Shown in pieces: positions 1 to 64,000 of a stretch of 64,000 nt of DNA (its first letter is position 1; the number at the start of each line of letters is the position of its first letter). Made by a program: the position numbers and the translations under genes. The notes beneath the pieces were generated by a model. That model had not been told where the DNA came from. It did no database searches and was given only the letters and a program-made list of their open reading frames with translations. The stretch spans positions 682,001-746,000 of the forward strand of contig NZ_FNJC01000002.1 in assembly GCF_900104305.1 (NCBI RefSeq), given 5' to 3'. The DNA comes from Filomicrobium insigne. GTDB taxonomy: Bacteria > Pseudomonadota > Alphaproteobacteria > Rhizobiales > Hyphomicrobiaceae.

Positions 1-1
1 C

Positions 2-76
2 CAAGTGCTGGACGCCGATACCGACGCGTTACTCTTCCTTTCACCCCAGGATCTGCCAGTCCGGCTCGGAGTCTAG
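2..76 (+). CDS. C-terminus of the gene upstream of brxL, probably pglZ (5' truncated by window edge)
   Basis: An open frame runs in from the left edge and stops with TAG at 74-76, three bases before the brxL start. It encodes only 24 residues, too few to recognise a family. In type 1 BREX operons the gene directly before brxL is normally pglZ, an alkaline-phosphatase-superfamily protein, so pglZ is the contextual guess. The tight spacing to brxL and the placement of the brxL ribosome-binding site (GGAG at 68-71) inside the end of this frame support a shared operon. Confidence 0.45.
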   Translation, partial: QVLDADTDALLFLSPQDLPVRLGV

Positions 77-79
77 ACG

Positions 80-2113
80 ATGTCGACGCCAGTACGGGAC
101 GCCCTCGACGACAAAGTGAACCGCGTCTTCGCCGGCAAGGTGGTGCGTAAGGACCTCGTTCGACGGGTGAAGGTCGGCGCAAATGTGCCAGTGTTCGTGC
201 TCGAATATCTGCTCGGAAAATATTGTGCCTCGTCGGATGAGATGGCCATTCAGATGGGTCTCCAGGTCGTCAACGCGACGTTGAGCGAGAATTACATCCG
301 ACCGGATGAGTCTATGAAGGCGCAAAGCAAGGTCAAGGAAAAGGGCCGATGGACGTTCATCGACAAGGTCAAGGTCCGCCTTGTCGATTCCGACTACTGG
401 GCCGAAGTGAACAACTTCGGCAGCCGCAACGTGCATATCCCAAACCAGTACGTCAGGGACTACGAGCGGCTCCTGACCGGCGGGATCTGGGCGCAAATCG
501 ACATGCGCTTCGAGTACGATGAGGAAGGCAAGGGCAAGAATCCCTTCTGGATTGACAAATTGGTGCCTATCCAGGTCGCCACCTTCAATCTCGAAGAGTA
601 TCAACGCCTTCGTGCGGAATTCACCGTCGACGAGTGGATGGATCTGATCCTCCGGAGCATGGGCTACGAGCCCTCCGAGATGTCCCGCCGTCTCAAACTG
701 TTGTTCCTAACGCGCCTAATACCGCTGTGCGAGCGCAACTATAACCTCGTGGAGCTTGGGCCGCGAGGCACTGGTAAGAGTTATGTCGTTCAGGAGGTCT
801 CCCCCTATGCAGCCCTCATGACGGGACCGACGACCGTCGCCAACCTATTCGGGCATATGGGAGGACGCTCCAAAGGCCTCGTGCAGATTTGGGATGTCGT
901 CGGCTTCGACGAAGTCGCCGATCTCGAGAAGATGCCGAAAGAGGTCGTCACCACCATGAAGACCTACTGCGAGTCGGGATCCTATCAGCGTGGTCAGGAG
1001 GCAGCGTCCGGCGAAGCGAGCGTCGCCATGTTCGGCAACACGAACCAGCCGATCGACGCGATGGTTCAGTCCGGCCACCTCTTTGAGCCGATGCCTGAAG
1101 TCATTCGCGATGACATGGCCTTTATCGATCGCCTCCATTTCTATCTTCCGGGCTGGGAAATCCCGAAGATGAGAAACGAGCTTTTCACGGATCACTACGG
1201 CTTCGTCGTCGACTATCTGGCAGAAGCACTGCGCGAGCTGCGCCGGCACAATTTCACAGAGGTCCCCGACCGCTACTTTACCATGGGATCGCATCTCGTG
1301 TCCCGGGATCGAAAGGCCGTCAAGCGTACGGTCTCCGGGCTCATGAAGATCCTCTATCCCGACGGCAAAGCCACTCGCGACGAGGTAGCCGAGATCCTCG
1401 AATTTGCATTGGAAGGCCGGCGCCGAGTGAAAGAGCAGCTGAAAAAGATGGGCTCTTTCGAGTACTACCACACCTCGTTCAGCTATACGGATTCCGAGAC
1501 AGGAGAGGAGCGCTTCGTCGGCGTCCCGGAACAAGGCGGCCGCAACATGATCTCGTCCGATCCGCTGCCCCCGGGCAGCGTCTACGCGGCAAGCGTCGCG
1601 GCCGACGGTACCGTCGGGCTTTTCAGGGTCGAGGTCTCGATCAGCACAGGCGCCGCCAAGTTGAGAACGGCCGGCGGGATCAGCGGCGCCACAAAGGAAT
1701 CCATTAATCGGGCCTTCAGCTACATGCTCGCTCGCAAGGCCGAGCTTACGATCGGTCGGGAGCTCGACAGCTCCGATCTCCACGTCGAGGTGATCGACCT
1801 GCTCAACAACCGCGTCGAGGGAGAAATCGGCCTCGCGTTCTTCGTTGCCGCATTCTCCGCTCTGAAGAAAGCTGCTCCCGCCGCCGCACTGCTGATCCTC
1901 GGCGACCTCAGCGTGCAGGGCAACATCAAGGGCGTAAGGTCGTTGGTCGAACCGCTGCAAATCGCCATGGATAACGGCGCCAAGCGCGCGCTCATTCCGC
2001 TCGAGAACAAGCGCAGCTTCCTCGAGGTCACGGGCGATGTGATGGAGCACGTCGATCCCATTTTCTTTGGCGATGCCAAGACTGCCGCGCTAAAAGCGTT
2101 GGGGATGAACTGA
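80..2113 (+). CDS. brxL: BrxL, Lon-like AAA+ protein of a BREX phage-defence system
   Basis: The 677-residue protein matches the BrxL family in length and layout. An N-terminal region (about 1-200) is followed by an AAA+ ATPase with Walker A GPRGTGKS at about 227-234 and a Walker B-like VVGFDEV at about 270-276. A C-terminal Lon-protease-like fold follows from about 490, recognisable by the LILGDLSVQG and ALIPLENKR segments. BrxL is an effector-type component of type 1 BREX, which blocks phage replication and marks self DNA by adenine methylation through PglX. By eye, the positions where Lon has its catalytic serine and lysine read as non-matching residues, so protease activity is doubtful. 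The start has GGAG at 68-71, eight bases upstream. The other BREX genes are outside the window to the left. Confidence 0.93.
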   Translation: MSTPVRDALDDKVNRVFAGKVVRKDLVRRVKVGANVPVFVLEYLLGKYCASSDEMAIQMGLQVVNATLSENYIRPDESMKAQSKVKEKGRWTFIDKVKVRLVDSDYWAEVNNFGSRNVHIPNQYVRDYERLLTGGIWAQIDMRFEYDEEGKGKNPFWIDKLVPIQVATFNLEEYQRLRAEFTVDEWMDLILRSMGYEPSEMSRRLKLLFLTRLIPLCERNYNLVELGPRGTGKSYVVQEVSPYAALMTGPTTVANLFGHMGGRSKGLVQIWDVVGFDEVADLEKMPKEVVTTMKTYCESGSYQRGQEAASGEASVAMFGNTNQPIDAMVQSGHLFEPMPEVIRDDMAFIDRLHFYLPGWEIPKMRNELFTDHYGFVVDYLAEALRELRRHNFTEVPDRYFTMGSHLVSRDRKAVKRTVSGLMKILYPDGKATRDEVAEILEFALEGRRRVKEQLKKMGSFEYYHTSFSYTDSETGEERFVGVPEQGGRNMISSDPLPPGSVYAASVAADGTVGLFRVEVSISTGAAKLRTAGGISGATKESINRAFSYMLARKAELTIGRELDSSDLHVEVIDLLNNRVEGEIGLAFFVAAFSALKKAAPAAALLILGDLSVQGNIKGVRSLVEPLQIAMDNGAKRALIPLENKRSFLEVTGDVMEHVDPIFFGDAKTAALKALGMN

Positions 2114-2276
2114 TTCGCTGAAGGCCGTCAGAGGGGTTTTCCGTTGGCTCGGACTGAGAGCGGCCAGTGTGGCATTGCTGATGCGGACGCAATGCGTCAG
2201 GATCGGACATGCCCGTAACGATATCTGGGGCGCCGAATTCTGTGTAGCCGAGGTCCGTTATGGGATTTCTTACCCT

Positions 2277-4862
2277 TCAAATAAACACCTCGACCACTCC
2301 GTATCGCGCATCTTGGGCGAGCTCTCTGGCAAATGCTGAAGGATTGTTCTTATCTGCCAGTATCGCAACGGACTTTCGTGCACGGGTCAACGCAACATAG
2401 AAGAGCCGGCGCTCCTCGGCGTGCTCGAAAGGCTCCGATGCCGGCAAGACGATGCTGAGCAGGGAATCGTCGATGATTTCTGAAGGGAAGCCCATGCGAC
2501 CGGAGGTGGCGCGCAGGATGATGACGTGATCGGCTTCCAATCCCTTGGATCCATGGACCGTCTTGAAGTCGATGGCGAGCTGCGGATGGCCTGACCGCAA
2601 TTTGGATAAATCATCTGGCCGAACTGATCGGTAGCGCCCCAAGACGAGTACGCTTCCACCGTCGGCGTTAGCGAGATTCGTAAGCACCGCCTGCAAGGCT
2701 TCACGTTCTTGCTCTCGCTTGTGCCAAACGACCCTAATGGCGGGATTGTCCGATGCGGCGACAGCCACAACCTGTTTCTCGATCTGAGAAGGGTTTCGCA
2801 GCACGAAACGTTGCGCCGCATGGGCGATCTTGTCGACACTGCGGAACGTTCGACCGAGGTCCACCGTTTCGTGCACCCCGTCCGCGCCGGCAAATGTCCC
2901 TCCGAACTTTTGTCCGAAGTTTCGCATGAGGTGTATGTCCGAGCCCGCAAAGCGGTAGATCGATTGCCAATCGTCACCGACCGCGAAGATGCGGGTATCG
3001 GCATGCTGGGCCTTAAGAGCAAGAATGAGCTGCGCCCGCCCATCGGAAATATCCTGAAACTCGTCAATCAGGAGATGGCGATACGGGCTGCTATAGCGGC
3101 CCTCCCGCACGTGATCGGTGGCGCGGCGGATCATATCTTCGAAATCGATCTTGCCGTCGAGTCGGTCCTCGTAGGCCCCCATGACGGGCTCGAAAATTTT
3201 CAGGAAAGCCAGCTCACGTGGGGCATCGGAATTTTTCGCAGCACGTCGACGGCAATTCTCGAACGTGAAGTCACTGCTTTTGAAGTGCCGCAGGAAGGTG
3301 CCGAGCGTCTGCGTGAAGGCATCGACCTGTCCCATGCGCGAGAGCTTGCTGTAAATGATCTCAGGCGGGAGCGGCTGACACCTCGCAAATGGCTCTAGCT
3401 TTCTCTTGAGCTCACTAAGCAGGTGTCCCTCGACATTTTCGTAGCTGAACGTTTCGATGAGGGTGGTGCCACGGGCTTTGTGGATTTTACGTTTCCATTC
3501 CATGTCCTCAAGATAGCTGTCACGGTCAACATAGGGGGCGGTCGTCAGGCGAACGTCGCCATTCGCGTCTCGCTCTTTACGAACGCCGAAATGCTCGATG
3601 TAGATGCCGCTGTCCGTCAGCCGAAAATCCGGCGTATAGGCGCGCCGGTCGTTCTCCGGAAGATCGTGCTCGTAGATCGGCTCATACTCGTAGGCGATGC
3701 CGTTGATATACAGCCAGTTGGCGATCTTCAGTTCTTCATAGCTTCGGACCGCCTCGCCATTGAGCGTTCGCAGCTCGTTGGCCCGGACATAACGATTGTA
3801 TTCGTCCTCGCTTTCGAAATCCCATTCGCTCCTGTAAGGCCGGTAAAACTCCGTGAACCAACGCAGCAGGAGCTCGCGCGAGCCGTCCTTGATGGCGATG
3901 TCATTCAGCAGGATATCGCGCAGTAAGGCATAGTACTGCCGATCGTCACTCGCATGCGCTGCCAAGGCAGGGCCCTGTCCCTCTACACTGCGGATAATCT
4001 CATAGCCTAATGCATGGAAGGTTCTCGCATCGACGGAGGTGCCGCATCGCTGCTCGATCCGACTCGCCATTTCCTCGGCGGCATCCCTGCCAAACGCCAG
4101 GAGAAGGATCTCGCCGGGCTGACGGATTGCGCGCTGAATCAGGTAAGCGGCCTTGGCCACAATGACACTAGTCTTGCCGGAGCCGGCCCCCGCGAGGACT
4201 AACGTCGAATCCTCATCGACGACGGCTGCGCGCCGCTGTTCCAGCGTCAGCGGATGCGTCTCAATAGTGTCGAACAAATCCCTCATCGCGGCTAGCTCGG
4301 TGGCGACGAACCTCGAAATCGCTTTGTCGCGCATCTGGTCGGGAGCTTGCGCAAAACAAACGACAGCCTCGAACATGCGCCTTTGTTCGACAGAGATCAC
4401 ATTGCCAGGCGGCGCCTCAGGGAGACGCGATAGGAGAGATTGGGCGCGTTCGACAAAAGGATCCAGCAGGCAGGCGGCCGGGTATCGGCGTGGTTGCTCG
4501 AGGCGCTCCATCATCTGAGAAAGGAGCCGAAGTTCGTCGTCAGCCTCATCGAATGCAGCTCGAACGAAGCGGTGCCATGCCTCCCTTGAGCTCTCGACGA
4601 ACCGCGCGATATCAGCTGGGCGGAATCCGACAGCTTTTAATTCCGAGCCGTCGCGCAACGGGATGGAGAGGGCGCCGAACCCAAGACGCCGGCTCGCGTA
4701 AACCGGCCCCGCCATCTCGGGAAAGGCAAGCGAGCGCGATGTGCTGCCGAGCAAATCGATACCGTTGCTGGTCAACTTCACGCTTCCAAATCGCCATCCG
4801 ATGATGCTCAGTAGGGCGCTTGTCAGCGGACCTCTGTGGATCTGGTGGGAAACAGCGCTCAT
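2277..4862 (-). CDS. UvrD/Rep superfamily helicase, helicase IV (HelD)-like
   Basis: This 861-residue protein has the full set of superfamily 1A helicase motifs: Walker A AGAGSGKTS at about 224-232, DEFQD (motif II) at about 597-601, VGDDWQSIYRFAGSD (motif III), GRTFRS (motif IV), TVHGSKGLEADHVIIL (motif V) and YVALTRAR (motif VI). An N-terminal extension of about 200 residues precedes Walker A, and a long insertion between motifs I and II includes a segment rich in Asp, Glu and Tyr, as in helicase IV. Such enzymes are ATP-driven 3'-5' DNA translocases. It is convergent with brxL across a 163 bp spacer and lies inside the island, so a role in defence or in maintaining the element is plausible but inferred. 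It has no recognisable nuclease domain. Confidence 0.88.
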   Translation of the reverse strand: MSAVSHQIHRGPLTSALLSIIGWRFGSVKLTSNGIDLLGSTSRSLAFPEMAGPVYASRRLGFGALSIPLRDGSELKAVGFRPADIARFVESSREAWHRFVRAAFDEADDELRLLSQMMERLEQPRRYPAACLLDPFVERAQSLLSRLPEAPPGNVISVEQRRMFEAVVCFAQAPDQMRDKAISRFVATELAAMRDLFDTIETHPLTLEQRRAAVVDEDSTLVLAGAGSGKTSVIVAKAAYLIQRAIRQPGEILLLAFGRDAAEEMASRIEQRCGTSVDARTFHALGYEIIRSVEGQGPALAAHASDDRQYYALLRDILLNDIAIKDGSRELLLRWFTEFYRPYRSEWDFESEDEYNRYVRANELRTLNGEAVRSYEELKIANWLYINGIAYEYEPIYEHDLPENDRRAYTPDFRLTDSGIYIEHFGVRKERDANGDVRLTTAPYVDRDSYLEDMEWKRKIHKARGTTLIETFSYENVEGHLLSELKRKLEPFARCQPLPPEIIYSKLSRMGQVDAFTQTLGTFLRHFKSSDFTFENCRRRAAKNSDAPRELAFLKIFEPVMGAYEDRLDGKIDFEDMIRRATDHVREGRYSSPYRHLLIDEFQDISDGRAQLILALKAQHADTRIFAVGDDWQSIYRFAGSDIHLMRNFGQKFGGTFAGADGVHETVDLGRTFRSVDKIAHAAQRFVLRNPSQIEKQVVAVAASDNPAIRVVWHKREQEREALQAVLTNLANADGGSVLVLGRYRSVRPDDLSKLRSGHPQLAIDFKTVHGSKGLEADHVIILRATSGRMGFPSEIIDDSLLSIVLPASEPFEHAEERRLFYVALTRARKSVAILADKNNPSAFARELAQDARYGVVEVFI

Positions 4863-4986
4863 GTGGAAACGTCCGCGCCAAGAGCCGGGATCACTTGGCC
4901 ATACTGTAAGCAGAGACGTTCAACGGAGCTATCCTGCGATCAGGCGCAATTTGACGCCGATAGAAAAGTCACATCCGGATTTTCTC

Positions 4987-5238
4987 CTAATGCCGCTTTG
5001 GAAGCTTGGCCCCTACAAACAAGTGAACCTTAGCGTCAGCGCCGCTCTGGTCACCGGTAAAGCCGATACGGTTACCGCCAAGGATTGCATCTACTGAGCC
5101 GCAGATCACGAACCCTTCCGCGTGTTTAAATACCCGGTCGCGAGGGCAGCACTCGTCCACGCTGAAAAGATCAATCGGCTCGTCCGTATGCACGCGGAAC
5201 GTGCCATCAGCGAGCCACTGCAAAACAATCCGGTTCAT
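4987..5238 (-). CDS. Small hypothetical protein, island accessory
   Basis: The frame gives 83 residues from an ATG at 5238. It is preceded by a good AAGGAG ribosome-binding site about ten bases upstream, which is why I prefer this start to a longer upstream frame that has none. The protein begins MNRIVLQWLADGTFRV and contains two cysteines near residue 29 (DECCP). I do not recognise a family, and there is no signal peptide or membrane segment. It lies between the helicase and the methyltransferase genes on the same strand and could be cotranscribed with the helicase across 124 bp. Confidence 0.55.
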   Translation of the reverse strand: MNRIVLQWLADGTFRVHTDEPIDLFSVDECCPRDRVFKHAEGFVICGSVDAILGGNRIGFTGDQSGADAKVHLFVGAKLPKRH

Positions 5239-5746
5239 TGGGGAGATCTCCTTGTTCAGATGATGCCGTGGGCCATGAGCATTGACGCACGACGGACTAT
5301 CTTTGACCGCTCGGCGCATCTCACTCGACGCCGTGGAGGGCAACCTGGTGCGGCTGGCGTTACTCATGTGAACCTTGCCAACACAATCACGCTTGGCGTT
5401 CATTGTTTGGTAGAGAGCGCTCGCCAAGAAGTGGGGCACGATCTCGACACGGGTTTCGAGACCATGATCGAAGCTCAGAGTTGATTGAAGCGTGGTTCGC
5501 TACAAACTTCCGGCGCCGGCTGCAGCAGGTCGCAACGGCCAGAATCCCTATACCCCTGCTCATGTCGGGCGATCCAAACCAAACTCGATTTTTCGTCTGC
5601 CGGAATACGCTTATTTTCTGCGGTACGGCGCGCCGTAGCAGCAGCATCGCTAGGAAGAACCTAAAGGATCCCCCCTTCGACATGTCACGCGCGGAACGGG
5701 CGAGACCAAGCGCTATAGTATCCCGTGCTTGTGGTCCAAATTGGCG
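5239..5746. other. Intergenic, no gene recognised
   Basis: Short open frames occur on both strands here, but none has a convincing ribosome-binding site or protein-like composition. The stretch should hold the promoter of the 83-residue gene on its left. Confidence 0.5.
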
Positions 5747-6538
5747 TTATCCCAGCTCGGTCTCCGAGAGCATCGGGCTAGTTGAAACCAACTTAGCGGC
5801 AAACCTGTCGACATCCCCTGGGCGCGCCAGCTTCTTTCTCTGCCCTGGCGGAATCCACTGAAGGCGAGTTTCACCAGTTGACGGCTTTCGCCAGATCACC
5901 CAAGCATACGCTGTGGCCGTTGAGGCCTTCGGATCCCAGCGCCCCTTGATCATCGGCACTCTCTCCGAGAATAGCGCCACCTCATCGGGTGGAATTTTCT
6001 CGAACAATTCATAATAGCGCCGAGCTCCTTCCAACCAAGTCGTGCGTACTAGTAACGCAACGCCGGACTTCGCTTCACTCAAGGCGCGAATTGCGAACTG
6101 CAGAGCTAAATTGTAGGGTGGATTCGTTATGATCCAATCGGGATTGAAAGAGCAGAACGCCACGTTCGGTCCTTCCCCTACAAACGAGCCTACTTCGTAT
6201 CCTCGACCGTAGTCGTGGATGTCGCTCGCGTGGACCTTCCCAAAATATTCGCGAAGGACCTCGATCATGTGACCCTCGCCGCATGCTGGCTCCCAAATGC
6301 TAAGCTGACGAAAACCAATCACGTCTGGCGAGGTCGCGGGATGAGACGATTTAGCGAGTACATGCTCAATCAAGGCTCGCGTCGCCCATGGAGGAGTAGG
6401 AAAATAGTCCAGACCATTCGGCGGCTCCGCACGGGAAGCCATCACTGAGCGGGCGCCGAATGGCAGGCCTGACGCCATGCATGAGCCGGACTCTTCCGGC
6501 GAACCATTTCCTGTCACTTGATCCATAAAGAGTCGCAT
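5747..6538 (-). CDS. DNA adenine-type (N6) methyltransferase
   Basis: The 263-residue protein has a SAM-binding motif I, EPACGEGHM, at 83-91 and the catalytic motif IV NPPY at 139-142, in the order typical of N6-adenine methyltransferases. The arrangement (FPTPPWATRALIEH near 46-59, then EPACGEG, then NPPYNLALQF) resembles phage-type and orphan methyltransferases. No restriction nuclease gene is adjacent. A ribosome-binding site (AAGGAA) precedes the ATG. In an island with BREX, whose own methyltransferase is PglX, this enzyme could be a second modification activity, an anti-restriction function of the element, or an epigenetic regulator. The target site cannot be read from the sequence. Confidence 0.85.
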   Translation of the reverse strand: MRLFMDQVTGNGSPEESGSCMASGLPFGARSVMASRAEPPNGLDYFPTPPWATRALIEHVLAKSSHPATSPDVIGFRQLSIWEPACGEGHMIEVLREYFGKVHASDIHDYGRGYEVGSFVGEGPNVAFCSFNPDWIITNPPYNLALQFAIRALSEAKSGVALLVRTTWLEGARRYYELFEKIPPDEVALFSERVPMIKGRWDPKASTATAYAWVIWRKPSTGETRLQWIPPGQRKKLARPGDVDRFAAKLVSTSPMLSETELG

Positions 6539-6704
6539 TTCGGAGTTCCTTTGGAAACATGGTCAAAGCCGCGCCGTTTTGCGTGTCATTGCATCGGCTC
6601 AGGTCTAACCGTTAGCCGGCATCGACGCTGGCTTAGAGCCGCACCAGAACATGTCGGGAACCGGAATTGAGTTTCCGAATGTGGGCGACTTATTTAGCTA
6701 GTCA

Positions 6705-6959
6705 TCACGCCGATCGCACTTCTAGCGTCGACGTGCGAGTTCGTCCTGCAAGCCACACATCCAAATCGGATCGGCGGTAGAGCACCTTGCGCGCGGACTG
6801 GCGGATGAAGATGGGGCCGCCACCATAGCACCGGTACTTCGCTAACGTGCTACGGGACGTTCTGAGGTAAGCCGCCGCTTCGGCAGCATCGAGAATGTCG
6901 AGATTCCGGATGTGCTGCGGGTCGAGAATGCGCAACTTTGTTCTTCGCACAACTTCCAC
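6705..6959 (-). CDS. AlpA-like helix-turn-helix (excisionase-type) protein, intact copy
   Basis: An 84-residue protein starting at GTG 6959, chosen because TAAGGAG lies seven bases upstream. A longer frame from a TTG at 6980 has no such site. It carries the MerR/excisionase-type winged HTH pattern: NLDILDAAEAAAYLRTSRSTLAKYR, then GGGPIFIRQSARKVLYRRSDLDVWLAGR. Proteins of this family regulate integrase genes or direct excision of integrated elements. Its 5' two thirds lie in a direct repeat (copy A), and a truncated homologue sits in copy B at 8376-8518. It is the more complete of the two and probably the working copy. Confidence 0.78.
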   Translation of the reverse strand: MEVVRRTKLRILDPQHIRNLDILDAAEAAAYLRTSRSTLAKYRCYGGGPIFIRQSARKVLYRRSDLDVWLAGRTRTSTLEVRSA

Positions 6960-7255
6960 TTCAAATCTCCTTACGTTCAAAGACGTACAGAGAATTGCGT
7001 GAAGCTATCGAATTTTATAGGACGATCTGGCCCTACGGTTTCGTTGGCAAATTGCCCCAATGCTGGAACTGCCGCTTGTCCCACTCCTCCTCGGAGTAAC
7101 CATCTGAATATCGCGACCAAACTCCTTCCATAGCGCGGCAGCTATCCGGTTCCTGACCGCTTTCGCACCACGCCGACCTGTATTCGTCGCAGTTTCACGC
7201 CACCACCCTTCAAGCGCGAGAAAGAACTCCCGCACCTCATAGTTCGCGGCATCGG
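6813..7255. repeat. Imperfect direct repeat, copy A (about 445 bp)
   Basis: Reading the two regions side by side, 6813-7255 matches 8372-8817 at an offset of about 1560 bases with scattered substitutions and a few indels. The clearest block starts with the tacgggacgttct segment (6851 and 8410). The repeat contains the 5' part of an AlpA-like gene and the 3' end of a second gene. The divergence indicates an old duplication rather than a recent one. I cannot give an exact identity without computing it. Confidence 0.85.
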
Positions 7256-7258
7256 CTA
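7005..7258 (-). pseudogene. Remnant: 3' end of a 246-residue-type gene, frameshifted
   Basis: This is the copy A counterpart of the C-terminal third of the gene at 8592-9332. It keeps recognisable residues such as EFFLALEGWWRET, RRGAKAVRNRIAAALW and EFGRDI, then leaves the homologous frame at the point where the intact copy reads GYSGEEWAKRQFQ. The upstream two thirds of the gene are absent. A short open frame with its own ATG at 7235 exists, but I read it as decay of the duplicated segment rather than a functional protein. Confidence 0.65.
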
Positions 7259-7325
7259 TTCCGTTCGGCGCATACCCGACTTCCGGCGGGGCCGCTGCGA
7301 AACAATTCGCTGAGGAGATGATCGA

Positions 7326-8171
7326 CTACTGGCGATCGGTGACCGCCGCGGCGGAAGCCGCAGGCCGGACACAGGAGTTTACACTTTCGTCGCCTTTGTA
7401 ATCAGTACTCTTAATAGGAGAGACGAAACTGTAAAATTCAGCCGCATTATCGAAGCCTTCGCTTCGCATCCTCTTGTAGAGCGTCGGCCGGCTGATGCCG
7501 AGCTTGCGTGCGATTCCGGAAACGGACGTTGATCGTGGCGTTGATCCGCTTGCCGCTCGCTTCGCGGCAGCGCGCTGCTTGTCGCGAGCCTTCTTCATGG
7601 CTCGCTGTAGTTTCAGAACCTCGCCTTTTGTCATGTCGGCCGGGTGGATGCCCCATGGTCGACCGGCGCGAAGCCAATGGAGCTTATCAAGTTCAAGATC
7701 GAAGCCGACAGCTGAGGGGGACTGAATGGTTCGATATCCCTCATTCATCATCACAGCCTCAAATGCTAGCGCCACTTCTGCACGCGTCGCGCCATCAATG
7801 TATTTGTCTGCCCACTCCTGAAGACAGGCTAGACCGACGCTGCGATTGTCGTGCTCCGCCACGAGCGCGAGCAAGTTGCCGGCGATGGTCAGGAGGGCGA
7901 GCCGGTGGCGTGAGCGAAACAGGGCCGGCCTGCGTGTCGCGTAGACCTTCGTTAGTGATCCGAGCAGACGAAAGGCACGGCCCCTCACGGCCATCCTCAC
8001 CCGCTTTTCAGGGCCGACACCTTTGTCTTGATCAATCTTCGCCAGGTTTCGCAGGGCCTTTGGCTTCGAAGACTCAACCTTCTCGTGGAAGGTGATGACA
8101 CCTGTCTCGGTTTCCTCACGGTAGACCTCCGTGACTGACTCACTCTTGAAGGCGGTTGCAGTTGCTCGCAT
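7326..8171 (-). CDS. Hypothetical protein with C-terminal resolvase-like helix-turn-helix
   Basis: The protein is 281 residues from ATG 8171, which has GGAG seven bases upstream. A longer frame from 8309 has a less natural, Arg/Asp-rich N-terminus. I recognise no enzymatic domain. Near the C-terminus, SVSGIARKLGISRPTLYKRMR is a typical Hin/resolvase-type helix-turn-helix, preceded by a basic Ala/Lys/Arg-rich helix that is likely coiled or DNA-contacting. The middle part (about 70-200) is mixed alpha-helical, with no membrane segments. The gene is the only intact content between the two copies of the 445 bp direct repeat, so it may be cargo inserted or duplicated with them. A DNA-binding role in element maintenance is inferred. 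Confidence 0.65.
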   Translation of the reverse strand: MRATATAFKSESVTEVYREETETGVITFHEKVESSKPKALRNLAKIDQDKGVGPEKRVRMAVRGRAFRLLGSLTKVYATRRPALFRSRHRLALLTIAGNLLALVAEHDNRSVGLACLQEWADKYIDGATRAEVALAFEAVMMNEGYRTIQSPSAVGFDLELDKLHWLRAGRPWGIHPADMTKGEVLKLQRAMKKARDKQRAAAKRAASGSTPRSTSVSGIARKLGISRPTLYKRMRSEGFDNAAEFYSFVSPIKSTDYKGDESVNSCVRPAASAAAVTDRQ

Positions 8172-8371
8172 AGGCATACTCCGGTGCCGGTCGGGGCGCG
8201 GTTTTTCGATGAGGTCAATGGGGTCGGGACAGTCGCGATCACGCGGTTGGACGCGAAGCGAGGGATCAGCATCGCGATCTTCACTCAATCCGGAGCGGGC
8301 GGCGCGCACAAGAGCACCCTGACCAACTCCGTGCGTAATCCGCTAAGAAGCGTTCCGCCCCCCTCAAAGGA

Positions 8372-8817
8372 GGGACCGCCCCAGTAGCACCCATAATTCG
8401 CTAGCGTGGTACGGGACGTTCTCAGGTAAGCCGCTGCTTCCGCAGCATCGAGAATGTCGAGGTTCCGGATGTGCTGCGGGTCGAGAATGCGCAACTTTGT
8501 TCTTCGCACAACTTCCACTTCAACTCTCCGTACGTTCAAAGACGTACTGAGATATGCGTGAAAGCGCCAAGTTCTATAGGGCGATCTGACCCTAACGACT
8601 CTCGGGCGAATTACCCCAATTCTGAAACTGCCGCTTCGCCCACTCCTCTCCGGAATATCCATCCGGAATATCGCGACCAAACTCCATCCAAAGCGCAGCG
8701 GCTATCCGATTTCTCACCGCTTTTGAACCACGCCGATCTGTATTTTTTGCAGATTCACGCCACCATTCTTCAAGCGCGAGAAAGAACTCCCCCACTTCAG
8801 GGTTTGTGGCATCGCCC
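8372..8817. repeat. Imperfect direct repeat, copy B
   Basis: This is the partner of 6813-7255. It holds a truncated AlpA-like gene and the 3' end of the intact 246-residue gene. On the minus strand, the integrase, the 246-residue gene and the AlpA-like gene follow one another here. This looks like the ancestral order, from which copy A was derived. Confidence 0.85.
8376..8518 (-). pseudogene. AlpA-like helix-turn-helix gene, truncated copy
   Basis: This is homologous to 6705-6959 for its first 45 or so residues (RILDPQHIRNLDILDAAEAA and TSRTTLANY are nearly identical). The similarity stops at the GGGP segment, which here reads WGGPSFEGGG. The second half, with the wing and the LDVWLAGR segment, is missing. 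The break coincides with the edge of the direct repeat. The ribosome-binding site is also weaker (CGGAG). I treat it as a non-functional remnant. Confidence 0.7.
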
Positions 8818-9332
8818 GCTTCCGGAAGCGGTTCGGAGGCATATGCATCCAAGAGCGGGGTCAGCTCTCCTCCGAGCAGCAATATTTTCCTCTCGTTGTC
8901 GATGTCAGGCAGCTCGTCCGTTTTGTCGGCTATGTACTCTGCAAAATCGACTTCATCTGCGACGACCTCCAAGAACTCTCGCAATGCCTTCGCAAGCCGA
9001 TTAGCCTTTCGCTGCCGATCAGTGCGCACCGGAATGGCTAGCACGCTAGCGTAGGCGGCAGCGGCATCTGCCCTCGCCAATAATGCCCGAATGCATAACT
9101 GCTCCCGCAGCGAGGCTATCTCAGCCGTCAGGAAACCCTTCGCGATTGCTTCCGCCAACGGCTCATCAACAGCACAGGAATCTCCTGGGCTCAGAAGTCG
9201 CCCTACCGCTTTAGTCTCGGCTGTGGGGCGAAGGTTGTAGAGCCCTGATGCGACTGGGACGCGCCGACCCTCTTCCTTGGCGAAGAACCGCTCGGCACGT
9301 GATTGCTTAGCTACACGCTCCTTAGGCGGCAT
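8592..9332 (-). CDS. Hypothetical protein cotranscribed with the integrase
   Basis: This 246-residue soluble protein begins inside the last codons of the integrase gene (11 bp overlap), so the two are probably translationally coupled. It has a basic N-terminus (MPPKERVAKQSRAERFFAKE), a predicted helical central part rich in Ala, Leu and Glu, and a conserved-looking C-terminus with WWRES, RRGSKAVRNRIAAALW and GYSGEEWAKRQFQNWG. I recognise no named family. The C-terminal third is duplicated in frameshifted form at 7005-7258, which suggests the gene belongs to the mobile element. It may act with the integrase, but that is only inferred from position. Confidence 0.7.
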   Translation of the reverse strand: MPPKERVAKQSRAERFFAKEEGRRVPVASGLYNLRPTAETKAVGRLLSPGDSCAVDEPLAEAIAKGFLTAEIASLREQLCIRALLARADAAAAYASVLAIPVRTDRQRKANRLAKALREFLEVVADEVDFAEYIADKTDELPDIDNERKILLLGGELTPLLDAYASEPLPEAGDATNPEVGEFFLALEEWWRESAKNTDRRGSKAVRNRIAAALWMEFGRDIPDGYSGEEWAKRQFQNWGNSPESR

Positions 9333-10638
9333 CCTCTGCCCCCTTGCGGATCAGCGTGATCTTCCCTTTCGTACCGCTCATAGCGCCGGCGATCGCCCCA
9401 GCCGCCGCTTCGGCGGCAGCGCGGACAGGATCAGCCGCCAAATGAGCATATCGTTGCGTGGTGGTTGGGCTGGCGTGCCCGAGCAGCGCGCCGATCATGG
9501 GAAGGCTTGCACCCCCGCTGACAGCCACGGATGCGAAGCTATGGCGCAAGTCATGGATACGAAGGTCAGGCAGGCCCGCCATCCGACGGATGCCGCGCCA
9601 GGGCCGATTCAAGTCAGCCCTCGGCTGATCCGGTACTGATGAGCGGATTACATAAGGGCTGTTTGTCCGCGGCAAGCCGACAAGGATTTCGAGGGCGGGC
9701 GCGGGCAGTACGATATGACGTCTGCCAGTCTTGCTGAACACCGTAAGCAGACCCCGGCTCATGTCGACATCCGCCCATTTAGCATGAAGGATTTCGCGGA
9801 GCCGCGCGCCGCTGAAAATCAGCAGCCGCAAAGCGGCGGCCGTGTACTGGTCAATAATCGTCGGGGGCACGTTCTTCGGAACGTGCTTGGCCTTTTTGCC
9901 GGGCCTCGACGGCGGATCGTAGGGAATCCCCGTTGTCTCGGCTATCCGAATAGCCTCGCCCAACCGAGCAAGCTCCAGCGGAGTGAGGTAGCGTTCACGC
10001 TTCCGCTCCTTGTACGCCTTGATACTCCTCGCCGGATTGGTGCCCTCCTCGACGTGACCTGCGTGGTCAGCCGCCTTGTATATTGAGCCGATAAATTCCA
10101 GGCATCGGTTAGCCGTAGTCGGACTGGTCTTACCGATCCGCGTGTGCAGTCGCTTGATTTCGTCGCGCGATATTGCGTCAAGCTGGCAAGAGCCAATGGC
10201 CGGCCCAACGTGCCTCTTCAATAGGGAGCGATAGTTTCGGATGCTCCCCGGCCGCAGCGTCGCCTGCTCGGGATGCTTCTGAGCAATTTCATCCATGGCA
10301 TCGAGGTGTTCGGCAGCGTACTTGGCGAAAGTCGGAACTCTCTTCGCCTTGGCCTTAGCCATTGCCGGATCGCTGCCCAGCCGCACTTGCGCCAGAAACG
10401 TCTTTGCCCGTTCCCTCGCTTCCTCCGGCTTTAGCTCGGCGGTCGTACCAAGCGTGAGTCTCTTCTTGGCGACGCCGCGACCGCCGGCACCGGGACGATA
10501 TTCGACGAAGTACGTCATGCGCCCCGTTGACTCGACGCGCATGGCGAAGCCCGCAAGATCTTCATCATAATACACAACCCGTTTATCGGCCGGCGTAAGG
10601 CCGGCGAGACCACGCCGCGTGAGCTTCGTCGTTGGCAT
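9322..10638 (-). CDS. int: Tyrosine-type site-specific integrase (phage/ICE type)
   Basis: The protein has 438 residues from ATG 10638, which has GGGGGAG six bases upstream. The N-terminus is an arm-type DNA-binding domain (TKLTRRGLAGLTPADKRVVYYD, DLAGFAMRVESTGR, ARERAKTFLAQVRLGSDP), followed by a core-binding domain and a catalytic domain with SGARLREIL (first Arg), HDLRHSFAS (His-x-x-Arg), LLGHASPTTTQRYAHL (Gly-His and the nucleophilic Tyr). It is the last gene of the island and lies about 150 bp from the tRNA-fMet fragment at 10791-10838, which fits its role in integration at that tRNA. All catalytic residues look present, so it may be active. Confidence 0.93.
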   Translation of the reverse strand: MPTTKLTRRGLAGLTPADKRVVYYDEDLAGFAMRVESTGRMTYFVEYRPGAGGRGVAKKRLTLGTTAELKPEEARERAKTFLAQVRLGSDPAMAKAKAKRVPTFAKYAAEHLDAMDEIAQKHPEQATLRPGSIRNYRSLLKRHVGPAIGSCQLDAISRDEIKRLHTRIGKTSPTTANRCLEFIGSIYKAADHAGHVEEGTNPARSIKAYKERKRERYLTPLELARLGEAIRIAETTGIPYDPPSRPGKKAKHVPKNVPPTIIDQYTAAALRLLIFSGARLREILHAKWADVDMSRGLLTVFSKTGRRHIVLPAPALEILVGLPRTNSPYVIRSSVPDQPRADLNRPWRGIRRMAGLPDLRIHDLRHSFASVAVSGGASLPMIGALLGHASPTTTQRYAHLAADPVRAAAEAAAGAIAGAMSGTKGKITLIRKGAEDAA

Positions 10639-10790
10639 GAGGCTCCCCCTATTCGTGCGCCACCCGTGCGCCACCGCATCGGATATAACGTGGAATGAAT
10701 GGAAGCCAAACTAGACTTAAAATCGCATATATTCAATCTGATAGTGATAGATACGGAAACTCTTGGAAACATCGGGATAGATCAAAAATA

Positions 10791-10838
10791 AGGCTCATAA
10801 CCTGAAGGTCGTAGGTTCAAATCCTGCCCCCGCAACCA
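10791..10838 (+). other. Attachment site: displaced 3' fragment of tRNA-fMet
   Basis: These 48 bases match the 3' part of bacterial initiator tRNA-Met: the anticodon arm with CAT (CTCATAACC), the variable loop AGGTCG, the T arm with GGTTCAAATCC, the acceptor end and the encoded CCA. The 5' half (D arm and acceptor 5' strand) is absent; the upstream bases do not fold with it. This is therefore not a functional tRNA gene but the direct-repeat half-site left by integration into tRNA-fMet. The intact gene should sit at the other end of the island, left of the window. Confidence 0.88.
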
Positions 10839-11057
10839 AAATTTTCAATGACTTAGCTCAAAAACAATTTCCGAAGATCTGACGCCATGGTAATCCCATG
10901 GTATTCAACTGCGCGGACCTCCCCTGTTTTCCCCGCTTTGATCAGATTGCGGGTTAAGGCAAAATAACCTTTACTAGTCGTCAATCAACAGCAGCGGGCA
11001 GATGGTTCTTCTTGCTCGTGACTCTATTGCTGCCGCCACTCTCGCAAGCGGGTTGCA

Positions 11058-11453
11058 ATGCCAATGATCGACGAATCCGACGAGCGCCCCGACATCGAAG
11101 AATATTCGGTCACCTACCTCCGGGGCCGGGTCGCTGAACAGCAACAAGAACTCGATGAATTGAAGCACAGCATCGATGACCTGGTCGGCCTTGTCCGCGA
11201 TCTCACTGCCACACATGAGAAGGTCGCAAGATCAGTCGCGGTGCTTAAACCAAACGGCGAACCTCACGGATTGGATGCACCGATCATCAGTGCACAGGGG
11301 GCTGCCGCGTTTCTTGGCGTGTCCACTTCGACTATTGACCGCATGACACGTGATGGTCGAATGCCTGAACCAGTTCGCGTGTCAGAACGTAGACCTTGTT
11401 GGACTGTTCGGCAGCTCATGGAAGTTCGCGCAAAAGGCCTTTTTAAAAAGTAG
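11058..11453 (+). CDS. Coiled-coil plus AlpA/MerR-type helix-turn-helix protein
   Basis: The protein has 131 residues. Residues 15-70 form a likely coiled coil (EYSVTYLRGRVAEQQQELDE, then LKHSIDDLVGLVRDL). Residues 80-131 form an excisionase-type HTH: ISAQGAAAFLGVSTSTIDRM, then PEPVRVSERRPCWTVRQL. Such proteins bind DNA as recombination directionality factors or small regulators. It lies just outside the tRNA-fMet fragment, so it is either ordinary chromosome or a remnant of an older element at the same hot spot. No partner integrase is nearby on this side. Confidence 0.7.
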   Translation: MPMIDESDERPDIEEYSVTYLRGRVAEQQQELDELKHSIDDLVGLVRDLTATHEKVARSVAVLKPNGEPHGLDAPIISAQGAAAFLGVSTSTIDRMTRDGRMPEPVRVSERRPCWTVRQLMEVRAKGLFKK

Positions 11454-11729
11454 CTCGACCACTCTCGTCCGACTTCCGTTTGCTGTTTATGTGAAGCAGC
11501 AACGAGCGGTGCCAAGCCGCACCCCACCCAGGGGGGCAAGGCCGCGAAGGTGGGCCCCAAAACAGTCAATTAGTACCGTGGCCAACGCTTTAAAATTCCG
11601 TACAAACATAGTTGTATCACCAGCCAATAAGCCGGCAGCCTACGCCAATCTCTTTGGGTTTCTTGCGTCGGCCCACTTCTAGTGATAAGGAACAAAATAG
11701 GAACATGGTTACTTGAATGTAGCTTTGAA

Positions 11730-11999
11730 ATGAAGCAATCAAAACCGGCGTTGGTCCGTCACGTGCTTGACCAAGACACACTGACGATGGTGTCGGTTAG
11801 CTGTAACAATATTAAATGCAGACACACGGCAAACGTGCTGCTCACCCGCTTCTTGGACGCGGGGGCCACTCTCGACACGCCAGTCCCAAGCTTGCGGCGG
11901 TGGTGCGTGTGCAGCAAGTGCGGGTCGCGCAATATCGAAACGCGCACAACGCCATATCCTCGCGGCGTCAAAGGTGTGCCCCACATGAAGGACGTATAA
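11730..11999 (+). CDS. Small Zn-ribbon-like protein
   Basis: This is an 89-residue protein if ATG 11730 is used. A shorter form from ATG 11787 would begin at MVSVSCNN and may be the true one, since no start has a clear ribosome-binding site. Two cysteine pairs, CNNIKC and CSKC, with the pattern WCVCSKCGSRNIETR, suggest a single zinc-binding ribbon. Similar short proteins are common in Rhizobiales; that is my recollection of the family, and its function is unknown. It ends four bases before the SRAP gene and is probably cotranscribed with it. Confidence 0.6.
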   Translation: MKQSKPALVRHVLDQDTLTMVSVSCNNIKCRHTANVLLTRFLDAGATLDTPVPSLRRWCVCSKCGSRNIETRTTPYPRGVKGVPHMKDV

Positions 12000-12003
12000 C
12001 TCC

Positions 12004-12657
12004 ATGTGTAATATGCGCTCGATGACCAAGACACGTGAAACTGTCGGCAAACTCTTCCGCGTGTCAGATAACAGAATTCCAGCAATCGATCCGTTGGCAG
12101 GTATCTACCCCAGCAACAACGCGCCGGTCATTCGCATAGCCGAAGACGGCGAGCGTGAAGGCATCATTTCAAGCTGGGGATTTGTCCTTCCGCAAAAGGA
12201 CAAAGCGCCCAAGCGCGTCACGAATTTCCGCGACGACAATCTGGGCTCACCCTTTTGGCGCTCGTCTTTCGAGACCCGTCGTTGCCTCGTGCCAACAACA
12301 TCATTTGCAGAACCAAAGGGGCGGAGCCCCGCGATCTGGCATTGGTTTGCTCTTGGCCAGGACAGGCCGCTTTTTGCATTTGCGGGAATCTGGCGAAGCT
12401 TTCGCGGCGCGGTGAAGAAGGACGGGCCAGTCGTGGATCTTGAGGTTCACTCCTTCATGACCACAACGCCCAATCCGCTCGTCGCCACCATTCACCCAAA
12501 CCGCATGCCCGTCATTCTAACCACGGACGAAGAGTTTGACATTTGGCTCAATGGGTCTGCGGATGAGGCCCGCTCACTCGTCAGATCCTATCCAGCAGAA
12601 AATATGGCGATTGTTCAGTCCGCCGCCGAAAAGGTGGATATGTTGGACGAGTGTTAG
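12004..12657 (+). CDS. SRAP-family protein (YedK/HMCES type, abasic-site DNA-protein crosslinking)
   Basis: This 217-residue protein begins Met-Cys-Asn. In the SRAP family Cys2 becomes N-terminal after Met removal and bonds covalently to abasic sites in single-stranded DNA. Other family marks are a Glu in VPTTSFAEPKG and a His in EVHSFMTTTPNPLVATIHPN followed by RMPVIL. The usual CGR start and NARAE segment are replaced by CNM and TNFRDDN, so this is the divergent MCN-type branch. AAGGAC upstream may serve as the ribosome-binding site. The preceding Zn-ribbon gene lies four bases upstream. A role in DNA damage tolerance is assigned from the family. Confidence 0.85.
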   Translation: MCNMRSMTKTRETVGKLFRVSDNRIPAIDPLAGIYPSNNAPVIRIAEDGEREGIISSWGFVLPQKDKAPKRVTNFRDDNLGSPFWRSSFETRRCLVPTTSFAEPKGRSPAIWHWFALGQDRPLFAFAGIWRSFRGAVKKDGPVVDLEVHSFMTTTPNPLVATIHPNRMPVILTTDEEFDIWLNGSADEARSLVRSYPAENMAIVQSAAEKVDMLDEC

Positions 12658-12893
12658 TTCTTCCCGCCCGCACCTAACGCACAATCCGAATTGAAGCATG
12701 TGCTTTGGAAGCCAAACTCCCGCTTAGCTGAAAGCAACAGGCTACCTCGCATCCCATCTGCGCTTAAGCTCTCTCCTGCGAACGTGTCACGCCAGACCTG
12801 AACGGCTTTATGCTTCAAGAAAGCTTCCACGTTGCGCTGAGAGCGTGGGTCGGGAGTGTTACCCCTCCACTCTGGCCACTCGAAATCCGCCAC
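12654..12893 (-). CDS. Possible small hypothetical protein
   Basis: This 79-residue frame has protein-like composition (MADFEWPEWRGNTPDPRSQR at its start), but I recognise no family and its ribosome-binding site is weak. It overlaps the 3' end of the SRAP gene by four bases and the start of a plus-strand frame by 49 bases, so at most one of the two overlapping frames is likely to be expressed as drawn. Confidence 0.3.
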   Translation of the reverse strand: MADFEWPEWRGNTPDPRSQRNVEAFLKHKAVQVWRDTFAGESLSADGMRGSLLLSAKREFGFQSTCFNSDCALGAGGKN

Positions 12894-13261
12894 AGACTAC
12901 CGTTGCGGATGATCTGGACCCTGGAAAGAGCGTTTTCGACCCCGCTTTACCAGGGCTGCACTACTACATAGACCCGAAGCGGCTCGCGAAGGCCGAAGCT
13001 AGGGCAAAACGCTCTCGCTATCGCTATCGAGATGATGCTGAAGACGCGCTGCGTCAAATGCTCTTTGATGGCGAGCCATTCGACGATGCCGCAGTAGCGC
13101 GTGTAAGCACACAATGGCTAATTGAGATCGCGCAAGCAAGAAATTGGAAGCCCTCCTCTGCCGAGGATCTGGTTGCCAGAAGGGGGCGTACTAAAAGGCG
13201 AAGAGCCGGCGTAGCTACGAAAACGCAGTCCGCGACGACCAAAACTAGGCGAGCTGCCTAA
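12845..13261 (+). CDS. Hypothetical protein, Lys/Arg-rich C-terminus
   Basis: This is a frame of 138 residues whose true start is uncertain and may lie inside it. The central part, GLHYYIDPKRLAKAEARAKR through DALRQMLFDGEPFDDAA and WLIEIAQARNWKP, looks like a helical soluble protein. The last 25 residues are strongly basic (RRGRTKRRRAG), as in nucleic-acid-binding tails. I recognise no family. Confidence 0.4.
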   Translation: MGRECYPSTLATRNPPQTTVADDLDPGKSVFDPALPGLHYYIDPKRLAKAEARAKRSRYRYRDDAEDALRQMLFDGEPFDDAAVARVSTQWLIEIAQARNWKPSSAEDLVARRGRTKRRRAGVATKTQSATTKTRRAA

Positions 13262-13682
13262 GCCACCTGCGCGTCCAAGCCGATGACCATCATTCCTTTG
13301 GTGGTCACACAGGTTCAAGACTTTATTTCTGCCGGACCAGTTTAGAACCTCTGAGCAATTGATCGAACCCCAGCAGACTGCGCAACCGGGAACGCTCTTG
13401 GCCTTTCTGCAACCCCTGTTCGAAGGCGGTCTCGATAACGTCACCCCAGGCAGCAGTTGCGTTGCTAACGCCTATACCAACAATCATGACAAGCTGGCGC
13501 AGCCGGACATCGGATGGGGCGCTGGCTTTTTCTGCATATGGTCGACACGGTCAGCATCGTCCATGCAATGATCCTGCGGCTACAGGCCCTCGTCCTGCCC
13601 ATCAAAGTTCTCGTGTTCGGCGGACATTGACGCCTGATAGCACAACGACGCTTGAGCTCATCGCTCTTAGCAAGCTCTGCAT
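13262..13682. other. Intergenic, no convincing gene
   Basis: The short frames here lack ribosome-binding sites. One minus-strand frame reading NATAAWGDVIETAFEQGLQK is protein-like, but it has no good start and is interrupted upstream, so it could be a decayed gene. Confidence 0.45.
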
Positions 13683-14384
13683 TCACGAGGTTGGATCATC
13701 GATAAGCGGGTTCGGCTTGCTGAAGGCAATAAGCTTCGCCGCGTCTCCCACGCGGATCATCGGCCCATCAACGGTAACGCCAGCCTCGGCAAGCTCAGCT
13801 AAGGCCCGCGACAAGTTCTCCGGCCGCATGCCGAGGCGGCTCGCCAGCGCCCGCTTTTCGAACGGCAACCGAAACGTGCCACAGCCTCCCGACTGGCTCG
13901 CTTGGGTGAGAATCCAATTGGCGAGACGTTCGCTGCTGGACCGCAAGCGTACGTTCTTCAACTCTTTAACGATCGTACGGTAGCGGCAAGCAAGCTCGGC
14001 CACCGTTGCTCGTGCAAAGCCTGTGTCGCGCTCGAAGACCTCGCGCACAGCCCCGGCTGGTATGAGCACAACCGTCGTCGACGACGACAAGGTGCGAGCC
14101 GATTTCAGATAAGGTCCGTCGACAATCACGGCAGCAAGAATGAAAGCAGCTGGCGGCGTCAGGATCGACACCGTCGCCTCACGATCATTATGAGAAGCAA
14201 AGAAGGCGATCTGACCGTCGACCAGAACGTGCAAGAAGTCCGGCCTCTCACCTTCGTGGATGAGCACAGTCCCCGTCGGGAAACGTTGCACATATCCAGC
14301 TGCGATCAGCGTTCTGAAATTTTCCAGCTCGACGCCGCGAAAGAGCGGTAGTTCGCGGACAATCTCGGAATCCTCGCGGCGCAT
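13683..14384 (-). CDS. Crp/Fnr-family transcriptional regulator of the nar region
   Basis: The 233-residue protein has an N-terminal cyclic-nucleotide-binding-like beta barrel (FPTGTVLIHEGERPDFLHVLVDG), a long dimerisation helix and a C-terminal winged HTH (LASRLGMRPENLSRALAELAEAGV). The N-terminal cysteine cluster of true FNR is absent, so it is unlikely to sense oxygen through a 4Fe-4S cluster. It is more like the DNR/NnrR/NarR branches, which respond to nitric oxide, nitrite or nitrate. It is divergent from narK, and the 278 bp between them holds three FNR-type palindromes, which fits control of the nar operon and perhaps of itself. The signal is inferred. Confidence 0.85.
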   Translation of the reverse strand: MRREDSEIVRELPLFRGVELENFRTLIAAGYVQRFPTGTVLIHEGERPDFLHVLVDGQIAFFASHNDREATVSILTPPAAFILAAVIVDGPYLKSARTLSSSTTVVLIPAGAVREVFERDTGFARATVAELACRYRTIVKELKNVRLRSSSERLANWILTQASQSGGCGTFRLPFEKRALASRLGMRPENLSRALAELAEAGVTVDGPMIRVGDAAKLIAFSKPNPLIDDPTS

Positions 14385-14460
14385 GCTCTATCGCAGGTGC
14401 TCCTATTACGGTCGGTCAACGTTGCCTCGGTCCTGGCCTCGTTGCAACGAGCATCTTGCC

Positions 14461-14474
14461 TTGATTTTTATCAA
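14461..14474. promoter_or_regulatory. FNR/DNR-type box 1 (TTGAT-N4-ATCAA)
   Basis: TTGATTTTTATCAA is a perfect match to the FNR-family consensus. It lies 77 bases from the start of the Crp/Fnr regulator gene and 190 from narK, so it may serve the regulator gene, narK or both. Confidence 0.8.
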
Positions 14475-14482
14475 TCATTGTA

Positions 14483-14496
14483 TTGAACAATATCAA
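14483..14496. promoter_or_regulatory. FNR/DNR-type box 2 (one mismatch)
   Basis: TTGAACAATATCAA differs from the consensus palindrome at one position. It is 22 bases downstream of box 1, about two helical turns, so the two could bind dimers on the same DNA face. Confidence 0.65.
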
Positions 14497-14573
14497 TTAC
14501 AAAATTGCTTTTACATTACTCAGGACACAAAGAAGCGACTAATATTTCTTTTGTCTGCGTAGTTTTTAACAAG

Positions 14574-14587
14574 TTGATCTCGATCAA
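14574..14587. promoter_or_regulatory. FNR/DNR-type box 3 upstream of narK
   Basis: TTGATCTCGATCAA is a perfect match to the FNR-family palindrome and lies 76 bases before the narK start. It is the best candidate for the activator site of the narKGHJI operon. I do not mark -10 or transcription-start positions. Confidence 0.8.
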
Positions 14588-14662
14588 CGAAAAGCATTTC
14601 TCCAAACGTAATTCTTGTCGTGCCGAGTTTTTTCCGGCGACCTCAAGTGGGGTGCTTGATAC

Positions 14663-17395
14663 ATGAATACTCAGCCTACCGTGGATCCTGGCGACCAGAG
14701 CAGGGCGCTTTGGCTGTCCACCATTTCCTTCACTGTCTGCTTTGCGGTTTGGACAATTTTCTCAATCATCGGTGTGGGCATAAAGGAAGAGCTGGGACTT
14801 AGCGATACCGAGTTCGGCCTACTGGTAGCAACACCTATTCTAACCGGTTCGTTGAGCCGGATATTCCTCGGCATCTGGACAGACCAATACGGCGGCCGCG
14901 TCGTATTCACAACGACGATGGTGCTGGGTGCCATTGCGACCTTCCTTTTATCGTACGCGACGACCTACGAGTTGATGCTTTTGGCCGCCCTCGGGGTGGG
15001 ACTCGCAGGCGGCTCATTTGCCGTCGGCATCGCCTACGTCTCCCGCTGGTATCCGTCGGAAAAGCAGGGGACGGCACTCGGGATCTTCGGCGCCGGCAAC
15101 GTCGGCGCAGCCGTGACTAAGTTCCTGGCACCTTTTGTGATGGTCGCCTACGGCTGGACCGTGGTGGCTCAAGTGTGGGCCGCAGGGCTGGTGATCATGG
15201 CCGCCGTCTTCTGGTTCGCAACCAAAGATGACCCGGTACTGCGCGCTCGGCGACAGCGTGGGGAGAGCGCACGCAGCACGCTGTTAGAACTAGATCCACT
15301 GAAACGGCTGCAGGTGTGGCGGTTCTCGCTCTATTATTTTTTCGTGTTCGGTGCGTTCGTCGCCTTGGCTCTGTGGCTGCCGCGCTATCTAGTCGGTGTT
15401 TACGAACTCGACATCCGGACCGCCGGCATTCTGGCCGCCTTCTATTCTGTGCCGGCGAGTATCTTCCGCGCCTACGGTGGCCACCTTTCGGATCGGATCG
15501 GCGCCCGTAAGGTGATGTACTGGACGTTTGGCGTGTCGGCGGTGGTGTGTTTCATGCTGTCCTACCCGAACACCGACTACGTCATTCATGGCATTCGCGG
15601 CCCGATCACCTTCTCGACGAGTGTAGGCCTAGTGCCATTCGTGATCCTCGTATTCGTACTGGGCTTCTTCATGAGCCTGGGCAAGGCAGCGGTCTATAAG
15701 CACATCCCCGTCTACTATCCCAACCACGTCGGCGCAGTCGGCGGCATGGTCGGACTCGTAGGTGGGCTTGGGGGCTTTATCCTACCGATCATGTTCGGTG
15801 TCATGCTTGACCTGACGGGCATATGGACCAGCAGCTTTATGCTACTCTTCGCCATCGCCAGCATCTCGCTCGCGTGGATGCACTTCGCGATCCTTGCGAT
15901 GGAGCGCAGAGCGCGCGCCCCCGAGCCAGAGATTCTGCCGCAGCTGCCGGAGATGACAGAGATCCATCGGCCGGAGCATCGTGGCGCGCTAGCTGGTGTC
16001 ATCGAGGATTGGCGACCGGAAGACAAAGAGTTCTGGGAGAGCAAAGGTCGGACCATTGCACGCCGCAACCTTTGGATCTCGATCCCGGCCTTGTTGCTCG
16101 CGTTTGCGGTGTGGATGGTATGGAGCGTCGTTGTCGCCAAGTTGCCGGCGATCGGCTTCACCTACTCGACAGATCAGCTCTTCTGGCTAGCAGCTCTGCC
16201 GGGCCTTTCCGGCGCGACACTGCGCATATTCTACTCGTTCATGGTGCCGATTTTTGGTGGTCGACTTTGGACATCGCTGTCGACGGCCTCACTGCTGATC
16301 CCGGCGTTCGGCATCGGCTATGCCGTGCAGGACCCGCAAACACCCTACGTCATCTTCCTCGTACTGGCACTACTCTGCGGTTTCGGCGGTGGCAATTTTG
16401 CCTCGTCGATGGCCAACATCAGCTTCTTCTTCCCGAAGGCTGAAAAAGGCAACGCGCTGGCTCTTAATGCCGGCCTCGGCAATGCCGGCGTCAGCGTCAT
16501 GCAGTTTATTGTGCCGCTCGTGATAACGGCAGGCGTCTTCGGCGCGCTTGGAGGTGAGCCGCAAACACTGTCAGACGGTAAACTGCTCTGGCTGCAAAAC
16601 GCCGGCTTCATCTGGGTGCCGTTCATTATAGCCTCGGCGATCTTTGCATGGTTCGGCATGAACGACATTGCCGATGCGAAAGCCTCTTTCGCCGAACAGT
16701 CGGTAATTTTCCAGCGCAAGCACAATTGGGTGATGTGCTGGCTCTATGTCGGCACCTTCGGCTCGTTCATTGGCTATTCGGCGGGCTTCCCACTCCTCGC
16801 AAAGAACCAGTTCCCGGCTGTCGACTCGCTGCAGTACGTCTTCCTTGGCCCGCTGGTCGGTGCTCTCTCCAGGGCAGCCACAGGCTGGGTCTCGGACAAG
16901 TATGGCGGCGGCCGAGTGACCTTCTGGGTCTTCATCGTGATGATCGCCGCAGTGGCGGGAGTGCTTTACTTCCTGGGTATCAAAGAAGAGCCGGGCGCGT
17001 TCTGGGGCTTCTTCGCAATGTTCCTGATCCTGTTCCTGGCGACAGGCGTCGGCAACGCATCAACCTTCCAAATGATCCCGATCATCATGCGCTCCGAGAT
17101 CGGGCGCCTGATGCCCGAAAAACCTGCCGAGGAGAGACTGCGTCAAGCGGAGAGGGAAAGCGCAGCCATTATCGGATTCACCTCGGCGATTGCAGCCTAT
17201 GGGGCCTTCTTCATCCCGAAGGCCTACGGCTCATCGATAGTGATAACCGGCGGCCCGGAGGCGGCACTGTGGGGTTTCATGGCCTTCTATGTGACGTGCG
17301 TTCTGGTGACGTGGTGGTTCTACACGCGTCCCGGCGGAATGCTTCATGACATCGAGCGCGGGAAAACGGCCGCTTCCCCACAACCAGCGGAATAA
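14663..17395 (+). CDS. narK: NarK1-NarK2 fused nitrate/nitrite transporter
   Basis: At 910 residues this is twice the length of a single major-facilitator transporter. It contains two complete NNP-family modules (about 1-420 and 450-900) joined by a cytoplasmic linker rich in charged residues around 412-450. Each half shows the nitrate signature glycine-rich helices, for example GLAGGSFAVGIAYVSRWYP and LCGFGGGNFASSMANISFFFP. The family imports nitrate (NarK1, proton symport) and exchanges nitrate for nitrite (NarK2). Fused forms are known from Paracoccus and other denitrifiers. It is the first gene of the nar operon, and narG begins 55 bases after its stop. It should lie in the cytoplasmic membrane with about 24 helices. 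Confidence 0.95.
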   Translation: MNTQPTVDPGDQSRALWLSTISFTVCFAVWTIFSIIGVGIKEELGLSDTEFGLLVATPILTGSLSRIFLGIWTDQYGGRVVFTTTMVLGAIATFLLSYATTYELMLLAALGVGLAGGSFAVGIAYVSRWYPSEKQGTALGIFGAGNVGAAVTKFLAPFVMVAYGWTVVAQVWAAGLVIMAAVFWFATKDDPVLRARRQRGESARSTLLELDPLKRLQVWRFSLYYFFVFGAFVALALWLPRYLVGVYELDIRTAGILAAFYSVPASIFRAYGGHLSDRIGARKVMYWTFGVSAVVCFMLSYPNTDYVIHGIRGPITFSTSVGLVPFVILVFVLGFFMSLGKAAVYKHIPVYYPNHVGAVGGMVGLVGGLGGFILPIMFGVMLDLTGIWTSSFMLLFAIASISLAWMHFAILAMERRARAPEPEILPQLPEMTEIHRPEHRGALAGVIEDWRPEDKEFWESKGRTIARRNLWISIPALLLAFAVWMVWSVVVAKLPAIGFTYSTDQLFWLAALPGLSGATLRIFYSFMVPIFGGRLWTSLSTASLLIPAFGIGYAVQDPQTPYVIFLVLALLCGFGGGNFASSMANISFFFPKAEKGNALALNAGLGNAGVSVMQFIVPLVITAGVFGALGGEPQTLSDGKLLWLQNAGFIWVPFIIASAIFAWFGMNDIADAKASFAEQSVIFQRKHNWVMCWLYVGTFGSFIGYSAGFPLLAKNQFPAVDSLQYVFLGPLVGALSRAATGWVSDKYGGGRVTFWVFIVMIAAVAGVLYFLGIKEEPGAFWGFFAMFLILFLATGVGNASTFQMIPIIMRSEIGRLMPEKPAEERLRQAERESAAIIGFTSAIAAYGAFFIPKAYGSSIVITGGPEAALWGFMAFYVTCVLVTWWFYTRPGGMLHDIERGKTAASPQPAE

Positions 17396-17450
17396 TCATT
17401 GCGCGGACGTTGGGCAAGACGGCCGAAGCCCGCCATATCGGAGCTACCAG

Positions 17451-20400
17451 ATGAGCCACATTCTCGATCGCCTCACGTTCTTCAACCGCGTCGTCGACGA
17501 GTTCTCGGATGGCCACGGCATCACCACCCGTGAGGACCGCACGTGGGAGGACGGCTATCGCAAGCGGTGGGCGCACGACAAGATCGTCCGCTCGACGCAT
17601 GGGGCGAACTGCACGGGCTCATGTTCGTGGAAGATCTATGTGAAGGGCGGCATAGTTACCTGGGAGACGCAGCAGACAGACTATCCACGCACCCGTCCTG
17701 ATCTGCCAAACCATGAGCCACGCGGCTGCTCCCGCGGCGCCTCCTACAGCTGGTATCTCTACTCCGGAAATCGCGTCAAATATCCGCTGGTGCGCTCGCG
17801 GCTTCTAAAGCTGTGGCGCGAGGAGCGCGCCATTCGCACGCCGGTTGCCGCATGGGCCTCGATCGTCGAAGACCCGACAAAGCGCGCTGCCTATACGAGA
17901 AAGCGCGGACTTGGCGGTTTTGTGCGCGCCAACTGGGATGACGTGACCGAGATCATCGCCGCGGCCAATGCGTATACCGTCAAACGCTATGGCCCGGACC
18001 GCATCCTTGGCTTCTCGCCGATCCCGGCAATGTCAATGGTGTCCTATGCGGCCGGTTCGCGCTACCTGTCGCTGCTCGGCGGCGTCGCAATGTCATTCTA
18101 CGATTGGTACTGCGACCTGCCACCGTCCTCCCCACAGACATGGGGCGAGCAGACGGACGTGCCCGAGAGTGCCGATTGGTACAACGCCGGCTTCCTAATT
18201 CTGTGGGGTTCGAACGTCCCGCAGACACGCACCCCCGACGCTCACTTCTACACTGAGGTTCGCTACAAGGGGACGAAGAGCGTCGTCATCTGTCCAGACT
18301 ATTCCGAAGCCTCGAAATTCGCGGACATGTGGCTCAGCGTGAAGCAGGGGACCGATGCGGCGCTTGCCATGGCCATGGGTCACGTCATCCTCAAAGAGTT
18401 CCACGTCGACCGCAAGGTCGCGTACTTCGAGGACTACGCCCGCCGCTACACCGATATGCCAATGCTGGTCCGGCTCGTGAAACGTGACGACCATCTTGTG
18501 CCGGACCGCTTTGTACGCGCTAGCGATTTCGCTGAAGAGCTGGGCGAGAAGAATAATTCGGAGTGGAAGACGGTCGCATTTGATGAGGCGTCCGGCAATC
18601 TGGTTGTACCTAACGGCGCTGTCGGATTCCGATGGGGCGAGAAGGGAAAGTGGAACCTTGAGGAAAGGGCAGCGAGCGCCGAAACCAAGCTGCGCCTCTC
18701 ACTCGCAGGAATTAGGGATGACATTGCCGCTGTCGCGTTCCCCTACTTCGGCAACATTGAGCACGACCACTTCAACGGCACCGATCACCCGAGCATTCTG
18801 CCGCGCAACGTGCCGGTGAAGAAGCTCGCGCTCAAGGACGGCGAGACCTTGGTCGCCTCCGTTTACGACCTCTTCCTCGCCAACTACGGAGTCGACCGCG
18901 GTTTCGGCGGCAAGCACGTCGCAAAAAGCTACGACGACAACGAACCCTATACCCCGGCATGGGCCGAGGCGATCACTGGCGTCAGGCGCGACCAGATCAT
19001 CCAGGTGGCACGCGAGTTCGCGCTGAACGCCGAGAAGACCAACGGCCGGTCTATGGTGATCATAGGTGCTGCGATGAACCATTGGTATCACTCCGACATG
19101 AACTATCGCGGCGTCATCAACATGCTGGTCATGTGCGGCTGCGTCGGTCAGTCGGGTGGCGGCTGGTCGCACTACGTCGGGCAGGAGAAGCTGCGCCCGC
19201 AGTCAGGCTGGCTGCCACTCGCCTTCGCGCTCGATTGGGCCCGCCCACCGCGTCAGCAGAATTCAACCTCGTGCTTTTATGCCCATACCGATCAGTGGCG
19301 ATACGAGACGCTTAATGTCGGTGACATTACCTCGCCAACTGCACCGCCTGGCCCATGGGACGGGGCGCTCATTGACTACAACGTCCGCGCCGAGCGCATG
19401 GGCTGGCTACCGTCTGCGCCACAGCTGGAAACCAACCCAATCGAGGTCGGCAAAGCGGTGGCGGCATCCGGCAAGGATGCGCCGACTTACGTCGCCGACG
19501 CGTTGAAGTCCGGCGCGCTCAAATTGAGCTGTCATGACCCCGACAACCCCAAGAATTGGCCCCGCAATCTTTTCGTCTGGCGCTCGAACCTGCTCGGCTC
19601 GTCAGGCAAAGGCCACGAGTACTTCTTGAAGCACCTGCTCGGCACGAGCCATGGCGTGATGGGTAAGGACTTGGGTGAGATGGGTGCGAAAAAGCCCAAA
19701 GAGGTGGCTTGGCGCGACGAGGCGCCAGAAGGAAAGCTCGACCTCCTGATCACGCTCGACTTCCGCATGTCGACGACGTGCGTTTACTCCGACATCGTAC
19801 TACCGACGGCGACTTGGTACGAGAAGAATGATCTCAATACCTCCGACATGCACCCGTTCATTCACCCGCTGACGGGCGCGGTCGATCCGGTGTGGGAAGC
19901 AAAGAGCGACTGGGAAATCTACAAGGCGATCGCCAACAAATTCTCTAACGTGGCACCCGAGGTGCTCGGCATTGAGAAGGACGTCGTACTGACCCCAATC
20001 ATGCACGACACGCCAGCCGAGATTGCACAGGCCACGGACGTGCGCGACTGGCACCGCGGTGAGTGCGAGCCGGTGCCCGGCAAGACCATGCCGACCGTAA
20101 CGCTTGTCGAGCGCGACTACCCCAACCTCTACAAGCGCTTCACGGCGCTCGGGCCGCTGATGTCCAAAATGGGCAACGGCGGCAAGGGCATGTCGTGGAA
20201 CACGGAGAACGAGGTGAACTTTTTGAAGCGCCTTAACGGCGAGGTGACGGAAGAGGGCCCGACGAAGGGCCTTGCACGAATTGAGAGCGATATCGATGCC
20301 GCCGAGGTAATCCTGTCGCTCGCGCCTGAAACCAACGGCGAAGTAGCGGTCAAGGCTTGGGAAAGCCTATCGAAGGCCACCGGTCGCGATCACACACACC

Positions 20401-21206
20401 TCGCACTGCCCAAGGAAGATGAAAAGATCCGCTTTCGCGACATCGTCGCCCAGCCGCGCAAGATCATCTCTTCGCCGATCTGGTCGGGGCTCGAGAGCGA
20501 GAAGGTTTGCTACAACGCCAGCTACACGAACGTGCATGAGCTGATCCCCTGGCGCACATTGACTGGCCGTCAACAGCTCTACCAAGACCATCTTTGGATG
20601 CGAGCATTCGGCGAAGGGTTGTGTGTATACCGCCCCCCAATCGACACGCGAGCCGTCAAACCGGTGCTCGACGCGAAGCCCAACGGCAACAAGACCGTGG
20701 TCCTGAACTTCATCACGCCACACCAGAAGTGGGGCATCCACTCGACCTACACCGACAATCTGCTGATGCTGACCTTGAGCCGCGGTGGGCCTATTGTCTG
20801 GATCAGCGAAAACGACGCCAAGAAAGCCGGTATCGTCGACAACGACTGGATTGAAGCCTTCAATTCCAATGGCGCCCTCGTGGCACGTGCTGTCGTCTCG
20901 CAACGCGTGAAGGACGGCATGTGCCTGATGTACCATGCACAAGAGAAAACCGTGAACGTGCCGGGCTCCGAAATGACCGGCCAGCGTGGCGGCATACACA
21001 ATTCGGTGACGCGTGCCGTCGTCAAGCCAACGCACATGATCGGCGGCTACGCCCAGCAGAGCTACGGTTTCAATTACTACGGCACGATCGGCACGAACCG
21101 CGATGAATTCGTGGTCGTGCGCAAAATGAGCAAGGTGGACTGGCTCGAGCGGCCGAACACCGATGCCCCAGTCGTTACCACTCAATCCCGTGAGGCCGCT
21201 GAATGA
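17451..21206 (+). CDS. narG: Respiratory nitrate reductase alpha subunit
   Basis: This is the 1251-residue catalytic subunit of membrane-bound nitrate reductase, which reduces nitrate to nitrite at a molybdenum bis-MGD centre on the cytoplasmic side. I chose ATG 17451 because GGAG lies seven bases upstream and the protein then begins like NarG (MSHILDRLTFF). The 4Fe-4S (FS0) ligand pattern is visible: His50, Cys54, Cys58 and Cys93. Length and features match the family throughout. The stop overlaps the narH start by four bases (ATGA), so the two are translationally coupled. Confidence 0.98.
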   Translation: MSHILDRLTFFNRVVDEFSDGHGITTREDRTWEDGYRKRWAHDKIVRSTHGANCTGSCSWKIYVKGGIVTWETQQTDYPRTRPDLPNHEPRGCSRGASYSWYLYSGNRVKYPLVRSRLLKLWREERAIRTPVAAWASIVEDPTKRAAYTRKRGLGGFVRANWDDVTEIIAAANAYTVKRYGPDRILGFSPIPAMSMVSYAAGSRYLSLLGGVAMSFYDWYCDLPPSSPQTWGEQTDVPESADWYNAGFLILWGSNVPQTRTPDAHFYTEVRYKGTKSVVICPDYSEASKFADMWLSVKQGTDAALAMAMGHVILKEFHVDRKVAYFEDYARRYTDMPMLVRLVKRDDHLVPDRFVRASDFAEELGEKNNSEWKTVAFDEASGNLVVPNGAVGFRWGEKGKWNLEERAASAETKLRLSLAGIRDDIAAVAFPYFGNIEHDHFNGTDHPSILPRNVPVKKLALKDGETLVASVYDLFLANYGVDRGFGGKHVAKSYDDNEPYTPAWAEAITGVRRDQIIQVAREFALNAEKTNGRSMVIIGAAMNHWYHSDMNYRGVINMLVMCGCVGQSGGGWSHYVGQEKLRPQSGWLPLAFALDWARPPRQQNSTSCFYAHTDQWRYETLNVGDITSPTAPPGPWDGALIDYNVRAERMGWLPSAPQLETNPIEVGKAVAASGKDAPTYVADALKSGALKLSCHDPDNPKNWPRNLFVWRSNLLGSSGKGHEYFLKHLLGTSHGVMGKDLGEMGAKKPKEVAWRDEAPEGKLDLLITLDFRMSTTCVYSDIVLPTATWYEKNDLNTSDMHPFIHPLTGAVDPVWEAKSDWEIYKAIANKFSNVAPEVLGIEKDVVLTPIMHDTPAEIAQATDVRDWHRGECEPVPGKTMPTVTLVERDYPNLYKRFTALGPLMSKMGNGGKGMSWNTENEVNFLKRLNGEVTEEGPTKGLARIESDIDAAEVILSLAPETNGEVAVKAWESLSKATGRDHTHLALPKEDEKIRFRDIVAQPRKIISSPIWSGLESEKVCYNASYTNVHELIPWRTLTGRQQLYQDHLWMRAFGEGLCVYRPPIDTRAVKPVLDAKPNGNKTVVLNFITPHQKWGIHSTYTDNLLMLTLSRGGPIVWISENDAKKAGIVDNDWIEAFNSNGALVARAVVSQRVKDGMCLMYHAQEKTVNVPGSEMTGQRGGIHNSVTRAVVKPTHMIGGYAQQSYGFNYYGTIGTNRDEFVVVRKMSKVDWLERPNTDAPVVTTQSREAAE

Positions 21207-22729
21207 AAATCCGCGCTCAAATCGCAATGGTGCTGAACCTGGATAAATGCATCGGGTGCCACACCTGCTCTGTTACCTGCAAGAACGTTTGGACGAACCG
21301 GGAGGGCATGGAATATGCCTGGTTCAACAACGTCGAGACCAAGCCAGGCATCGGCTATCCCAAGGATTGGGAGAATCAGAAGCGCTGGAACGGCGGCTGG
21401 GTGCGCAAGTCGAACGGCAAGCTCCAGCCCAAGATCGGGTCGAAATGGCGGGTACTGGCAAAGATCTTCGCCAACCCCGACTTGCCCGAAATCGATGACT
21501 ACTACGAGCCATTCACCTTCGACTACGAACACCTCCAGAAGACGCCGGAACTCGAGGCCTCTCCAACGGCAAGACCGCGCTCGCTGATCACCGGCAAGCG
21601 GATGGAAAAGATTGAGTGGGGACCGAACTGGGAGGAGATCCTAGGCGGCGAGTTTTCAAAGCGCTCAGCCGACTACAACTTTGAAGGTGTCCAAAAGGAA
21701 ATTTACGGACAGTTCGAAAACACCTTTATGATGTACCTGCCGCGGCTGTGCGAACACTGCCTTAATCCGGCGTGTGTCGCAGCCTGCCCATCAGGCGCCA
21801 TTTACAAGCGCGAAGAGGACGGCATCGTCCTCATCGACCAGGACAAGTGCCGCGGATGGCGCATGTGCGTGTCGGGCTGCCCATACAAGAAGATTTACTT
21901 CAACTGGTCGAGCGGCAAATCGGAGAAGTGCATCCTTTGCTATCCGCGCATCGAGGCCGGCCAGCCGACGGTGTGCTCGGAGACCTGCGTCGGGCGCATC
22001 CGCTATCTAGGCGTCGTGCTCTATGACGCCGACCGCATTGAGGCAGCTGCAAGCGTCCTGGATGAGAAGGCGCTCTACGAAGCGCAGCTTTCCGTCTTCC
22101 TCAATCCGCGGGACCCCGAGATCATCTCGCAGGCACGTGCCGATGGTGTGCCTGAAAGCTGGCTCGAAGCCGCGCGCCGCTCGCCGATCTGGAAGATGGC
22201 GATGGAGTGGAAGGTCGCCTTCCCCTTGCATCCCGAGTACCGCACGCTGCCGATGGTTTGGTATGTGCCGCCGCTATCGCCGATCCAGTCCGCGGCGGAG
22301 GCAGGCAAGATGGGCTCGGACGGCGAGATGCCGGATGTTCGCTCGCTACGCATTCCTCTGCGTTATCTCGCCAACCTCTTGACGGCTGGTAACGAAGAAC
22401 CTGTGGCACAGGCGCTCGAACGCATGCTCGCCATGCGCTCTTACATGCGCGCGAAGACAATCGATGGCGTCATAGACGACGCAATCGCCAGGCGCGTTGG
22501 CCTCAAAGCCAATCAGATCGAGGACATGTATCAGGTGATGGCAATCGCCAACTACGAGGACCGCTTCGTGATCCCGACAACGCACCGCGAGCTAGGGGAG
22601 GACACCTACGATTTACGCGGATCGTGCGGCTTTACGTTCGGCGGGGACTGTTCCGATGGACGGACGGCGGACGTCAACATGTTTGGCGGCCGCAACAAGG
22701 CGCCCAAGAGAACCACGGAGACCGTGTAA
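21203..22729 (+). CDS. narH: Respiratory nitrate reductase beta subunit
   Basis: The 508-residue iron-sulfur subunit carries electrons from NarI to NarG. Four cysteine groups are visible: CIGCHTCSVTCKN near residue 16, CEHCLNPACVAACP near 184, CRGWRMCVSGCP near 217 and CILCYP...CSETC near 244. In the third group Trp replaces the second Cys, the known sign of a 3Fe-4S cluster in NarH. There is no signal peptide, as expected for a cytoplasmic subunit. It overlaps narG by four bases and narJ by one base. Confidence 0.98.
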   Translation: MKIRAQIAMVLNLDKCIGCHTCSVTCKNVWTNREGMEYAWFNNVETKPGIGYPKDWENQKRWNGGWVRKSNGKLQPKIGSKWRVLAKIFANPDLPEIDDYYEPFTFDYEHLQKTPELEASPTARPRSLITGKRMEKIEWGPNWEEILGGEFSKRSADYNFEGVQKEIYGQFENTFMMYLPRLCEHCLNPACVAACPSGAIYKREEDGIVLIDQDKCRGWRMCVSGCPYKKIYFNWSSGKSEKCILCYPRIEAGQPTVCSETCVGRIRYLGVVLYDADRIEAAASVLDEKALYEAQLSVFLNPRDPEIISQARADGVPESWLEAARRSPIWKMAMEWKVAFPLHPEYRTLPMVWYVPPLSPIQSAAEAGKMGSDGEMPDVRSLRIPLRYLANLLTAGNEEPVAQALERMLAMRSYMRAKTIDGVIDDAIARRVGLKANQIEDMYQVMAIANYEDRFVIPTTHRELGEDTYDLRGSCGFTFGGDCSDGRTADVNMFGGRNKAPKRTTETV

Positions 22730-23478
22730 TGGCAAAGACCTTCAAAGTTCTCTCGGCACTGCTAAGCTATCCGACCGAGGAAATAGTCGCTGCCGCACCG
22801 ATCATGGCAGGTGTCCTGAAAGAAGAGCGGCTCTTGCGACCACGAGAGATCAAGGCGCTAATACCCCTCGTCGAAGAACTCAGCGCCAGCGATCTTTACG
22901 AGCTTCAGGAGCGCTACGTGCTTCTGTTCGATCGTACGCGCTCACTGTCATTACACCTCTTCGAGCACGTACATGGCGAGAGCCGCGACCGCGGTCAGGC
23001 CATGGTTGACCTGAAGGCGGTTTACGAGAGAGCTGGCCTGGAGATCAGCTCCAACGAGTTGTCCGACTACCTACCTTTGTTCCTTGAGTTTCTGGCAACA
23101 CAACCGCTTACCGAAGCGCTCGATTTAGTCGGCCAACCTGCGCACATCTTTGCCGCGCTTGCCGAACGATTGAGGCGGCGCAAATCGATCTACACGGCGG
23201 TTTTCGATGTGCTCGCCAAGCTGGCGAAGGCTGATCCGAGGTCGGCGGAAGTACGTCAACTCGTCGGCGAACCGGAGATCGATCCCAATGATCTGGAGTC
23301 GCTGGATGCCGCCTGGCAGGACGAGGAAGTACGATTCGGTCCGTCCGCGGATGCGCAATGCGGCGGCGATCGGTTGATCCCGAAGCTCCGCGCCGGAAGC
23401 CGGCCAGCGCCGGGCATGGAGGTTGTCCAGCCGCAGCCTCGCACCATAATCACCCACTCCGGTTCCCGGAGCATCTAA
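22729..23478 (+). CDS. narJ: Nitrate reductase assembly chaperone
   Basis: The 249-residue protein starts at ATG 22729, which shares one base with the narH stop (TAATG). It has the TorD/NarJ helical fold pattern, with LSALLSYPTEEI at the N-terminus, ELQERYVLLFDRTRSLSLHLFEHVHGESRDRG (given here as the family's recognisable block at about 62-93) and a Pro/Arg-rich C-terminal tail. NarJ binds apo-NarG, assists molybdenum cofactor insertion and holds NarGH until it docks on NarI. It is not part of the final enzyme. Confidence 0.96.
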   Translation: MAKTFKVLSALLSYPTEEIVAAAPIMAGVLKEERLLRPREIKALIPLVEELSASDLYELQERYVLLFDRTRSLSLHLFEHVHGESRDRGQAMVDLKAVYERAGLEISSNELSDYLPLFLEFLATQPLTEALDLVGQPAHIFAALAERLRRRKSIYTAVFDVLAKLAKADPRSAEVRQLVGEPEIDPNDLESLDAAWQDEEVRFGPSADAQCGGDRLIPKLRAGSRPAPGMEVVQPQPRTIITHSGSRSI

Positions 23479-23491
23479 AGGAGCCGCTGCG

Positions 23492-24220
23492 ATGCGCGAT
23501 ATGCTGTTCCACCTTCTGTTCGTCTGGTACCCTTACGTTTGCTTGGGCTTCTTCGTCGTCGGCTCGCTGTTCCGCTTCGAGCGTGATCAGTATTCGTGGC
23601 GTGCGTCCTCAAGCCAGCTTCTGCGCCGCCGCCAATTTATTATCGGCTCCAACCTGTTCCACTTCGGGATCCTGTTTCTGTTCGTCGGCCACTTCGTTGG
23701 CCTTCTAACACCCACTTGGCTTTACACGAAGCTCATCACCATAGAGCAGAAGCAGATGATTGCCATTACGGCCGGCGGCATCGCCGGTGTGGTCTGCTTC
23801 GTCGGACTGACCATGCTGCTCCATCGCCGGCTGTTTGACCCGCGTATCCGTATTACCTCGACGACGATGGATATGGCGATCCTGACCATACTCTGGGTGC
23901 AGCTTGCCCTCGGGCTCGTGACACTGCCCTACTCGCTGCAGCATTCGGATGGGGAGACGATGCTCAAACTTTCGCATTGGGCCCAGGGCGTGCTGACCTT
24001 AGAGCCAAATGTCGACAATTACCTGAAAGGGCTTGAGTGGCCCTACCTCGCTCACCTCGTGCTCGGCATGACAATCTTCCTGTTGTTCCCGTTCTCACGG
24101 CTCGTCCATATCTGGTCGGCGCCAGTCGGGTATCTTGGGCGCAAAGGTTATCAGATTGTCAGAACGAGCCGGCCCCAACGTCAGAGCGCCGTCGCAGGAT
24201 CGAGCCAGCGGAGTAGATGA
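23492..24220 (+). CDS. narI: Respiratory nitrate reductase gamma subunit (di-haem cytochrome b)
   Basis: The 242-residue membrane anchor oxidises quinol and passes electrons to NarH. Five transmembrane segments can be seen. Haem b ligands are His57 and His67 in the second segment (NLFHFGILFLFVGHFVG) and two more in the last segment (LAHLVLG and RLVHIWS), matching the four ligands of the family. A clear ribosome-binding site (AGGAG) precedes the ATG, 13 bases after narJ. Confidence 0.97.
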   Translation: MRDMLFHLLFVWYPYVCLGFFVVGSLFRFERDQYSWRASSSQLLRRRQFIIGSNLFHFGILFLFVGHFVGLLTPTWLYTKLITIEQKQMIAITAGGIAGVVCFVGLTMLLHRRLFDPRIRITSTTMDMAILTILWVQLALGLVTLPYSLQHSDGETMLKLSHWAQGVLTLEPNVDNYLKGLEWPYLAHLVLGMTIFLLFPFSRLVHIWSAPVGYLGRKGYQIVRTSRPQRQSAVAGSSQRSR

Positions 24221-24223
24221 CCA

Positions 24224-25072
24224 ATGACAACGGTTTATAAGGCCGAAGATCCGGCGTTGCCGTTTCGTGCAGCGCAAAGCGCGAAGGTCAGCGTCAACGG
24301 CGTCTCAATCCCCGCCGCCGCCATCTCGCGGGAGGTCCAGCATCATACGGCCGCGACGCCGTTGCAAGCATGGAAGGAGGCCACCCGCAGCCTCGCCCTG
24401 CGCGAGTTGATACTGCAGGAGGCAAGACGGCTTGAGATTGAGCCGGAGCCGGAAACGGACGAGGAAGGACGTCGAGAGACCGACGACGAGGCGCTGATCC
24501 GTCAGCTCATCGAGAGAGAGGTGAAGACGCCGACGGCCGACACAGAGTCTTGCCGGCGTTACTACGAGTGCAATCGCGCGCGCTTTCGCTCACCCGACAT
24601 TTTCGAGGCGGCGCACATCCTGATTGCGGCGCACCAGAATGATGTAGAGGCCTTCGTTGCGGCACGCACCCTTGCCGATCAACTAATCGAAATTCTGTCC
24701 GTTCGACCCGAACTATTCGGTCAATTTGCCGAGACCTACTCAACCTGCACCTCGGCCAAGACGGGGGGAAACCTCGGTCAAATATCGCGCGGAGACACGA
24801 CACCTGGATTTGAAGCTGCACTGTTCAAGTTGGTTCCTGGAGAAATGACGCGGGAGCCGGTTGCGACGCCTTACGGCCTGCATATCATCCGGCTCGACCG
24901 ACGCATTGAGGGGGGTGTGCTTCCCTTCGAGATGGTCGAGAAACGTATCGCGGCTTATCTCAGCGAGCGCAGCCGGCGCCAGGCAACCGCGCAGTACTTG
25001 GCGTGCCTTGCCGCGACAGCAGAACTGGAAGGCGTTGATTTTCTAACCCCCACGGACGTCCGGGTGTATTAG
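24224..25072 (+). CDS. PpiC/parvulin-type peptidyl-prolyl isomerase of the nar operon
   Basis: The 282-residue protein starts three bases after narI. The C-terminal half is a parvulin domain (FEAAHILIAA at about 127, then the GQFAETYSTCTSAKTGGNLG loop, GFEAALFKLVPGEMT and TPYGLHIIRLDRR). The N-terminal half has the NifM/SurA-like helical segment. No signal peptide is visible, so it should be cytoplasmic, unlike SurA. Genes of this type occur directly after narI in several nitrate reducers, where a role in maturation of the nitrate reductase complex is proposed; here that is inferred from position. Confidence 0.88.
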   Translation: MTTVYKAEDPALPFRAAQSAKVSVNGVSIPAAAISREVQHHTAATPLQAWKEATRSLALRELILQEARRLEIEPEPETDEEGRRETDDEALIRQLIEREVKTPTADTESCRRYYECNRARFRSPDIFEAAHILIAAHQNDVEAFVAARTLADQLIEILSVRPELFGQFAETYSTCTSAKTGGNLGQISRGDTTPGFEAALFKLVPGEMTREPVATPYGLHIIRLDRRIEGGVLPFEMVEKRIAAYLSERSRRQATAQYLACLAATAELEGVDFLTPTDVRVY

Positions 25073-25084
25073 GGAACAGGCGAC

Positions 25085-25396
25085 ATGCTCCTCGGGGATC
25101 TCATAAAGCAGCTCGACGATGAGGCTGCAGCCACGGAAGCGCTGCTGTCGATTGGCGACATCGCATTTATAGTGCGCATTCAAGAGCTAGCGGCGGCAGA
25201 AGAGACGGCGCTTGGCGCTTATTTGAGGCGAAAGATCAGCCACTTCTCTGCGACCGCGGATGCTGACACATGGATGGCCGTAATGATGACGTCGAGCCGC
25301 TCGAAAAACCCCGGGGGAAACTGTCTGCGCGCGATTCTCGAAACCACTTGTATGCCCGGCGGTGGTTGCGCCGATACCAGCGAGGGACAGGCCTAG
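25085..25396 (+). CDS. Small nar-operon protein with conserved cysteines, unknown function
   Basis: The 103-residue soluble protein follows the isomerase gene by 12 bases and is probably the last gene of the nar operon. The N-terminal 70 residues are predicted helical and acidic (MLLGDLIKQLDDEAAATEAL). The C-terminus has three cysteines in NCLRAILETTCMPGGGC, a pattern that could bind a metal or form a disulfide. I recognise no named domain. Because it accompanies narGHJI and the isomerase, a role in maturation or redox sensing is possible, but I cannot show it. Confidence 0.72.
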   Translation: MLLGDLIKQLDDEAAATEALLSIGDIAFIVRIQELAAAEETALGAYLRRKISHFSATADADTWMAVMMTSSRSKNPGGNCLRAILETTCMPGGGCADTSEGQA

Positions 25397-25409
25397 TTGG
25401 GACCGACAT

Positions 25410-25423
25410 TTGACAGGGATCAA
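25410..25423. promoter_or_regulatory. FNR/DNR-type box upstream of the flavodoxin gene
   Basis: TTGACAGGGATCAA matches the FNR-family palindrome at all but one position. It lies 156 bases before the flavodoxin start, just after the end of the nar operon, and probably gives that gene its own anaerobic promoter. Confidence 0.65.
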
Positions 25424-25578
25424 GGTCGGCAAACACTAGGCCTGTTTAACTTAAAGCCGAAACTAGAAAGCCGCTCATTTGCGGTGCGGAAACGACTGCG
25501 AATTCGTTTTCCGGATAGAGCGATGCACCTGTTTGCTATTCTGACTGCCGCAAGGATGCATCGCGCAGAGTGGTGCTA

Positions 25579-26151
25579 ATGAAGGTCCTCATCGCATATG
25601 GATCTGTAGAAGGTCAGACCCGCAAGATCGCGGAAAGAATAGCCGAACGCATTCGCAATCGCGGCGAAGAGAGCACTCTCTACGACACTGAGTGCCGTCC
25701 GCGTCATCTGGCCGTCGACGTGTTTGATGCTGTTATCGTGGCGTCTTCCGTACATCAAGCGCTGCACCAAATTTCTGTGCGAGATTTCGTCGCCGCGCAT
25801 CGTGCCCTGCTCGAAGATATTCCGTCGGCGTTTGTGTCCGTGAGTCTCTCCTCGGCCTTCCGCAACGGAGGAACTGACGCGCAGAACTACGTCGATTATT
25901 TCTTTGAAAACACCGGCTGGCATCCGACGTACTACATCAAGGTCGCCGGTGCGTTGCGCTACTCAGAGTATGACTTCTTCAAGGAACAGATTCTAAGGCA
26001 TGCCGTTTTCAAGGACAGGCTGGAAATCGTCGATGGTCACGATCATGAATTTACTGACTGGTCCGAAGTAAACGAGTTCATCGATCGTTTTTTGCAACAC
26101 ACCAAGGCCCGATCGAGAACGAGCCCTGTTCCGACTGCAAGCAAGAACTAG
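25579..26151 (+). CDS. Flavodoxin-domain protein, HemG-like protoporphyrinogen oxidase
   Basis: The protein has 190 residues from ATG 25579; two GTG codons just upstream are less likely starts. The N-terminus MKVLIAYGSVEGQTRKIAER is the FMN phosphate-binding loop of flavodoxins. The middle part (DAVIVASSVHQALHQISVRDFV, SVSLSSAF) and the length match menaquinone-dependent protoporphyrinogen IX dehydrogenase (HemG), which makes haem without oxygen. An oxygen-independent haem step would suit nitrate respiration, since NarI carries two haems. A different flavodoxin role cannot be excluded. It has its own FNR-type box upstream. Confidence 0.75.
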   Translation: MKVLIAYGSVEGQTRKIAERIAERIRNRGEESTLYDTECRPRHLAVDVFDAVIVASSVHQALHQISVRDFVAAHRALLEDIPSAFVSVSLSSAFRNGGTDAQNYVDYFFENTGWHPTYYIKVAGALRYSEYDFFKEQILRHAVFKDRLEIVDGHDHEFTDWSEVNEFIDRFLQHTKARSRTSPVPTASKN

Positions 26152-26609
26152 CAGCGGGCCGACCATATCAAATCGTTAGCGGCAGACTTGGCTGAGGACT
26201 GCGGGTACCGTCGATGTCAACCTCGCTGACGTGCGCTTCTGAAAGAATCCGCTGGTTCCCGCGACAATCGACTCGACCGCGTCCACCGTACAAGTCGTGC
26301 CCATTAGGTAGGTGATGGCGGCCGGCCGCGAGGGGAGGGCCGGCCGCATTGCGCACCCTATCGTATTGCAGCCGGGGGGAAGCTGCAGGGTGGCAATCTA
26401 CTCGCTGGGGGAAGCGAGGTTCGAAGACCTGAACCCGAACATTGGGTTTCACTGAGCCGGCCAGTCACCTTCAGACACCGCCCGGCGCAAGGCGTCCGAG
26501 TTAATAGGAACAGGGTGGGAAACGCAGGATTGGCGAGTGGCGTGGCAAACGCTGGGTTTCTCGAAACATAGCAATGGCCTTCACTTGGTACGACAGTGTC
26601 AGGGCTGGG
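26152..26609. other. Intergenic with GC-rich hairpin
   Basis: No convincing gene is seen. Bases 26318-26347 form a hairpin with a 10 bp perfect stem (GCGGCCGGCC and its complement) and a 10-base loop. It lies between the convergent flavodoxin and flavoprotein genes and could act in transcription termination for either, although no T run follows on either strand. Confidence 0.45.
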
Positions 26610-27815
26610 TCAGAGATCAGTAACGCGCTGCGGATCGGCAGACGCGAGGGCCGCAGCGCGCACGGGTTTCGGCGGATAGATCCAAACCGTATTGATCTCC
26701 TGCTTAATCTTCTTCGCGTCAGCGCCAACGTGCTCGACGTTGCGATCCCAGCCGCGCGTGAACAGCGCGCCTGCCTCTCCAAGGTCGAGGCAGGTAACAT
26801 AGGCCTTCTGGTGATAGGGAGTCGGCGCTTCGCCGAGCAACTCGGCCGCGGCGTTGTTGCCGGCGAAGGCGCCCATACGCGTGGCGTGTTGACACGACAT
26901 TAGCGCGTGGTTGCCGTCGTCGTCGCAAACAGCTTTTGCAGCATCTCCCGTCGCGAAGACGCCGGGAACGCCGACGACGCGCAGCTCGCGGTCAACGACG
27001 AGGCGACCAAAGTTGTCGCGCTCGCCTGGCACTTGGGCGGTGAGAGGAGCTGCGCGGATTCCTGCTGCCCAAATGACGGTCGCGGCTTCGATGCGTTCAC
27101 CATTGGAAAGCGTGACACTCGTCTCGTCGATCGCCGCAACGCCTGCTCCGAGCCTGGTTTCGACGCCGAGTTTGCGAAGCGCATCCTCGATTAGCGGACG
27201 CGGACCGGCGCCCATGTCGGGGGCGATTGCTGGGTTGCGCTCGACAATAATCACGCGCGTGTTGACATCCTTGCCAAAGATTTCACGCAGCCGGCTGGGC
27301 ATCTCCGTCGCCGCCTCGATACCCGTGAAACCGCCGCCTGCGACGACCACCGTATTGCGAGCTTCCGATGCCGGCCGGCTCGAAAGACTCTTGAGGTGGC
27401 GGTCTAGTGAAATGGCATCTTCCAAACTGTCAACGCTGAATGCGTCCTCGGCGAGGCCCGGTACGTTCGGCCGAAACAGCCGGCTGCCGGTCGCGACGAC
27501 TAGGCGGTCATAGCTGATGGACTTGCGTCCCTCGTGGGACGTGGCCACCACGACTGAGCGGCACGTTGTGTCGATGCTTTCGGCTGTTCCCCGCAGAAAC
27601 GTGACGTCTGTCGCCTTCAAGACGTCGAGCAGCGGAGCTGTCAATGTCTCCGGCTTAGGCTCATAGAGGCGCGGCCGGACCACGAGGGTGGGCTCAGGCG
27701 CAACCAGCATGATCTCAAGCTCCTCGGGAGCCAAGCCTCTAATGTCGCGAAGACGAGCTGCAGAAAGAGCTGCATACATGCCGGCAAATCCGGCACCGAT
27801 GATGACTAATCTCAA
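26610..27815 (-). CDS. FAD/NAD(P)-dependent oxidoreductase, type II NADH dehydrogenase-like
   Basis: The protein has 401 residues from TTG 27815, preferred because GGAG lies seven bases upstream and the protein then begins directly with the FAD-binding fold (LRLVIIGAGFAGMYAALSAA). An ATG at 27878 would add 21 residues without a ribosome-binding site. A second nucleotide-binding motif, VVVAGGGFTGIEAATEM, lies near residue 150, and GVFATGDAA near 290 contacts FAD. The family passes electrons from NADH to quinone without proton pumping. No C-terminal membrane anchor stands out, so a related soluble oxidoreductase is possible. Confidence 0.82.
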   Translation of the reverse strand: MRLVIIGAGFAGMYAALSAARLRDIRGLAPEELEIMLVAPEPTLVVRPRLYEPKPETLTAPLLDVLKATDVTFLRGTAESIDTTCRSVVVATSHEGRKSISYDRLVVATGSRLFRPNVPGLAEDAFSVDSLEDAISLDRHLKSLSSRPASEARNTVVVAGGGFTGIEAATEMPSRLREIFGKDVNTRVIIVERNPAIAPDMGAGPRPLIEDALRKLGVETRLGAGVAAIDETSVTLSNGERIEAATVIWAAGIRAAPLTAQVPGERDNFGRLVVDRELRVVGVPGVFATGDAAKAVCDDDGNHALMSCQHATRMGAFAGNNAAAELLGEAPTPYHQKAYVTCLDLGEAGALFTRGWDRNVEHVGADAKKIKQEINTVWIYPPKPVRAAALASADPQRVTDL

Positions 27816-27898
27816 GGGACTTCTCCGTTCAATTGGGCCGCACGCCTCTCTTCTCCGTTTTGCAACGGAGTTGGCCATCGTGCAGAGTTTTGCGCTCG

Positions 27899-28873
27899 TC
27901 AGTCGGTGATGAACTTCAGCAGGTCGGCGTTAACGGCATCGGAGTGCGTCGTGCACATGCCGTGAGGCAGCTTCTCGTAGATCTTGAGCACACCATTCTT
28001 CAGAAGCTTGGCCGACAGGGGCGCGGAGTTGGCGATCGGAACGATCTGATCATCGTTCCCGTGCATCACGAGCGTGGGCACGGCAATGGCCTTTAGATCG
28101 TCAGTAAAGTCTGTTTCGGAGAATGCCTTGATGCCGTCGTACTGGGCCTTGGCACTCCCCATCATGGCCTGCCGCCACCAGTTCCAGATGACACCCTGCG
28201 ATGGCTTCGCGTCGGGGCGGTTGTAGCCGTAGAAGGGTCCGCTCGCGAACTCGAGATAGAACTGCGATCTATTGGCTGCGAGTTCCTTGCGTAGACCGTC
28301 GAACACATCGATCGGCAGTCCGGCGGGGCTGGCAGGAGTTTTGACCATGATCGGCGGCACGGCGCCGATCAGCACCAGCTTCGCCACGCGGCCGTTGCCG
28401 TGGCGCGCGACATAGCGCGCGGCTTCGCCGCCGCCGGTCGAGTGTCCGATATGAACCGCATTGCGCAGGTCGAGATGCTCGACAACGGCCGCGGCGTCGG
28501 CAGCGTAGTGGTCCATGTCGTGGCCGTTGCCGACCTGGCTCGAGCGGCCGTGCCCGCGACGATCGTGAGCAACGACTCGATAGCCATTGCCGACGAAGAA
28601 GAGCATCTGCGCATCCCAGTCGTCTGAGCTCAGCGGCCAGCCGTGATGAAAGACGATCGGTTGTGCATTTTCCGGTCCCCAATCTTTGTAAAAGATTTGG
28701 ACGCCATCCTTGCTGGTGATCGTGTTCATCGAGCGAAATCCTTCGGTTTGGGAAGAGGGTTGGAAAGTTGCAGCGACGCCTTTTGTGGCCAATAGGCTGA
28801 CCGTTGTGGTAGCCACGCTGGCCGCGAGGATCTCGCGCCGCGTCGCCATGGATGAAGAAAGATGTCCGTCCAT
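27899..28873 (-). CDS. Alpha/beta hydrolase, non-haem chloroperoxidase-like, exported
   Basis: The protein has 324 residues from ATG 28873, with AAGGAG seven bases upstream. The N-terminus ([20 protein letters not shown]) has a twin-arginine-like signal, so export to the periplasm is likely. The hydrolase core starts near residue 52 with [20 protein letters not shown], the oxyanion-hole region. The nucleophile elbow is GHSTGGG rather than the usual GxSxGG, with Ser in place. Asp in [11 protein letters not shown] and a C-terminal His ([10 protein letters not shown]) complete the triad. The family includes perhydrolases and esterases; the substrate is unknown. Confidence 0.85.
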
Positions 28874-29025
28874 CAGGTTTCTCCTTAGTGGCGGGCAAAT
28901 GTGATCAATGGACCAATCTCCCGCGGCGCTGCCGGAGCAGGCCGGGCAGAACGGGCACACATGGTCGACCCGCTTCAGCCGAAGCCGATCGACCACTTGG
29001 TCGAGTGGATGCGGTCATCCCGCGG

Positions 29026-29961
29026 TCAGTAGTCCCAGAAGACCGGTACCCAACGAAAGGCGTCGCCGTCGATCGCCACCCTGCCGACGGATGGGAACGG
29101 GAGGTGAGTAGCCACCAGCATCTCGCCGGTCTCGGCCAGCCCCCGCAGAAGGCGGACCCGAACGCGCTCCGCCTCCTCGGGGTCGTGTTCAAAACCGTTG
29201 TGCCAATCGGGGTGGTCGAATCCGACCGCGAACACGGCATCACCCGCGAACGTCAGCGCTTCGCCGCCGGACGCCACACGAACCACGCTATGCCCAGGCG
29301 TGTGGCCACCGGTTCGATAGACCACCACACCTGGCGCCACCTCGTACGTCTCCTCAAAGGGCCGCAGATGGGTGTGGTACGCATTCACGAACCGCTTGGC
29401 AGTGGCGCGAAGCGCGTCCGGGAATCCCGCCGGCATGGAGGCGCGAGTAAAATCGGGCGCCTGCCAGAACTTGATTTCGGCAGCCGCAACGTGGATCCGC
29501 AAGTCCGGACTCAGCCGGTCCTTTACCCCATCGATGAGCAGCCCACCGATGTGATCCATGTGCATGTGGGTCAGAATCACGTCGGTCACGGAGCCTAGAT
29601 CGATGCCGGCAGCCTCCAGTCGCTTGATCAACTGCCCGGCGCGCGGCAGGTTCAAATCCGGGTCCAACCCGAGCCCCGCGTCAATGAGAATGGTCTGCGC
29701 ACCGCTGCGCACCACGACCACGTTCAGCGACCAGTCGAATGCATCCGGCGGCAGGAACATGTCGGCCATCCAAGCTGCCCGCGCGGACGGGTCGGCGTTG
29801 TGTCCCAACATTTTTGTTGGGAGCGGTAGCACGCCATCGCTGATCACCAGTACTTCGATTTCGCCCACCTGCACTGCGTAGCGCGACGGAACCAGTTCGC
29901 TCGGCGCCGATCCGCCGGAGCGTGTGGCGGTGTCTCTTGGGTTCGTGACGACTTTCAACAT
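29026..29961 (-). CDS. MBL-fold metallo-hydrolase
   Basis: The protein has 311 residues from ATG 29961, with AAGGAG seven bases upstream. The zinc-binding motif HMHMDHIGG near residue 160 is complete (His-x-His-x-Asp-His). It is followed by a His in GGHTPGHSV, an Asp in TFAGDAVF and a late His in ATHLPFP. The family includes lactonases and sulfatase-like hydrolases, with AHL lactonase-like enzymes among the closest in motif order. There is no signal peptide. It is upstream of the alpha/beta hydrolase gene on the same strand. The substrate cannot be told from the sequence. Confidence 0.86.
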   Translation of the reverse strand: MLKVVTNPRDTATRSGGSAPSELVPSRYAVQVGEIEVLVISDGVLPLPTKMLGHNADPSARAAWMADMFLPPDAFDWSLNVVVVRSGAQTILIDAGLGLDPDLNLPRAGQLIKRLEAAGIDLGSVTDVILTHMHMDHIGGLLIDGVKDRLSPDLRIHVAAAEIKFWQAPDFTRASMPAGFPDALRATAKRFVNAYHTHLRPFEETYEVAPGVVVYRTGGHTPGHSVVRVASGGEALTFAGDAVFAVGFDHPDWHNGFEHDPEEAERVRVRLLRGLAETGEMLVATHLPFPSVGRVAIDGDAFRWVPVFWDY

Positions 29962-30090
29962 TGCAGCTCTCCTTCGGCTATCTCGCTGAACCAGTTCGTT
30001 TCGCCCCGCGTGTGTGGGCATGCCGATGGTTTAGCGAAACGCCTCAGATGCTGCGCCAGAGCGATTGCGGCGATTGAAGAGCAATTGCTG

Positions 30091-30990
30091 TCAACTCGCC
30101 TGGCGCCGAAATTCTCTGGGAGATAGCCCGGTGAGCTTCTTGAATGCCGCTGCGAAAGCCGTCTGGGACGCATACCCGAGCGCCACGGCGACCGCGATGA
30201 CCGACATGGATGGATCACGCAACATTGCCTTTGCCTGCTCCAGCCGATACTGCCGGAGCCAGACATGCGGCGGCATCCCGGTACTTTCCTTGAATGCACG
30301 GCAGAAATGAAAGCGCGACAACCCGGCGTCTGCGGCCAAAGCGGCCAACGAGACATCTGCGTCGCTCTCCGAGCGAAGACGCTCTAATGCGCGGCGCAGA
30401 ATTCTCGGAGGCAGTCCGCCTGTTACCAGCTGAGGTGCAACCGGAATCCCGGCATGCGCTGCTAACAACCGGGTTGCCAGTAGATCTGTCAGTTGCTGGC
30501 GGAACATCGTGTCCAGCGTGGTGTTACCATCAAGCGCTTCTGCCGCCGTGGTGAGCAGACGCGACGTAATCGGGTCGAGATGGCCAGTCCGCTCCATAAG
30601 CTCGGCCGGAGATACATTGTCGGCTTCAGCAGAGACACGCTCGATCGTTTCTTGAGGAAGATAGAGTTGCACGACATTGACGGCACCTGCGATGTCCCAT
30701 CGCGCACTTGTGCCTGAAGGGATGATCGTAACGACACCCGGGCGTGCCACACCGGTCGCGATGCTTCGACCTGTCCGTCGCTCCAAGGGTTGCATGGTGT
30801 CGATGTACGTCATGATCACATGATCGGCCATCGGTTGAACAACGTCGTGCAAGGCACCATGCTTCCAATGGGCAATTCCACCGCTGGACGGGTCAGACCC
30901 AGAAACAAGGTTAAGTGGCTTAGTCTTCAAAACGCGAGCCATTTCGGCATCGGCGGGTCGGCGCCGCTGGTCCTCCTCGCCGTCGATCAT
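30091..30990 (-). CDS. AraC-family transcriptional regulator
   Basis: The protein has 299 residues from ATG 30990, which has GGGGAGG seven bases upstream. The N-terminal 190 residues form a cupin-like effector domain. The C-terminal 100 residues carry two helix-turn-helix units (VSLAALAADAGLSRFHFCRA and MSVIAVAVALGYASQTAFAA), ending with FKKLTGLSPREFRRQ, the family hallmark. It lies between the MBL hydrolase and SDR genes, all on the minus strand, and probably controls some of them. The inducer is unknown. Confidence 0.9.
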   Translation of the reverse strand: MIDGEEDQRRRPADAEMARVLKTKPLNLVSGSDPSSGGIAHWKHGALHDVVQPMADHVIMTYIDTMQPLERRTGRSIATGVARPGVVTIIPSGTSARWDIAGAVNVVQLYLPQETIERVSAEADNVSPAELMERTGHLDPITSRLLTTAAEALDGNTTLDTMFRQQLTDLLATRLLAAHAGIPVAPQLVTGGLPPRILRRALERLRSESDADVSLAALAADAGLSRFHFCRAFKESTGMPPHVWLRQYRLEQAKAMLRDPSMSVIAVAVALGYASQTAFAAAFKKLTGLSPREFRRQAS

Positions 30991-31033
30991 GGTACACCTC
31001 CCCATGTGGTGGCTTCAAACTGCGGCGGGATTG

Positions 31034-31789
31034 TCAGGTCACGCTTAGCCCGCCATCGACGGCGAAGACCTGACCTGTCACCCACTCCGCGTGCAGCCCG
31101 GCAAGGAAAACGATCCAACGCGCCACATCGTCAGGCACACCGCGACGCTTGAGGGGAATGTGCTCGCGCTCCTGCGCTTCTATGGCTGCGGCAGCTTCAG
31201 GAGACAGCCCCATCATGCCGGTCAGGGCGTTCGATTCGGTCGGCCCAGCCGCAATAGCATTGACGCGGATACCCTGAGGCGCAAGTTCGAGAGCCCAGCA
31301 TCGCGTGAGATGCTCCAAGGCTGCCTTGCTAGCCGCGTAATGAGAAAGGTCGGCAGCCGCTTTGTGTCCGAACGTGCTTGAGATGTTAATAATCGCGCCA
31401 TTGCTTTGCGCGAGATAGGGGAGCGCGGCGGCGGCCAGAAGACTGGGCCCGACCACATTGACCGAGAAGATGCTCGCGATCTGATCCGCTGTGGCCTCAG
31501 CCAAGGGAAGAATGGCTCCAGCACCCGCATTATTTACCAGCACATCAAGGCGGCCCCACAAGTTTGTCGCGCGCGCGGCGGTGCGGGTGGCGTCTTCCGG
31601 CCGGGCCACGTCGGCAACAAAGCCTGTGATGTTGCTGTGAGCCGCTGCGACCTCCGCGACAGGCCCATTACGACGCCCCGTGATCAATACGTTTGCGCCT
31701 TGTGCTGCAAATCCGAGAGCAGCTGCCCGACCGATGCCGGAGCTTCCACCGGTTACGATCACAACCTTTCCCGCGAGTGTACCCATCAC
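31034..31789 (-). CDS. Short-chain dehydrogenase/reductase
   Basis: The 251-residue SDR enzyme has the NAD(P)-binding motif TGGSSGIG near residue 14, NNAGAG near 90, the catalytic Ser in INISSTFGHK and the YAASK motif near 156, so all catalytic residues are present. Its start overlaps the stop of the membrane-protein gene by four bases (ATGA), indicating cotranscription with it. The substrate is unknown. A further in-frame ATG lies at 31786. Confidence 0.92.
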   Translation of the reverse strand: MMGTLAGKVVIVTGGSSGIGRAAALGFAAQGANVLITGRRNGPVAEVAAAHSNITGFVADVARPEDATRTAARATNLWGRLDVLVNNAGAGAILPLAEATADQIASIFSVNVVGPSLLAAAALPYLAQSNGAIINISSTFGHKAAADLSHYAASKAALEHLTRCWALELAPQGIRVNAIAAGPTESNALTGMMGLSPEAAAAIEAQEREHIPLKRRGVPDDVARWIVFLAGLHAEWVTGQVFAVDGGLSVT

Positions 31790-32214
31790 GCCACCGTGCC
31801 GAGGGTCGCGAACGTTTCGTTGCGGGCTTCAGCCATCGCCCACACTGTGAGGCAGAGTCCAATGACTGCCGGCAGCGTCACCGCCAGAAAGTCACGCGCA
31901 AGAGCCGATGGACCACAGATGCCGACAGCCACTTCCCAAAAGTGAAAGAGCGCGTGCCCTGCGAGCCAGAGCGACGGAGCAGCCCAGAAAACAACCCTAA
32001 GACGCGACCGAGCGGCACCGAGCAGGAACGAGCCACCCACGAGGAGAAAGATCAGTCCAATGTCGCGGACGAAGTGTTGATTGAAGGGGCCGGTCGTGGT
32101 CACTCCAGGCACCTCAAGGTACCAGCGCTCGGGATAGATCAGCATAAACGTGCCGTTAGCGATGGTGGCTATCCCAAGTACGACAGATGCTGAGATACAG
32201 GTTGTCTTAAGCAT
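31786..32214 (-). CDS. Small membrane protein, unknown function
   Basis: The 142-residue protein has four likely transmembrane helices: near residues 7-25, 46-66, 72-92 and 107-130. The helix 3 region AGHALFHFWEV contains two histidines. The pattern recalls DoxX-like or DUF-type small membrane proteins, but I cannot assign it firmly. It is upstream of and translationally coupled to the SDR gene. The adjacent NmrA-like gene is 58 bp further upstream, so the three may form one transcript. Confidence 0.7.
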   Translation of the reverse strand: MLKTTCISASVVLGIATIANGTFMLIYPERWYLEVPGVTTTGPFNQHFVRDIGLIFLLVGGSFLLGAARSRLRVVFWAAPSLWLAGHALFHFWEVAVGICGPSALARDFLAVTLPAVIGLCLTVWAMAEARNETFATLGTVA

Positions 32215-32271
32215 AGTTGCCTCTTGGCGATGGAAAGCCGCTGGCTATTGGGCTGCGAGACGCGAACGAGA

Positions 32272-33027
32272 TCAGCCCCGCCCCGACGGACGGAGTAGCC
32301 ACTCCTCGAAGCGGATCGCGCCTAACATCGGATGTGCGCCAGGCGTAAGCGACCTGTCGTCGAGCTCAGCGCCGAAATAGCGGGCGCGGATGTCGGCAAT
32401 TACTTGGCGGCGGTCGCCCGTTGCCGCCAAGTAAGACCTCACCAGAGCGTCGAGCGGAATCTTCTCGGGCCCTGCCAGTTCCACGATGCCGCAGACCGGT
32501 TCGCCCGTTGCAACCGCGGCCAGCGCTGTTGCAACGTCATCCGAGGCTATGGGCTGAAGAAGCGCCGGCGACAGCCGGATCGTCGTACCATCCGAAGCCG
32601 ATTGCGTAATCGCCCCGACAAACTCGAAGAACTGGGTCGAGCGGACGATCGTATACGGGATCGTCGACCCACGAATGAGCTTCTCCTGCATAACCTTGGC
32701 CCGCATGTAGCCGCTGTCGGAAAGGTGATCGGCGCCCACAACAGAGAGCGCCACGTGATGGCTAACGCCTGCTGCCGTCTCCGCGGCGAGCAGATTGCGG
32801 CCTGCGGTCTCGAAGAACTCCAGCACAGCTTGGTCCTCGAATGATGGCGAGTTGGCCACGTCGACGACGACGCTTGCACCGGAAAGCGCTTCTGCCAGCC
32901 CCTCCCGTGTGATGGTGTTTACGCCTGTGTTCGGAGACGCAGGCAGGACATCGTGCCCCTTGCCACGCAAAAGTCCGACGACCTTTGATCCAATGAGGCC
33001 AGTCCCCCCGATCACGACGATTTTCAT
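32272..33027 (-). CDS. NmrA-like / atypical SDR NAD(P)-binding protein
   Basis: The 251-residue protein starts with MKIVVIGGTGLIGSKVVGLL, the Rossmann motif of the extended/atypical SDR group. It lacks the YxxxK catalytic pair, typical of NmrA-type proteins that bind NAD(P) or act as redox sensors, and of some quinone or sugar epimerase-like enzymes. GGAG lies eight bases upstream of the ATG. It probably heads the SDR/membrane-protein gene group. Confidence 0.85.
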   Translation of the reverse strand: MKIVVIGGTGLIGSKVVGLLRGKGHDVLPASPNTGVNTITREGLAEALSGASVVVDVANSPSFEDQAVLEFFETAGRNLLAAETAAGVSHHVALSVVGADHLSDSGYMRAKVMQEKLIRGSTIPYTIVRSTQFFEFVGAITQSASDGTTIRLSPALLQPIASDDVATALAAVATGEPVCGIVELAGPEKIPLDALVRSYLAATGDRRQVIADIRARYFGAELDDRSLTPGAHPMLGAIRFEEWLLRPSGRG

Positions 33028-33231
33028 GACACATCTCCAAGAATCCGACGTCGCACCGCGAGGACGTCGCTACTGCATGGAGAGTGCCGTGAATGCCGCA
33101 GAAAGGCTTTGCAGCGACCTTCAAATACCCTTTAGTTTACCCTGGAAATACGTCCAAAACCCAGCCAGACACCGTATTATGTTATGTACTTTGACCGACA
33201 CTCTCCGGTTGGACTCCTGGCGGAGTTATAC

Positions 33232-34809
33232 GTGCAATTCTTGTTCTCAGACTGTACCCTCGACCCAGAGCGCCGAGAGCTTACGCGGGCTGCCCAGTCA
33301 GTCGGCGTTGGACCACAAGTCTTCGATCTTCTGCTCTACCTCATTCAGAACCGCGATCATGTGGTGAGCAAGGATCGCATAATCGAGGCGGTGTGGGGCG
33401 GACGCATCGTTTCGGAATCGACGCTCACCAGCCATATCAATGCCGTTCGCAAGGCCATTGGCGACAGCGGCGAGAAGCAGCACCTCGTTCGCACCCTCCC
33501 ACGAAAAGGCTTCCGCTTCGTGGGCGACGTGACCGAGGCTCAAGTAGCTGAGCAGATCGCGAACGAAGCTATTCACCCGACGACGAACGTCTCCCGTCCT
33601 GCCCCGCTCCTTCCGAGCAGGCCGTCCATTGCAATACTGCCGTTTCAGAATTTGAGCGGAGACCCCGAGCAGGCCTACTTCGCTGATGGTGTGGTAGAGG
33701 AGATCATCACCGCACTGTCGCGCGTGCGCTGGCTGTTCGTAATTGCTCGCAATTCAAGCTTCACGTACCAGGACCGAACCGTCGACCTGAAACAGGTAGG
33801 CCAAGAACTCGGCGTCGGCTACGTGCTGGAAGGCAGTTTGCGCAAAGCTTCCGATCGCATCCGCATTACAGGACAGCTTGTCGAGGCTTCAACCGGCGTA
33901 CACCTCTGGGCTGAGCGTTTCGAAGGACGGCTCGAAGACATCTTCAAGCTGCAGGATGAGATCGCAGCGAGTGTTGCCGGCGCGATCGCTCCACAAGTGG
34001 AATTGGCCGAAATCGAGCGTGCGAAGAACAAACCTACGGCCAGTCTGAACGCCTACGACTGCTACCTGCGCGGAATCGCGCACATGCATCGGGGCACACA
34101 AGAGGCCATCGAAGAAGCCTTGTCACTTTTCCAGAGAAGTATCGAGCTCGACCCCGATTTCGCGGCCGGTCACGCCATGGCTGCCTGGTCCTACTTCTGG
34201 CGCAAGATCAACGGTTGGACAGATGATCGCGCCCGGGAAATCGCCGAGGGAGAACGCCTCGCACGCCGCGCCGTCGAATTGGGCAGGGACGATGCTGTAG
34301 CCCTCACGCGAGGTGGCCATGCACTCGCGCATCTGACCGGCGATCTCGACAGTGGCATTGCACTTCTCGACAGGGCCGTATTCCTAAACCCTAATCTTGC
34401 CTCAGCCTGGTTTCTCGGCGGCTTCCTACGGATTTGGCACGGTGAATGCGAGGACGCAATCGAGCACTTCGAGCGAGCTATGCGCCTGAGCCCTGTCGAC
34501 CCAGAGCTCTATCGCATGCAGGCGGGGATCGCGATGGCGCATTTATTTGCCGGTCGCATCGGGACGGCGTCTACGTGGGCAGAACGATCATACAGCAATC
34601 TGCCAAGCTTCCTCATGGTCGTGGCGTTGATTGCAGCGACCCGAGCGCTCAACGGCCGCCAAGAAGACGCAAGACGTGCAATCGAAGAGCTGCGGAGACT
34701 CGATCCGGGGTTGCGCATTTCAAATATCAGGGACTGGCTCCCGATCAGCCGCCCTGAGCATCTTTCGATATTTGCCGATGGCCTGCGGAAAGCTGGACTC
34801 GCGGAGTGA
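33232..34809 (+). CDS. Winged-helix (OmpR/CadC-type) regulator with TolB-like and TPR domains
   Basis: The protein has 525 residues from GTG 33232, which has GGAG six bases upstream. A start at ATG 33184 is possible but adds atypical residues. The N-terminal 100 residues are an OmpR-type DNA-binding domain (FDLLLYLIQNRDHVVSKDRI and VRTLPRKGFRFVGDV). Residues 130-260 match the TolB-like/adenylate-cyclase-associated domain (SIAILPFQNLSGDPEQAYFA). Repeating helical pairs of tetratricopeptide type follow to the C-terminus. Unlike CadC there is no membrane helix. Such proteins are common in Rhizobiales and their signals are mostly unknown. No obvious target gene is next to it. Confidence 0.87.
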   Translation: MQFLFSDCTLDPERRELTRAAQSVGVGPQVFDLLLYLIQNRDHVVSKDRIIEAVWGGRIVSESTLTSHINAVRKAIGDSGEKQHLVRTLPRKGFRFVGDVTEAQVAEQIANEAIHPTTNVSRPAPLLPSRPSIAILPFQNLSGDPEQAYFADGVVEEIITALSRVRWLFVIARNSSFTYQDRTVDLKQVGQELGVGYVLEGSLRKASDRIRITGQLVEASTGVHLWAERFEGRLEDIFKLQDEIAASVAGAIAPQVELAEIERAKNKPTASLNAYDCYLRGIAHMHRGTQEAIEEALSLFQRSIELDPDFAAGHAMAAWSYFWRKINGWTDDRAREIAEGERLARRAVELGRDDAVALTRGGHALAHLTGDLDSGIALLDRAVFLNPNLASAWFLGGFLRIWHGECEDAIEHFERAMRLSPVDPELYRMQAGIAMAHLFAGRIGTASTWAERSYSNLPSFLMVVALIAATRALNGRQEDARRAIEELRRLDPGLRISNIRDWLPISRPEHLSIFADGLRKAGLAE

Positions 34810-34952
34810 ACGGCCCCCCGTCGACCTTGCGTGAGATCGAGCCGACCAGAGTTCCAGTGATTACTGAGGAATTCCAAGACATCGGGATCGCTACTGAACA
34901 TGTTCGTTACCTGAGACGGAAACGGTTTCACACTTATTGTTCCGCTTGCAGA

Positions 34953-34980
34953 ATTGCCCGGGTCCTGAGACCCGAGCAAT
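34953..34980. terminator. Hairpin between convergent genes
   Basis: A 12 bp stem (one G-T wobble) with a TCAG/CTGA loop lies between the ends of the winged-helix regulator gene (plus) and the TonB receptor gene (minus). No long T run follows on either strand, so it may be a weak or bidirectional terminator. Confidence 0.5.
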
Positions 34981-34994
34981 CTTGAAAACATGGA

Positions 34995-37226
34995 TCAGAA
35001 GTCGACAGTCATTCCAACGTTGAAGGAACGCCCAGGACCATGCACGCGGGCATGGTCGAGGTTTGCCGCATCTCGGTTGTAAACGTAGGCGCTGAGCCCG
35101 CCCAAAGGTAGCTCGTAGTCCGTGTCGAACACGTTATCGATGCCGAAGTCGAACCGGACGTTGTCCATTGCGTAACTGCTGCGCCAATTTACGAGCGCAT
35201 ACGCACTCGTGCGTGGCTCGAGACGGACAACATCGACGTTGTTCTTCGCCGCCACGCCCTGCAGTTCGACGGTGTTTGACCAGTTCCCAAGAGTATGGGT
35301 CAGCGCCACACGCACATTCGCAGGCATGATGTTGTAGAGGTAGGTGTCCGCGTCGAGATCGCGTCCCGCGACATAGCTGAAGACGCCACTGACCCGCCAA
35401 TCGCCCCAGGCATAGCCGAGCGCCTTCGAGGCCTCGATATCGACACCTGCGAGCCGCGCATCATGATTGACGAACCGCAGCTTCGTGCGTCCTGGTGGCG
35501 GCGCACCCCCGATCGTATTCGTCTCCACGTTGATGTAATCATCCACGTAAGTCAGATATCCGCTGACTTTGAAATGCCAATCACGATGCGCCGCATCGTG
35601 CCATTCGGCACTGGCGCGCGCGCTATGGGCAATCTCCGGCTTGAGATCAGGATTGCCGACATAGGCATTGAGATCGCCAAACCAGTTGACCATAGTCCCG
35701 GCCATAGTCGCGTTCGACCAAGCGTAACGCTCGTAGAGATTGGGAGAACGCGTTTTGCGGGCCGCTCCGAACTCGAAGGCATGCGTAGCAGCCGGCTCGT
35801 AGCGCGCGGTCGCCGTGACATCGACATTGGTATCTGTCCGTTTACGGTCAAGCGAGTTAAACGCGTTGGCATCCGCAGCGTACATCATCATGGGGCTGTA
35901 GCCCTGCACGGGCCCGGTGTCGGATACGACGCGATCGAGGCGTACACCGACAAGCGTCGTCCAGGCCGATGACCAGTCGGTCTCCAGCTCACCGAATACG
36001 GAAGTTCGATCCCGCTTACCATCGTTGATGTTCCAGTAGGTATTGGGGCCCATCATCGGGGCTGCACCCGCAAGAGGAGGCCACCAGTCGTCAAGCCGAT
36101 AGCGGTGATACTCGTGACCAACCCGGAGCTGTGTCGCCTCGGTCAGCTGCAGCCCGGCCTTGAAGGCATAACCCGTGTCGCTCCCGCGCGTTTCCATCGG
36201 CATATCCCAGCCCAGACTCGCTTTGTCTTCGAGCATATTCATGGAATGGCGAATGGATTGGCGATAAACCCGGCCTTCTAAAAAGCCCCAGTCGAATTGT
36301 CCTTTGTAATGGGCATTGACAGAAAAGCTCTTGTTGTCGGTCATGTCCATGTACTGATTGACGAAGCCCTGATAGGGGATCGACTGCCATCCGAAATCGA
36401 CACCGAACTGATTGTTGCCCGACCGACCTGCGGCACTGAGCAGGTGATTGGTTGCCTTATAGAGCGAGGAATAGACTTCCCTGCCGCTGCCGTCTTCGTA
36501 GTTGCTGGCGCGGGTCGTCGACCCTGTGTAAGCGATGCTCACGTCTTCGGTAGCGGCATAAGCATGCGCCGTCGCGCCAAAGCCATTACCGTTGCTGCGG
36601 TAAAAAGCGGAAAGACGACCGCCCGCAATCGCACCTTCACCGGAAGTGGCGAATAAGGGCGCAGCGGAATCGACCGCGATGGTGCCGCCCAGACTGTCGC
36701 CCCCCATGCTTACGGGCGTCACGCCCGCCACGACCGAGATCTTATCGACCGCAGTCGCGTCGATATACGACAGCGCCGGATTCATGTGGTTGCCGCAGGA
36801 CGACGTCAGCGTCATGCCATTGACGACAACCTTCAGCCGATCGTCTCCAAACCCGTTCAAATACGGCAGCGCCGATACACCGCCTCCAGTTTGAAAGCTC
36901 ATGCCGGGTACGCTTTGGAACAAACGCGCACTGTCATTGCTGCTCAAAAATTGCTGCGGCATGACAGATTGCTGGCGCGCGAACGGCTGCGTCGGTGGCG
37001 GCGATGAATGGGTTGGCATCGCCTCCATTTGGGCAGGTGATGGTGAAGACGTGAGCTGAGCACTCGAAGCCTTTTTTGGGGTCGGCGTTCCAGTCGTTTC
37101 GACCGTAATCTCCGGCAACTGTGCAGGTGCAGATTGTTGCTGTCCAAGCGCGCCGCTAGGTCCGACAACAACGGCTACCGCCGCAGACGTCGCCCAGAGC
37201 GCCCGAATGTTTTTTCTTAGTCGCAT
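34995..37226 (-). CDS. TonB-dependent copper receptor, OprC/NosA-like
   Basis: The 743-residue outer-membrane receptor has a signal peptide (cleavage near ALGQQ), a Pro/Thr/Ser-rich N-terminus, a plug domain (about 85-200) and a 22-strand barrel ending in Phe (GMTVDF). In the plug, Cys144-x3-Met148 (SSCGNHMNPA), and later HSMNM with His-x-Met, match the copper-binding residues described for OprC and NosA. The protein is Met-rich overall. It should import copper using TonB energy. Copper is needed by amicyanin and MauL in the neighbouring mau cluster, and by nitrous oxide reductase, which is not in the window. No Fur or copper-box is evident. Confidence 0.85.
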   Translation of the reverse strand: MRLRKNIRALWATSAAVAVVVGPSGALGQQQSAPAQLPEITVETTGTPTPKKASSAQLTSSPSPAQMEAMPTHSSPPPTQPFARQQSVMPQQFLSSNDSARLFQSVPGMSFQTGGGVSALPYLNGFGDDRLKVVVNGMTLTSSCGNHMNPALSYIDATAVDKISVVAGVTPVSMGGDSLGGTIAVDSAAPLFATSGEGAIAGGRLSAFYRSNGNGFGATAHAYAATEDVSIAYTGSTTRASNYEDGSGREVYSSLYKATNHLLSAAGRSGNNQFGVDFGWQSIPYQGFVNQYMDMTDNKSFSVNAHYKGQFDWGFLEGRVYRQSIRHSMNMLEDKASLGWDMPMETRGSDTGYAFKAGLQLTEATQLRVGHEYHRYRLDDWWPPLAGAAPMMGPNTYWNINDGKRDRTSVFGELETDWSSAWTTLVGVRLDRVVSDTGPVQGYSPMMMYAADANAFNSLDRKRTDTNVDVTATARYEPAATHAFEFGAARKTRSPNLYERYAWSNATMAGTMVNWFGDLNAYVGNPDLKPEIAHSARASAEWHDAAHRDWHFKVSGYLTYVDDYINVETNTIGGAPPPGRTKLRFVNHDARLAGVDIEASKALGYAWGDWRVSGVFSYVAGRDLDADTYLYNIMPANVRVALTHTLGNWSNTVELQGVAAKNNVDVVRLEPRTSAYALVNWRSSYAMDNVRFDFGIDNVFDTDYELPLGGLSAYVYNRDAANLDHARVHGPGRSFNVGMTVDF

Positions 37227-37399
37227 TGGTGAAACTCGATGAGATGTCAGTCATGACCACGCACAACCGTGCTCGCCGTCCGCATCAGACATGCGGCCGC
37301 GCGCCCAGCGATGGTGTTCGTTGCAAGGTCAGCGTTCTGGTTCGACAGTCATGACGACTACCGACGAACACGCACGGACGCAGAATCCGCAAGGAAAGT

Positions 37400-37768
37400 T
37401 TAAGCGAGGGGAGGACCGCGCGCGGGAGCCGGCAATTCCGGTCGCGATGACGGCGCTGTATAGGATGCGTTGGGAGCAATCCTTAGCTGAGGCGCAGAGC
37501 GCGCCGGTTCAGCGATAAGAAGAGGAGGAAGAAGGGCGACAATCGTTGAAGCCGCGTACGGACACTTCGAGTGCTCACCAACCCCTTCATCGGATTTTGT
37601 TGGGAGCCCATCGCCGCCGACCTGAATGTCGACAGCACCGTGTTCCGTACAGATAACGACAGTAAGGCTATCAGAGTCCGGCGTCGCGCCCAGCATAAAG
37701 CCCGGCGCAACCAAACTGCGTAGGACAACGGCTAGGATAATAAAATAAGCGACGACACCACTAGGCAC
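37400..37768 (-). CDS. DUF2946-like small protein, copper-associated
   Basis: This 122-residue protein lies 173 bp upstream of the copper receptor on the same strand. It begins with a hydrophobic segment (FIILAVVLRSLVAPGFMLGA) resembling an uncleaved signal, and has a CTEHG motif and a second Cys-Pro (KCPYAAS), as in DUF2946 family proteins, which often sit beside copper receptors and copper chaperones. Its C-terminus is Pro/Ala-rich. Function is not established. A copper-related role is inferred from the neighbour and the motifs. Confidence 0.65.
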   Translation of the reverse strand: MPSGVVAYFIILAVVLRSLVAPGFMLGATPDSDSLTVVICTEHGAVDIQVGGDGLPTKSDEGVGEHSKCPYAASTIVALLPPLLIAEPARSAPQLRIAPNASYTAPSSRPELPAPARGPPLA

Positions 37769-38141
37769 GGAATTCCCCCTGTCCGTAGCGTTAAGTTACG
37801 GGCATCACAAAGGCAACATTATCAGGGAGCTGCCTGAACAATTGTCCCCCGACTGTGACGTACTTGTGACTCATATTTTCAGGCCCGTGACTTCATAAAA
37901 GCCGCATGCTTCGTTTCGCTTAATCGAGAAGCGCGAGAAACACCTTCAATGGCTCTCCAAACGTGGAATGGTTTCTGCGCGCAAACCTAAAGCGCAGATC
38001 GCGGACGAAACGGATCCGTGACAGTCGACAGAGTTCCAACAAAGTACGTCGGCAGATTGCGGATGCGCCGCAAACACGAAGCCTGTTGGTGATCGATAGC
38101 GGCTGAGAAAACATCGCGAAACCATCAAGCGGGACAGCTTA
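37769..38141. other. Intergenic, no gene recognised
   Basis: Short frames exist on both strands, but none looks protein-like with a start signal. It probably contains the promoter of the copper gene pair on the left and of the small membrane protein on the right. Confidence 0.45.
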
Positions 38142-38438
38142 ATGAACACCGGACTTCTGTTACTGAGTATCGGGCTTCTTCTCTGGACTTTCTTTCACAC
38201 GTTTCGGAAATCAGCAGAAAACCGTATGGCTTGGGGCACCGTGGCCCTTCTCCTCACAACCGCACTTGGGCTGCTCTATCTGGGCAATCGCTTCGTAGCA
38301 ATCGATGAGGACGGCATCCTTCGCGAGTTTGGTCCGTCGCTCCCCGTTGGCGCGACCCTCTTGATACTCGGCATCCTGGGAAGCGCGGCACTGAGCATCC
38401 GGCTGGCTTATCGGCGTCTCGTATCATGTCGACAATGA
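38142..38438 (+). CDS. Small three-helix membrane protein
   Basis: The 98-residue protein is mostly hydrophobic. Likely transmembrane helices are at 2-18, 30-48 and 67-88, with a short loop containing AIDEDGILREFGPSLP. I recognise no family. It is convergent with mauN across 56 bp. The start ATG follows a weak Shine-Dalgarno-like GGGACAG. Function unknown. Confidence 0.6.
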   Translation: MNTGLLLLSIGLLLWTFFHTFRKSAENRMAWGTVALLLTTALGLLYLGNRFVAIDEDGILREFGPSLPVGATLLILGILGSAALSIRLAYRRLVSCRQ

Positions 38439-38494
38439 ACACGTCATCAATGCGTGCAGACCACGAACCTACAGTCAGAGAATATTCGGAGCCG

Positions 38495-39382
38495 TCATGA
38501 TACGCGATCTGCGGCAGGCGGATCGACGGGCCAAGTCCGAAACCTTTGAGTCATTTCGAAAACATCAACCGGACAGGAATCGATACAGCTTCCACAATTG
38601 ACGCAGTCTCCCGAAAGAATGAGACGCGTACCATTACCTTTTAGCGCCGGCGTAATGACGTGGGGTTCTGTGCAAACGTTGAAACACTTTCCGCAGTTTG
38701 TGCAATCCTCACGCCGCGCGGCCGCGACGCGGACCAGACTGCCCCGACCAATGACGCCATAAAAGGCTCCGACGGGGCACAAATGGCTGCACCATCCACG
38801 CCGTGTCACAAATAGATCGAGCAAGAACACGGCAACGACAATGCCCCATCCCGCGCCAATCCCGAAGATCAGCCCACGTTGCAATATCGATACGGGATTG
38901 ACGAACTCCCACGCGATCGTTCCGGTTGCAAACGATGTGACCAAAGACGCGAGCAAGATCCAAACGCGCGTTCGCCGGTCCAATTTGCGGTCCCGCGTAA
39001 TCCCAAGCTTTTCTCTGAGCCAGAAAGCACTGTCAGTTACGACATTCACCGGACACACCCAGCCGCAGTAAGCCCGCCCACCAACGACCAGGTAAAGAGC
39101 CGTGATGAGAGCCGCGCCAATCACCGCAATGGCAATCGGCGGATTACCGGCCACCAACGACTGTACAAAGATGTAAGGATCAGCCAGTGGCACCGTGCCA
39201 AGAAGCTCGCTGGAAGCGAAATTACCTCGCATGATCCAGACGCCGGCCATGGGCCCAATCATGAAGATGCCTAACACGGAAACTTGGCACAGCCTGCGCA
39301 ACAACCACCACTTGTGCGCACGTAGCCAACCTTTTGCTGCAGCCCCCTCTCTGCGGCCCTCGCTCGTCAGCGTGAACCCCAT
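38495..39382 (-). CDS. mauN: Methylamine utilization ferredoxin-type protein MauN (NapH-like)
   Basis: The 295-residue membrane protein is NapH-like. It has four to five transmembrane helices, CGWVCPVN and CSHLCPVGAFYG motifs of the NapH/polyferredoxin type, and two C-terminal 4Fe-4S ferredoxin groups (CTNCGKCFNVC and CVNCGSCIDSCPV). MauN is the last gene of the known mauFBEDACJGLMN order and overlaps mauM by one base. It probably passes electrons with MauM near the membrane during cofactor maturation or electron transfer. In other methylotrophs mauM and mauN are not always essential for growth on methylamine. Confidence 0.9.
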   Translation of the reverse strand: MGFTLTSEGRREGAAAKGWLRAHKWWLLRRLCQVSVLGIFMIGPMAGVWIMRGNFASSELLGTVPLADPYIFVQSLVAGNPPIAIAVIGAALITALYLVVGGRAYCGWVCPVNVVTDSAFWLREKLGITRDRKLDRRTRVWILLASLVTSFATGTIAWEFVNPVSILQRGLIFGIGAGWGIVVAVFLLDLFVTRRGWCSHLCPVGAFYGVIGRGSLVRVAAARREDCTNCGKCFNVCTEPHVITPALKGNGTRLILSGDCVNCGSCIDSCPVDVFEMTQRFRTWPVDPPAADRVS

Positions 39383-40065
39383 TACGATGTACGCCCCGCA
39401 GGGTTTCTGCCTGGCGCTCCAAGGCCGAGCTTACGCGGCAATACGCGGATCGCGGCTTCCTTTAATACGCATTGCTTCTCGCATGTCCCGCACCCTGTAC
39501 ATTTGTCTGAGTGCACGACAGGGATCACCATCTTGCGTCCGCGGATCACCTGCGGCTCAAGCGTAATGGCCTCATTCAGAATCGGACAAACACGGTGACA
39601 GATGCTGCAATGCATCCCACGATAATTGAGACAGTTCTCATGATCGACCAGAACGGCCACGCCCATGTCCGCCTCACGAATGTTTCCGATATCGCGGTCC
39701 AGCGCACCGGTGGGGCAAGCCTTTGCACACGGCACATCGGGACACATGAAGCACGGGGTCTCCCGCGCCACGAAGTACGGCGTCCCAACTGGCGCCATGT
39801 CACCAAGCGTAGCGAGATGAAGCGTGTCATACGGACAAGCACGAACGCAAAGCCCACAGCGCACGCACGCGGCAAGGAACTCTTCCTCTGGGAGAGCTCC
39901 CGGCGGACGCAGAGCCTGCGCGTCTCGTGCCCGAGCAGTATCCACATACTTTGCAAGCGCAACGGCCGCCAGACATCCAACACCCGCGACCTTGGAGGCG
40001 CCGACAATCATCTCTCGACGAGAAATTTCCTTCGGCTTGTTCGTTTTTCCTTCCGGGTCTGCCAT
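39382..40065 (-). CDS. mauM: Methylamine utilization ferredoxin-type protein MauM (NapG-like)
   Basis: The 227-residue protein has a twin-arginine signal (SRREMIVGASKVAGVG). Four 4Fe-4S groups follow: CVRCGLCVRACPY, CFMCPDVPCAKACP, CLNYRGMHCSICHRVCP and CTGCGTCEKQCV. It is homologous to NapG of periplasmic nitrate reductase systems and is exported folded. No nap genes are near. The context (mauL upstream, mauN downstream) makes MauM the right name. Confidence 0.9.
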   Translation of the reverse strand: MADPEGKTNKPKEISRREMIVGASKVAGVGCLAAVALAKYVDTARARDAQALRPPGALPEEEFLAACVRCGLCVRACPYDTLHLATLGDMAPVGTPYFVARETPCFMCPDVPCAKACPTGALDRDIGNIREADMGVAVLVDHENCLNYRGMHCSICHRVCPILNEAITLEPQVIRGRKMVIPVVHSDKCTGCGTCEKQCVLKEAAIRVLPRKLGLGAPGRNPAGRTS

Positions 40066-40118
40066 GCCAACCCTCCGTTCAAACGTTTGTCGATCACCTC
40101 AAACAAAGCACGTCAGTT

Positions 40119-40463
40119 TCAGTCGGCATCCGCAGCGTCGAATTCCATCCGGATCACCGGATGAATCCAACAGCGGACAACGACCTTTCCGCTTCTTTCA
40201 ATTTTTGCGGTTTTTGACATGCCGGGAAACTGAGTATCCAAATTTTGGACCGTGCCATCTTCATAAGTGAGATAAAGATTGTGAGCGATATCGGCTTGAT
40301 TGATGAACTTCACCGTATCTCCCACTTTCGGCCGAATGTTCGTTTCGGCAATTTCCATGTGCGTTATAACAAGCTCATGCTCTTCAGCCTGAACGGCATT
40401 GGGCACCAACGCCCAAACCAGAACAGCAGCCAGCGCAATGATCACGCGCCTAATTTGGTCCAT
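40119..40463 (-). CDS. mauL: Cupredoxin-type protein MauL
   Basis: The protein has 114 residues from ATG 40463, which has AAGG six bases upstream; ATG codons upstream at 40493-40487 overlap the mauG stop and seem less likely. It has a signal peptide (RRVIIALAAVLVWALVPNAVQA) followed by a plastocyanin-like fold. Type 1 copper ligands are visible: His in DIAHNLYL and the C-x2-H-x4-M group CWIHPVIRM. MauL is reported in the Methylobacterium mau cluster between mauG and mauM, and the order here is the same. It could accept electrons from MauG or act in TTQ biosynthesis; this is not proven. Confidence 0.8.
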   Translation of the reverse strand: MDQIRRVIIALAAVLVWALVPNAVQAEEHELVITHMEIAETNIRPKVGDTVKFINQADIAHNLYLTYEDGTVQNLDTQFPGMSKTAKIERSGKVVVRCWIHPVIRMEFDAADAD

Positions 40464-40489
40464 TGACGACCTTCTCCATTCACTCATCA

Positions 40490-41548
40490 TCATGGCAAGT
40501 CCGGAAGCTGCGGCTTTACCGAAGGGCCACGTAGTGTCTCAAGAAACGCGATCAAATCGCTCTGTTCCGTTTTGGAAAGCTTCACCGGCCGCATCTCCGG
40601 CGAGAGGTTGGGGCTCTTACGGCCACCCTTCACATAGTGTTCCAAGACTTCATCAAGATCGGCCATCGAGCCGTCATGCATATATGGCCCTTGCATACGG
40701 AGATCTCGCAGGGATGGCGTTTTAAACGCGTACTTCATGATGGCAACACTTGGCGGAGTAAACTTGCCACGACCGACGTCGTCCGTTTCAAGACCGATGT
40801 TGTGAAAACTATCGTCGGTAAACCGCCAGCCGGCATGACACGCGCTGCAACGGGCCTTCGTATTGAACGTCACGAAACCACGTTTTGCCTCTGCCGAGAT
40901 CGCATCCTCGTCACCCTCGACCCATAAATCAAACGGGGCCTTATGAGAAACCAACGTCCGTTCGTACGTTGCAAGCGCCGCGACGATATTTTTGGCATTG
41001 ATGGAATCAGTTTCGCCGAACGCCTCCGAAAATAACTCTCGGTAACCGGGGACCATGCGCAGCCGATCGACGACATCATCCATCGTCATATTCATTTCTT
41101 GGGGAGCCGTAATCGGCATCAGCGCTTGTTGCTCAAGCGAATGCGCCCGCCCATCCCACATGAGGCTTAGGGCCCAGGCGAGATTCAACACCGGCGGGGA
41201 GCGCCGTTCCAATGGCTCCATACCGTGACCGACGCCTTTGGGGAGCCCGTCGGACCATCCTAAACTCGGGTTGTGGCAAGTTGCACACGACACGATTTGC
41301 GATCGCGACAACCGCGGATCGAAGAACAGCTTCTTACCGAGCTTCTCCTTATCTTCCGTGTAGGGATTATTATTTGGAAACGGGATCGCATCGGGCCGCT
41401 CATAGCGTTCCTTCAACGCCTCCAGCGTTATGATCTTATCGCCGGCTGCTGTAGAGATTGTGATTCCGCCAGCCTCGGCCAGACCGGAAACTGCAGCGAA
41501 CGCGATCGCGGCCAGAGACAGCGACATCTGCGCGCCCCGTCGGATCAT
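40490..41548 (-). CDS. mauG: MauG, di-haem enzyme for TTQ cofactor biosynthesis
   Basis: The protein has 352 residues from ATG 41548, with AGAGGG about eight bases upstream; a TTG at 41578 would extend it by ten residues. A signal peptide (MSLSLAAIAFAAVSGLAEA) is followed by two CxxCH haem c motifs, CATCH near residue 93 and CSACH near 239. MauG resembles cytochrome c peroxidases but uses a bis-Fe(IV) state to complete the tryptophan tryptophylquinone cofactor in MauA by oxygenation and crosslinking. Both haem sites are intact. It is periplasmic. Confidence 0.94.
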   Translation of the reverse strand: MIRRGAQMSLSLAAIAFAAVSGLAEAGGITISTAAGDKIITLEALKERYERPDAIPFPNNNPYTEDKEKLGKKLFFDPRLSRSQIVSCATCHNPSLGWSDGLPKGVGHGMEPLERRSPPVLNLAWALSLMWDGRAHSLEQQALMPITAPQEMNMTMDDVVDRLRMVPGYRELFSEAFGETDSINAKNIVAALATYERTLVSHKAPFDLWVEGDEDAISAEAKRGFVTFNTKARCSACHAGWRFTDDSFHNIGLETDDVGRGKFTPPSVAIMKYAFKTPSLRDLRMQGPYMHDGSMADLDEVLEHYVKGGRKSPNLSPEMRPVKLSKTEQSDLIAFLETLRGPSVKPQLPDLP

Positions 41549-41602
41549 GCGACCAACCCTCTGCGAAGTCTTAGTCAAAGCTTTGACATCTCCCTTTTCG
41601 AC

Positions 41603-42523
41603 TCACACATGTTCCAAGCGTTTAGCTTCTTCAGTCGCTTGAAGAAGCGTCAGTTCCCCAGTAAGCACCTCACGGGCACAAGCATCTGCTAGGTTGGCGA
41701 ATTCGGCCAATTGAGCCGCTTCTACACGTGTCGGGACGCTGTAAGCGTCGCGCTCGCCTTCAAGCGCGCGAATGACTTTTCGACATACCGGCTCAAGACG
41801 TTGAACGAGTTCGGCAAGCGGTTTGTCTCGCAGGTCGGACGCGCTCGATCCCGCGCCACTATGCATAAGCGTCTCAAAGGTCACGAGATGCTCTCGCCGC
41901 GACTGCCCAACTTCAGAAGCACGTTGATCTGTCGACCCGAACGGCTCGGCGCGATCCCGCCACGCTCTTAGGATCGTCATTGCGTTCAGCAACCGCCAAG
42001 CGGGAGACGTCGCGTTCCGCACTTCGCCATAAAGGTGGAGAAGATGACGATGCGTATCGGGAACCTGGTCCAGAGTTGGCTGCTTGAGTTCCAGTGCACT
42101 TGGACGAAACGGCACGCAGCGCCAACGCGTCTCATGTTTCAGATCTGCGACACGCCAGCCGGCCACCGCCATGCCGCGTCCAAGTCTCAAGGCCCACGAT
42201 GCCAATTGCGTGGTTACGTGCGCATAACACGCGTCTACGGCTTGCTGGGCGCTACACGCCTCAATGCGGTATAGGATCTCGTCAAGCTTCCCAGCATCGT
42301 TCGGAAAGAGATTCATGACGGCTGGGCGCCCATGCAAATTCAGCGTCTCGCTGTGCGTTCCGTTATTCAACAGAATGTCGACTTCCCAAACCTGCGTAAC
42401 TGGATTTCGCACAAAGAAGCCAACGAGAAATTCACGCTCATTCGTATCTTCGGCGGAATTCCGAACCGTTTCCGGAGCACTTTCAGCCTTTAATGGCCCG
42501 AGCAAACCGTACGGGATCCACAT
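41603..42523 (-). CDS. mauJ: Methylamine utilization protein MauJ
   Basis: The 306-residue soluble protein lies between mauC and mauG, where mauJ stands in all known mau clusters, and its length fits. The central part (WRVADLKHETRWRCVPFRPS) and the C-terminal helical part are without recognisable catalytic motifs. There is no signal peptide, so it should be cytoplasmic. Its biochemical function is unknown. The name rests on position and length and is firm only because the whole cluster is conserved. Confidence 0.82.
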   Translation of the reverse strand: MWIPYGLLGPLKAESAPETVRNSAEDTNEREFLVGFFVRNPVTQVWEVDILLNNGTHSETLNLHGRPAVMNLFPNDAGKLDEILYRIEACSAQQAVDACYAHVTTQLASWALRLGRGMAVAGWRVADLKHETRWRCVPFRPSALELKQPTLDQVPDTHRHLLHLYGEVRNATSPAWRLLNAMTILRAWRDRAEPFGSTDQRASEVGQSRREHLVTFETLMHSGAGSSASDLRDKPLAELVQRLEPVCRKVIRALEGERDAYSVPTRVEAAQLAEFANLADACAREVLTGELTLLQATEEAKRLEHV

Positions 42524-42549
42524 ACCTTTACCTCAGCTTTTGAAGCGCC

Positions 42550-42909
42550 TTATTCAACCTTCACTGTCGCCTTCATGAATGGGTGCGGCGTGCAGATATA
42601 GGGAAATTCGCCAGCCTCATTGAATTTCAATGCGTAGGACTGTCCGGCGCGTAGCATGTCGCCTTTAACTTCGTTCTTTGGATCGCCTTTGCCGAAATGC
42701 ACATTATGCGGCATGGCATCGTCATTGGTCCAAATGACGGTCGTTCCCTTGGCAATGACCAGCTCTTTCGGGTCGTATTTCATTTTATCGATATGCACGG
42801 TAACCACCTGCCCTGAAGCAGCGGCAGGGTCCACATGCTCCAGCCGATCAGCAGCGTGCAATGGTGTTGTGAGAAGAAGCGTTCCAACAATAATTGAGAG
42901 AAATCTCAT
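42550..42909 (-). CDS. mauC: Amicyanin, type 1 blue copper electron carrier
   Basis: The protein has 119 residues from ATG 42909, with a signal peptide (SIIVGTLLLTTPLHA). The mature part has type 1 copper ligands: His in AMPHNVHF, and Cys, His and Met in CTPHPFM, the amicyanin pattern. Amicyanin takes electrons from the TTQ of methylamine dehydrogenase and passes them to cytochrome c. A longer frame from 42987 overlaps mauA and is not the real start. It is the copper-dependent link between the enzyme and the respiratory chain. Confidence 0.96.
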   Translation of the reverse strand: MRFLSIIVGTLLLTTPLHAADRLEHVDPAAASGQVVTVHIDKMKYDPKELVIAKGTTVIWTNDDAMPHNVHFGKGDPKNEVKGDMLRAGQSYALKFNEAGEFPYICTPHPFMKATVKVE

Positions 42910-42983
42910 ACGCAGTTCGTTTCCTTGCTTTCCCAGTGTGCCTGTGTCGGCGGCAGCAACAAATGCTGCCGCCGACAATGAAA

Positions 42984-43535
42984 TCACGCCTTACCAACGA
43001 TTGGCGAAATCGTGCAGTGATAGGTCATCGCGTCGTCTTCGGCACCGAAGCACCAAATGATGTCGTTCGCGAATTCCGGACGGTAAACCGGCAACTCGCC
43101 TTCCGTGTTCAGACAGCCGCAACGGCCGCACACGTTCTTGCCGCAACAATCGCGGTAAGCGATCAGGTAGCTTTGCTTGTCACCTGGGTTGTAGCAGCTT
43201 GCCACCCACGAACTCGGGGAAAGCTTGGTGCCCGGAGGGCAGTTCGTCAGCGAGCCGCCGCAGCAATCGCAAATGTTGCCGTCGATCGAGCAGTGGCGCC
43301 AGTAGTCGCACTGTGACGGGTCGTTATCCTGCGGCTTCCAACCTTCGCGCGTTCCGGAAGCGGCGTGGGCGCTCCGGCTCACGCGTCCGCGACGGTCGAC
43401 TGGAAGCAACGGAACGAGAGCAACACCGGCAAGGGCGGTGCCAACTTTTCCGATAAAGCCGCGGCGGCTCGTGCGCCCCGCGATAGTACGCGAGAGGCTT
43501 TCAAAAACTTGATCGAACTTCGTCTTCTCCAACAT
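42984..43535 (-). CDS. mauA: Methylamine dehydrogenase light (small) subunit
   Basis: The protein has 183 residues from ATG 43535, which has a strong GGAGGA upstream. A twin-arginine signal (RTSRRGFIGKVGTALAG) is followed by the Cys-rich mature domain. The tryptophans that form TTQ are in SSWVASC and DIIWCFG, and both are present. I count 14 cysteines in the mature part, two more than the 12 I recall for the Paracoccus protein. The enzyme oxidises methylamine to formaldehyde and ammonia in the periplasm. Two light and two heavy chains form the tetramer. Confidence 0.97.
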   Translation of the reverse strand: MLEKTKFDQVFESLSRTIAGRTSRRGFIGKVGTALAGVALVPLLPVDRRGRVSRSAHAASGTREGWKPQDNDPSQCDYWRHCSIDGNICDCCGGSLTNCPPGTKLSPSSWVASCYNPGDKQSYLIAYRDCCGKNVCGRCGCLNTEGELPVYRPEFANDIIWCFGAEDDAMTYHCTISPIVGKA

Positions 43536-43573
43536 GGGGTATTCCTCCTCCACTTATCGCTATGTCGTGGCGT

Positions 43574-44212
43574 TTAGTGCTCGACGTGAATGCCGCTACC
43601 GTTGGCATTCAGTGCATTGATGCCTTGCTTGCTCATGTAGTCCTGGAGCGAATGGTGACCGGACCGTGCACCTTCGAGCAGGCTCTCAAGATGTTCGCGC
43701 GTATTCGTCAGCCCCTTCGCGCGGATCTTTCCGTGTTGATCTAAGACAACGCCATAAGGGATCTTGCCGACCTGAAAGCGCATGCCGACTTCCGGAGAAA
43801 CGATGTAGGGAATATCTCCGACGTCGTGGTTCTTCAGGAAGCGCGCGTGGTCCTCCGGCTGGCCGTCACTGATCAGCAAAACCGAAACCTTCTCATCGCG
43901 CGCCACCGATTTAATGATCGGCAGAAGCTTGTCGCAGATCGGGCAGGTTGGAGCCGTGAACATGAGAAGCGTCTCTCTACCACGGGCTTCGGGGCCTCCG
44001 ATGCGAAGAGCCTTCCCGTAATAGTCGAACACATCAAAGGTCGGCGCACTGTCGCCAATGTCGGGACCATGGTCCGTGATCATGGCTCCCAACGGAGCTG
44101 ATCTCTCGTGCAAAATCCCGACCTGGCGCGTTACTCCGAGCAGAACGACCGCTCCGCCAATGAGCGCGAGCCAAAGCAAAATATTAGACGCAATCAGGAA
44201 CTCGATCGCCAT
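43574..44212 (-). CDS. mauD: MauD, thioredoxin-like disulfide protein for MADH maturation
   Basis: The protein has 212 residues from ATG 44212, preferred over ATG 44221 because AAAGG is correctly spaced only for it. One N-terminal membrane anchor (LIASNILLWLALIGGAVVLL) precedes a thioredoxin fold with the active site CPIC (FTAPTCPICDKLLP) and IPYGVVLD, in which the usual cis-Pro is kept. MauD with MauE is needed to form the six disulfides of MauA and to stabilise it. It sits between mauE and mauA with short gaps. Confidence 0.93.
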   Translation of the reverse strand: MAIEFLIASNILLWLALIGGAVVLLGVTRQVGILHERSAPLGAMITDHGPDIGDSAPTFDVFDYYGKALRIGGPEARGRETLLMFTAPTCPICDKLLPIIKSVARDEKVSVLLISDGQPEDHARFLKNHDVGDIPYIVSPEVGMRFQVGKIPYGVVLDQHGKIRAKGLTNTREHLESLLEGARSGHHSLQDYMSKQGINALNANGSGIHVEH

Positions 44213-44226
44213 TGCGTTCATCCTTT

Positions 44227-44778
44227 CTAGACAAGGTGGCCGTTGTTCCGCGCGGTGTTCGCCACACCGGTGAGAAGTCCGGACGTGAAATAGAGAGTCA
44301 TGGCGACGAGCGCAGCCAAGACACCGCTCATAAAGTCGACAACGGTCGCAGTTCTGACCGCCTGTGGAGCCAACACGAGGATCAGACCTGCACCTGCCAG
44401 CAACACGTTGCGGAGAACGAGAAGCCAGCTAAGGTTCTGCCTGTAACCCGTACGGAAACATCCGCAGTCGATAGCCTTCCGGCCGCGTGCCACATTGATG
44501 GCGATCGCGAGTGCAAAGACGATGAGAAGTGAACTCGCCGCCACGGCGGCCACCGGCATCGCACGATCGACCACCAGCCCGACCGCAACTGCAAGTTCCA
44601 GCCACGGCAGAATCATAGCGAAGGGGTAGGCCAACCAATCCGGCATCAGCCGGAAATTGCGCACCACCCCATAGAACTCTTCCTGGTGGCGCAGCTTTGA
44701 GTAAGCTGCGCCCGCAAACAGAAGAGCCAGAAACGACCGAACGAAGATCGTTACGAGTGGATCTGACCAAAGCCACAT
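44227..44778 (-). CDS. mauE: MauE, membrane protein for MADH maturation
   Basis: The 183-residue protein has four to five transmembrane helices and a conserved DCGCF motif (KAIDCGCFRTGYRQ) resembling the quinone or disulfide-relay proteins of the DoxX/VKOR-like group. It is required with MauD for folding of the light subunit. It lies 14 bases downstream of mauB and 14 upstream of the mauD start. Confidence 0.92.
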   Translation of the reverse strand: MWLWSDPLVTIFVRSFLALLFAGAAYSKLRHQEEFYGVVRNFRLMPDWLAYPFAMILPWLELAVAVGLVVDRAMPVAAVAASSLLIVFALAIAINVARGRKAIDCGCFRTGYRQNLSWLLVLRNVLLAGAGLILVLAPQAVRTATVVDFMSGVLAALVAMTLYFTSGLLTGVANTARNNGHLV

Positions 44779-44792
44779 GGCTTGTTCCTCGC

Positions 44793-46025
44793 TCAGTTAT
44801 CGTGAGCGACGATCACTTGTGGACCGTGGCCAAGTTCTGGAACCTTGTGCAGTTCTTTGCCAGTCTCAGCGTCGAGGATGTAGAGGGTTTTTTCCCCGGT
44901 CGAGAGCGCATAGAGCTGAGGCTTGTCGTCCTGGCTTACAGCGATCGAATCGATGTCTCGACCAAGTTCGATTTTGCGAATGCGCTTGCCTGTCTTCGCG
45001 TCGTGGACAAACACGAACTGGCTAGAATACTTGTGCGTCCACTTCGCCCGCTGGTCGGCAAGCAGATAGACTTGCCCGGAGTTACGATGATAAGCGACAG
45101 GCAACCACCCGCCCGTACGCCAGTTGTCGGCCTTTTCCTCGTCCGAAAAAACATCAAAATGTTTTCCGAACTTTGCCTCACCCGAAGAGACGTCGATCAT
45201 GAAGATCTTGCCTTCGTAAGTCGGCCAGGCAATCTGTCCCGCCTTCATGGAAAAGGCCGGCGTGTTGATCAGATATTCGCTCTCGCTGTGGAAGGCCTCT
45301 GTTTGCTTAACGTCAACCTTGCCATCCTTGTCGAAGGTGATCTTCGCCATGCTGCCATTGCGGCAATGCATGAAGAACGTATCGTTTGACGTCGGGAAGA
45401 TGTGATAGCAATCCGGCACGTCAAGCATGCGGACGAACTTCTTGTTCTCGATGTCGACGAGACCGACCTGTGGCGACGGCGTGAATTGATAGAAGAGCAG
45501 CGACTTGTTGTCCGGCGTAACTGTCGTCATCCACGGATACGTACCGACGAGAAACCGGCTTTCCGGAATATCGATGTCAGCGATTACGTCGTGCGTCTTC
45601 GCGTCGTAAACCTCGATGTAGTCATCCCGCTTGCCGTGCGAAACGCGCGAGTAAACAGTACTGGCAAGCCCGAAATAGCTGCCATCCGTTGCAGCGAAAG
45701 GATTGGCTAGAAAGCCACCGTCAGTGATACTGAGAACCTTGCCTTCATTGCCGTCAATGGTGAACGTCTGGGTCGCAACCGCGAAGTGAGCGGGATCCGT
45801 GATATAAATGCGGCGTGAATCCGGGGTGGAAGCACTTAGGATCTGCGGGTCGTCCTCGAGTTGAGACGTCGCTTTTTCATCAAGGTGCTTAGGAACTTCG
45901 GCTCCGGACGGGCCCTGCTGCGCATAGGCTGCACCAGCGACCAAGAGGCTGAGACTCGCCACACCGCCCAAAAGGGCCGCGCGATACTTTGCCAATAATT
46001 CCGGTGTAGAGTGGACGTGCGTCAT
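44793..46025 (-). CDS. mauB: Methylamine dehydrogenase heavy (large) subunit
   Basis: The protein has 410 residues from ATG 46025, with GGAGG five bases upstream; a far upstream frame extension is not used. The signal peptide ([19 protein letters not shown]) is cleaved near residue 36. The mature part is a seven-bladed beta-propeller with repeated Tyr/Trp-x-Asp units, e.g. [20 protein letters not shown] and [20 protein letters not shown]. It binds the light subunit and shields TTQ. Length agrees with the family. Confidence 0.95.
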
Positions 46026-46077
46026 TGTTTCCTCCATGAGGCCACGATTGTTCTGGTTGCGTTGAAGGGCGGAAGGC

Positions 46078-46932
46078 TTAGGCGAGGTACATCGCCAGGA
46101 TCGCCGCGCCAGAGCCGACCAACAGTGCGCCATCAAAGGTCGCAGCTGCCTCCTGCCTGCGGGCAAGCCATGCAGTGACCGATCGATCCGTAACGGGAAG
46201 CAGATTGATTAGCATTGGTAGAAAGCGACCAAGATTGAAGATCGCAAACAATGCGATTGCCGTTGTCACGTTTCCGCTTAAAGCCGCAAGAGCGGTCACG
46301 AGATAAAGGATAGGCGTCTGGACATACGTCAGGTAGTTGAGCCCCAAAGATACGCCGTAGAGCAATCCAATCGCTTCAATCGGAAACCGCTGACGCGCAT
46401 CATGCGGAACTTGCGCACGGCGCTGCGGATAAGGCACACGCAGAAATCCGAATTGGTGCGCGCCGTAAAGCACAGCAACAACCGCAAGAACAACAGCTCC
46501 AGTCGTTACGTAGTTATCAAGGCCTAGCACGTAGCCGATGCCAGCCAAGACACCACCAAGCACAACAGCACCAAATGCATAACCCAAACCATGCAGGACA
46601 AGCGTCGGCACATAACCAACAACAGACCGCAACGAGTATTCATGACCTCGCGGCCGCAACAAGGTGAGACTGGAATAGCCGCAAGGTGACCACGTAGACA
46701 GCAGACCACCCATCAGGGCCACACCCGCAACAAGCCAGATTGCAATCTGTGTTTCCGGGAAAAAGTGAGAACCGCCCAGACCGACAGCGACACCAATCGC
46801 AGCGCTGAGAGCCATAAGAACGGCGCGTGAGCTGCGCGACTGCGGTGCTGCGAACGAGACGCAATCAGGAACACCTTCTGTAGCAACAGCAGATGCTTGT
46901 GCCTCTTTGGAAAGAGATGCGTAGGTGGACAT
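46078..46932 (-). CDS. mauF: MauF, membrane protein, first gene of the mau operon
   Basis: The 284-residue integral membrane protein has about seven helices and the [20 protein letters not shown] motif of the CcdA-like group of cytochrome or disulfide-transporting proteins. AGGGGG precedes the ATG. MauF is needed for production of active methylamine dehydrogenase, by an unknown step. It starts the operon mauFBEDACJGLMN and has a 620 bp regulatory gap upstream. Confidence 0.92.
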
Positions 46933-47552
46933 GGCGTGCCCCCTTTAGATGTTTCCTACCAATGACTGCAGTTTCCCTACAGTTCACTGGCCGCGACTAT
47001 AAGCATCAGTCAGAGGAAACTTCAAGCACCCACAGGAAAATTAATACATAAAAATGATGCATAAAAATGCAACTCGCTCAAGAAATAGGCATTCTGCGCA
47101 CAAGGATTGATCGGGAGTTACTGGGGGAGATCTGCGCATTTTATCCTGCCATGAGCACCTTTCCCACGCTCATGTAGTCAAAGGTTTCTGCGGGAACGCA
47201 AGGCAGCAAGACCATTGAATCCGACGACTGACATCGCCCAAAATCAGTGGATCGACCCTGCACGCACTTACCGACGTCATCCGCGCGTTATTTCACTTCG
47301 GCGAGGGTATGCCGATAAAACGTCCTCTTTGTAGCAAGAGCCAACACCACATCGGATCACGCGCAACATCCAATGGCGGAGTCATAGTTGGCAGTTGGCC
47401 TAAATATGTTCGACGAGGATGATCCGATAGCGGCTTCGGCAGTGACAATTTTGAATCTCATTCAGGTAGCGCAAGAGTGGGAGTGAGGTTCTGATCCGTT
47501 AGAATATACTGAGCCCTGAGCTTCTACTGACTTTGCTCTGAAACGAGGCCAC
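46933..47552. other. Intergenic, mau promoter region
   Basis: This 620 bp stretch between divergent mauF and the CYTH gene has no convincing gene. It holds the GTTTCC repeats and a pair of CATAAAAATG repeats at 47047-47056 and 47060-47069, 13 bp apart. In Paracoccus the regulator mauR would sit here; it is absent. Confidence 0.6.
46951..46980. promoter_or_regulatory. GTTTCC-TAC direct repeats upstream of mauF, 20 bp apart
   Basis: Two near-identical copies, GTTTCCTAC at 46951-46959 and GTTTCCCTAC at 46971-46980, are spaced by two helical turns. A reversed GGAAAC lies at 47015-47020, about 40 bases away. They are 19-48 bases upstream of the mauF start and could be an operator. No mau regulator is adjacent, so the binding protein is unknown. 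Confidence 0.4.
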
Positions 47553-48023
47553 ATGGCGTTAGAGATCGAGCGCAAGTATCGCGTTGCAAACGAAGAGTGG
47601 AAACCACTTGCCTCGGCAAAGAAACACATTCGCCAAGCCTACCTAGCCGACACGGAACAAATCTCACTGCGTGTACGCATCAAGGATGCCACGACGGCGA
47701 CGTTGACGATCAAAACCGCCACACCAGGGCATACACGCCAGGAATTCGAATATCCCATTCCGCTTGCTGATGCCGAGGAACTTCTGCAAGCGCGGACAGG
47801 ATCAGTCGTTGTCAAAACCCGACACATTGTACCTGCAGGAAATCTTGCCTGGGAAATCGATGTGTTCGAAGGAGAGAATGCTGGCCTCGTGCTGGCCGAG
47901 ATAGAGCTGGAACACGCCGACCAGCCATTTGAGCATCCCGCTTGGCTAGGTGAAGAAGTGACCTTCGATCGGCGGTTCTATAATTCTGAACTCGCCCGGG
48001 TTCCATTTTCACAATGGTCCTGA
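47553..48023 (+). CDS. CYTH-domain protein (triphosphatase family)
   Basis: The 156-residue protein is a single CYTH domain. The N-terminal EIERKYR signature (MALEIERKYRV) is followed by RQAYL, a SLRVRIKDATTATLTIK strand set and ELEHADQPF near the end. Acidic and basic residues of this family line a tunnel that binds triphosphate with magnesium. Bacterial members hydrolyse inorganic triphosphate; thiamine triphosphatase and adenylyl cyclase activities occur in relatives. No CHAD domain is fused. Confidence 0.9.
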   Translation: MALEIERKYRVANEEWKPLASAKKHIRQAYLADTEQISLRVRIKDATTATLTIKTATPGHTRQEFEYPIPLADAEELLQARTGSVVVKTRHIVPAGNLAWEIDVFEGENAGLVLAEIELEHADQPFEHPAWLGEEVTFDRRFYNSELARVPFSQWS

Positions 48024-48088
48024 CAAGCGCTCCTTACCCGTACCGTTATTAGGAACTCGTTCTTCACCAAGAACGCCGTGTCTCCAAA

Positions 48089-48583
48089 CTAATCGATCCA
48101 GAGGCCACGCTGCTTGTGCCACGCCTCGATGGAAAGCTCTGAGTACTCTTCGAAACAGTCATCCTCCGGCCCGACATCCGGCACAACCCAGCTCGTTCTG
48201 TAACGCAGCATCAAATGTACTTTGGCAGGTGGAACCGGCAAATCAGTGTCAATGGCCGAAGCGAATGGATGCACCAGATCCGGCCAGCTTGGATCAGAAA
48301 TCCAGAGTGCACTTGCACAACGCGCGCAATAATGCCGTTCACCCGTAGACACATTACAGTGTCCGGCCTCGTCACGTATCTCTGCATGATAGACGCGTAA
48401 GGTGCGCTTGCCTGTCACCTGCAGGGTTGCCGCATCACCCATGATGTTGATGGCGAAACCACCGCCACCCGCAGTCTTGCGGCAGATAGAGCAATAACAA
48501 AGCTGATAGGGATAGGGCGTATGACTCGCGACTGTGAAATGCACAGCGCGGCAGTGACAGGAGCCGTCCAATTGCATCGGCAT
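48089..48583 (-). CDS. GFA (Mss4-like) family zinc protein
   Basis: The protein has 164 residues from ATG 48583, which has GGAG six bases upstream; ATG 48595 is an alternative. Zinc-binding cysteine groups are visible: SCHCRAV near 9, QLCYCSICRKTAGG near 28-37 and HYCARCASAL near 84. The glutathione-dependent formaldehyde-activating enzyme family was named for speeding formaldehyde-glutathione adduct formation, but many members lack this activity. In a methylotroph that makes formaldehyde from methylamine such a role would fit, yet the sequence does not prove it. Confidence 0.85.
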   Translation of the reverse strand: MPMQLDGSCHCRAVHFTVASHTPYPYQLCYCSICRKTAGGGGFAINIMGDAATLQVTGKRTLRVYHAEIRDEAGHCNVSTGERHYCARCASALWISDPSWPDLVHPFASAIDTDLPVPPAKVHLMLRYRTSWVVPDVGPEDDCFEEYSELSIEAWHKQRGLWID

Positions 48584-48754
48584 GGCCATCTCCATAGTCC
48601 AGTCAAAAGCTGGAGCATACGCGATACGATGTCAACGCGATCACCGATCCCATTCGCGTGAGCAAAATGCGATCGCCGTTGCAGCCGTACTCATTGGAGC
48701 ACGCCAATGATCTCTGAGGTCGTGCCAGCGAGACATCATCGTAGTGTCGCCGTC

Positions 48755-49078
48755 GTGGCCACGCCGAATTGGAGGAGCCAAGCCACGCAGGCGGACGTTT
48801 CTTCCACGCCGCCTTCCAGTAAGGCCGGTAATCCTCAGCCTCTCCAACACTGAGATAAACAAGCACGACACGACGTCCACCATCCGGTTTGACTTTTAGC
48901 TTTCTACGTCGTGCGCATTCGCCACCACAAATCCGGGGTCACCCAGAGCATGATCCACAACGATAAGATCGAGTGAGGAACTCGTGATCTTATCGATGTC
49001 TGTGTTTTGAAACTGCCCCCCCAAAAGCGCACGCTGTTCAAAAGGCCTCGCCGCCTCCCGAGCCCTCCGAGGGTTCAT
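48755..49078 (-). pseudogene. Decayed GH114-type (endo-alpha-1,4-polygalactosaminidase family) gene
   Basis: Two adjacent minus-strand frames together resemble GH114/TM1410-type proteins. The first ends with SLDLIVVDHALGDPGFV and a stop (TAA) near 48903. The second, shifted by one base, continues with KVKPDGGRRVVLVYLSVGEA and EDYRPYWKAAW...PPAWLGSSN, a clear family signature. After that the similarity stops, and the remaining 200 or so residues of a complete protein are missing. It is therefore a frameshifted and truncated remnant. Confidence 0.6.
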
Positions 49079-49556
49079 GAAAAAATTTCAATATCACCCG
49101 CCTATGTCGCGGTCAGGCCCCACCAAGACTATGAACAAAGTCTTATCGCGGAGAAGTTTCAGTTCACACCCTCTTAGCAATTATGATTAACGCCATAATC
49201 GAGAGCCATTTTCTATAGCGCAGCACGCAACAATAAGAAGCGTCTATTGGGTTTGCACTCGTGGAGTTATGCAGATTCGCATGCGCGATATTTCGCTAAA
49301 AAAACTTGCTCGAACAAGCCCGCCAAGAACAATCTCCAACGCACATCATTCAATCGGCAAATTAATCCCGCTGACACGCGTTATTAGACAATTCTCGACG
49401 TCCAGCGTCAGCCTCCCCTCGCGAGGCAAACCGTGCGAGCTCTCAACAGGAGAGCAGAAGAAAGAGACAAGTTAATCAATAGTTTTTGGATTAATTTTGC
49501 GGTTGCATACGAAGTAGACTGCCGATAGCATCCGCCTGTCACGACGGGTGGCTGAG
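49079..49556. other. Intergenic, AT-rich
   Basis: No convincing gene is seen. The stretch before the formylglycine-generating enzyme gene is AT-richer than its surroundings, which fits a promoter region. Confidence 0.45.
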
Positions 49557-49580
49557 GGACTTGTTTAAAGGAGCAAGTCC
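49557..49580 (+). promoter_or_regulatory. Hairpin enclosing the ribosome-binding site of the FGE gene
   Basis: Bases GGACTTG at 49557-49563 pair with CAAGTCC at 49574-49580. The loop TTTAAAGGAG contains the Shine-Dalgarno sequence, and the start codon follows directly at 49581. The hairpin could limit translation until opened, or it may simply present the site in a loop. Confidence 0.5.
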
Positions 49581-50792
49581 ATGACAGCCGGGGTGGTTAT
49601 TTTCCGAAGGCAGAGCGTTGCCTTCAGTACGTTTTTTTTAAATTGTTTTTTTAGATGGGTCGCACGCGACAATCTAAAACTCCAGAACCTCGGCATATTT
49701 TATACTTCTCCTCACAACTCCGACAAATCTTGCCGGAAGAAGCTCGCGCTTCACGCGTATAAAAGTGCACTTTTATCAGCATCAATAGCGCTAGCGTTTC
49801 TAGCCGCTCCGGGGACCGTCAGGTCCGAACCATCGCAATGCTCTGTGCGACCCACCAATACGTCATCGCAAGACGATGCCGCGCCTGAAATGGAGTTCAT
49901 TCCCGGTGGCGCATTTCAAATGGGATCCGATCGGTTTCGTCCTGAAGAGCGATACGCGCATAGCGTTCGGATAGATAGCTTTTGGATTGATCGCCACGAA
50001 GTGACGAATGCGCAGTTCCGCAAATTCGTACAAGCCACGGGCTATGTCACGCGGGCGGAGCGCGGAGCAGATTCAAAGACGCATCCCGACTTGTCGGCTG
50101 AGGTCCTCGTGCCAGGCTCCGTGGTCTTCATCAGCCCAGCGAACTTAACGCGCGGCGGGAACCTTACACAGTGGTGGCAATACGTTCCCGGTGCTGATTG
50201 GAGACATCCAACGGGTCCCGGCAGCTCCATCGACGACAAGGACGATCATCCCGTTGTCCACGTTGCTTATGAGGACGCCGAAGCCTACGCGCAGTGGCTA
50301 GGCCACAGCCTGCCTACTGAAGCGCAATGGGAATTTGCAGCGCTCGGTGGACGGGGATCGGACGAGGACTGGACAAAGCCCTATGATGCGGAAGGAAAGC
50401 CATCCGCTAATACTTGGCAAGGCGTCTTCCCAATCGTGAATACCAATGACGATGGATACGAAGGCACTGCGCCCGTCGGAAGCTTCAAACCGAACGGCTA
50501 TGGCCTGTACGACATGCTCGGCAACGTTTGGGAATGGACCAACGACTGGTACCGCCCAGGCCATATTCGCGAACCGGTCATTAATCCTTCCGGGCCCTCT
50601 TTCAATCTCATCCGCCTAGCACCCAACGAATTTCCCCGACGTGTGATCAAGGGTGGCTCTTACTTATGCGCGGTCAACTACTGCGCCCGCTACCGCCCCA
50701 CCGCACGCCAGCCCCAGGAAGCAGATCTCAGTGCCGCCCATCTCGGTTTCAGGACGGTACTCAATTGCCCCTCAAACAAGAACGACAACTGA
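49581..50792 (+). CDS. Formylglycine-generating enzyme family protein (sulfatase-modifying)
   Basis: The protein has 403 residues from ATG 49581. The first 75 residues have no clear function, followed by a signal-like segment (ALLSASIALAFLAAPGTVRS) and the FGE-sulfatase domain from about residue 108 (MEFIPGGAFQMGSD). The two catalytic cysteines are seen in GGSYLCAVNYCARYRPTAR, spaced five apart as in known aerobic FGE enzymes, and GNVWEWTNDWY is another family mark. FGE converts the sulfatase Cys into formylglycine; the next gene is a sulfatase with that Cys. Exported FGE would be unusual, since bacterial FGEs usually act in the cytoplasm. Confidence 0.88.
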   Translation: MTAGVVIFRRQSVAFSTFFLNCFFRWVARDNLKLQNLGIFYTSPHNSDKSCRKKLALHAYKSALLSASIALAFLAAPGTVRSEPSQCSVRPTNTSSQDDAAPEMEFIPGGAFQMGSDRFRPEERYAHSVRIDSFWIDRHEVTNAQFRKFVQATGYVTRAERGADSKTHPDLSAEVLVPGSVVFISPANLTRGGNLTQWWQYVPGADWRHPTGPGSSIDDKDDHPVVHVAYEDAEAYAQWLGHSLPTEAQWEFAALGGRGSDEDWTKPYDAEGKPSANTWQGVFPIVNTNDDGYEGTAPVGSFKPNGYGLYDMLGNVWEWTNDWYRPGHIREPVINPSGPSFNLIRLAPNEFPRRVIKGGSYLCAVNYCARYRPTARQPQEADLSAAHLGFRTVLNCPSNKNDN

Positions 50793-50846
50793 AGAGAGTT
50801 TCATCAAGCGAACATAGTGGTTTTTTGCGTTCAGGAGGAAGTGAGA

Positions 50847-52499
50847 ATGAAGCCTAGTTTGTCCCGCTGTGTCGCCGCGTTGTTTGCGGTAGCATTTCTC
50901 GTCCCAGCCAGCCTTTCGTCCGGCGCACACGCCCAAGACAAAAAACCAAACATCCTGTTCATCGTGTCGGATGACACGGGTTATGGCGATCTCGGTCCCT
51001 ACGGTGGCGGTGAGGGAAGAGGCATGCCCACCCCGAATATCGACCGCCTGGCCAACGAAGGAATGACCTTCTTCTCGTTCTACGCGCAGCCAAGCTGCAC
51101 GCCCGGCCGCGCAGCGATGCAGACGGGCCGGATCCCGAACCGCAGCGGCATGACAACCGTGGCATTTCAAGGGCAGGGCGGCGGCCTGCCGGCTGCAGAG
51201 TGGACACTCGCCTCCGTCCTGAAGGAAGGCGGCTACAAAACCTATTTCACCGGCAAGTGGCACCTGGGCGAAGCGGACTATGCCCTGCCGAACGCCCAAG
51301 GCTATGACGTTATGAAATACGTCGGCCTGTATCATCTTAACGCGTACACCTATGCCGACCCGACGTGGTTCCCAGACATGGATCCGGAGCTTCGCAAGAT
51401 GTTCCAGGAAGTCACCAAGGGTTCGCTTTCCGGCAAAGCGGGAGAGCCAGCAAAGGAAGATTTTAAGATCAACGGCCAGTATGTCGATACGCCGGAAAAG
51501 GGCGTCGTCGGCATCCCTTACTTCGACGGCTACGTAGAGAAGGCAGCATTAGAGTTCCTCGAGGACGCATCGAAGTCAGACGCCCCCTTCTTTATCAACG
51601 TCAACTTCATGAAGGTGCACCAACCAAACATGCCCGCACCGGAGTTCGAGCATAAGTCACTCTCGAAGTCGAAATATGCCGACAGCGTTGTGGAGCTAGA
51701 TACGCGCATCGGCCGCATCATGGACAAACTCCGCGAACTCGGTCTCGATAAGAATACTCTGGTCTTCTACACCACGGACAACGGCGCGTGGCAGGACGTT
51801 TACCCAGACGCTGGCTACACGCCGTTCCGCGGCACGAAGGGTACAGTCCGCGAAGGCGGGAACCGCGTTCCGGCCTTCGCTTGGATGCCCGGCAAGATCG
51901 CGGCCAACTCAAAGAACCACGACATCGTTGGCGGCCTAGATCTCATGGCGACCTTCGCCAAGGTCGCAGATGTAAAGCTCCCGGAAAAAGACCGCGATGA
52001 CCAGCCGATCATCTTCGACAGCTACGACATGTCGCCTGTCCTCTTCGGCACGGGCAAGTCCGAGCGCAAGTCCTGGTTCTACTTCACTGAAAATGAGCTG
52101 AGCCCGGGCGCCGCCCGTGTCGGGAACTACAAGGCCGTGTTCAACCTGCGCGGTGACGACGGCGCCTCGACCGGCGGTCTCGCGGTCGACAGCAACCTCG
52201 GCTGGAAAGGTCCAGATAAGTATGTCGCAACCGTTCCACAGGTCTTCGATCTCTGGGCGGACCCCCAGGAGCGCTACGACATCTTCATGAACAATTATAC
52301 GGAGCGCACCTGGACGTTGGTGACGATCAACGAGGCCGTCGCGGACAAAATGAAAAGCTACGTGAAGTATCCGCCGCGCAAGTTACAGAGCGAAGTCTAT
52401 ACCGGCCCGATAACGCTCACTCAGTACCAAAGGCTGCAGAGTGTGCGGGATCAACTCGCCAAAGAGGGCTTCAAGTTGCCACTACCAACGGGCAACTAA
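50847..52499 (+). CDS. Arylsulfatase (type I, Cys-type)
   Basis: The protein has 550 residues from ATG 50847, with AGGAGG seven bases upstream. A signal peptide ends near HAQD. The sulfatase signature CTPGRAAMQTGR near residue 88 has the Cys that becomes formylglycine. VSDDTGYGDLG gives the metal-binding Asp pair, GKWHLG has the catalytic Lys and His, and YTTDNGAW supplies further calcium ligands. The enzyme should hydrolyse sulfate esters in the periplasm. The FGE gene is 54 bp upstream, and a HAD phosphatase gene follows. Confidence 0.94.
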   Translation: MKPSLSRCVAALFAVAFLVPASLSSGAHAQDKKPNILFIVSDDTGYGDLGPYGGGEGRGMPTPNIDRLANEGMTFFSFYAQPSCTPGRAAMQTGRIPNRSGMTTVAFQGQGGGLPAAEWTLASVLKEGGYKTYFTGKWHLGEADYALPNAQGYDVMKYVGLYHLNAYTYADPTWFPDMDPELRKMFQEVTKGSLSGKAGEPAKEDFKINGQYVDTPEKGVVGIPYFDGYVEKAALEFLEDASKSDAPFFINVNFMKVHQPNMPAPEFEHKSLSKSKYADSVVELDTRIGRIMDKLRELGLDKNTLVFYTTDNGAWQDVYPDAGYTPFRGTKGTVREGGNRVPAFAWMPGKIAANSKNHDIVGGLDLMATFAKVADVKLPEKDRDDQPIIFDSYDMSPVLFGTGKSERKSWFYFTENELSPGAARVGNYKAVFNLRGDDGASTGGLAVDSNLGWKGPDKYVATVPQVFDLWADPQERYDIFMNNYTERTWTLVTINEAVADKMKSYVKYPPRKLQSEVYTGPITLTQYQRLQSVRDQLAKEGFKLPLPTGN

Positions 52500-52510
52500 C
52501 TGCACGCATT

Positions 52511-52538
52511 TGGCCGCTGAAAAGTCTAGCAGCGGCCA
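52511..52538. terminator. Hairpin after the sulfatase gene
   Basis: A 9 bp perfect stem (TGGCCGCTG with its complement) and a 10-base loop lie 12 bases after the sulfatase stop. A short T-rich stretch (CATTTCTC) follows, so this could be a partial terminator before the HAD gene. Confidence 0.5.
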
Positions 52539-52611
52539 CTCATTTCTCGCGAACGTAGTCAGTAGCTGGCCAATGCCGATCCCAATTCATAGGCGCTGCA
52601 GGAGACGCAAA

Positions 52612-53643
52612 ATGAGTTCGAGCACATTTGCTAAGAAGACAAAAATCGCCGCTATTCTTGCTGCTGCTATTTGCTTCGCTCCGGCTCAGTTGCATGCCGA
52701 TATGGCGACGCTTGCCTCCTGGAACGATGGTCCGGCAAAGACGGCCATAACTGAGTTCGTCGAAAAGGTAACGAAGGAAGGTGGCCCGGACTACGTGGCC
52801 CCCGATGAGCGCATCGCTGTCTTTGACAACGACGGAACGCTTTGGGCCGAGCAACCCATGTATGTCCAGCTCGCTTTTGCCCTCGATCGCGTGAAGGCGT
52901 TGTCGAACCAGCATCCAGAGTGGAAGGACAAACAGCCTTTCAAGGCCGTCCTAGAAAACGATATTCAAGCCCTCGCCAACTCGGGTGAAAAGGGCTTGAT
53001 GGAACTTTTGATGGCGACTCATGCCGGCATGAGCACTGAGGACTTCGAGAAGATCGCGACTGACTGGATCGAAACCGCCAGACATCCCAAGACGGGTAAA
53101 CCGTATACCGAAATGGTCTACCAACCGATGCTGGAACTGCTGACCTATCTGCGAGACAATGGCTTCAAAACATTCATCGTCTCCGGTGGCGGCATTGAGT
53201 TCATGCGGCCATGGACGGAGGGCATCTACGGCATACCTCCGGAGCAGGTCGTCGGCTCAAGCATCAAGACAAAATATGAGGTTAAAGACGGCAAGCCGAC
53301 GCTAATGCGCCTGCCCGAAATTGACCTGGTCGACGACAAGGCAGGCAAACCCGTCGGCATCAATTCCCATATCGGCCACCGCCCGATCGCCGCTTTTGGA
53401 AACTCCGACGGCGACTTCCAAATGCTCGAATGGACCACCACAGGAAACGGCGCTCGGTTCGGCCTCCTCGTCCATCACGACGATGCGGAGCGCGAGTGGG
53501 CCTACGATCGCAAGTCCCACTTCGGCAAGCTGGACAAGGGTCTGGATGAAGGGCCGAAACGCGGCTGGATCATCAACAGTATGAAATCCGACTGGAAATG
53601 CATTTTTCCATACGCATGCGAGCAAGCCGCAGCGGATAAGTAA
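52612..53643 (+). CDS. Exported HAD-superfamily phosphatase
   Basis: The protein has 343 residues from ATG 52612 (AGGAGA upstream). A signal peptide (AAILAAAICFAPAQLHA) is followed by the HAD motif I FDNDGTLW near 67-74, motif II TFIVSGGG near 189 and motif IV GNSDGDFQML near 265. It is probably periplasmic. It follows the sulfatase gene and may release phosphate from sugars or lipids linked to the same substrate; this is inferred. Confidence 0.85.
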   Translation: MSSSTFAKKTKIAAILAAAICFAPAQLHADMATLASWNDGPAKTAITEFVEKVTKEGGPDYVAPDERIAVFDNDGTLWAEQPMYVQLAFALDRVKALSNQHPEWKDKQPFKAVLENDIQALANSGEKGLMELLMATHAGMSTEDFEKIATDWIETARHPKTGKPYTEMVYQPMLELLTYLRDNGFKTFIVSGGGIEFMRPWTEGIYGIPPEQVVGSSIKTKYEVKDGKPTLMRLPEIDLVDDKAGKPVGINSHIGHRPIAAFGNSDGDFQMLEWTTTGNGARFGLLVHHDDAEREWAYDRKSHFGKLDKGLDEGPKRGWIINSMKSDWKCIFPYACEQAAADK

Positions 53644-53680
53644 AAAACCCCCGAGAACACAGCTTGAGGGAACGGCCCCG

Positions 53681-54076
53681 TCAGCCACGTAACCGCCGTG
53701 CCTGAGCTTCACCGAAACCATGCATGCCGGACTTCCACTGCAGAGCGACCACAAAGCCTTTCACGGGCTGCAGCATCGCGAGCGAGAGAACCAACGTTAA
53801 CGGCACCCATATAGCTAAATGCCATGCGAAGGACAGGTTGTATTCACTGTCCGCGAACATGACGAGCGCAATCACAATGTGCCCCACGATGACCATGACC
53901 AAGTAGGCTGGTAAATCGTCGGCGCGATGATGGTAAAGTGCTTCACCGCAATTCGGGCAGTGGTCATTCACTTTCAAAAACGAAGCGAATAGCTTGCCCT
54001 CGCCACAGTTTGGACAACGGCACTTAGAGCCCCGAGCAAGCGCCAGTTTCGTATCTGGTCCGGTTTCTGTCGGCAT
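53681..54076 (-). CDS. DUF983 family membrane protein
   Basis: The protein has 131 residues from ATG 54076, with GAGGGGA upstream. It carries a zinc-ribbon N-terminus with two Cys pairs (CRCPNCGEGKLF and CPNCGEAL) followed by two to three transmembrane helices (YLVMVIVGHIVIALVMF and LAIWVPLTLVLSLAML). This is the DUF983 pattern, common in Rhizobiales, where its function is unknown. It is convergent with the HAD gene. Confidence 0.85.
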   Translation of the reverse strand: MPTETGPDTKLALARGSKCRCPNCGEGKLFASFLKVNDHCPNCGEALYHHRADDLPAYLVMVIVGHIVIALVMFADSEYNLSFAWHLAIWVPLTLVLSLAMLQPVKGFVVALQWKSGMHGFGEAQARRLRG

Positions 54077-54176
54077 GGGCCGTCCCCTCATCTGCATCAT
54101 CAGATTGCGCTACGAGCATTCATGCCGTACGTAGACAGTCAAAACCATACAATCAACAAACAAAAGAGATAATTGT

Positions 54177-55547
54177 ATGGATTGGGTGCCTACACTTAAT
54201 GACCGTCCAGGCCCAGCCTATCTACGCATCGTGGAGGCTCTCACCGAAGACATTGCGAGCGGAAGGTTGCGGCGCGGCCAACATCTGCCGACCCACCGCG
54301 AGCTCGCGCGGAACCTCGGCCTCGACCTGACAACTGTCACACGCGCCTACGCGGAAGCCAAAAAGCGAGGCCTGACAATTGCTCGTGTCGGACAGGGCAC
54401 TTTCGTTGCGGAAAGCCGCCTCCAAGCAACACCGGAACCAATAATACCTGCCTTCGACCTCTCCATGAACCTGCCACCTCAACCCGCGGACGCTGACATA
54501 GAGGGGCGGATCACCCGCGGTATCGGCGCGATTCAACGCGAAGGCGCACTCGCCGCCTGCCTCAACTATCTTGAGCCCGGCGGGAGCAACGACGAGCGCG
54601 AACGCGTAGCGACGTGGCTAAGACCGCGCCTCCCCGAAGCCGATGTGGATCGGGTCCTGATTACACCAGGAACGCAAAACGCGTTGCTGTCCATCCTGCT
54701 GACGCTGACCTCTCCGGGAGATGTGATCCTGACAGAGCCATTGACCTATCCTGGCCTCAAAGCCGCCGCAGCAATCGCTCGGCTTAACCTCGTTGGGGTC
54801 GCCACCGATACCCACGGGCCGTTGCCTGATGCGCTAGAGACCGCCATCCAAAATCATCGGCCGAAAGCTCTCTACCTCGTTCCGACCATCCACAATCCAA
54901 CGACCGTCACCATCCCACTACGCCGCCGCAAGGCCATTGCCGACATGCTTGATCGCAACGGCATCCCCTTAATAGAGGACGACGCATACGGCTTGCTCGA
55001 TCCCACCGCCGTTCCCTTCGCGGCTTTACTACCGCACCTCACATTTGCAGCAGTCAGCTTGTCGAAATGTGTTTCCCCCGGGCTGCGTCTTTCATTCGTG
55101 CAAGTGCCGGACGCCGAAATGGCAACACGCATTTCCGAAGGCGTACGCGCCAGCGCCCAAATGACGACCGGGCTAATGCTCGCGCTCACCCTGCGTTGGA
55201 TTGAGGATCGAAGTATCGACGCCATCATCGCAGCGATCCGCGATGAAGCCGCCGAACGACAGAAGCTGGCCGCTAAGGCACTAGCTGGCCACACGTACAA
55301 ATCTCATCCGCAAGGACATCATATATGGCTTCAGCTGCCACGTCCGTGGACCAGGTTCGACTTCGCAGCCCACGTTCACCGTTTAGGCATCGGCGTGGTC
55401 ACAAGCGATGTCTTTGCCGTAACCGAACCTGTCCCCAACGCGATCCGCGTGGCGCTTGGAGCAGCGAAAAGCCGCCAGGAATTGTTTTCCGCCCTGGACG
55501 TACTAGCGGCCTCCCTACGCTCTGGTGCCGGCAACAGGATTGTTTAA
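54177..55547 (+). CDS. MocR-type regulator (GntR HTH fused to PLP aminotransferase fold)
   Basis: The 456-residue protein joins a GntR winged helix (residues 10-75, LPTHRELARNLGLDLTTVTRAY) to a fold-type I aminotransferase domain with the PLP lysine in VSLSKCVSPGLRLSFV near 293. MocR regulators sense pyridoxal phosphate or amino compounds. It is divergent from DUF983, with a short intergenic region of about 100 bp. The regulated gene is not evident. Confidence 0.9.
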   Translation: MDWVPTLNDRPGPAYLRIVEALTEDIASGRLRRGQHLPTHRELARNLGLDLTTVTRAYAEAKKRGLTIARVGQGTFVAESRLQATPEPIIPAFDLSMNLPPQPADADIEGRITRGIGAIQREGALAACLNYLEPGGSNDERERVATWLRPRLPEADVDRVLITPGTQNALLSILLTLTSPGDVILTEPLTYPGLKAAAAIARLNLVGVATDTHGPLPDALETAIQNHRPKALYLVPTIHNPTTVTIPLRRRKAIADMLDRNGIPLIEDDAYGLLDPTAVPFAALLPHLTFAAVSLSKCVSPGLRLSFVQVPDAEMATRISEGVRASAQMTTGLMLALTLRWIEDRSIDAIIAAIRDEAAERQKLAAKALAGHTYKSHPQGHHIWLQLPRPWTRFDFAAHVHRLGIGVVTSDVFAVTEPVPNAIRVALGAAKSRQELFSALDVLAASLRSGAGNRIV

Positions 55548-55595
55548 GTTGAAAGTCCAGCAAGATCGGTAAACACAAGCACATACCCCTTTTCC

Positions 55596-56501
55596 CTATT
55601 TGTGTTGTCGACGCGGCTCGGCAAGCGACGGCATCAACTCCAAGAAGGCTTCCCCGATCTTGCTGCGATACCGCTCCTTGTGCCGAAGCACATGAAATTC
55701 GCGCTCGGGAAGAGAAAACCGAACATGATGCAACAGCCCCACTTCAAGACTTGGAGCGGCCACCGTTGCTGAAATCGCGGTAGCACCGAGACCTGCCTCG
55801 ACAGCCGCACGAACGGCTTCGTTAGAAGGAAGCTCCATCGCGATCGGAAGACTAGCGAGATCGACTCCCAACTGAGCAAGCGCATGCTCGAAAGCCGATC
55901 GGGTACCCGAGCCGCTCTCGCGAAGTACCCAATCGCTTTTAGACAAGTGCTTCGGCGTTATACGGCGTCCCTCAGCCCATGGGTGCTCCGGAGCGACGAC
56001 AACAACCAACTGGTCACGCGCCACGGGAATGCTCTGGAAGTGAGCAATATCAACGACACCCTCAACAAAGCCTAGCTCTGCCTCACCTGTTTCAACGGCG
56101 TCCGCAACCTGCGCCGTATTGCCGATGGATAGGTGTACATCGATACGCGGATACTGCCTCCGGAAATTCGCGAAATAACGCGGAAGCCAATAACTCGCGA
56201 TCGTCTGGCTCGCCTTCACGCGCAACGTCCCGCGTTCAAGCATCCCAAATTCGCTAAGAACGAACTCAGCGTGCTCAGTCTGGGCCAGAATACTCCGCGC
56301 CTCGGGCAAAAACGCACGCCCTGGCTCGGTCAGTTCGATCCGGCGACCTACCCGATCGAAGAGCTTCGTATGATAGCGCGCTTCCAAAGCACCGATCGCA
56401 TGGCTGACAGCGGATTGCGAAAGATTGAGTGCTTCCGCAGCACGCGTGACGTGCTGACGCTCGGCAACCGCCACAAATATCCGCAACTGCTCAAATGTCA
56501 T
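55596..56501 (-). CDS. LysR-family regulator, divergent from YeiH-like exporter
   Basis: The protein has 301 residues from ATG 56501; an upstream extension to 56552 is unlikely. The N-terminal HTH (MTFEQLRIFVAVAERQHVTR, AAEALNLSQSAVSHAI) is followed by a type 2 periplasmic-binding effector domain. It shares a 138 bp divergent promoter with the YeiH-family gene, the arrangement of the YeiE-YeiH pair of other bacteria. It should therefore control the exporter. It is not the mau regulator by position. Confidence 0.9.
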   Translation of the reverse strand: MTFEQLRIFVAVAERQHVTRAAEALNLSQSAVSHAIGALEARYHTKLFDRVGRRIELTEPGRAFLPEARSILAQTEHAEFVLSEFGMLERGTLRVKASQTIASYWLPRYFANFRRQYPRIDVHLSIGNTAQVADAVETGEAELGFVEGVVDIAHFQSIPVARDQLVVVVAPEHPWAEGRRITPKHLSKSDWVLRESGSGTRSAFEHALAQLGVDLASLPIAMELPSNEAVRAAVEAGLGATAISATVAAPSLEVGLLHHVRFSLPEREFHVLRHKERYRSKIGEAFLELMPSLAEPRRQHK

Positions 56502-56639
56502 GGCCGCTGTGTCGCCTACCGTGTGGGGATGAGTATAACCCATCTCAATCAATCGAAATATTAGATCGATTTAAAAAATACTATGCATTGGACAGATTGG
56601 TCGTGTCCAGTCATCGAATACGGGGACAGGAGCTATTCG

Positions 56640-57722
56640 ATGATGAAAACAATCACGACACGGTCTGCGCCCCTTCACGCCAACGCAATCAACACCACGC
56701 AACCACCGGGCAGAACGGCCTTCCAACCTTACAGGAAATTCGGCATCTGGCCCGGCATAGCCCTCGTTTCTGCGATTGCCGGACTAGCCATTCTTCTCAG
56801 GCAAGTTCCCGGTCTCGGCATATTCAGTCCGATGATCCTCTCTATCCTTATCGGGATGGCTTTTCACAACATCATCGGCACACCGAGGGCGGCAAAGGCA
56901 GGCGTGACATTCGCACTGCGCAGGATCTTACGTCTCGGCGTCATCCTGCTCGGACTACAGCTGACCGCGTGGCAGATCGCATCTGTGGGCATCACGGGTT
57001 TCCTGATCATTACCGTAACACTGGTCGCCACATTCGCGTTTACCATCTGGTTTGGGCGCATAATTGGCGTGGATCGCAAACTGGCGGAATTGATAGCCGC
57101 AGGTACGTCCATTTGTGGGGCCTCCGCCGTACTTGCGACCAACACGGTGACGGCAGCCCGCGATGAAGATGTGGCTTATGCGGTCGCGTCGGTGACAATA
57201 TTCGGCTCAATCGCCATGCTTCTTTATCCGTTAACCCCAGCCTTCCTGGGGCTGTCAGCACACGACTTCGGCCTGTGGACGGGCGCTTCAATTCACGAGG
57301 TCGCGCAAGTCGTTGCCGCGGCCTTTCAACATGGGCAGGAAGCCGGTGAGTTCGGCACCATTGCGAAACTCTCGCGGGTCATTTTGCTTGCCCCCCTCGT
57401 CGTGACGCTCGGGCTACTCATGGCGAGACGTGCGCGAACCATCAGGGAGGACTCCCCGGATCAGACCACGCCCGTCCCTTGGTTTGTTTTCGGCTTTCTC
57501 GCGATGGTGGTCCTCAACAGCGCGGTCGCAATCCCTGAAGAAATCAAAGCTGTCAGTCCACTCATCACAACATTTCTGCTATCCATCGCTCTCGCCGCAA
57601 TGGGGCTTGAAACAGACCTGTCTAAGCTGCGCGAAAAAGGAATACGGCCATTTATTCTCGGGCTGGCGGCATCGCTCTTTATCGCCGCTCTCAGTCTGAT
57701 ACTCGTGAAGCTGTTCGCTTGA
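56640..57722 (+). CDS. YeiH-family putative sulfate/sulfite exporter
   Basis: The protein has 360 residues from ATG 56640 (AGGAG seven bases upstream). About ten transmembrane helices are visible, with the family motif [16 protein letters not shown] near 160 and the second half [15 protein letters not shown] near 221. UPF0324/YeiH transporters are linked to sulfite or sulfate efflux. It is divergent from the LysR gene and 20 bp before trmO. A link with the nearby sulfatase is inferred only. Confidence 0.87.
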
Positions 57723-57742
57723 ATACGACCGGAGACACGCCC

Positions 57743-58258
57743 ATGGTCCGACGCGATGAAGTAAGAAACGGCGAGAAGACCGTCACGATGCCAGAGACAC
57801 CCGATGCCGGCGTGGTCTTCATCGGCCGGATCCACACACCATGGACCGACCGCCTTACCTGCCCGCGATTGGGCCGAATGGACGGACCCATTTGCCGGAT
57901 AGAGATCTTCGAACCTTGGGTCGATGCACTCAAAGGCATCGACGAGTACGAAAGGCTGGAGGTCCTTTACTGGCTCCACCAGTCCCGCCGCGATCTCATA
58001 CTGCAAAGTCCAAAGAATGACGGCATCGCACGCGGCGCGTTCAGCCTGCGCTCACCCGTGCGCCCCAACCCGATCGGAACGCAGAACGTCAAATTAGTTC
58101 GGATCGAAGGACCGAACGTTTTTGTCCAAAGCCTCGACTGCCTGGACGGCACCCCATTGCTCGATCTCAAACCGGATCGGGATCTGTTTACACCGATCGC
58201 CCCGCGCCAAACTGGAGACGATGAAACTCGGAACGCGGCCTCCGGAGATGAACGCTAG
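57743..58258 (+). CDS. trmO: TrmO-family tRNA methyltransferase
   Basis: The protein has 171 residues from ATG 57743, with GGAG eight bases upstream; a TTG inside the preceding gene is a weaker start. Family marks are [50 protein letters not shown] and [15 protein letters not shown]. TrmO uses SAM to methylate the N6-threonylcarbamoyladenosine at position 37 of some tRNAs. The C-terminal domain of the E. coli protein is absent, leaving the core beta-barrel domain. Confidence 0.87.
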
Positions 58259-58309
58259 GCCCCGTGGCAATAACAAACCTTTTGAAGTTGTGATGACGGC
58301 GCGTAGTCC

Positions 58310-59278
58310 TCAATCCACATCAGCGGCATGCCAACCCTCGCCGGGATCGTACTCTTTCATCTCAGCCACAAGCATGCGCGACTCTGGCCCCAAGTCTTGT
58401 TCGTAGACTGTCCCATCCTGGTTGACGATGAAGGACATAATGCCGGAATTGCCGTATTCAGCTGGTGCCGCTGCGAGCCCAAACCCGCCGATCATTCGAC
58501 CATTCACAACGAAATCCCGCGCGCCTGACTTAGCCGCAGAGCCCTGTCCGTCAAGCATTTTAAAGACATACCCATGGTAAGGCACTGAGGCATCGTTCTG
58601 CTCAGTACCCCGCCGATATCCTTCAGCCCTCGCCTCCGCCACCAGGGGCCCCATTGGGCTCGTCACCTCGCCTTCCTGGGTTGGCCAAAAGAGTCCGTCT
58701 TTGTTGCCTGGCGTACTGAGAAATCGGCGTGCGTATTGCAGCCCATTCCCGTCTCGGTCCTGCGAGGCATATTCCATCTGCGCAGCCACATACGCGAGCA
58801 TCACACGCATGGCAGCATGCTCGTTTTCCCCAATCCTGCGGTTCAGAATCTCATCTGCGCCAGCCTCGCTGTCGAAACGCCATGTGACACCTTCAGCGAC
58901 CAGCGGGATAGGAAATGGATATTCTTCCTCGCCAATCAAAAGCACACTTCGAATTGGGTCGTCCTTACGCAGTCGGTGCGATTTGGCATAGGCCTTAAGA
59001 AATTTTTCGCGCATGGCTTCGTCATAGATCTGGTCACCAGACGAAATCAGCTGCTCCGATCCCGGACCAAGCACCCTTTCCAAGGCTTCGGTTCCCGATG
59101 ATTGCGCTGCCCTAAAAAGGGCCGCCGCAGCCTCATCTGGACTCGCGAACATCATCTGACGGATTGCTCGATCCTCCGCCTGCGATGAAGAAATCGTACC
59201 GACACCGATCAGAAAACACGTTGTTACGGTGAAGAAAATCAGTGAAGGATATCTCGAACAGCTGCGATGGATGGGCAT
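58310..59278 (-). CDS. DUF2950 secreted protein
   Basis: The 322-residue protein has a signal peptide (FFTVTTCFLIGVGTISSSQA) and the DUF2950 segments FASPDEAAAALFRAAQSS, GEEEYPFPIPLV, LFWPTQEGEVTSPMGPL, PYHGYVFKMLDGQG and FGLAAAPAEYGNSGIMSF. Function is unknown. The next gene upstream on the same strand is DUF3300; the two often occur together in Proteobacteria. It should be periplasmic. Confidence 0.88.
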   Translation of the reverse strand: MPIHRSCSRYPSLIFFTVTTCFLIGVGTISSSQAEDRAIRQMMFASPDEAAAALFRAAQSSGTEALERVLGPGSEQLISSGDQIYDEAMREKFLKAYAKSHRLRKDDPIRSVLLIGEEEYPFPIPLVAEGVTWRFDSEAGADEILNRRIGENEHAAMRVMLAYVAAQMEYASQDRDGNGLQYARRFLSTPGNKDGLFWPTQEGEVTSPMGPLVAEARAEGYRRGTEQNDASVPYHGYVFKMLDGQGSAAKSGARDFVVNGRMIGGFGLAAAPAEYGNSGIMSFIVNQDGTVYEQDLGPESRMLVAEMKEYDPGEGWHAADVD

Positions 59279-59317
59279 GACGACCTCTCACCCGATTTCA
59301 AGATATTGATGTTGAAA

Positions 59318-60694
59318 CTAGCGGCGACGCCCATGTCCTCCGCCCCCGCGCCTCATTCCTCCTCCATGCCTGGACATTCCGGAACGGCTCGCTCTCCCAC
59401 GACTAGCGTGCTTGGCAACATCGCGGCCACGTTTCATGTCGAAAGCATTCGATCTCCGCGGCCCAGATGAGGATCGTCTTGCAGATGGCTTGTGCCTCGT
59501 CTTTGACGATGGGCGCTTGTGTGGACTACCGCTCGGCCTTTTATGCGACGGCTTTTTCTTGGCGGTTTTATCGCTGACTTTGTCCTTCATCTTGCCCTTA
59601 TTGGGGCGGTCTTTGTGGGCTCCAGCCTTGTCCTTAAGCTTGCCTTTGTCGATGTTGCCGACCCGGTCTTTGACCTTGGCCGCATCACCTTTGCTGATCT
59701 TATCATGAAGCTTTGCTGCCCCAGCTCCTGCTGCACCTGCCGCAAGCTTGTCGCGCACCCCTTCAACTGAATCACGGTCGTGGAACCCGCGAAAGTCCTT
59801 GCCGGCCTCCTTAAATCTATCGCCATTCTTGCCGAACTTCTCGCGGCTCGCGTGATCACGATAGGGCACAGGGCCGCGATGCCGCGGATTGTGAACCCAG
59901 GTATTTGACGTGATCTTCGGGTTATTGACGTTGATCCTGTTGTATCGATCGACGTCGATGTGAATGTTGCGGTGGCGCCAATCACAGTAACCCCATCCCC
60001 AAAGTGAGCGCGCGACGGCGTATCCGGTCCCCCAGAAGAAGCCCGAAACAAATGCTGACGTCGGATATCCCCCATACCAATAGTAGGGCGGATAGTCTGG
60101 ATACCACCATGACCCGTACACAACCGCAGGCTCATAAATTGGAACGTAGACGACATCAGGACTCGTCTGCTGAATGATGATCTCACTGGATCCATCATCT
60201 TGCTTCCGGCTCACTTTCTGCTGCTCATTGCTCTTGAGCGAACCAGCATCCTCGGCCTTCATACGAAGCGCCTGGATCTGATTCATGACGTCATCTTCTT
60301 GGGCGAGGAACGCATCGCCAAGCTTCTGCGTCCATTCCAACTTCTCGCTCATCATCTGCAGCACGTCAGGAACGAGCGTAAGCGCTTTGACGCTCGGATC
60401 CCAATCCTTGGCATCCAGAGCCTTTGTGAGGTCCTCACCTTCAAGCTTCGCGTTCTCAGGATCTTTCCGCCATCGCGCAGCCTGTACGACTTCAAGCGGA
60501 TAGGTTGATGCCATCAACACGTTGGACAGAAGGTCGTCGGGATAGAGCGCAATCGGAGCCAGCAGCTGCGCCAGTTCCTCCTTCTTGAACAGCGGCGCTT
60601 GATCAGCATCCTGAGCCTGCAGTGTTCGCGGCAACGTGCCTGCCAGCAAGATCACAGCCGCGGCAAGACACTTCATCAATTTATAGGCGCTCAT
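59318..60694 (-). CDS. DUF3300 secreted protein with basic C-terminal tail
   Basis: The protein has 458 residues from ATG 60694 (GAGGA upstream). A signal peptide (AVILLAGTLPRTLQA) is followed by the DUF3300 domain (ELAQLLAPIALYPDDLLSNV, YPLEVVQAARW) and a Tyr/Trp-rich segment (WYPDYPPYYWYGGYPTSAFV). The last 150 residues are rich in Lys, Arg, Gly and Ser (KKKPSHKRPSGSPHKRPSS, GGGMRRGGGGHGRRR), suggesting an unstructured nucleic-acid- or polyanion-binding tail. Function unknown. Paired with DUF2950. Confidence 0.85.
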   Translation of the reverse strand: MSAYKLMKCLAAAVILLAGTLPRTLQAQDADQAPLFKKEELAQLLAPIALYPDDLLSNVLMASTYPLEVVQAARWRKDPENAKLEGEDLTKALDAKDWDPSVKALTLVPDVLQMMSEKLEWTQKLGDAFLAQEDDVMNQIQALRMKAEDAGSLKSNEQQKVSRKQDDGSSEIIIQQTSPDVVYVPIYEPAVVYGSWWYPDYPPYYWYGGYPTSAFVSGFFWGTGYAVARSLWGWGYCDWRHRNIHIDVDRYNRINVNNPKITSNTWVHNPRHRGPVPYRDHASREKFGKNGDRFKEAGKDFRGFHDRDSVEGVRDKLAAGAAGAGAAKLHDKISKGDAAKVKDRVGNIDKGKLKDKAGAHKDRPNKGKMKDKVSDKTAKKKPSHKRPSGSPHKRPSSKTRHKPSARRSSSGPRRSNAFDMKRGRDVAKHASRGRASRSGMSRHGGGMRRGGGGHGRRR

Positions 60695-61093
60695 GGATAA
60701 AATCCTCACCGCCTCTCATCGCTACTAGGACGTCATTTCGAATACCAGTTGAGTTAGAAGGCGCGCCGACGCCAAGCGAGCCAATGGATTGCCCTATACC
60801 TTGTGATCTTTTTTTCATATCGGCTTCTCCTACCCGGCAAAACATGCAGCGAGTAAATCCGAAAACAACGGATGGAGCCTGTTCAACATCGTCAACGATC
60901 TAAGTCGGATGCGCCGCGTTCCGTTCCAGGCCGAAACAGACGGAAAAATGAAATCGGCTGTCAACGGAAACGACGCTCCGCAGTCAGACTGCGGCAAATC
61001 TGGATGACATAAGAGAATGAATTGGAAGGCTGGTTAATCGGCGATGTAAAGCCGCTGCATAACACGCGTAAAAAGTCTTACCCGAACGAAGCA

Positions 61094-61164
61094 AGCCCCG
61101 GGACCGGGGCCGCTCGAAGTCGCCAGCGGGCGGCGCGACTGACGCGGCTCCCGGTCCCGGGGCT
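61094..61164. repeat. GC-rich inverted repeat (20/21 bp arms)
   Basis: The left arm at 61094-61113 pairs with the right arm at 61144-61164 except for one bulged base, around a 30-base loop. The loop itself has a GTCGC...GCGAC pair. It could be a structured RNA, a replication or transcription pause site, or a decayed palindromic element. Confidence 0.6.
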
Positions 61165-61231
61165 GGACCGGTTCGTAGGTTTGGGCGTCCGGTTTCGAAA
61201 AGCTGCAGCAAGCTTGGCTACATCGCGCAAG

Positions 61232-61260
61232 GAGCGAAGGGGTTTTTCTCCCCTTCGCTC
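61232..61260. terminator. 11 bp perfect hairpin, possible terminator
   Basis: The stem GAGCGAAGGGG and its complement enclose the loop TTTTTCT. It follows the end of the LuxR-type gene on the minus strand by about 120 bases and lacks a downstream T run, so its terminator role is unsure. Confidence 0.4.
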
Positions 61261-61380
61261 GTGCAGTCCCCCGGGACTAAACAGTCCGTAAGGAAACCTT
61301 CCCCCGATTCCCTGCGGCGGTCACCGATGCTGGTGTATTGGAAGTCGCCTGTATACGTCATCCCCGATTTGGGGGAGGCC

Positions 61381-62145
61381 TTATGGGATGAGATTAAGCC
61401 GTATAGCCTGCGCCACAGCTTGCACACGGTTCCGTGCCCCAAGTTTCACTTGTACCTTCTTAAGATGGCTCCGGATTGTCTCTTCGCCGAGACCAAGGAG
61501 TTCGGCAATTTCCCTCATTTGGTGACCGAGCGACGCAAGCCGCAACACGGCAAGCTCACGCGCCGTCAACGCGGCCGCCGAACCGATGCGGTCGGTTTGG
61601 AGTCCTATAAGCTTCTGGAGGCGAATAGCAGCGAACGTCGCTCCCATGAAGATGATGGTGCGATCTTCCGGGGTGAACCGATTTGAAAGAACGTTACGCG
61701 ACCAGTAGGTCACAGTCCAACGCCCGCCAACCGGGCACGTGAAATAATCACGCATACTGTACTTCATCGCGAGCTCGAAGGGCCACTGATCTACGCCCAA
61801 TGGCTCGAGCATGCGCATCATTTCAGACATCGTGAACGGGGCAATGGAAAGCTGAGCCAGCGAAAGGCCAGGGCCTGGGTGCTTTTGCGTGCGTTCGAAA
61901 TAGTCTTCCCACCAGCCCTCTGGCACACTTTTGTGCAAGAACACCGTCTTACCTTTTTCGACGCCGCTCCAATCGCACCAGCGTATTGGCATGAGGCCGG
62001 CCATAAGAACGTTCATCTTACACGCCTTGGCCGTCACGCCGTGCAGGTTATCCAGAACCTGATCAGGTGTTTCTAGCTCTTCAATGCTGGTAATAAACCG
62101 CAACATGTCAGAGCCGAGTTTTGAAACTTCCTTACTCACGGGCAT
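61381..62145 (-). CDS. LuxR-type regulator with autoinducer-binding-like domain
   Basis: The protein has 254 residues. Residues 1-170 resemble the autoinducer-binding fold (WCDWSGVEKGKTVFLH, AMKYSMRDYFTCPVGGRWTV). Residues 185-250 are a LuxR/GerE HTH (LTARELAVLRLASLGHQMRE, then IAELLGLGEETIRSHLKKVQ). No LuxI-type synthase is near, so it would be a solo regulator responding to an exogenous or different signal. Its ligand is unknown. Confidence 0.87.
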   Translation of the reverse strand: MPVSKEVSKLGSDMLRFITSIEELETPDQVLDNLHGVTAKACKMNVLMAGLMPIRWCDWSGVEKGKTVFLHKSVPEGWWEDYFERTQKHPGPGLSLAQLSIAPFTMSEMMRMLEPLGVDQWPFELAMKYSMRDYFTCPVGGRWTVTYWSRNVLSNRFTPEDRTIIFMGATFAAIRLQKLIGLQTDRIGSAAALTARELAVLRLASLGHQMREIAELLGLGEETIRSHLKKVQVKLGARNRVQAVAQAIRLNLIP

Positions 62146-62309
62146 TCGGCATTCGATAAACGCCTCCCGTCAGAATCACATTACCCACCGTCCCATAGCA
62201 AAGGACTTGTAGGCTCCTCCTCTCCCAAACAAAGAATAGCAGCAACCCGAAATCAAAGGGATCCGTGAGCATAGAACTTGGTTACGGGCGCAAGCCATTC
62301 AATGCGTAG

Positions 62310-62345
62310 TAAAAAATTCCCTCCAGCACCAACGCGCTAGAGGGA
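62310..62345 (-). terminator. Rho-independent terminator of the His-rich peptide gene
   Basis: On the minus strand a 10 bp stem (one G-T wobble) with an 8-base loop is followed by ATTTTTT. It lies about 30 bases after the stop of the small His-rich gene and has the classic form. Confidence 0.8.
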
Positions 62346-62375
62346 GCATGTAATTCAAAATTTAAGGCGTGAAAG

Positions 62376-62627
62376 TCACCACCAACCCTTGCAGATAAAA
62401 TAACGCTTCTTCCAATAGAATTTTCCGGTCGCATACCACTTCGCCTTGTAGAAGCCGCAGCCGCGAGGGCGATGGAAGTTGTGGTGATGAAAGTGGTGAA
62501 AATTATGCTTCCAGTGATGATGCTTGAAGCCATGCTTGCCGCCAGCTTCTGCGCCGGTGGCGCCCCCCATTAGGGCCGCGATAGCAACAGATCCGGTTAG
62601 CGCAAGCGCCATAACAGTCGTCTTCAT
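62376..62627 (-). CDS. Small secreted His-rich peptide
   Basis: The 83-residue protein has AAGGAG eight bases upstream of its ATG. A signal peptide (MALALTGSVAIAALMGGATG, cleaved near AEAGG) precedes a mature part of about 56 residues with many His in short runs (HGFKHHHWKHNFHHFHHHNFH) and a C-terminus rich in Tyr, Trp and Lys with two Cys (RGCGFYKAKWY, YFICKGWW). The His clusters could bind nickel, copper or zinc. I know no named family member with assigned function. Well-formed terminator downstream. Confidence 0.8.
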   Translation of the reverse strand: MKTTVMALALTGSVAIAALMGGATGAEAGGKHGFKHHHWKHNFHHFHHHNFHRPRGCGFYKAKWYATGKFYWKKRYFICKGWW

Positions 62628-63228
62628 TTACAATCTCCTTACTTCTGCGTAGCCCGCGCTTCCCATGATCATCGGAGTAGGCGGTGAGCTAACAATGCGA
62701 GAAGCGATCCTTAGCCGCTGTTCCCACCGAAACAGGAAGGAGATCCATTTCAGCTCCGGTACTATTCGCCGATAGAGCCAATCTGCCGTTCATTAGCCAA
62801 CTTCAATCCCCAACCGCGGCCTCAAGCCGCTATGGGTAGGAAGACATTTTTTTCTTTGTATGTTGGAAATACCCCCCGAATGGTGTCCATTCTCGAACAT
62901 ACGGATTACGAACCGACAGGCCACGATGGAGCAAGAAACCGTGCACGAATGCACCGGCCGCAAAATGCGGTAGGGGAACGAAATGAAACGTAGAATAAAA
63001 CTCATGCATCATAGTGCACGCTGGAATGAGCACCCTGGCTAGGAGCTTTTCAGCGAGACGCGATCGGCGCAGCACGAGTCGCTCACCGCCAGACCAAATG
63101 CGTCACCCTAGCACTGTCCGTTGAACCAGAGCGTCTTCGCGAGACAGCCTCGATCCGAAAGAACTATAAAGTTGTGTGTGGTTTCATGAGCCACCGTACT
63201 GAACAAGGCAGCAATACCTTTGAAACAA
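62628..63228. other. Intergenic, no convincing gene
   Basis: One minus-strand frame near 62830-63075 has protein-like stretches but no ribosome-binding site or recognisable motif. Otherwise it is empty. Confidence 0.45.
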
Positions 63229-64000
63229 ATGACGCACCCTGAACAGCGCTCGCCATTCAGGCTCGATTTTCGCATTTTCGCACCGATACTCCCCGGCGCT
63301 ACGGTACGAGAACGTATTATTGCCTGTGTTGGCGCTGCCCTGGGCATCGGTCTGACGTTCCTGATCTGTGAGAGAATTATTGGGCCAGGAAGCCATCTGC
63401 CGTTGATCGTCGCCCCCATGGGAGCGTCCGCCGTCATACTTTTCGCTATTCCAACGAGCCCACTCGCACAACCCTGGCCGATCATCGGCGGGAGTACAAT
63501 TTCAGCTTTCGTGGGATTAGCAGTGCACTTCCTGATCCAAGATCAGGTCTTAGCAGTCGCCATCGCCGTCAGTCTGGCAATTGCCATTATGTCCCTAGCT
63601 CGATGCTTGCATCCGCCTGGCGCTGCTGTCGCGATGACCGCGATCATCGGGGGACCGGCGATCACCGAAACGGGCATTTGGTATCCGTTCATTCCCGTCG
63701 CACTTAACGCCCTGATACTCGTATTGCTCGGAATAGGCTTTCACAAGTTGTCGGGGCGACCGTATCCAAACTACGCGGCTCGGAACGATATCAATGATTA
63801 CGGAACCAGTGATCCGCCAACCCTCTCGCGAGCAGGCTTCAAGCAAGAGGACGTCGATGCAGCCCTATCGGCTTTGGACGAAACCTTTGACATCGACCGC
63901 CATAGCCTGACCCGTTTGCTGCGTGAAGTCGAACTGCAGACAATTTCCCGCTCCCGGGGTGACCTTAGATGCGAGGACATCATGTCCCGAGACGTCATCA
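63229..64000 (+). CDS. HPP-family membrane protein with CBS domain, 3' truncated by the window
   Basis: The frame is open from ATG 63229 to the right edge (257 residues seen). The N-terminal 170 residues have four hydrophobic helices in the HPP pattern: PIVAPMGASAVILFAIPTSP-like segment (LIVAPMGASAV), PWPIIGG and the eponymous CLHPPGAAVAMTAIIGGP. A linker follows, then the start of a CBS domain (EDIMSRDVI) at the edge. HPP proteins are integral membrane proteins; some are linked with nitrite transport in chloroplasts, others are unknown. The CBS domain may bind adenosyl ligands. The stop lies outside the window. Confidence 0.85.
   Translation, partial: MTHPEQRSPFRLDFRIFAPILPGATVRERIIACVGAALGIGLTFLICERIIGPGSHLPLIVAPMGASAVILFAIPTSPLAQPWPIIGGSTISAFVGLAVHFLIQDQVLAVAIAVSLAIAIMSLARCLHPPGAAVAMTAIIGGPAITETGIWYPFIPVALNALILVLLGIGFHKLSGRPYPNYAARNDINDYGTSDPPTLSRAGFKQEDVDAALSALDETFDIDRHSLTRLLREVELQTISRSRGDLRCEDIMSRDVI

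Follow-up and report, generated by a model that had tools for sequence, protein, structure and literature searches.

We analysed a window of 64,000 nucleotides of Filomicrobium insigne DNA, the whole stretch under study, together with the contig around it. Positions are those of the window unless contig 9 is named, and negative positions lie to the left of the window. The locus holds a displaced piece of an initiator tRNA gene, an integrase gene beside it, a cluster of defence-related genes and, beyond the left edge of the window, an intact initiator tRNA gene. The features are as follows:

Contig 9:658451-658527 (-23549 to -23473), strand of the half-site: intact tRNA-Met(CAT) gene, called by ARAGORN
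Contig 9:670337-682076, + strand: the other BREX genes, left of brxL; pglZ ends at window position 76
80-2113, + strand: brxL, the last BREX gene (PADLOC BrxL, E 6e-287; Pfam BrxL_ATPase, E 9e-126)
2277-4862, - strand: UvrD/REP-type helicase, 861 aa (UvrD-helicase, E 5e-41)
5747-6538, - strand: DNA methyltransferase-like protein, 263 aa (phrog_799, E 1.5e-64)
7326-8309, - strand: 327-aa ORF with a weak HTH match (HTH_23/HTH_8, below the curated cut-off)
8592-9332, - strand: 246-aa ORF overlapping the integrase stop (no Pfam, PADLOC or PHROGs match)
9322-10674, - strand: tyrosine integrase, 450 aa, reading into the island (Pfam, PHROGs, catalytic residues)
10655-10674, + strand: paired direct repeat GTGCGCCACCCGTGCGCCAC, candidate arm-type integrase sites (partner at contig 9:658598)
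10791-10838, + strand: displaced 3' half of the initiator tRNA gene, 48 bp, 100% identity, read as attR at the right end of the island
10794-10800, + strand: CTCATAA, the 7-mer of the anticodon loop, putative strand-exchange (overlap) region (loop conservation)

The 48 bases of the half-site (contig 9:692791-692838) matched positions 30 to 77 of the intact initiator tRNA gene at 48/48 positions (E 1.1e-18). The stretch begins with the final three bases of the 5' anticodon stem, continues through the loop CTCATAA and the 3' side of that stem into the T arm, and ends with the acceptor 3' strand, which includes A72, and CCA. The 5' half of the tRNA was absent: the 29 bases to the left agreed with the gene at only 7/29 positions, and ARAGORN called no tRNA in the window. 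An Rfam scan of positions 10000 to 12500 gave nothing useful. A first-pass annotation had described the 48 bases as the 3' part of an initiator tRNA without a 5' half, and this description held. Fragments of tRNA genes are common in prokaryote genomes (PMC9897764), which would suit a decayed pseudogene or a chance similarity with no tie to an island. We rejected this explanation as exceedingly improbable, given the complete identity, the shared strand, the adjoining integrase and the clean break at the anticodon stem.

The first-pass annotation had also predicted an intact tRNA-fMet gene and a left junction beyond the left edge of the window. The intact gene was found 34.3 kb to the left of the half-site, on the same contig and strand, with the BREX genes and other element genes between them. 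Position 1 of this tRNA is unpaired in the predicted fold, and in our reading C1 opposite A72 marks it as the initiator form. A search of the 3.85-Mb assembly (10 contigs, 100% completeness) returned no second intact copy; the third match, 75% identical, was a tRNA-Asn. The gene to the left of the intact tRNA is conserved upstream of the tRNA in five of eight congeners (70 to 78% identity). The interval thus shows the arrangement by which Islander recognises tRNA islands, with an intact tRNA gene at one end, a 3' fragment downstream in the same orientation and an integrase gene in between. The earlier remark that loss of the initiator tRNA would be lethal was sound in that the search detected just a single initiator gene. 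That gene is rebuilt on integration, however, and nothing is lost.

The product of the ORF at 9322-10674 matched Pfam Phage_integrase (E 5e-18) and Arm-DNA-bind_3 (E 4e-12) as well as the integrase family phrog_1 (E 3e-60). Its catalytic set could be read as R291, K315, H374-x-x-R377, H400 and Y409. The GTG start lies 116 bp from the half-site and an ATG start (10638) 152 bp away, which agrees with the initial description of an integrase about 150 bp off with an intact catalytic set. Because the right-hand repeat pair overlaps the GTG start, the ATG is the likelier start. The 246-aa ORF that overlaps the integrase stop had no Pfam, PADLOC or PHROGs match and is probably cotranscribed with the integrase.

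Both ends of the island carry the same paired repeat. Within the 58 kb examined, the pair GTGCGCCACCYGTGCGCCAC was confined to the two ends. Its shared form, GTGCGCCACC[C/T]GTGCGCCAC, was found twice, both times on the + strand, at distances of 71 bp from the tRNA end and 136 bp from the half-site towards the interior; the single unit GTGCGCCAC occurred five times in the same 58 kb, four of them within the two pairs. Seven nine-mers were common to the two ends, compared with a mean of 0.19 and a maximum of 3 in shuffled sequence. We regard these pairs as candidate arm sites of the integrase. Elements at the initiator tRNA in other genomes of the family displayed a comparable layout. GGGTACC-type pairs about 11 bp apart, the same pairing in other letters, were present at both ends of the G082, G044 and G056 elements, which had 3, 5 and 5 common nine-mers (shuffle means 0.2 to 0.3; maxima 5, 3 and 4, so that the G082 count falls within its shuffle maximum). 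The G043 element (4 nine-mers, shuffle maximum 4) and the G067 element (5, maximum 4) showed related matches that were unpaired. No nine-mer was common to both ends of the G081 and G002 elements, and the two-end repeat pattern is not universal among fMet elements.

The anticodon loop is the most likely place of crossover. The whole loop CTCATAA was kept in 25 of 26 aligned half-sites of the family, the sole exception being the second, degenerate half of G024, and the three bases before the loop varied among elements. The anticodon stem forms a 5-bp inverted repeat that encloses this 7-base loop. A review notes the correspondence between anticodon-type loops and the 7-bp overlap region that tyrosine recombinases have (PMC8371274).

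We surveyed the cargo by comparing 18 island ORFs with Pfam and PADLOC, which covered the smaller ORFs in part. The type I BREX gene set consists of brxA, brxB, brxC, pglX, pglZ and brxL. PADLOC and Pfam recognised all six in this order in one cluster, all on the + strand (contig 9:670337-684113), and by gene content the operon appears type I-like. The 263-aa methyltransferase-like ORF had no Pfam or PADLOC match; further ORFs with matches encode a WYL-domain protein and a 391-aa protein with partial RTasMBL/LmuA matches. In the helicase, a weak phage endonuclease I-like stretch (residues 368 to 462; Phage_endo_I, below cut-off) lies between the helicase matches. To the left of the window and near the BREX genes, contig 9:660067-669177 (L003:8067-17177) encodes an E2-E1-JAB fusion, a patatin and a 1429-aa nSTAND3 protein (STAND ATPase), perhaps further defence systems of the island. 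The initial label of a BREX island was therefore correct in placing a BREX operon inside the interval; BREX is only part of the content, and other defence-like genes are present.

Relaxase, conjugation or mobilisation genes were absent from the 18 ORFs by Pfam and PADLOC, as were structural, capsid, packaging or satellite replication genes, so the scanned cargo places the island neither with ICEs or mobilizable elements nor with prophages or satellites. Judged by these genes, the element is an integrase-bearing defence island. The same scan recognised no excisionase. Together with the missing mobilisation and structural genes, this would fit an immobile relic, locked in place with an integrase intact by sequence. 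Yet the orphan half is preserved at 48/48 bases, and the integrase ORF, its catalytic residues and the end repeats are all intact; we consider a relic possible but doubtful.

The right boundary proposed in the first-pass annotation stands in so far as the half-site ends the element, but mobile DNA perhaps continues beyond it. An excisionase/AlpA-like ORF (11058-11453; phrog_66, E 2e-7) was observed 220 bp to the right of the half-site. Its relative in the congener G002 (36% identity) lies about 0.3 kb from the tRNA of that genome, and the ORF may be a remnant of an older, second element. Nitrate reductase genes start further to the right. A partner repeat to the right of the half-site had been named as the finding that would overturn the proposed boundary; a search of the window that allowed a limited number of mismatches detected no further tRNA fragment there, and this candidate was rejected. 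Among eight congeners, we found no empty site with the same right flank, and the flank itself is not conserved there: searching with 12 to 32 kb of it gave only short scattered DNA matches, in four of the eight.

We are highly confident that the 48 bp are the attR of an integrated 34.3-kb island in which a type I-like BREX operon stands alongside other defence-like genes. According to our model, the integrase would have recombined an attP copy of the 3' part of the tRNA with the one initiator tRNA gene detected. The strands would most likely be exchanged across the 7-bp anticodon loop, whose stem would supply the two inverted core sites, and the paired GTGCGCCACC repeats at both ends would serve as arm sites. 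The left junction is then a regenerated tRNA gene made of the host 5' half and the 3' half of the element, the host's own 3' half having been pushed to the right end. Excision would reverse the process and rebuild the tRNA from the displaced half, if the element can still excise. Both junctions and their orientation, the cargo, the integrase and the end repeats were observed directly. Both ends of the island are fixed to the base, and its defence genes occupy a locus indispensable to the cell.

To examine the initiator tRNA as a docking site, we searched 103 genomes of the family with the tRNA as query, and 91 gave a match. At least one displaced 3' half was present in 24 of the 103 genomes after fragments at contig edges had been dropped (G061, G078 contig 344, and two of three in G001). 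The same search with tRNA-Cys detected a displaced half in 8/103 genomes (Fisher p 0.003; paired comparison 21 versus 5, p 0.002), a thin baseline of one control tRNA from a set without a known hotspot tRNA, in which halves may be underdetected as tRNA-Cys fits its query less well across the family; in both searches, only eight first-look candidates were scored in many genomes. The half lay downstream of the tRNA on the same strand in all eight genomes that hold both on one contig. A tyrosine-integrase-type ORF was found just inside 16 of 26 half-sites, reading away from them, by Pfam, catalytic motif or alignment; support is weaker in two of the 16 (L030, arm-binding domain only; L096, cut by the contig end). 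At L033 such an ORF reads in the opposite direction, and three of the remaining nine half-sites have less than 0.9 kb of contig on the inner side.

Serine-recombinase frames also border the same gene. A profile built from five such proteins detected a serine-recombinase frame reading towards the intact tRNA in 19/81 genomes, a lower bound because at least 13/81 had less than 1 kb of contig after the tRNA; four of the 19 frames are short pieces of 111 to 288 aa. Seventeen, located immediately 3' of the tRNA (L029, L036, L113, L136 and others), read on through 41 nt of the tRNA gene and stop in the antisense of the anticodon loop; the other two end 19 nt into the gene. Either sign, a displaced half or a serine recombinase, was seen in 40/103 genomes. 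Serine recombinases also lie outside five half-sites, and a 59-kb span in G081 is bordered by a serine recombinase on the tRNA side and, at the distant half, by a tyrosine integrase. Tandem arrays can evidently form at initiator sites, and with the AlpA-like ORF outside the half-site of the window they raise the question of whether our interval consists of two or more elements in tandem, with the integrase part of the right-hand element alone and BREX part of a different one. We consider this unlikely: under the mismatch limits applied, the 34 kb contained no third tRNA fragment, and the arm-like repeat pair is restricted to the two outer ends, in keeping with the single island proposed above.

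Five of the fMet elements were surveyed for content. Ten larger proteins out of the 64 ORFs listed include tape measure proteins (G082 and G044 elements), primases (primase-type genes in the G002, G067 and G043 elements), and PtuA-like and PifA-like proteins, so that these elements look prophage- or satellite-like with some defence cargo. In the G044 element, which carries a tape measure protein, a PifA-like KAP ATPase is encoded directly beside the integrase (L226:1604-4021). A TOTE-type primase-helicase is encoded just outside the G003 half-site (L030:4185-6635).

We then compared the integrases. Relatives of the window protein were 39 to 55% identical, some over the catalytic domain only, and mostly adjoin 3' halves of other tRNAs (Pro, Thr, Lys, Arg, Ala, Cys, Gln and Leu, read from the loops). 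A tRNA 3' half in the same arrangement was present at 14/21 relative loci: our own, G101 (fMet) and 12 with other tRNAs. Over residues 9 to 186, the truncated G101 integrase at its fMet half shares 50% identity with the window protein. Searches of viral contigs with the window integrase and with an alignment of seven fMet-clade integrases yielded nothing useful. In a tree of 29 integrases (13 fMet and 16 other; L076, L080 and L108, for which no suitable open frame was detected, and the truncated G101 protein left out), 11 of the 13 fMet integrases formed one group, and the window protein and L106 fell elsewhere. The window protein grouped with Pro/Thr/Lys integrases, with a support of only 83/81. 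The 13 fMet integrases imply three label changes on the best tree and two to three in bootstraps, and a tree that unites them in one clade is disfavoured (p-AU 0.016); taken alone, the well-supported branches require just one change and no second origin, and long branches meet. A single fMet-specific lineage was accordingly not favoured, and tyrosine integrases probably reached the initiator tRNA more than once. Within the limits that long branches impose, the lineage of the window protein, perhaps with its G101 relative, appears to have adopted the initiator tRNA independently, keeping the loop register.

Initiator tRNA alleles vary mainly in the 3' half. Among 86 copies from 81 genomes, including one with a run of N (G047) and one with a departing 3' end, positions 1 to 47 varied at three sites only. 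The apparently broken tRNA of G047 is merely this run of N. The T-stem displayed 12 allele combinations in these 86 copies, mostly compensated and mixed within genera, and eight genomes of the host's own genus have four T-stem alleles. Summed entropy before versus after the anticodon loop was 0.66 versus 5.98 for fMet (45 genomes) and 4.57 versus 7.81 for tRNA-Cys (50 genes, 30 of them best query matches, a sample biased towards similar ones). The contrast between the halves could reflect functional constraint on the initiator 5' half. The T-stem was fully paired in 25/26 orphan halves, G-T allowed. Fifteen intact/orphan pairs were compared, G049 being omitted because the 3' end of its intact copy deviates from the tRNA: nine were identical, two were one base apart, and four (G003, G004, G029 and G075) carried different alleles, with each copy fully paired on its own; in every differing pair the copies lie on different contigs, where contamination or strain mixing is possible. 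In G044, both copies carry an allele rare in its genus, and the last integration does not explain the allele. Because 4 of 15 pairs carry different, fully paired T-stems, the data suggest that the sole initiator tRNA can have its T-arm exchanged upon integration; drift or mixed assemblies are a possible alternative source of these differences.

We tentatively put forward a wider proposal, which we think rather less likely to be right than wrong. The single initiator tRNA gene of the family would be a shared dock for unrelated recombinases, whose integrations could replace its T-arm half with that of the element. The orphan half would decide whether the cell survives excision, a decayed orphan would act as a lock, and elements would set the initiator allele of their hosts. 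If T-arm replacement is real, mobile elements edit the 3' half of an essential RNA with a nearly invariant 5' half, and the trapping of an element by a broken orphan half becomes directly testable.

A tRNA island with crossover in the anticodon loop is of a well-known kind; the initiator tRNA is a less usual site. A full-text search, judged partly from passages and listings, turned up no open-access paper that presents the gene for initiator tRNA as a hotspot of integration. In Sinorhizobium meliloti, fMet genes are located within three rrn operons (PMC11476347). Like the islands in Islander, ours has a regenerated tRNA, a displaced 3' fragment on the same strand and an integrase between them, and anticodon-centred attP sites are the larger class there (2083 islands versus 1836); unlike them, its target is the only initiator tRNA found, a class that the Islander passages name as a sorting step with no usage figure (PMC4383910). 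In Escherichia coli, BREX is confined to two hotspots, and 18 of 41 hotspots are at tRNA loci (PMC10121019). Our island resembles the integrase-only defence islands of that species in combining defence cargo and an integrase with no other known mobility genes, and differs in its host and, apparently, its tRNA site (PMC10121019). Mesorhizobium ICEs and IMEs likewise integrate beside a tRNA-Met gene, of a CAT-anticodon type unspecified in the passages of that report, and beside other tRNA genes; those elements are conjugative or mobilizable, whereas no conjugation gene was found among the ORFs scanned here (PMC8627217).

A close parallel came from Rhizobium sp. 32-5/1 (L108). Its target is a different one, tRNA-Thr(CGT), and its integrase match is not one open frame. 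The intact tRNA-Thr(CGT) gene and two displaced halves stand in line on one contig (1684302, 1708809 and 1720417), with the third copy of the half following after about 11.5 kb. Together with the related integrase, this is probably a tandem array. As in our island, the integrase (51% identical) adjoins a displaced tRNA half and reads away from it, the intact tRNA lies on the same strand (at a distance of about 24.6 kb in Rhizobium), and a paired repeat, GGTGGCGACC, is present at the integrase start.
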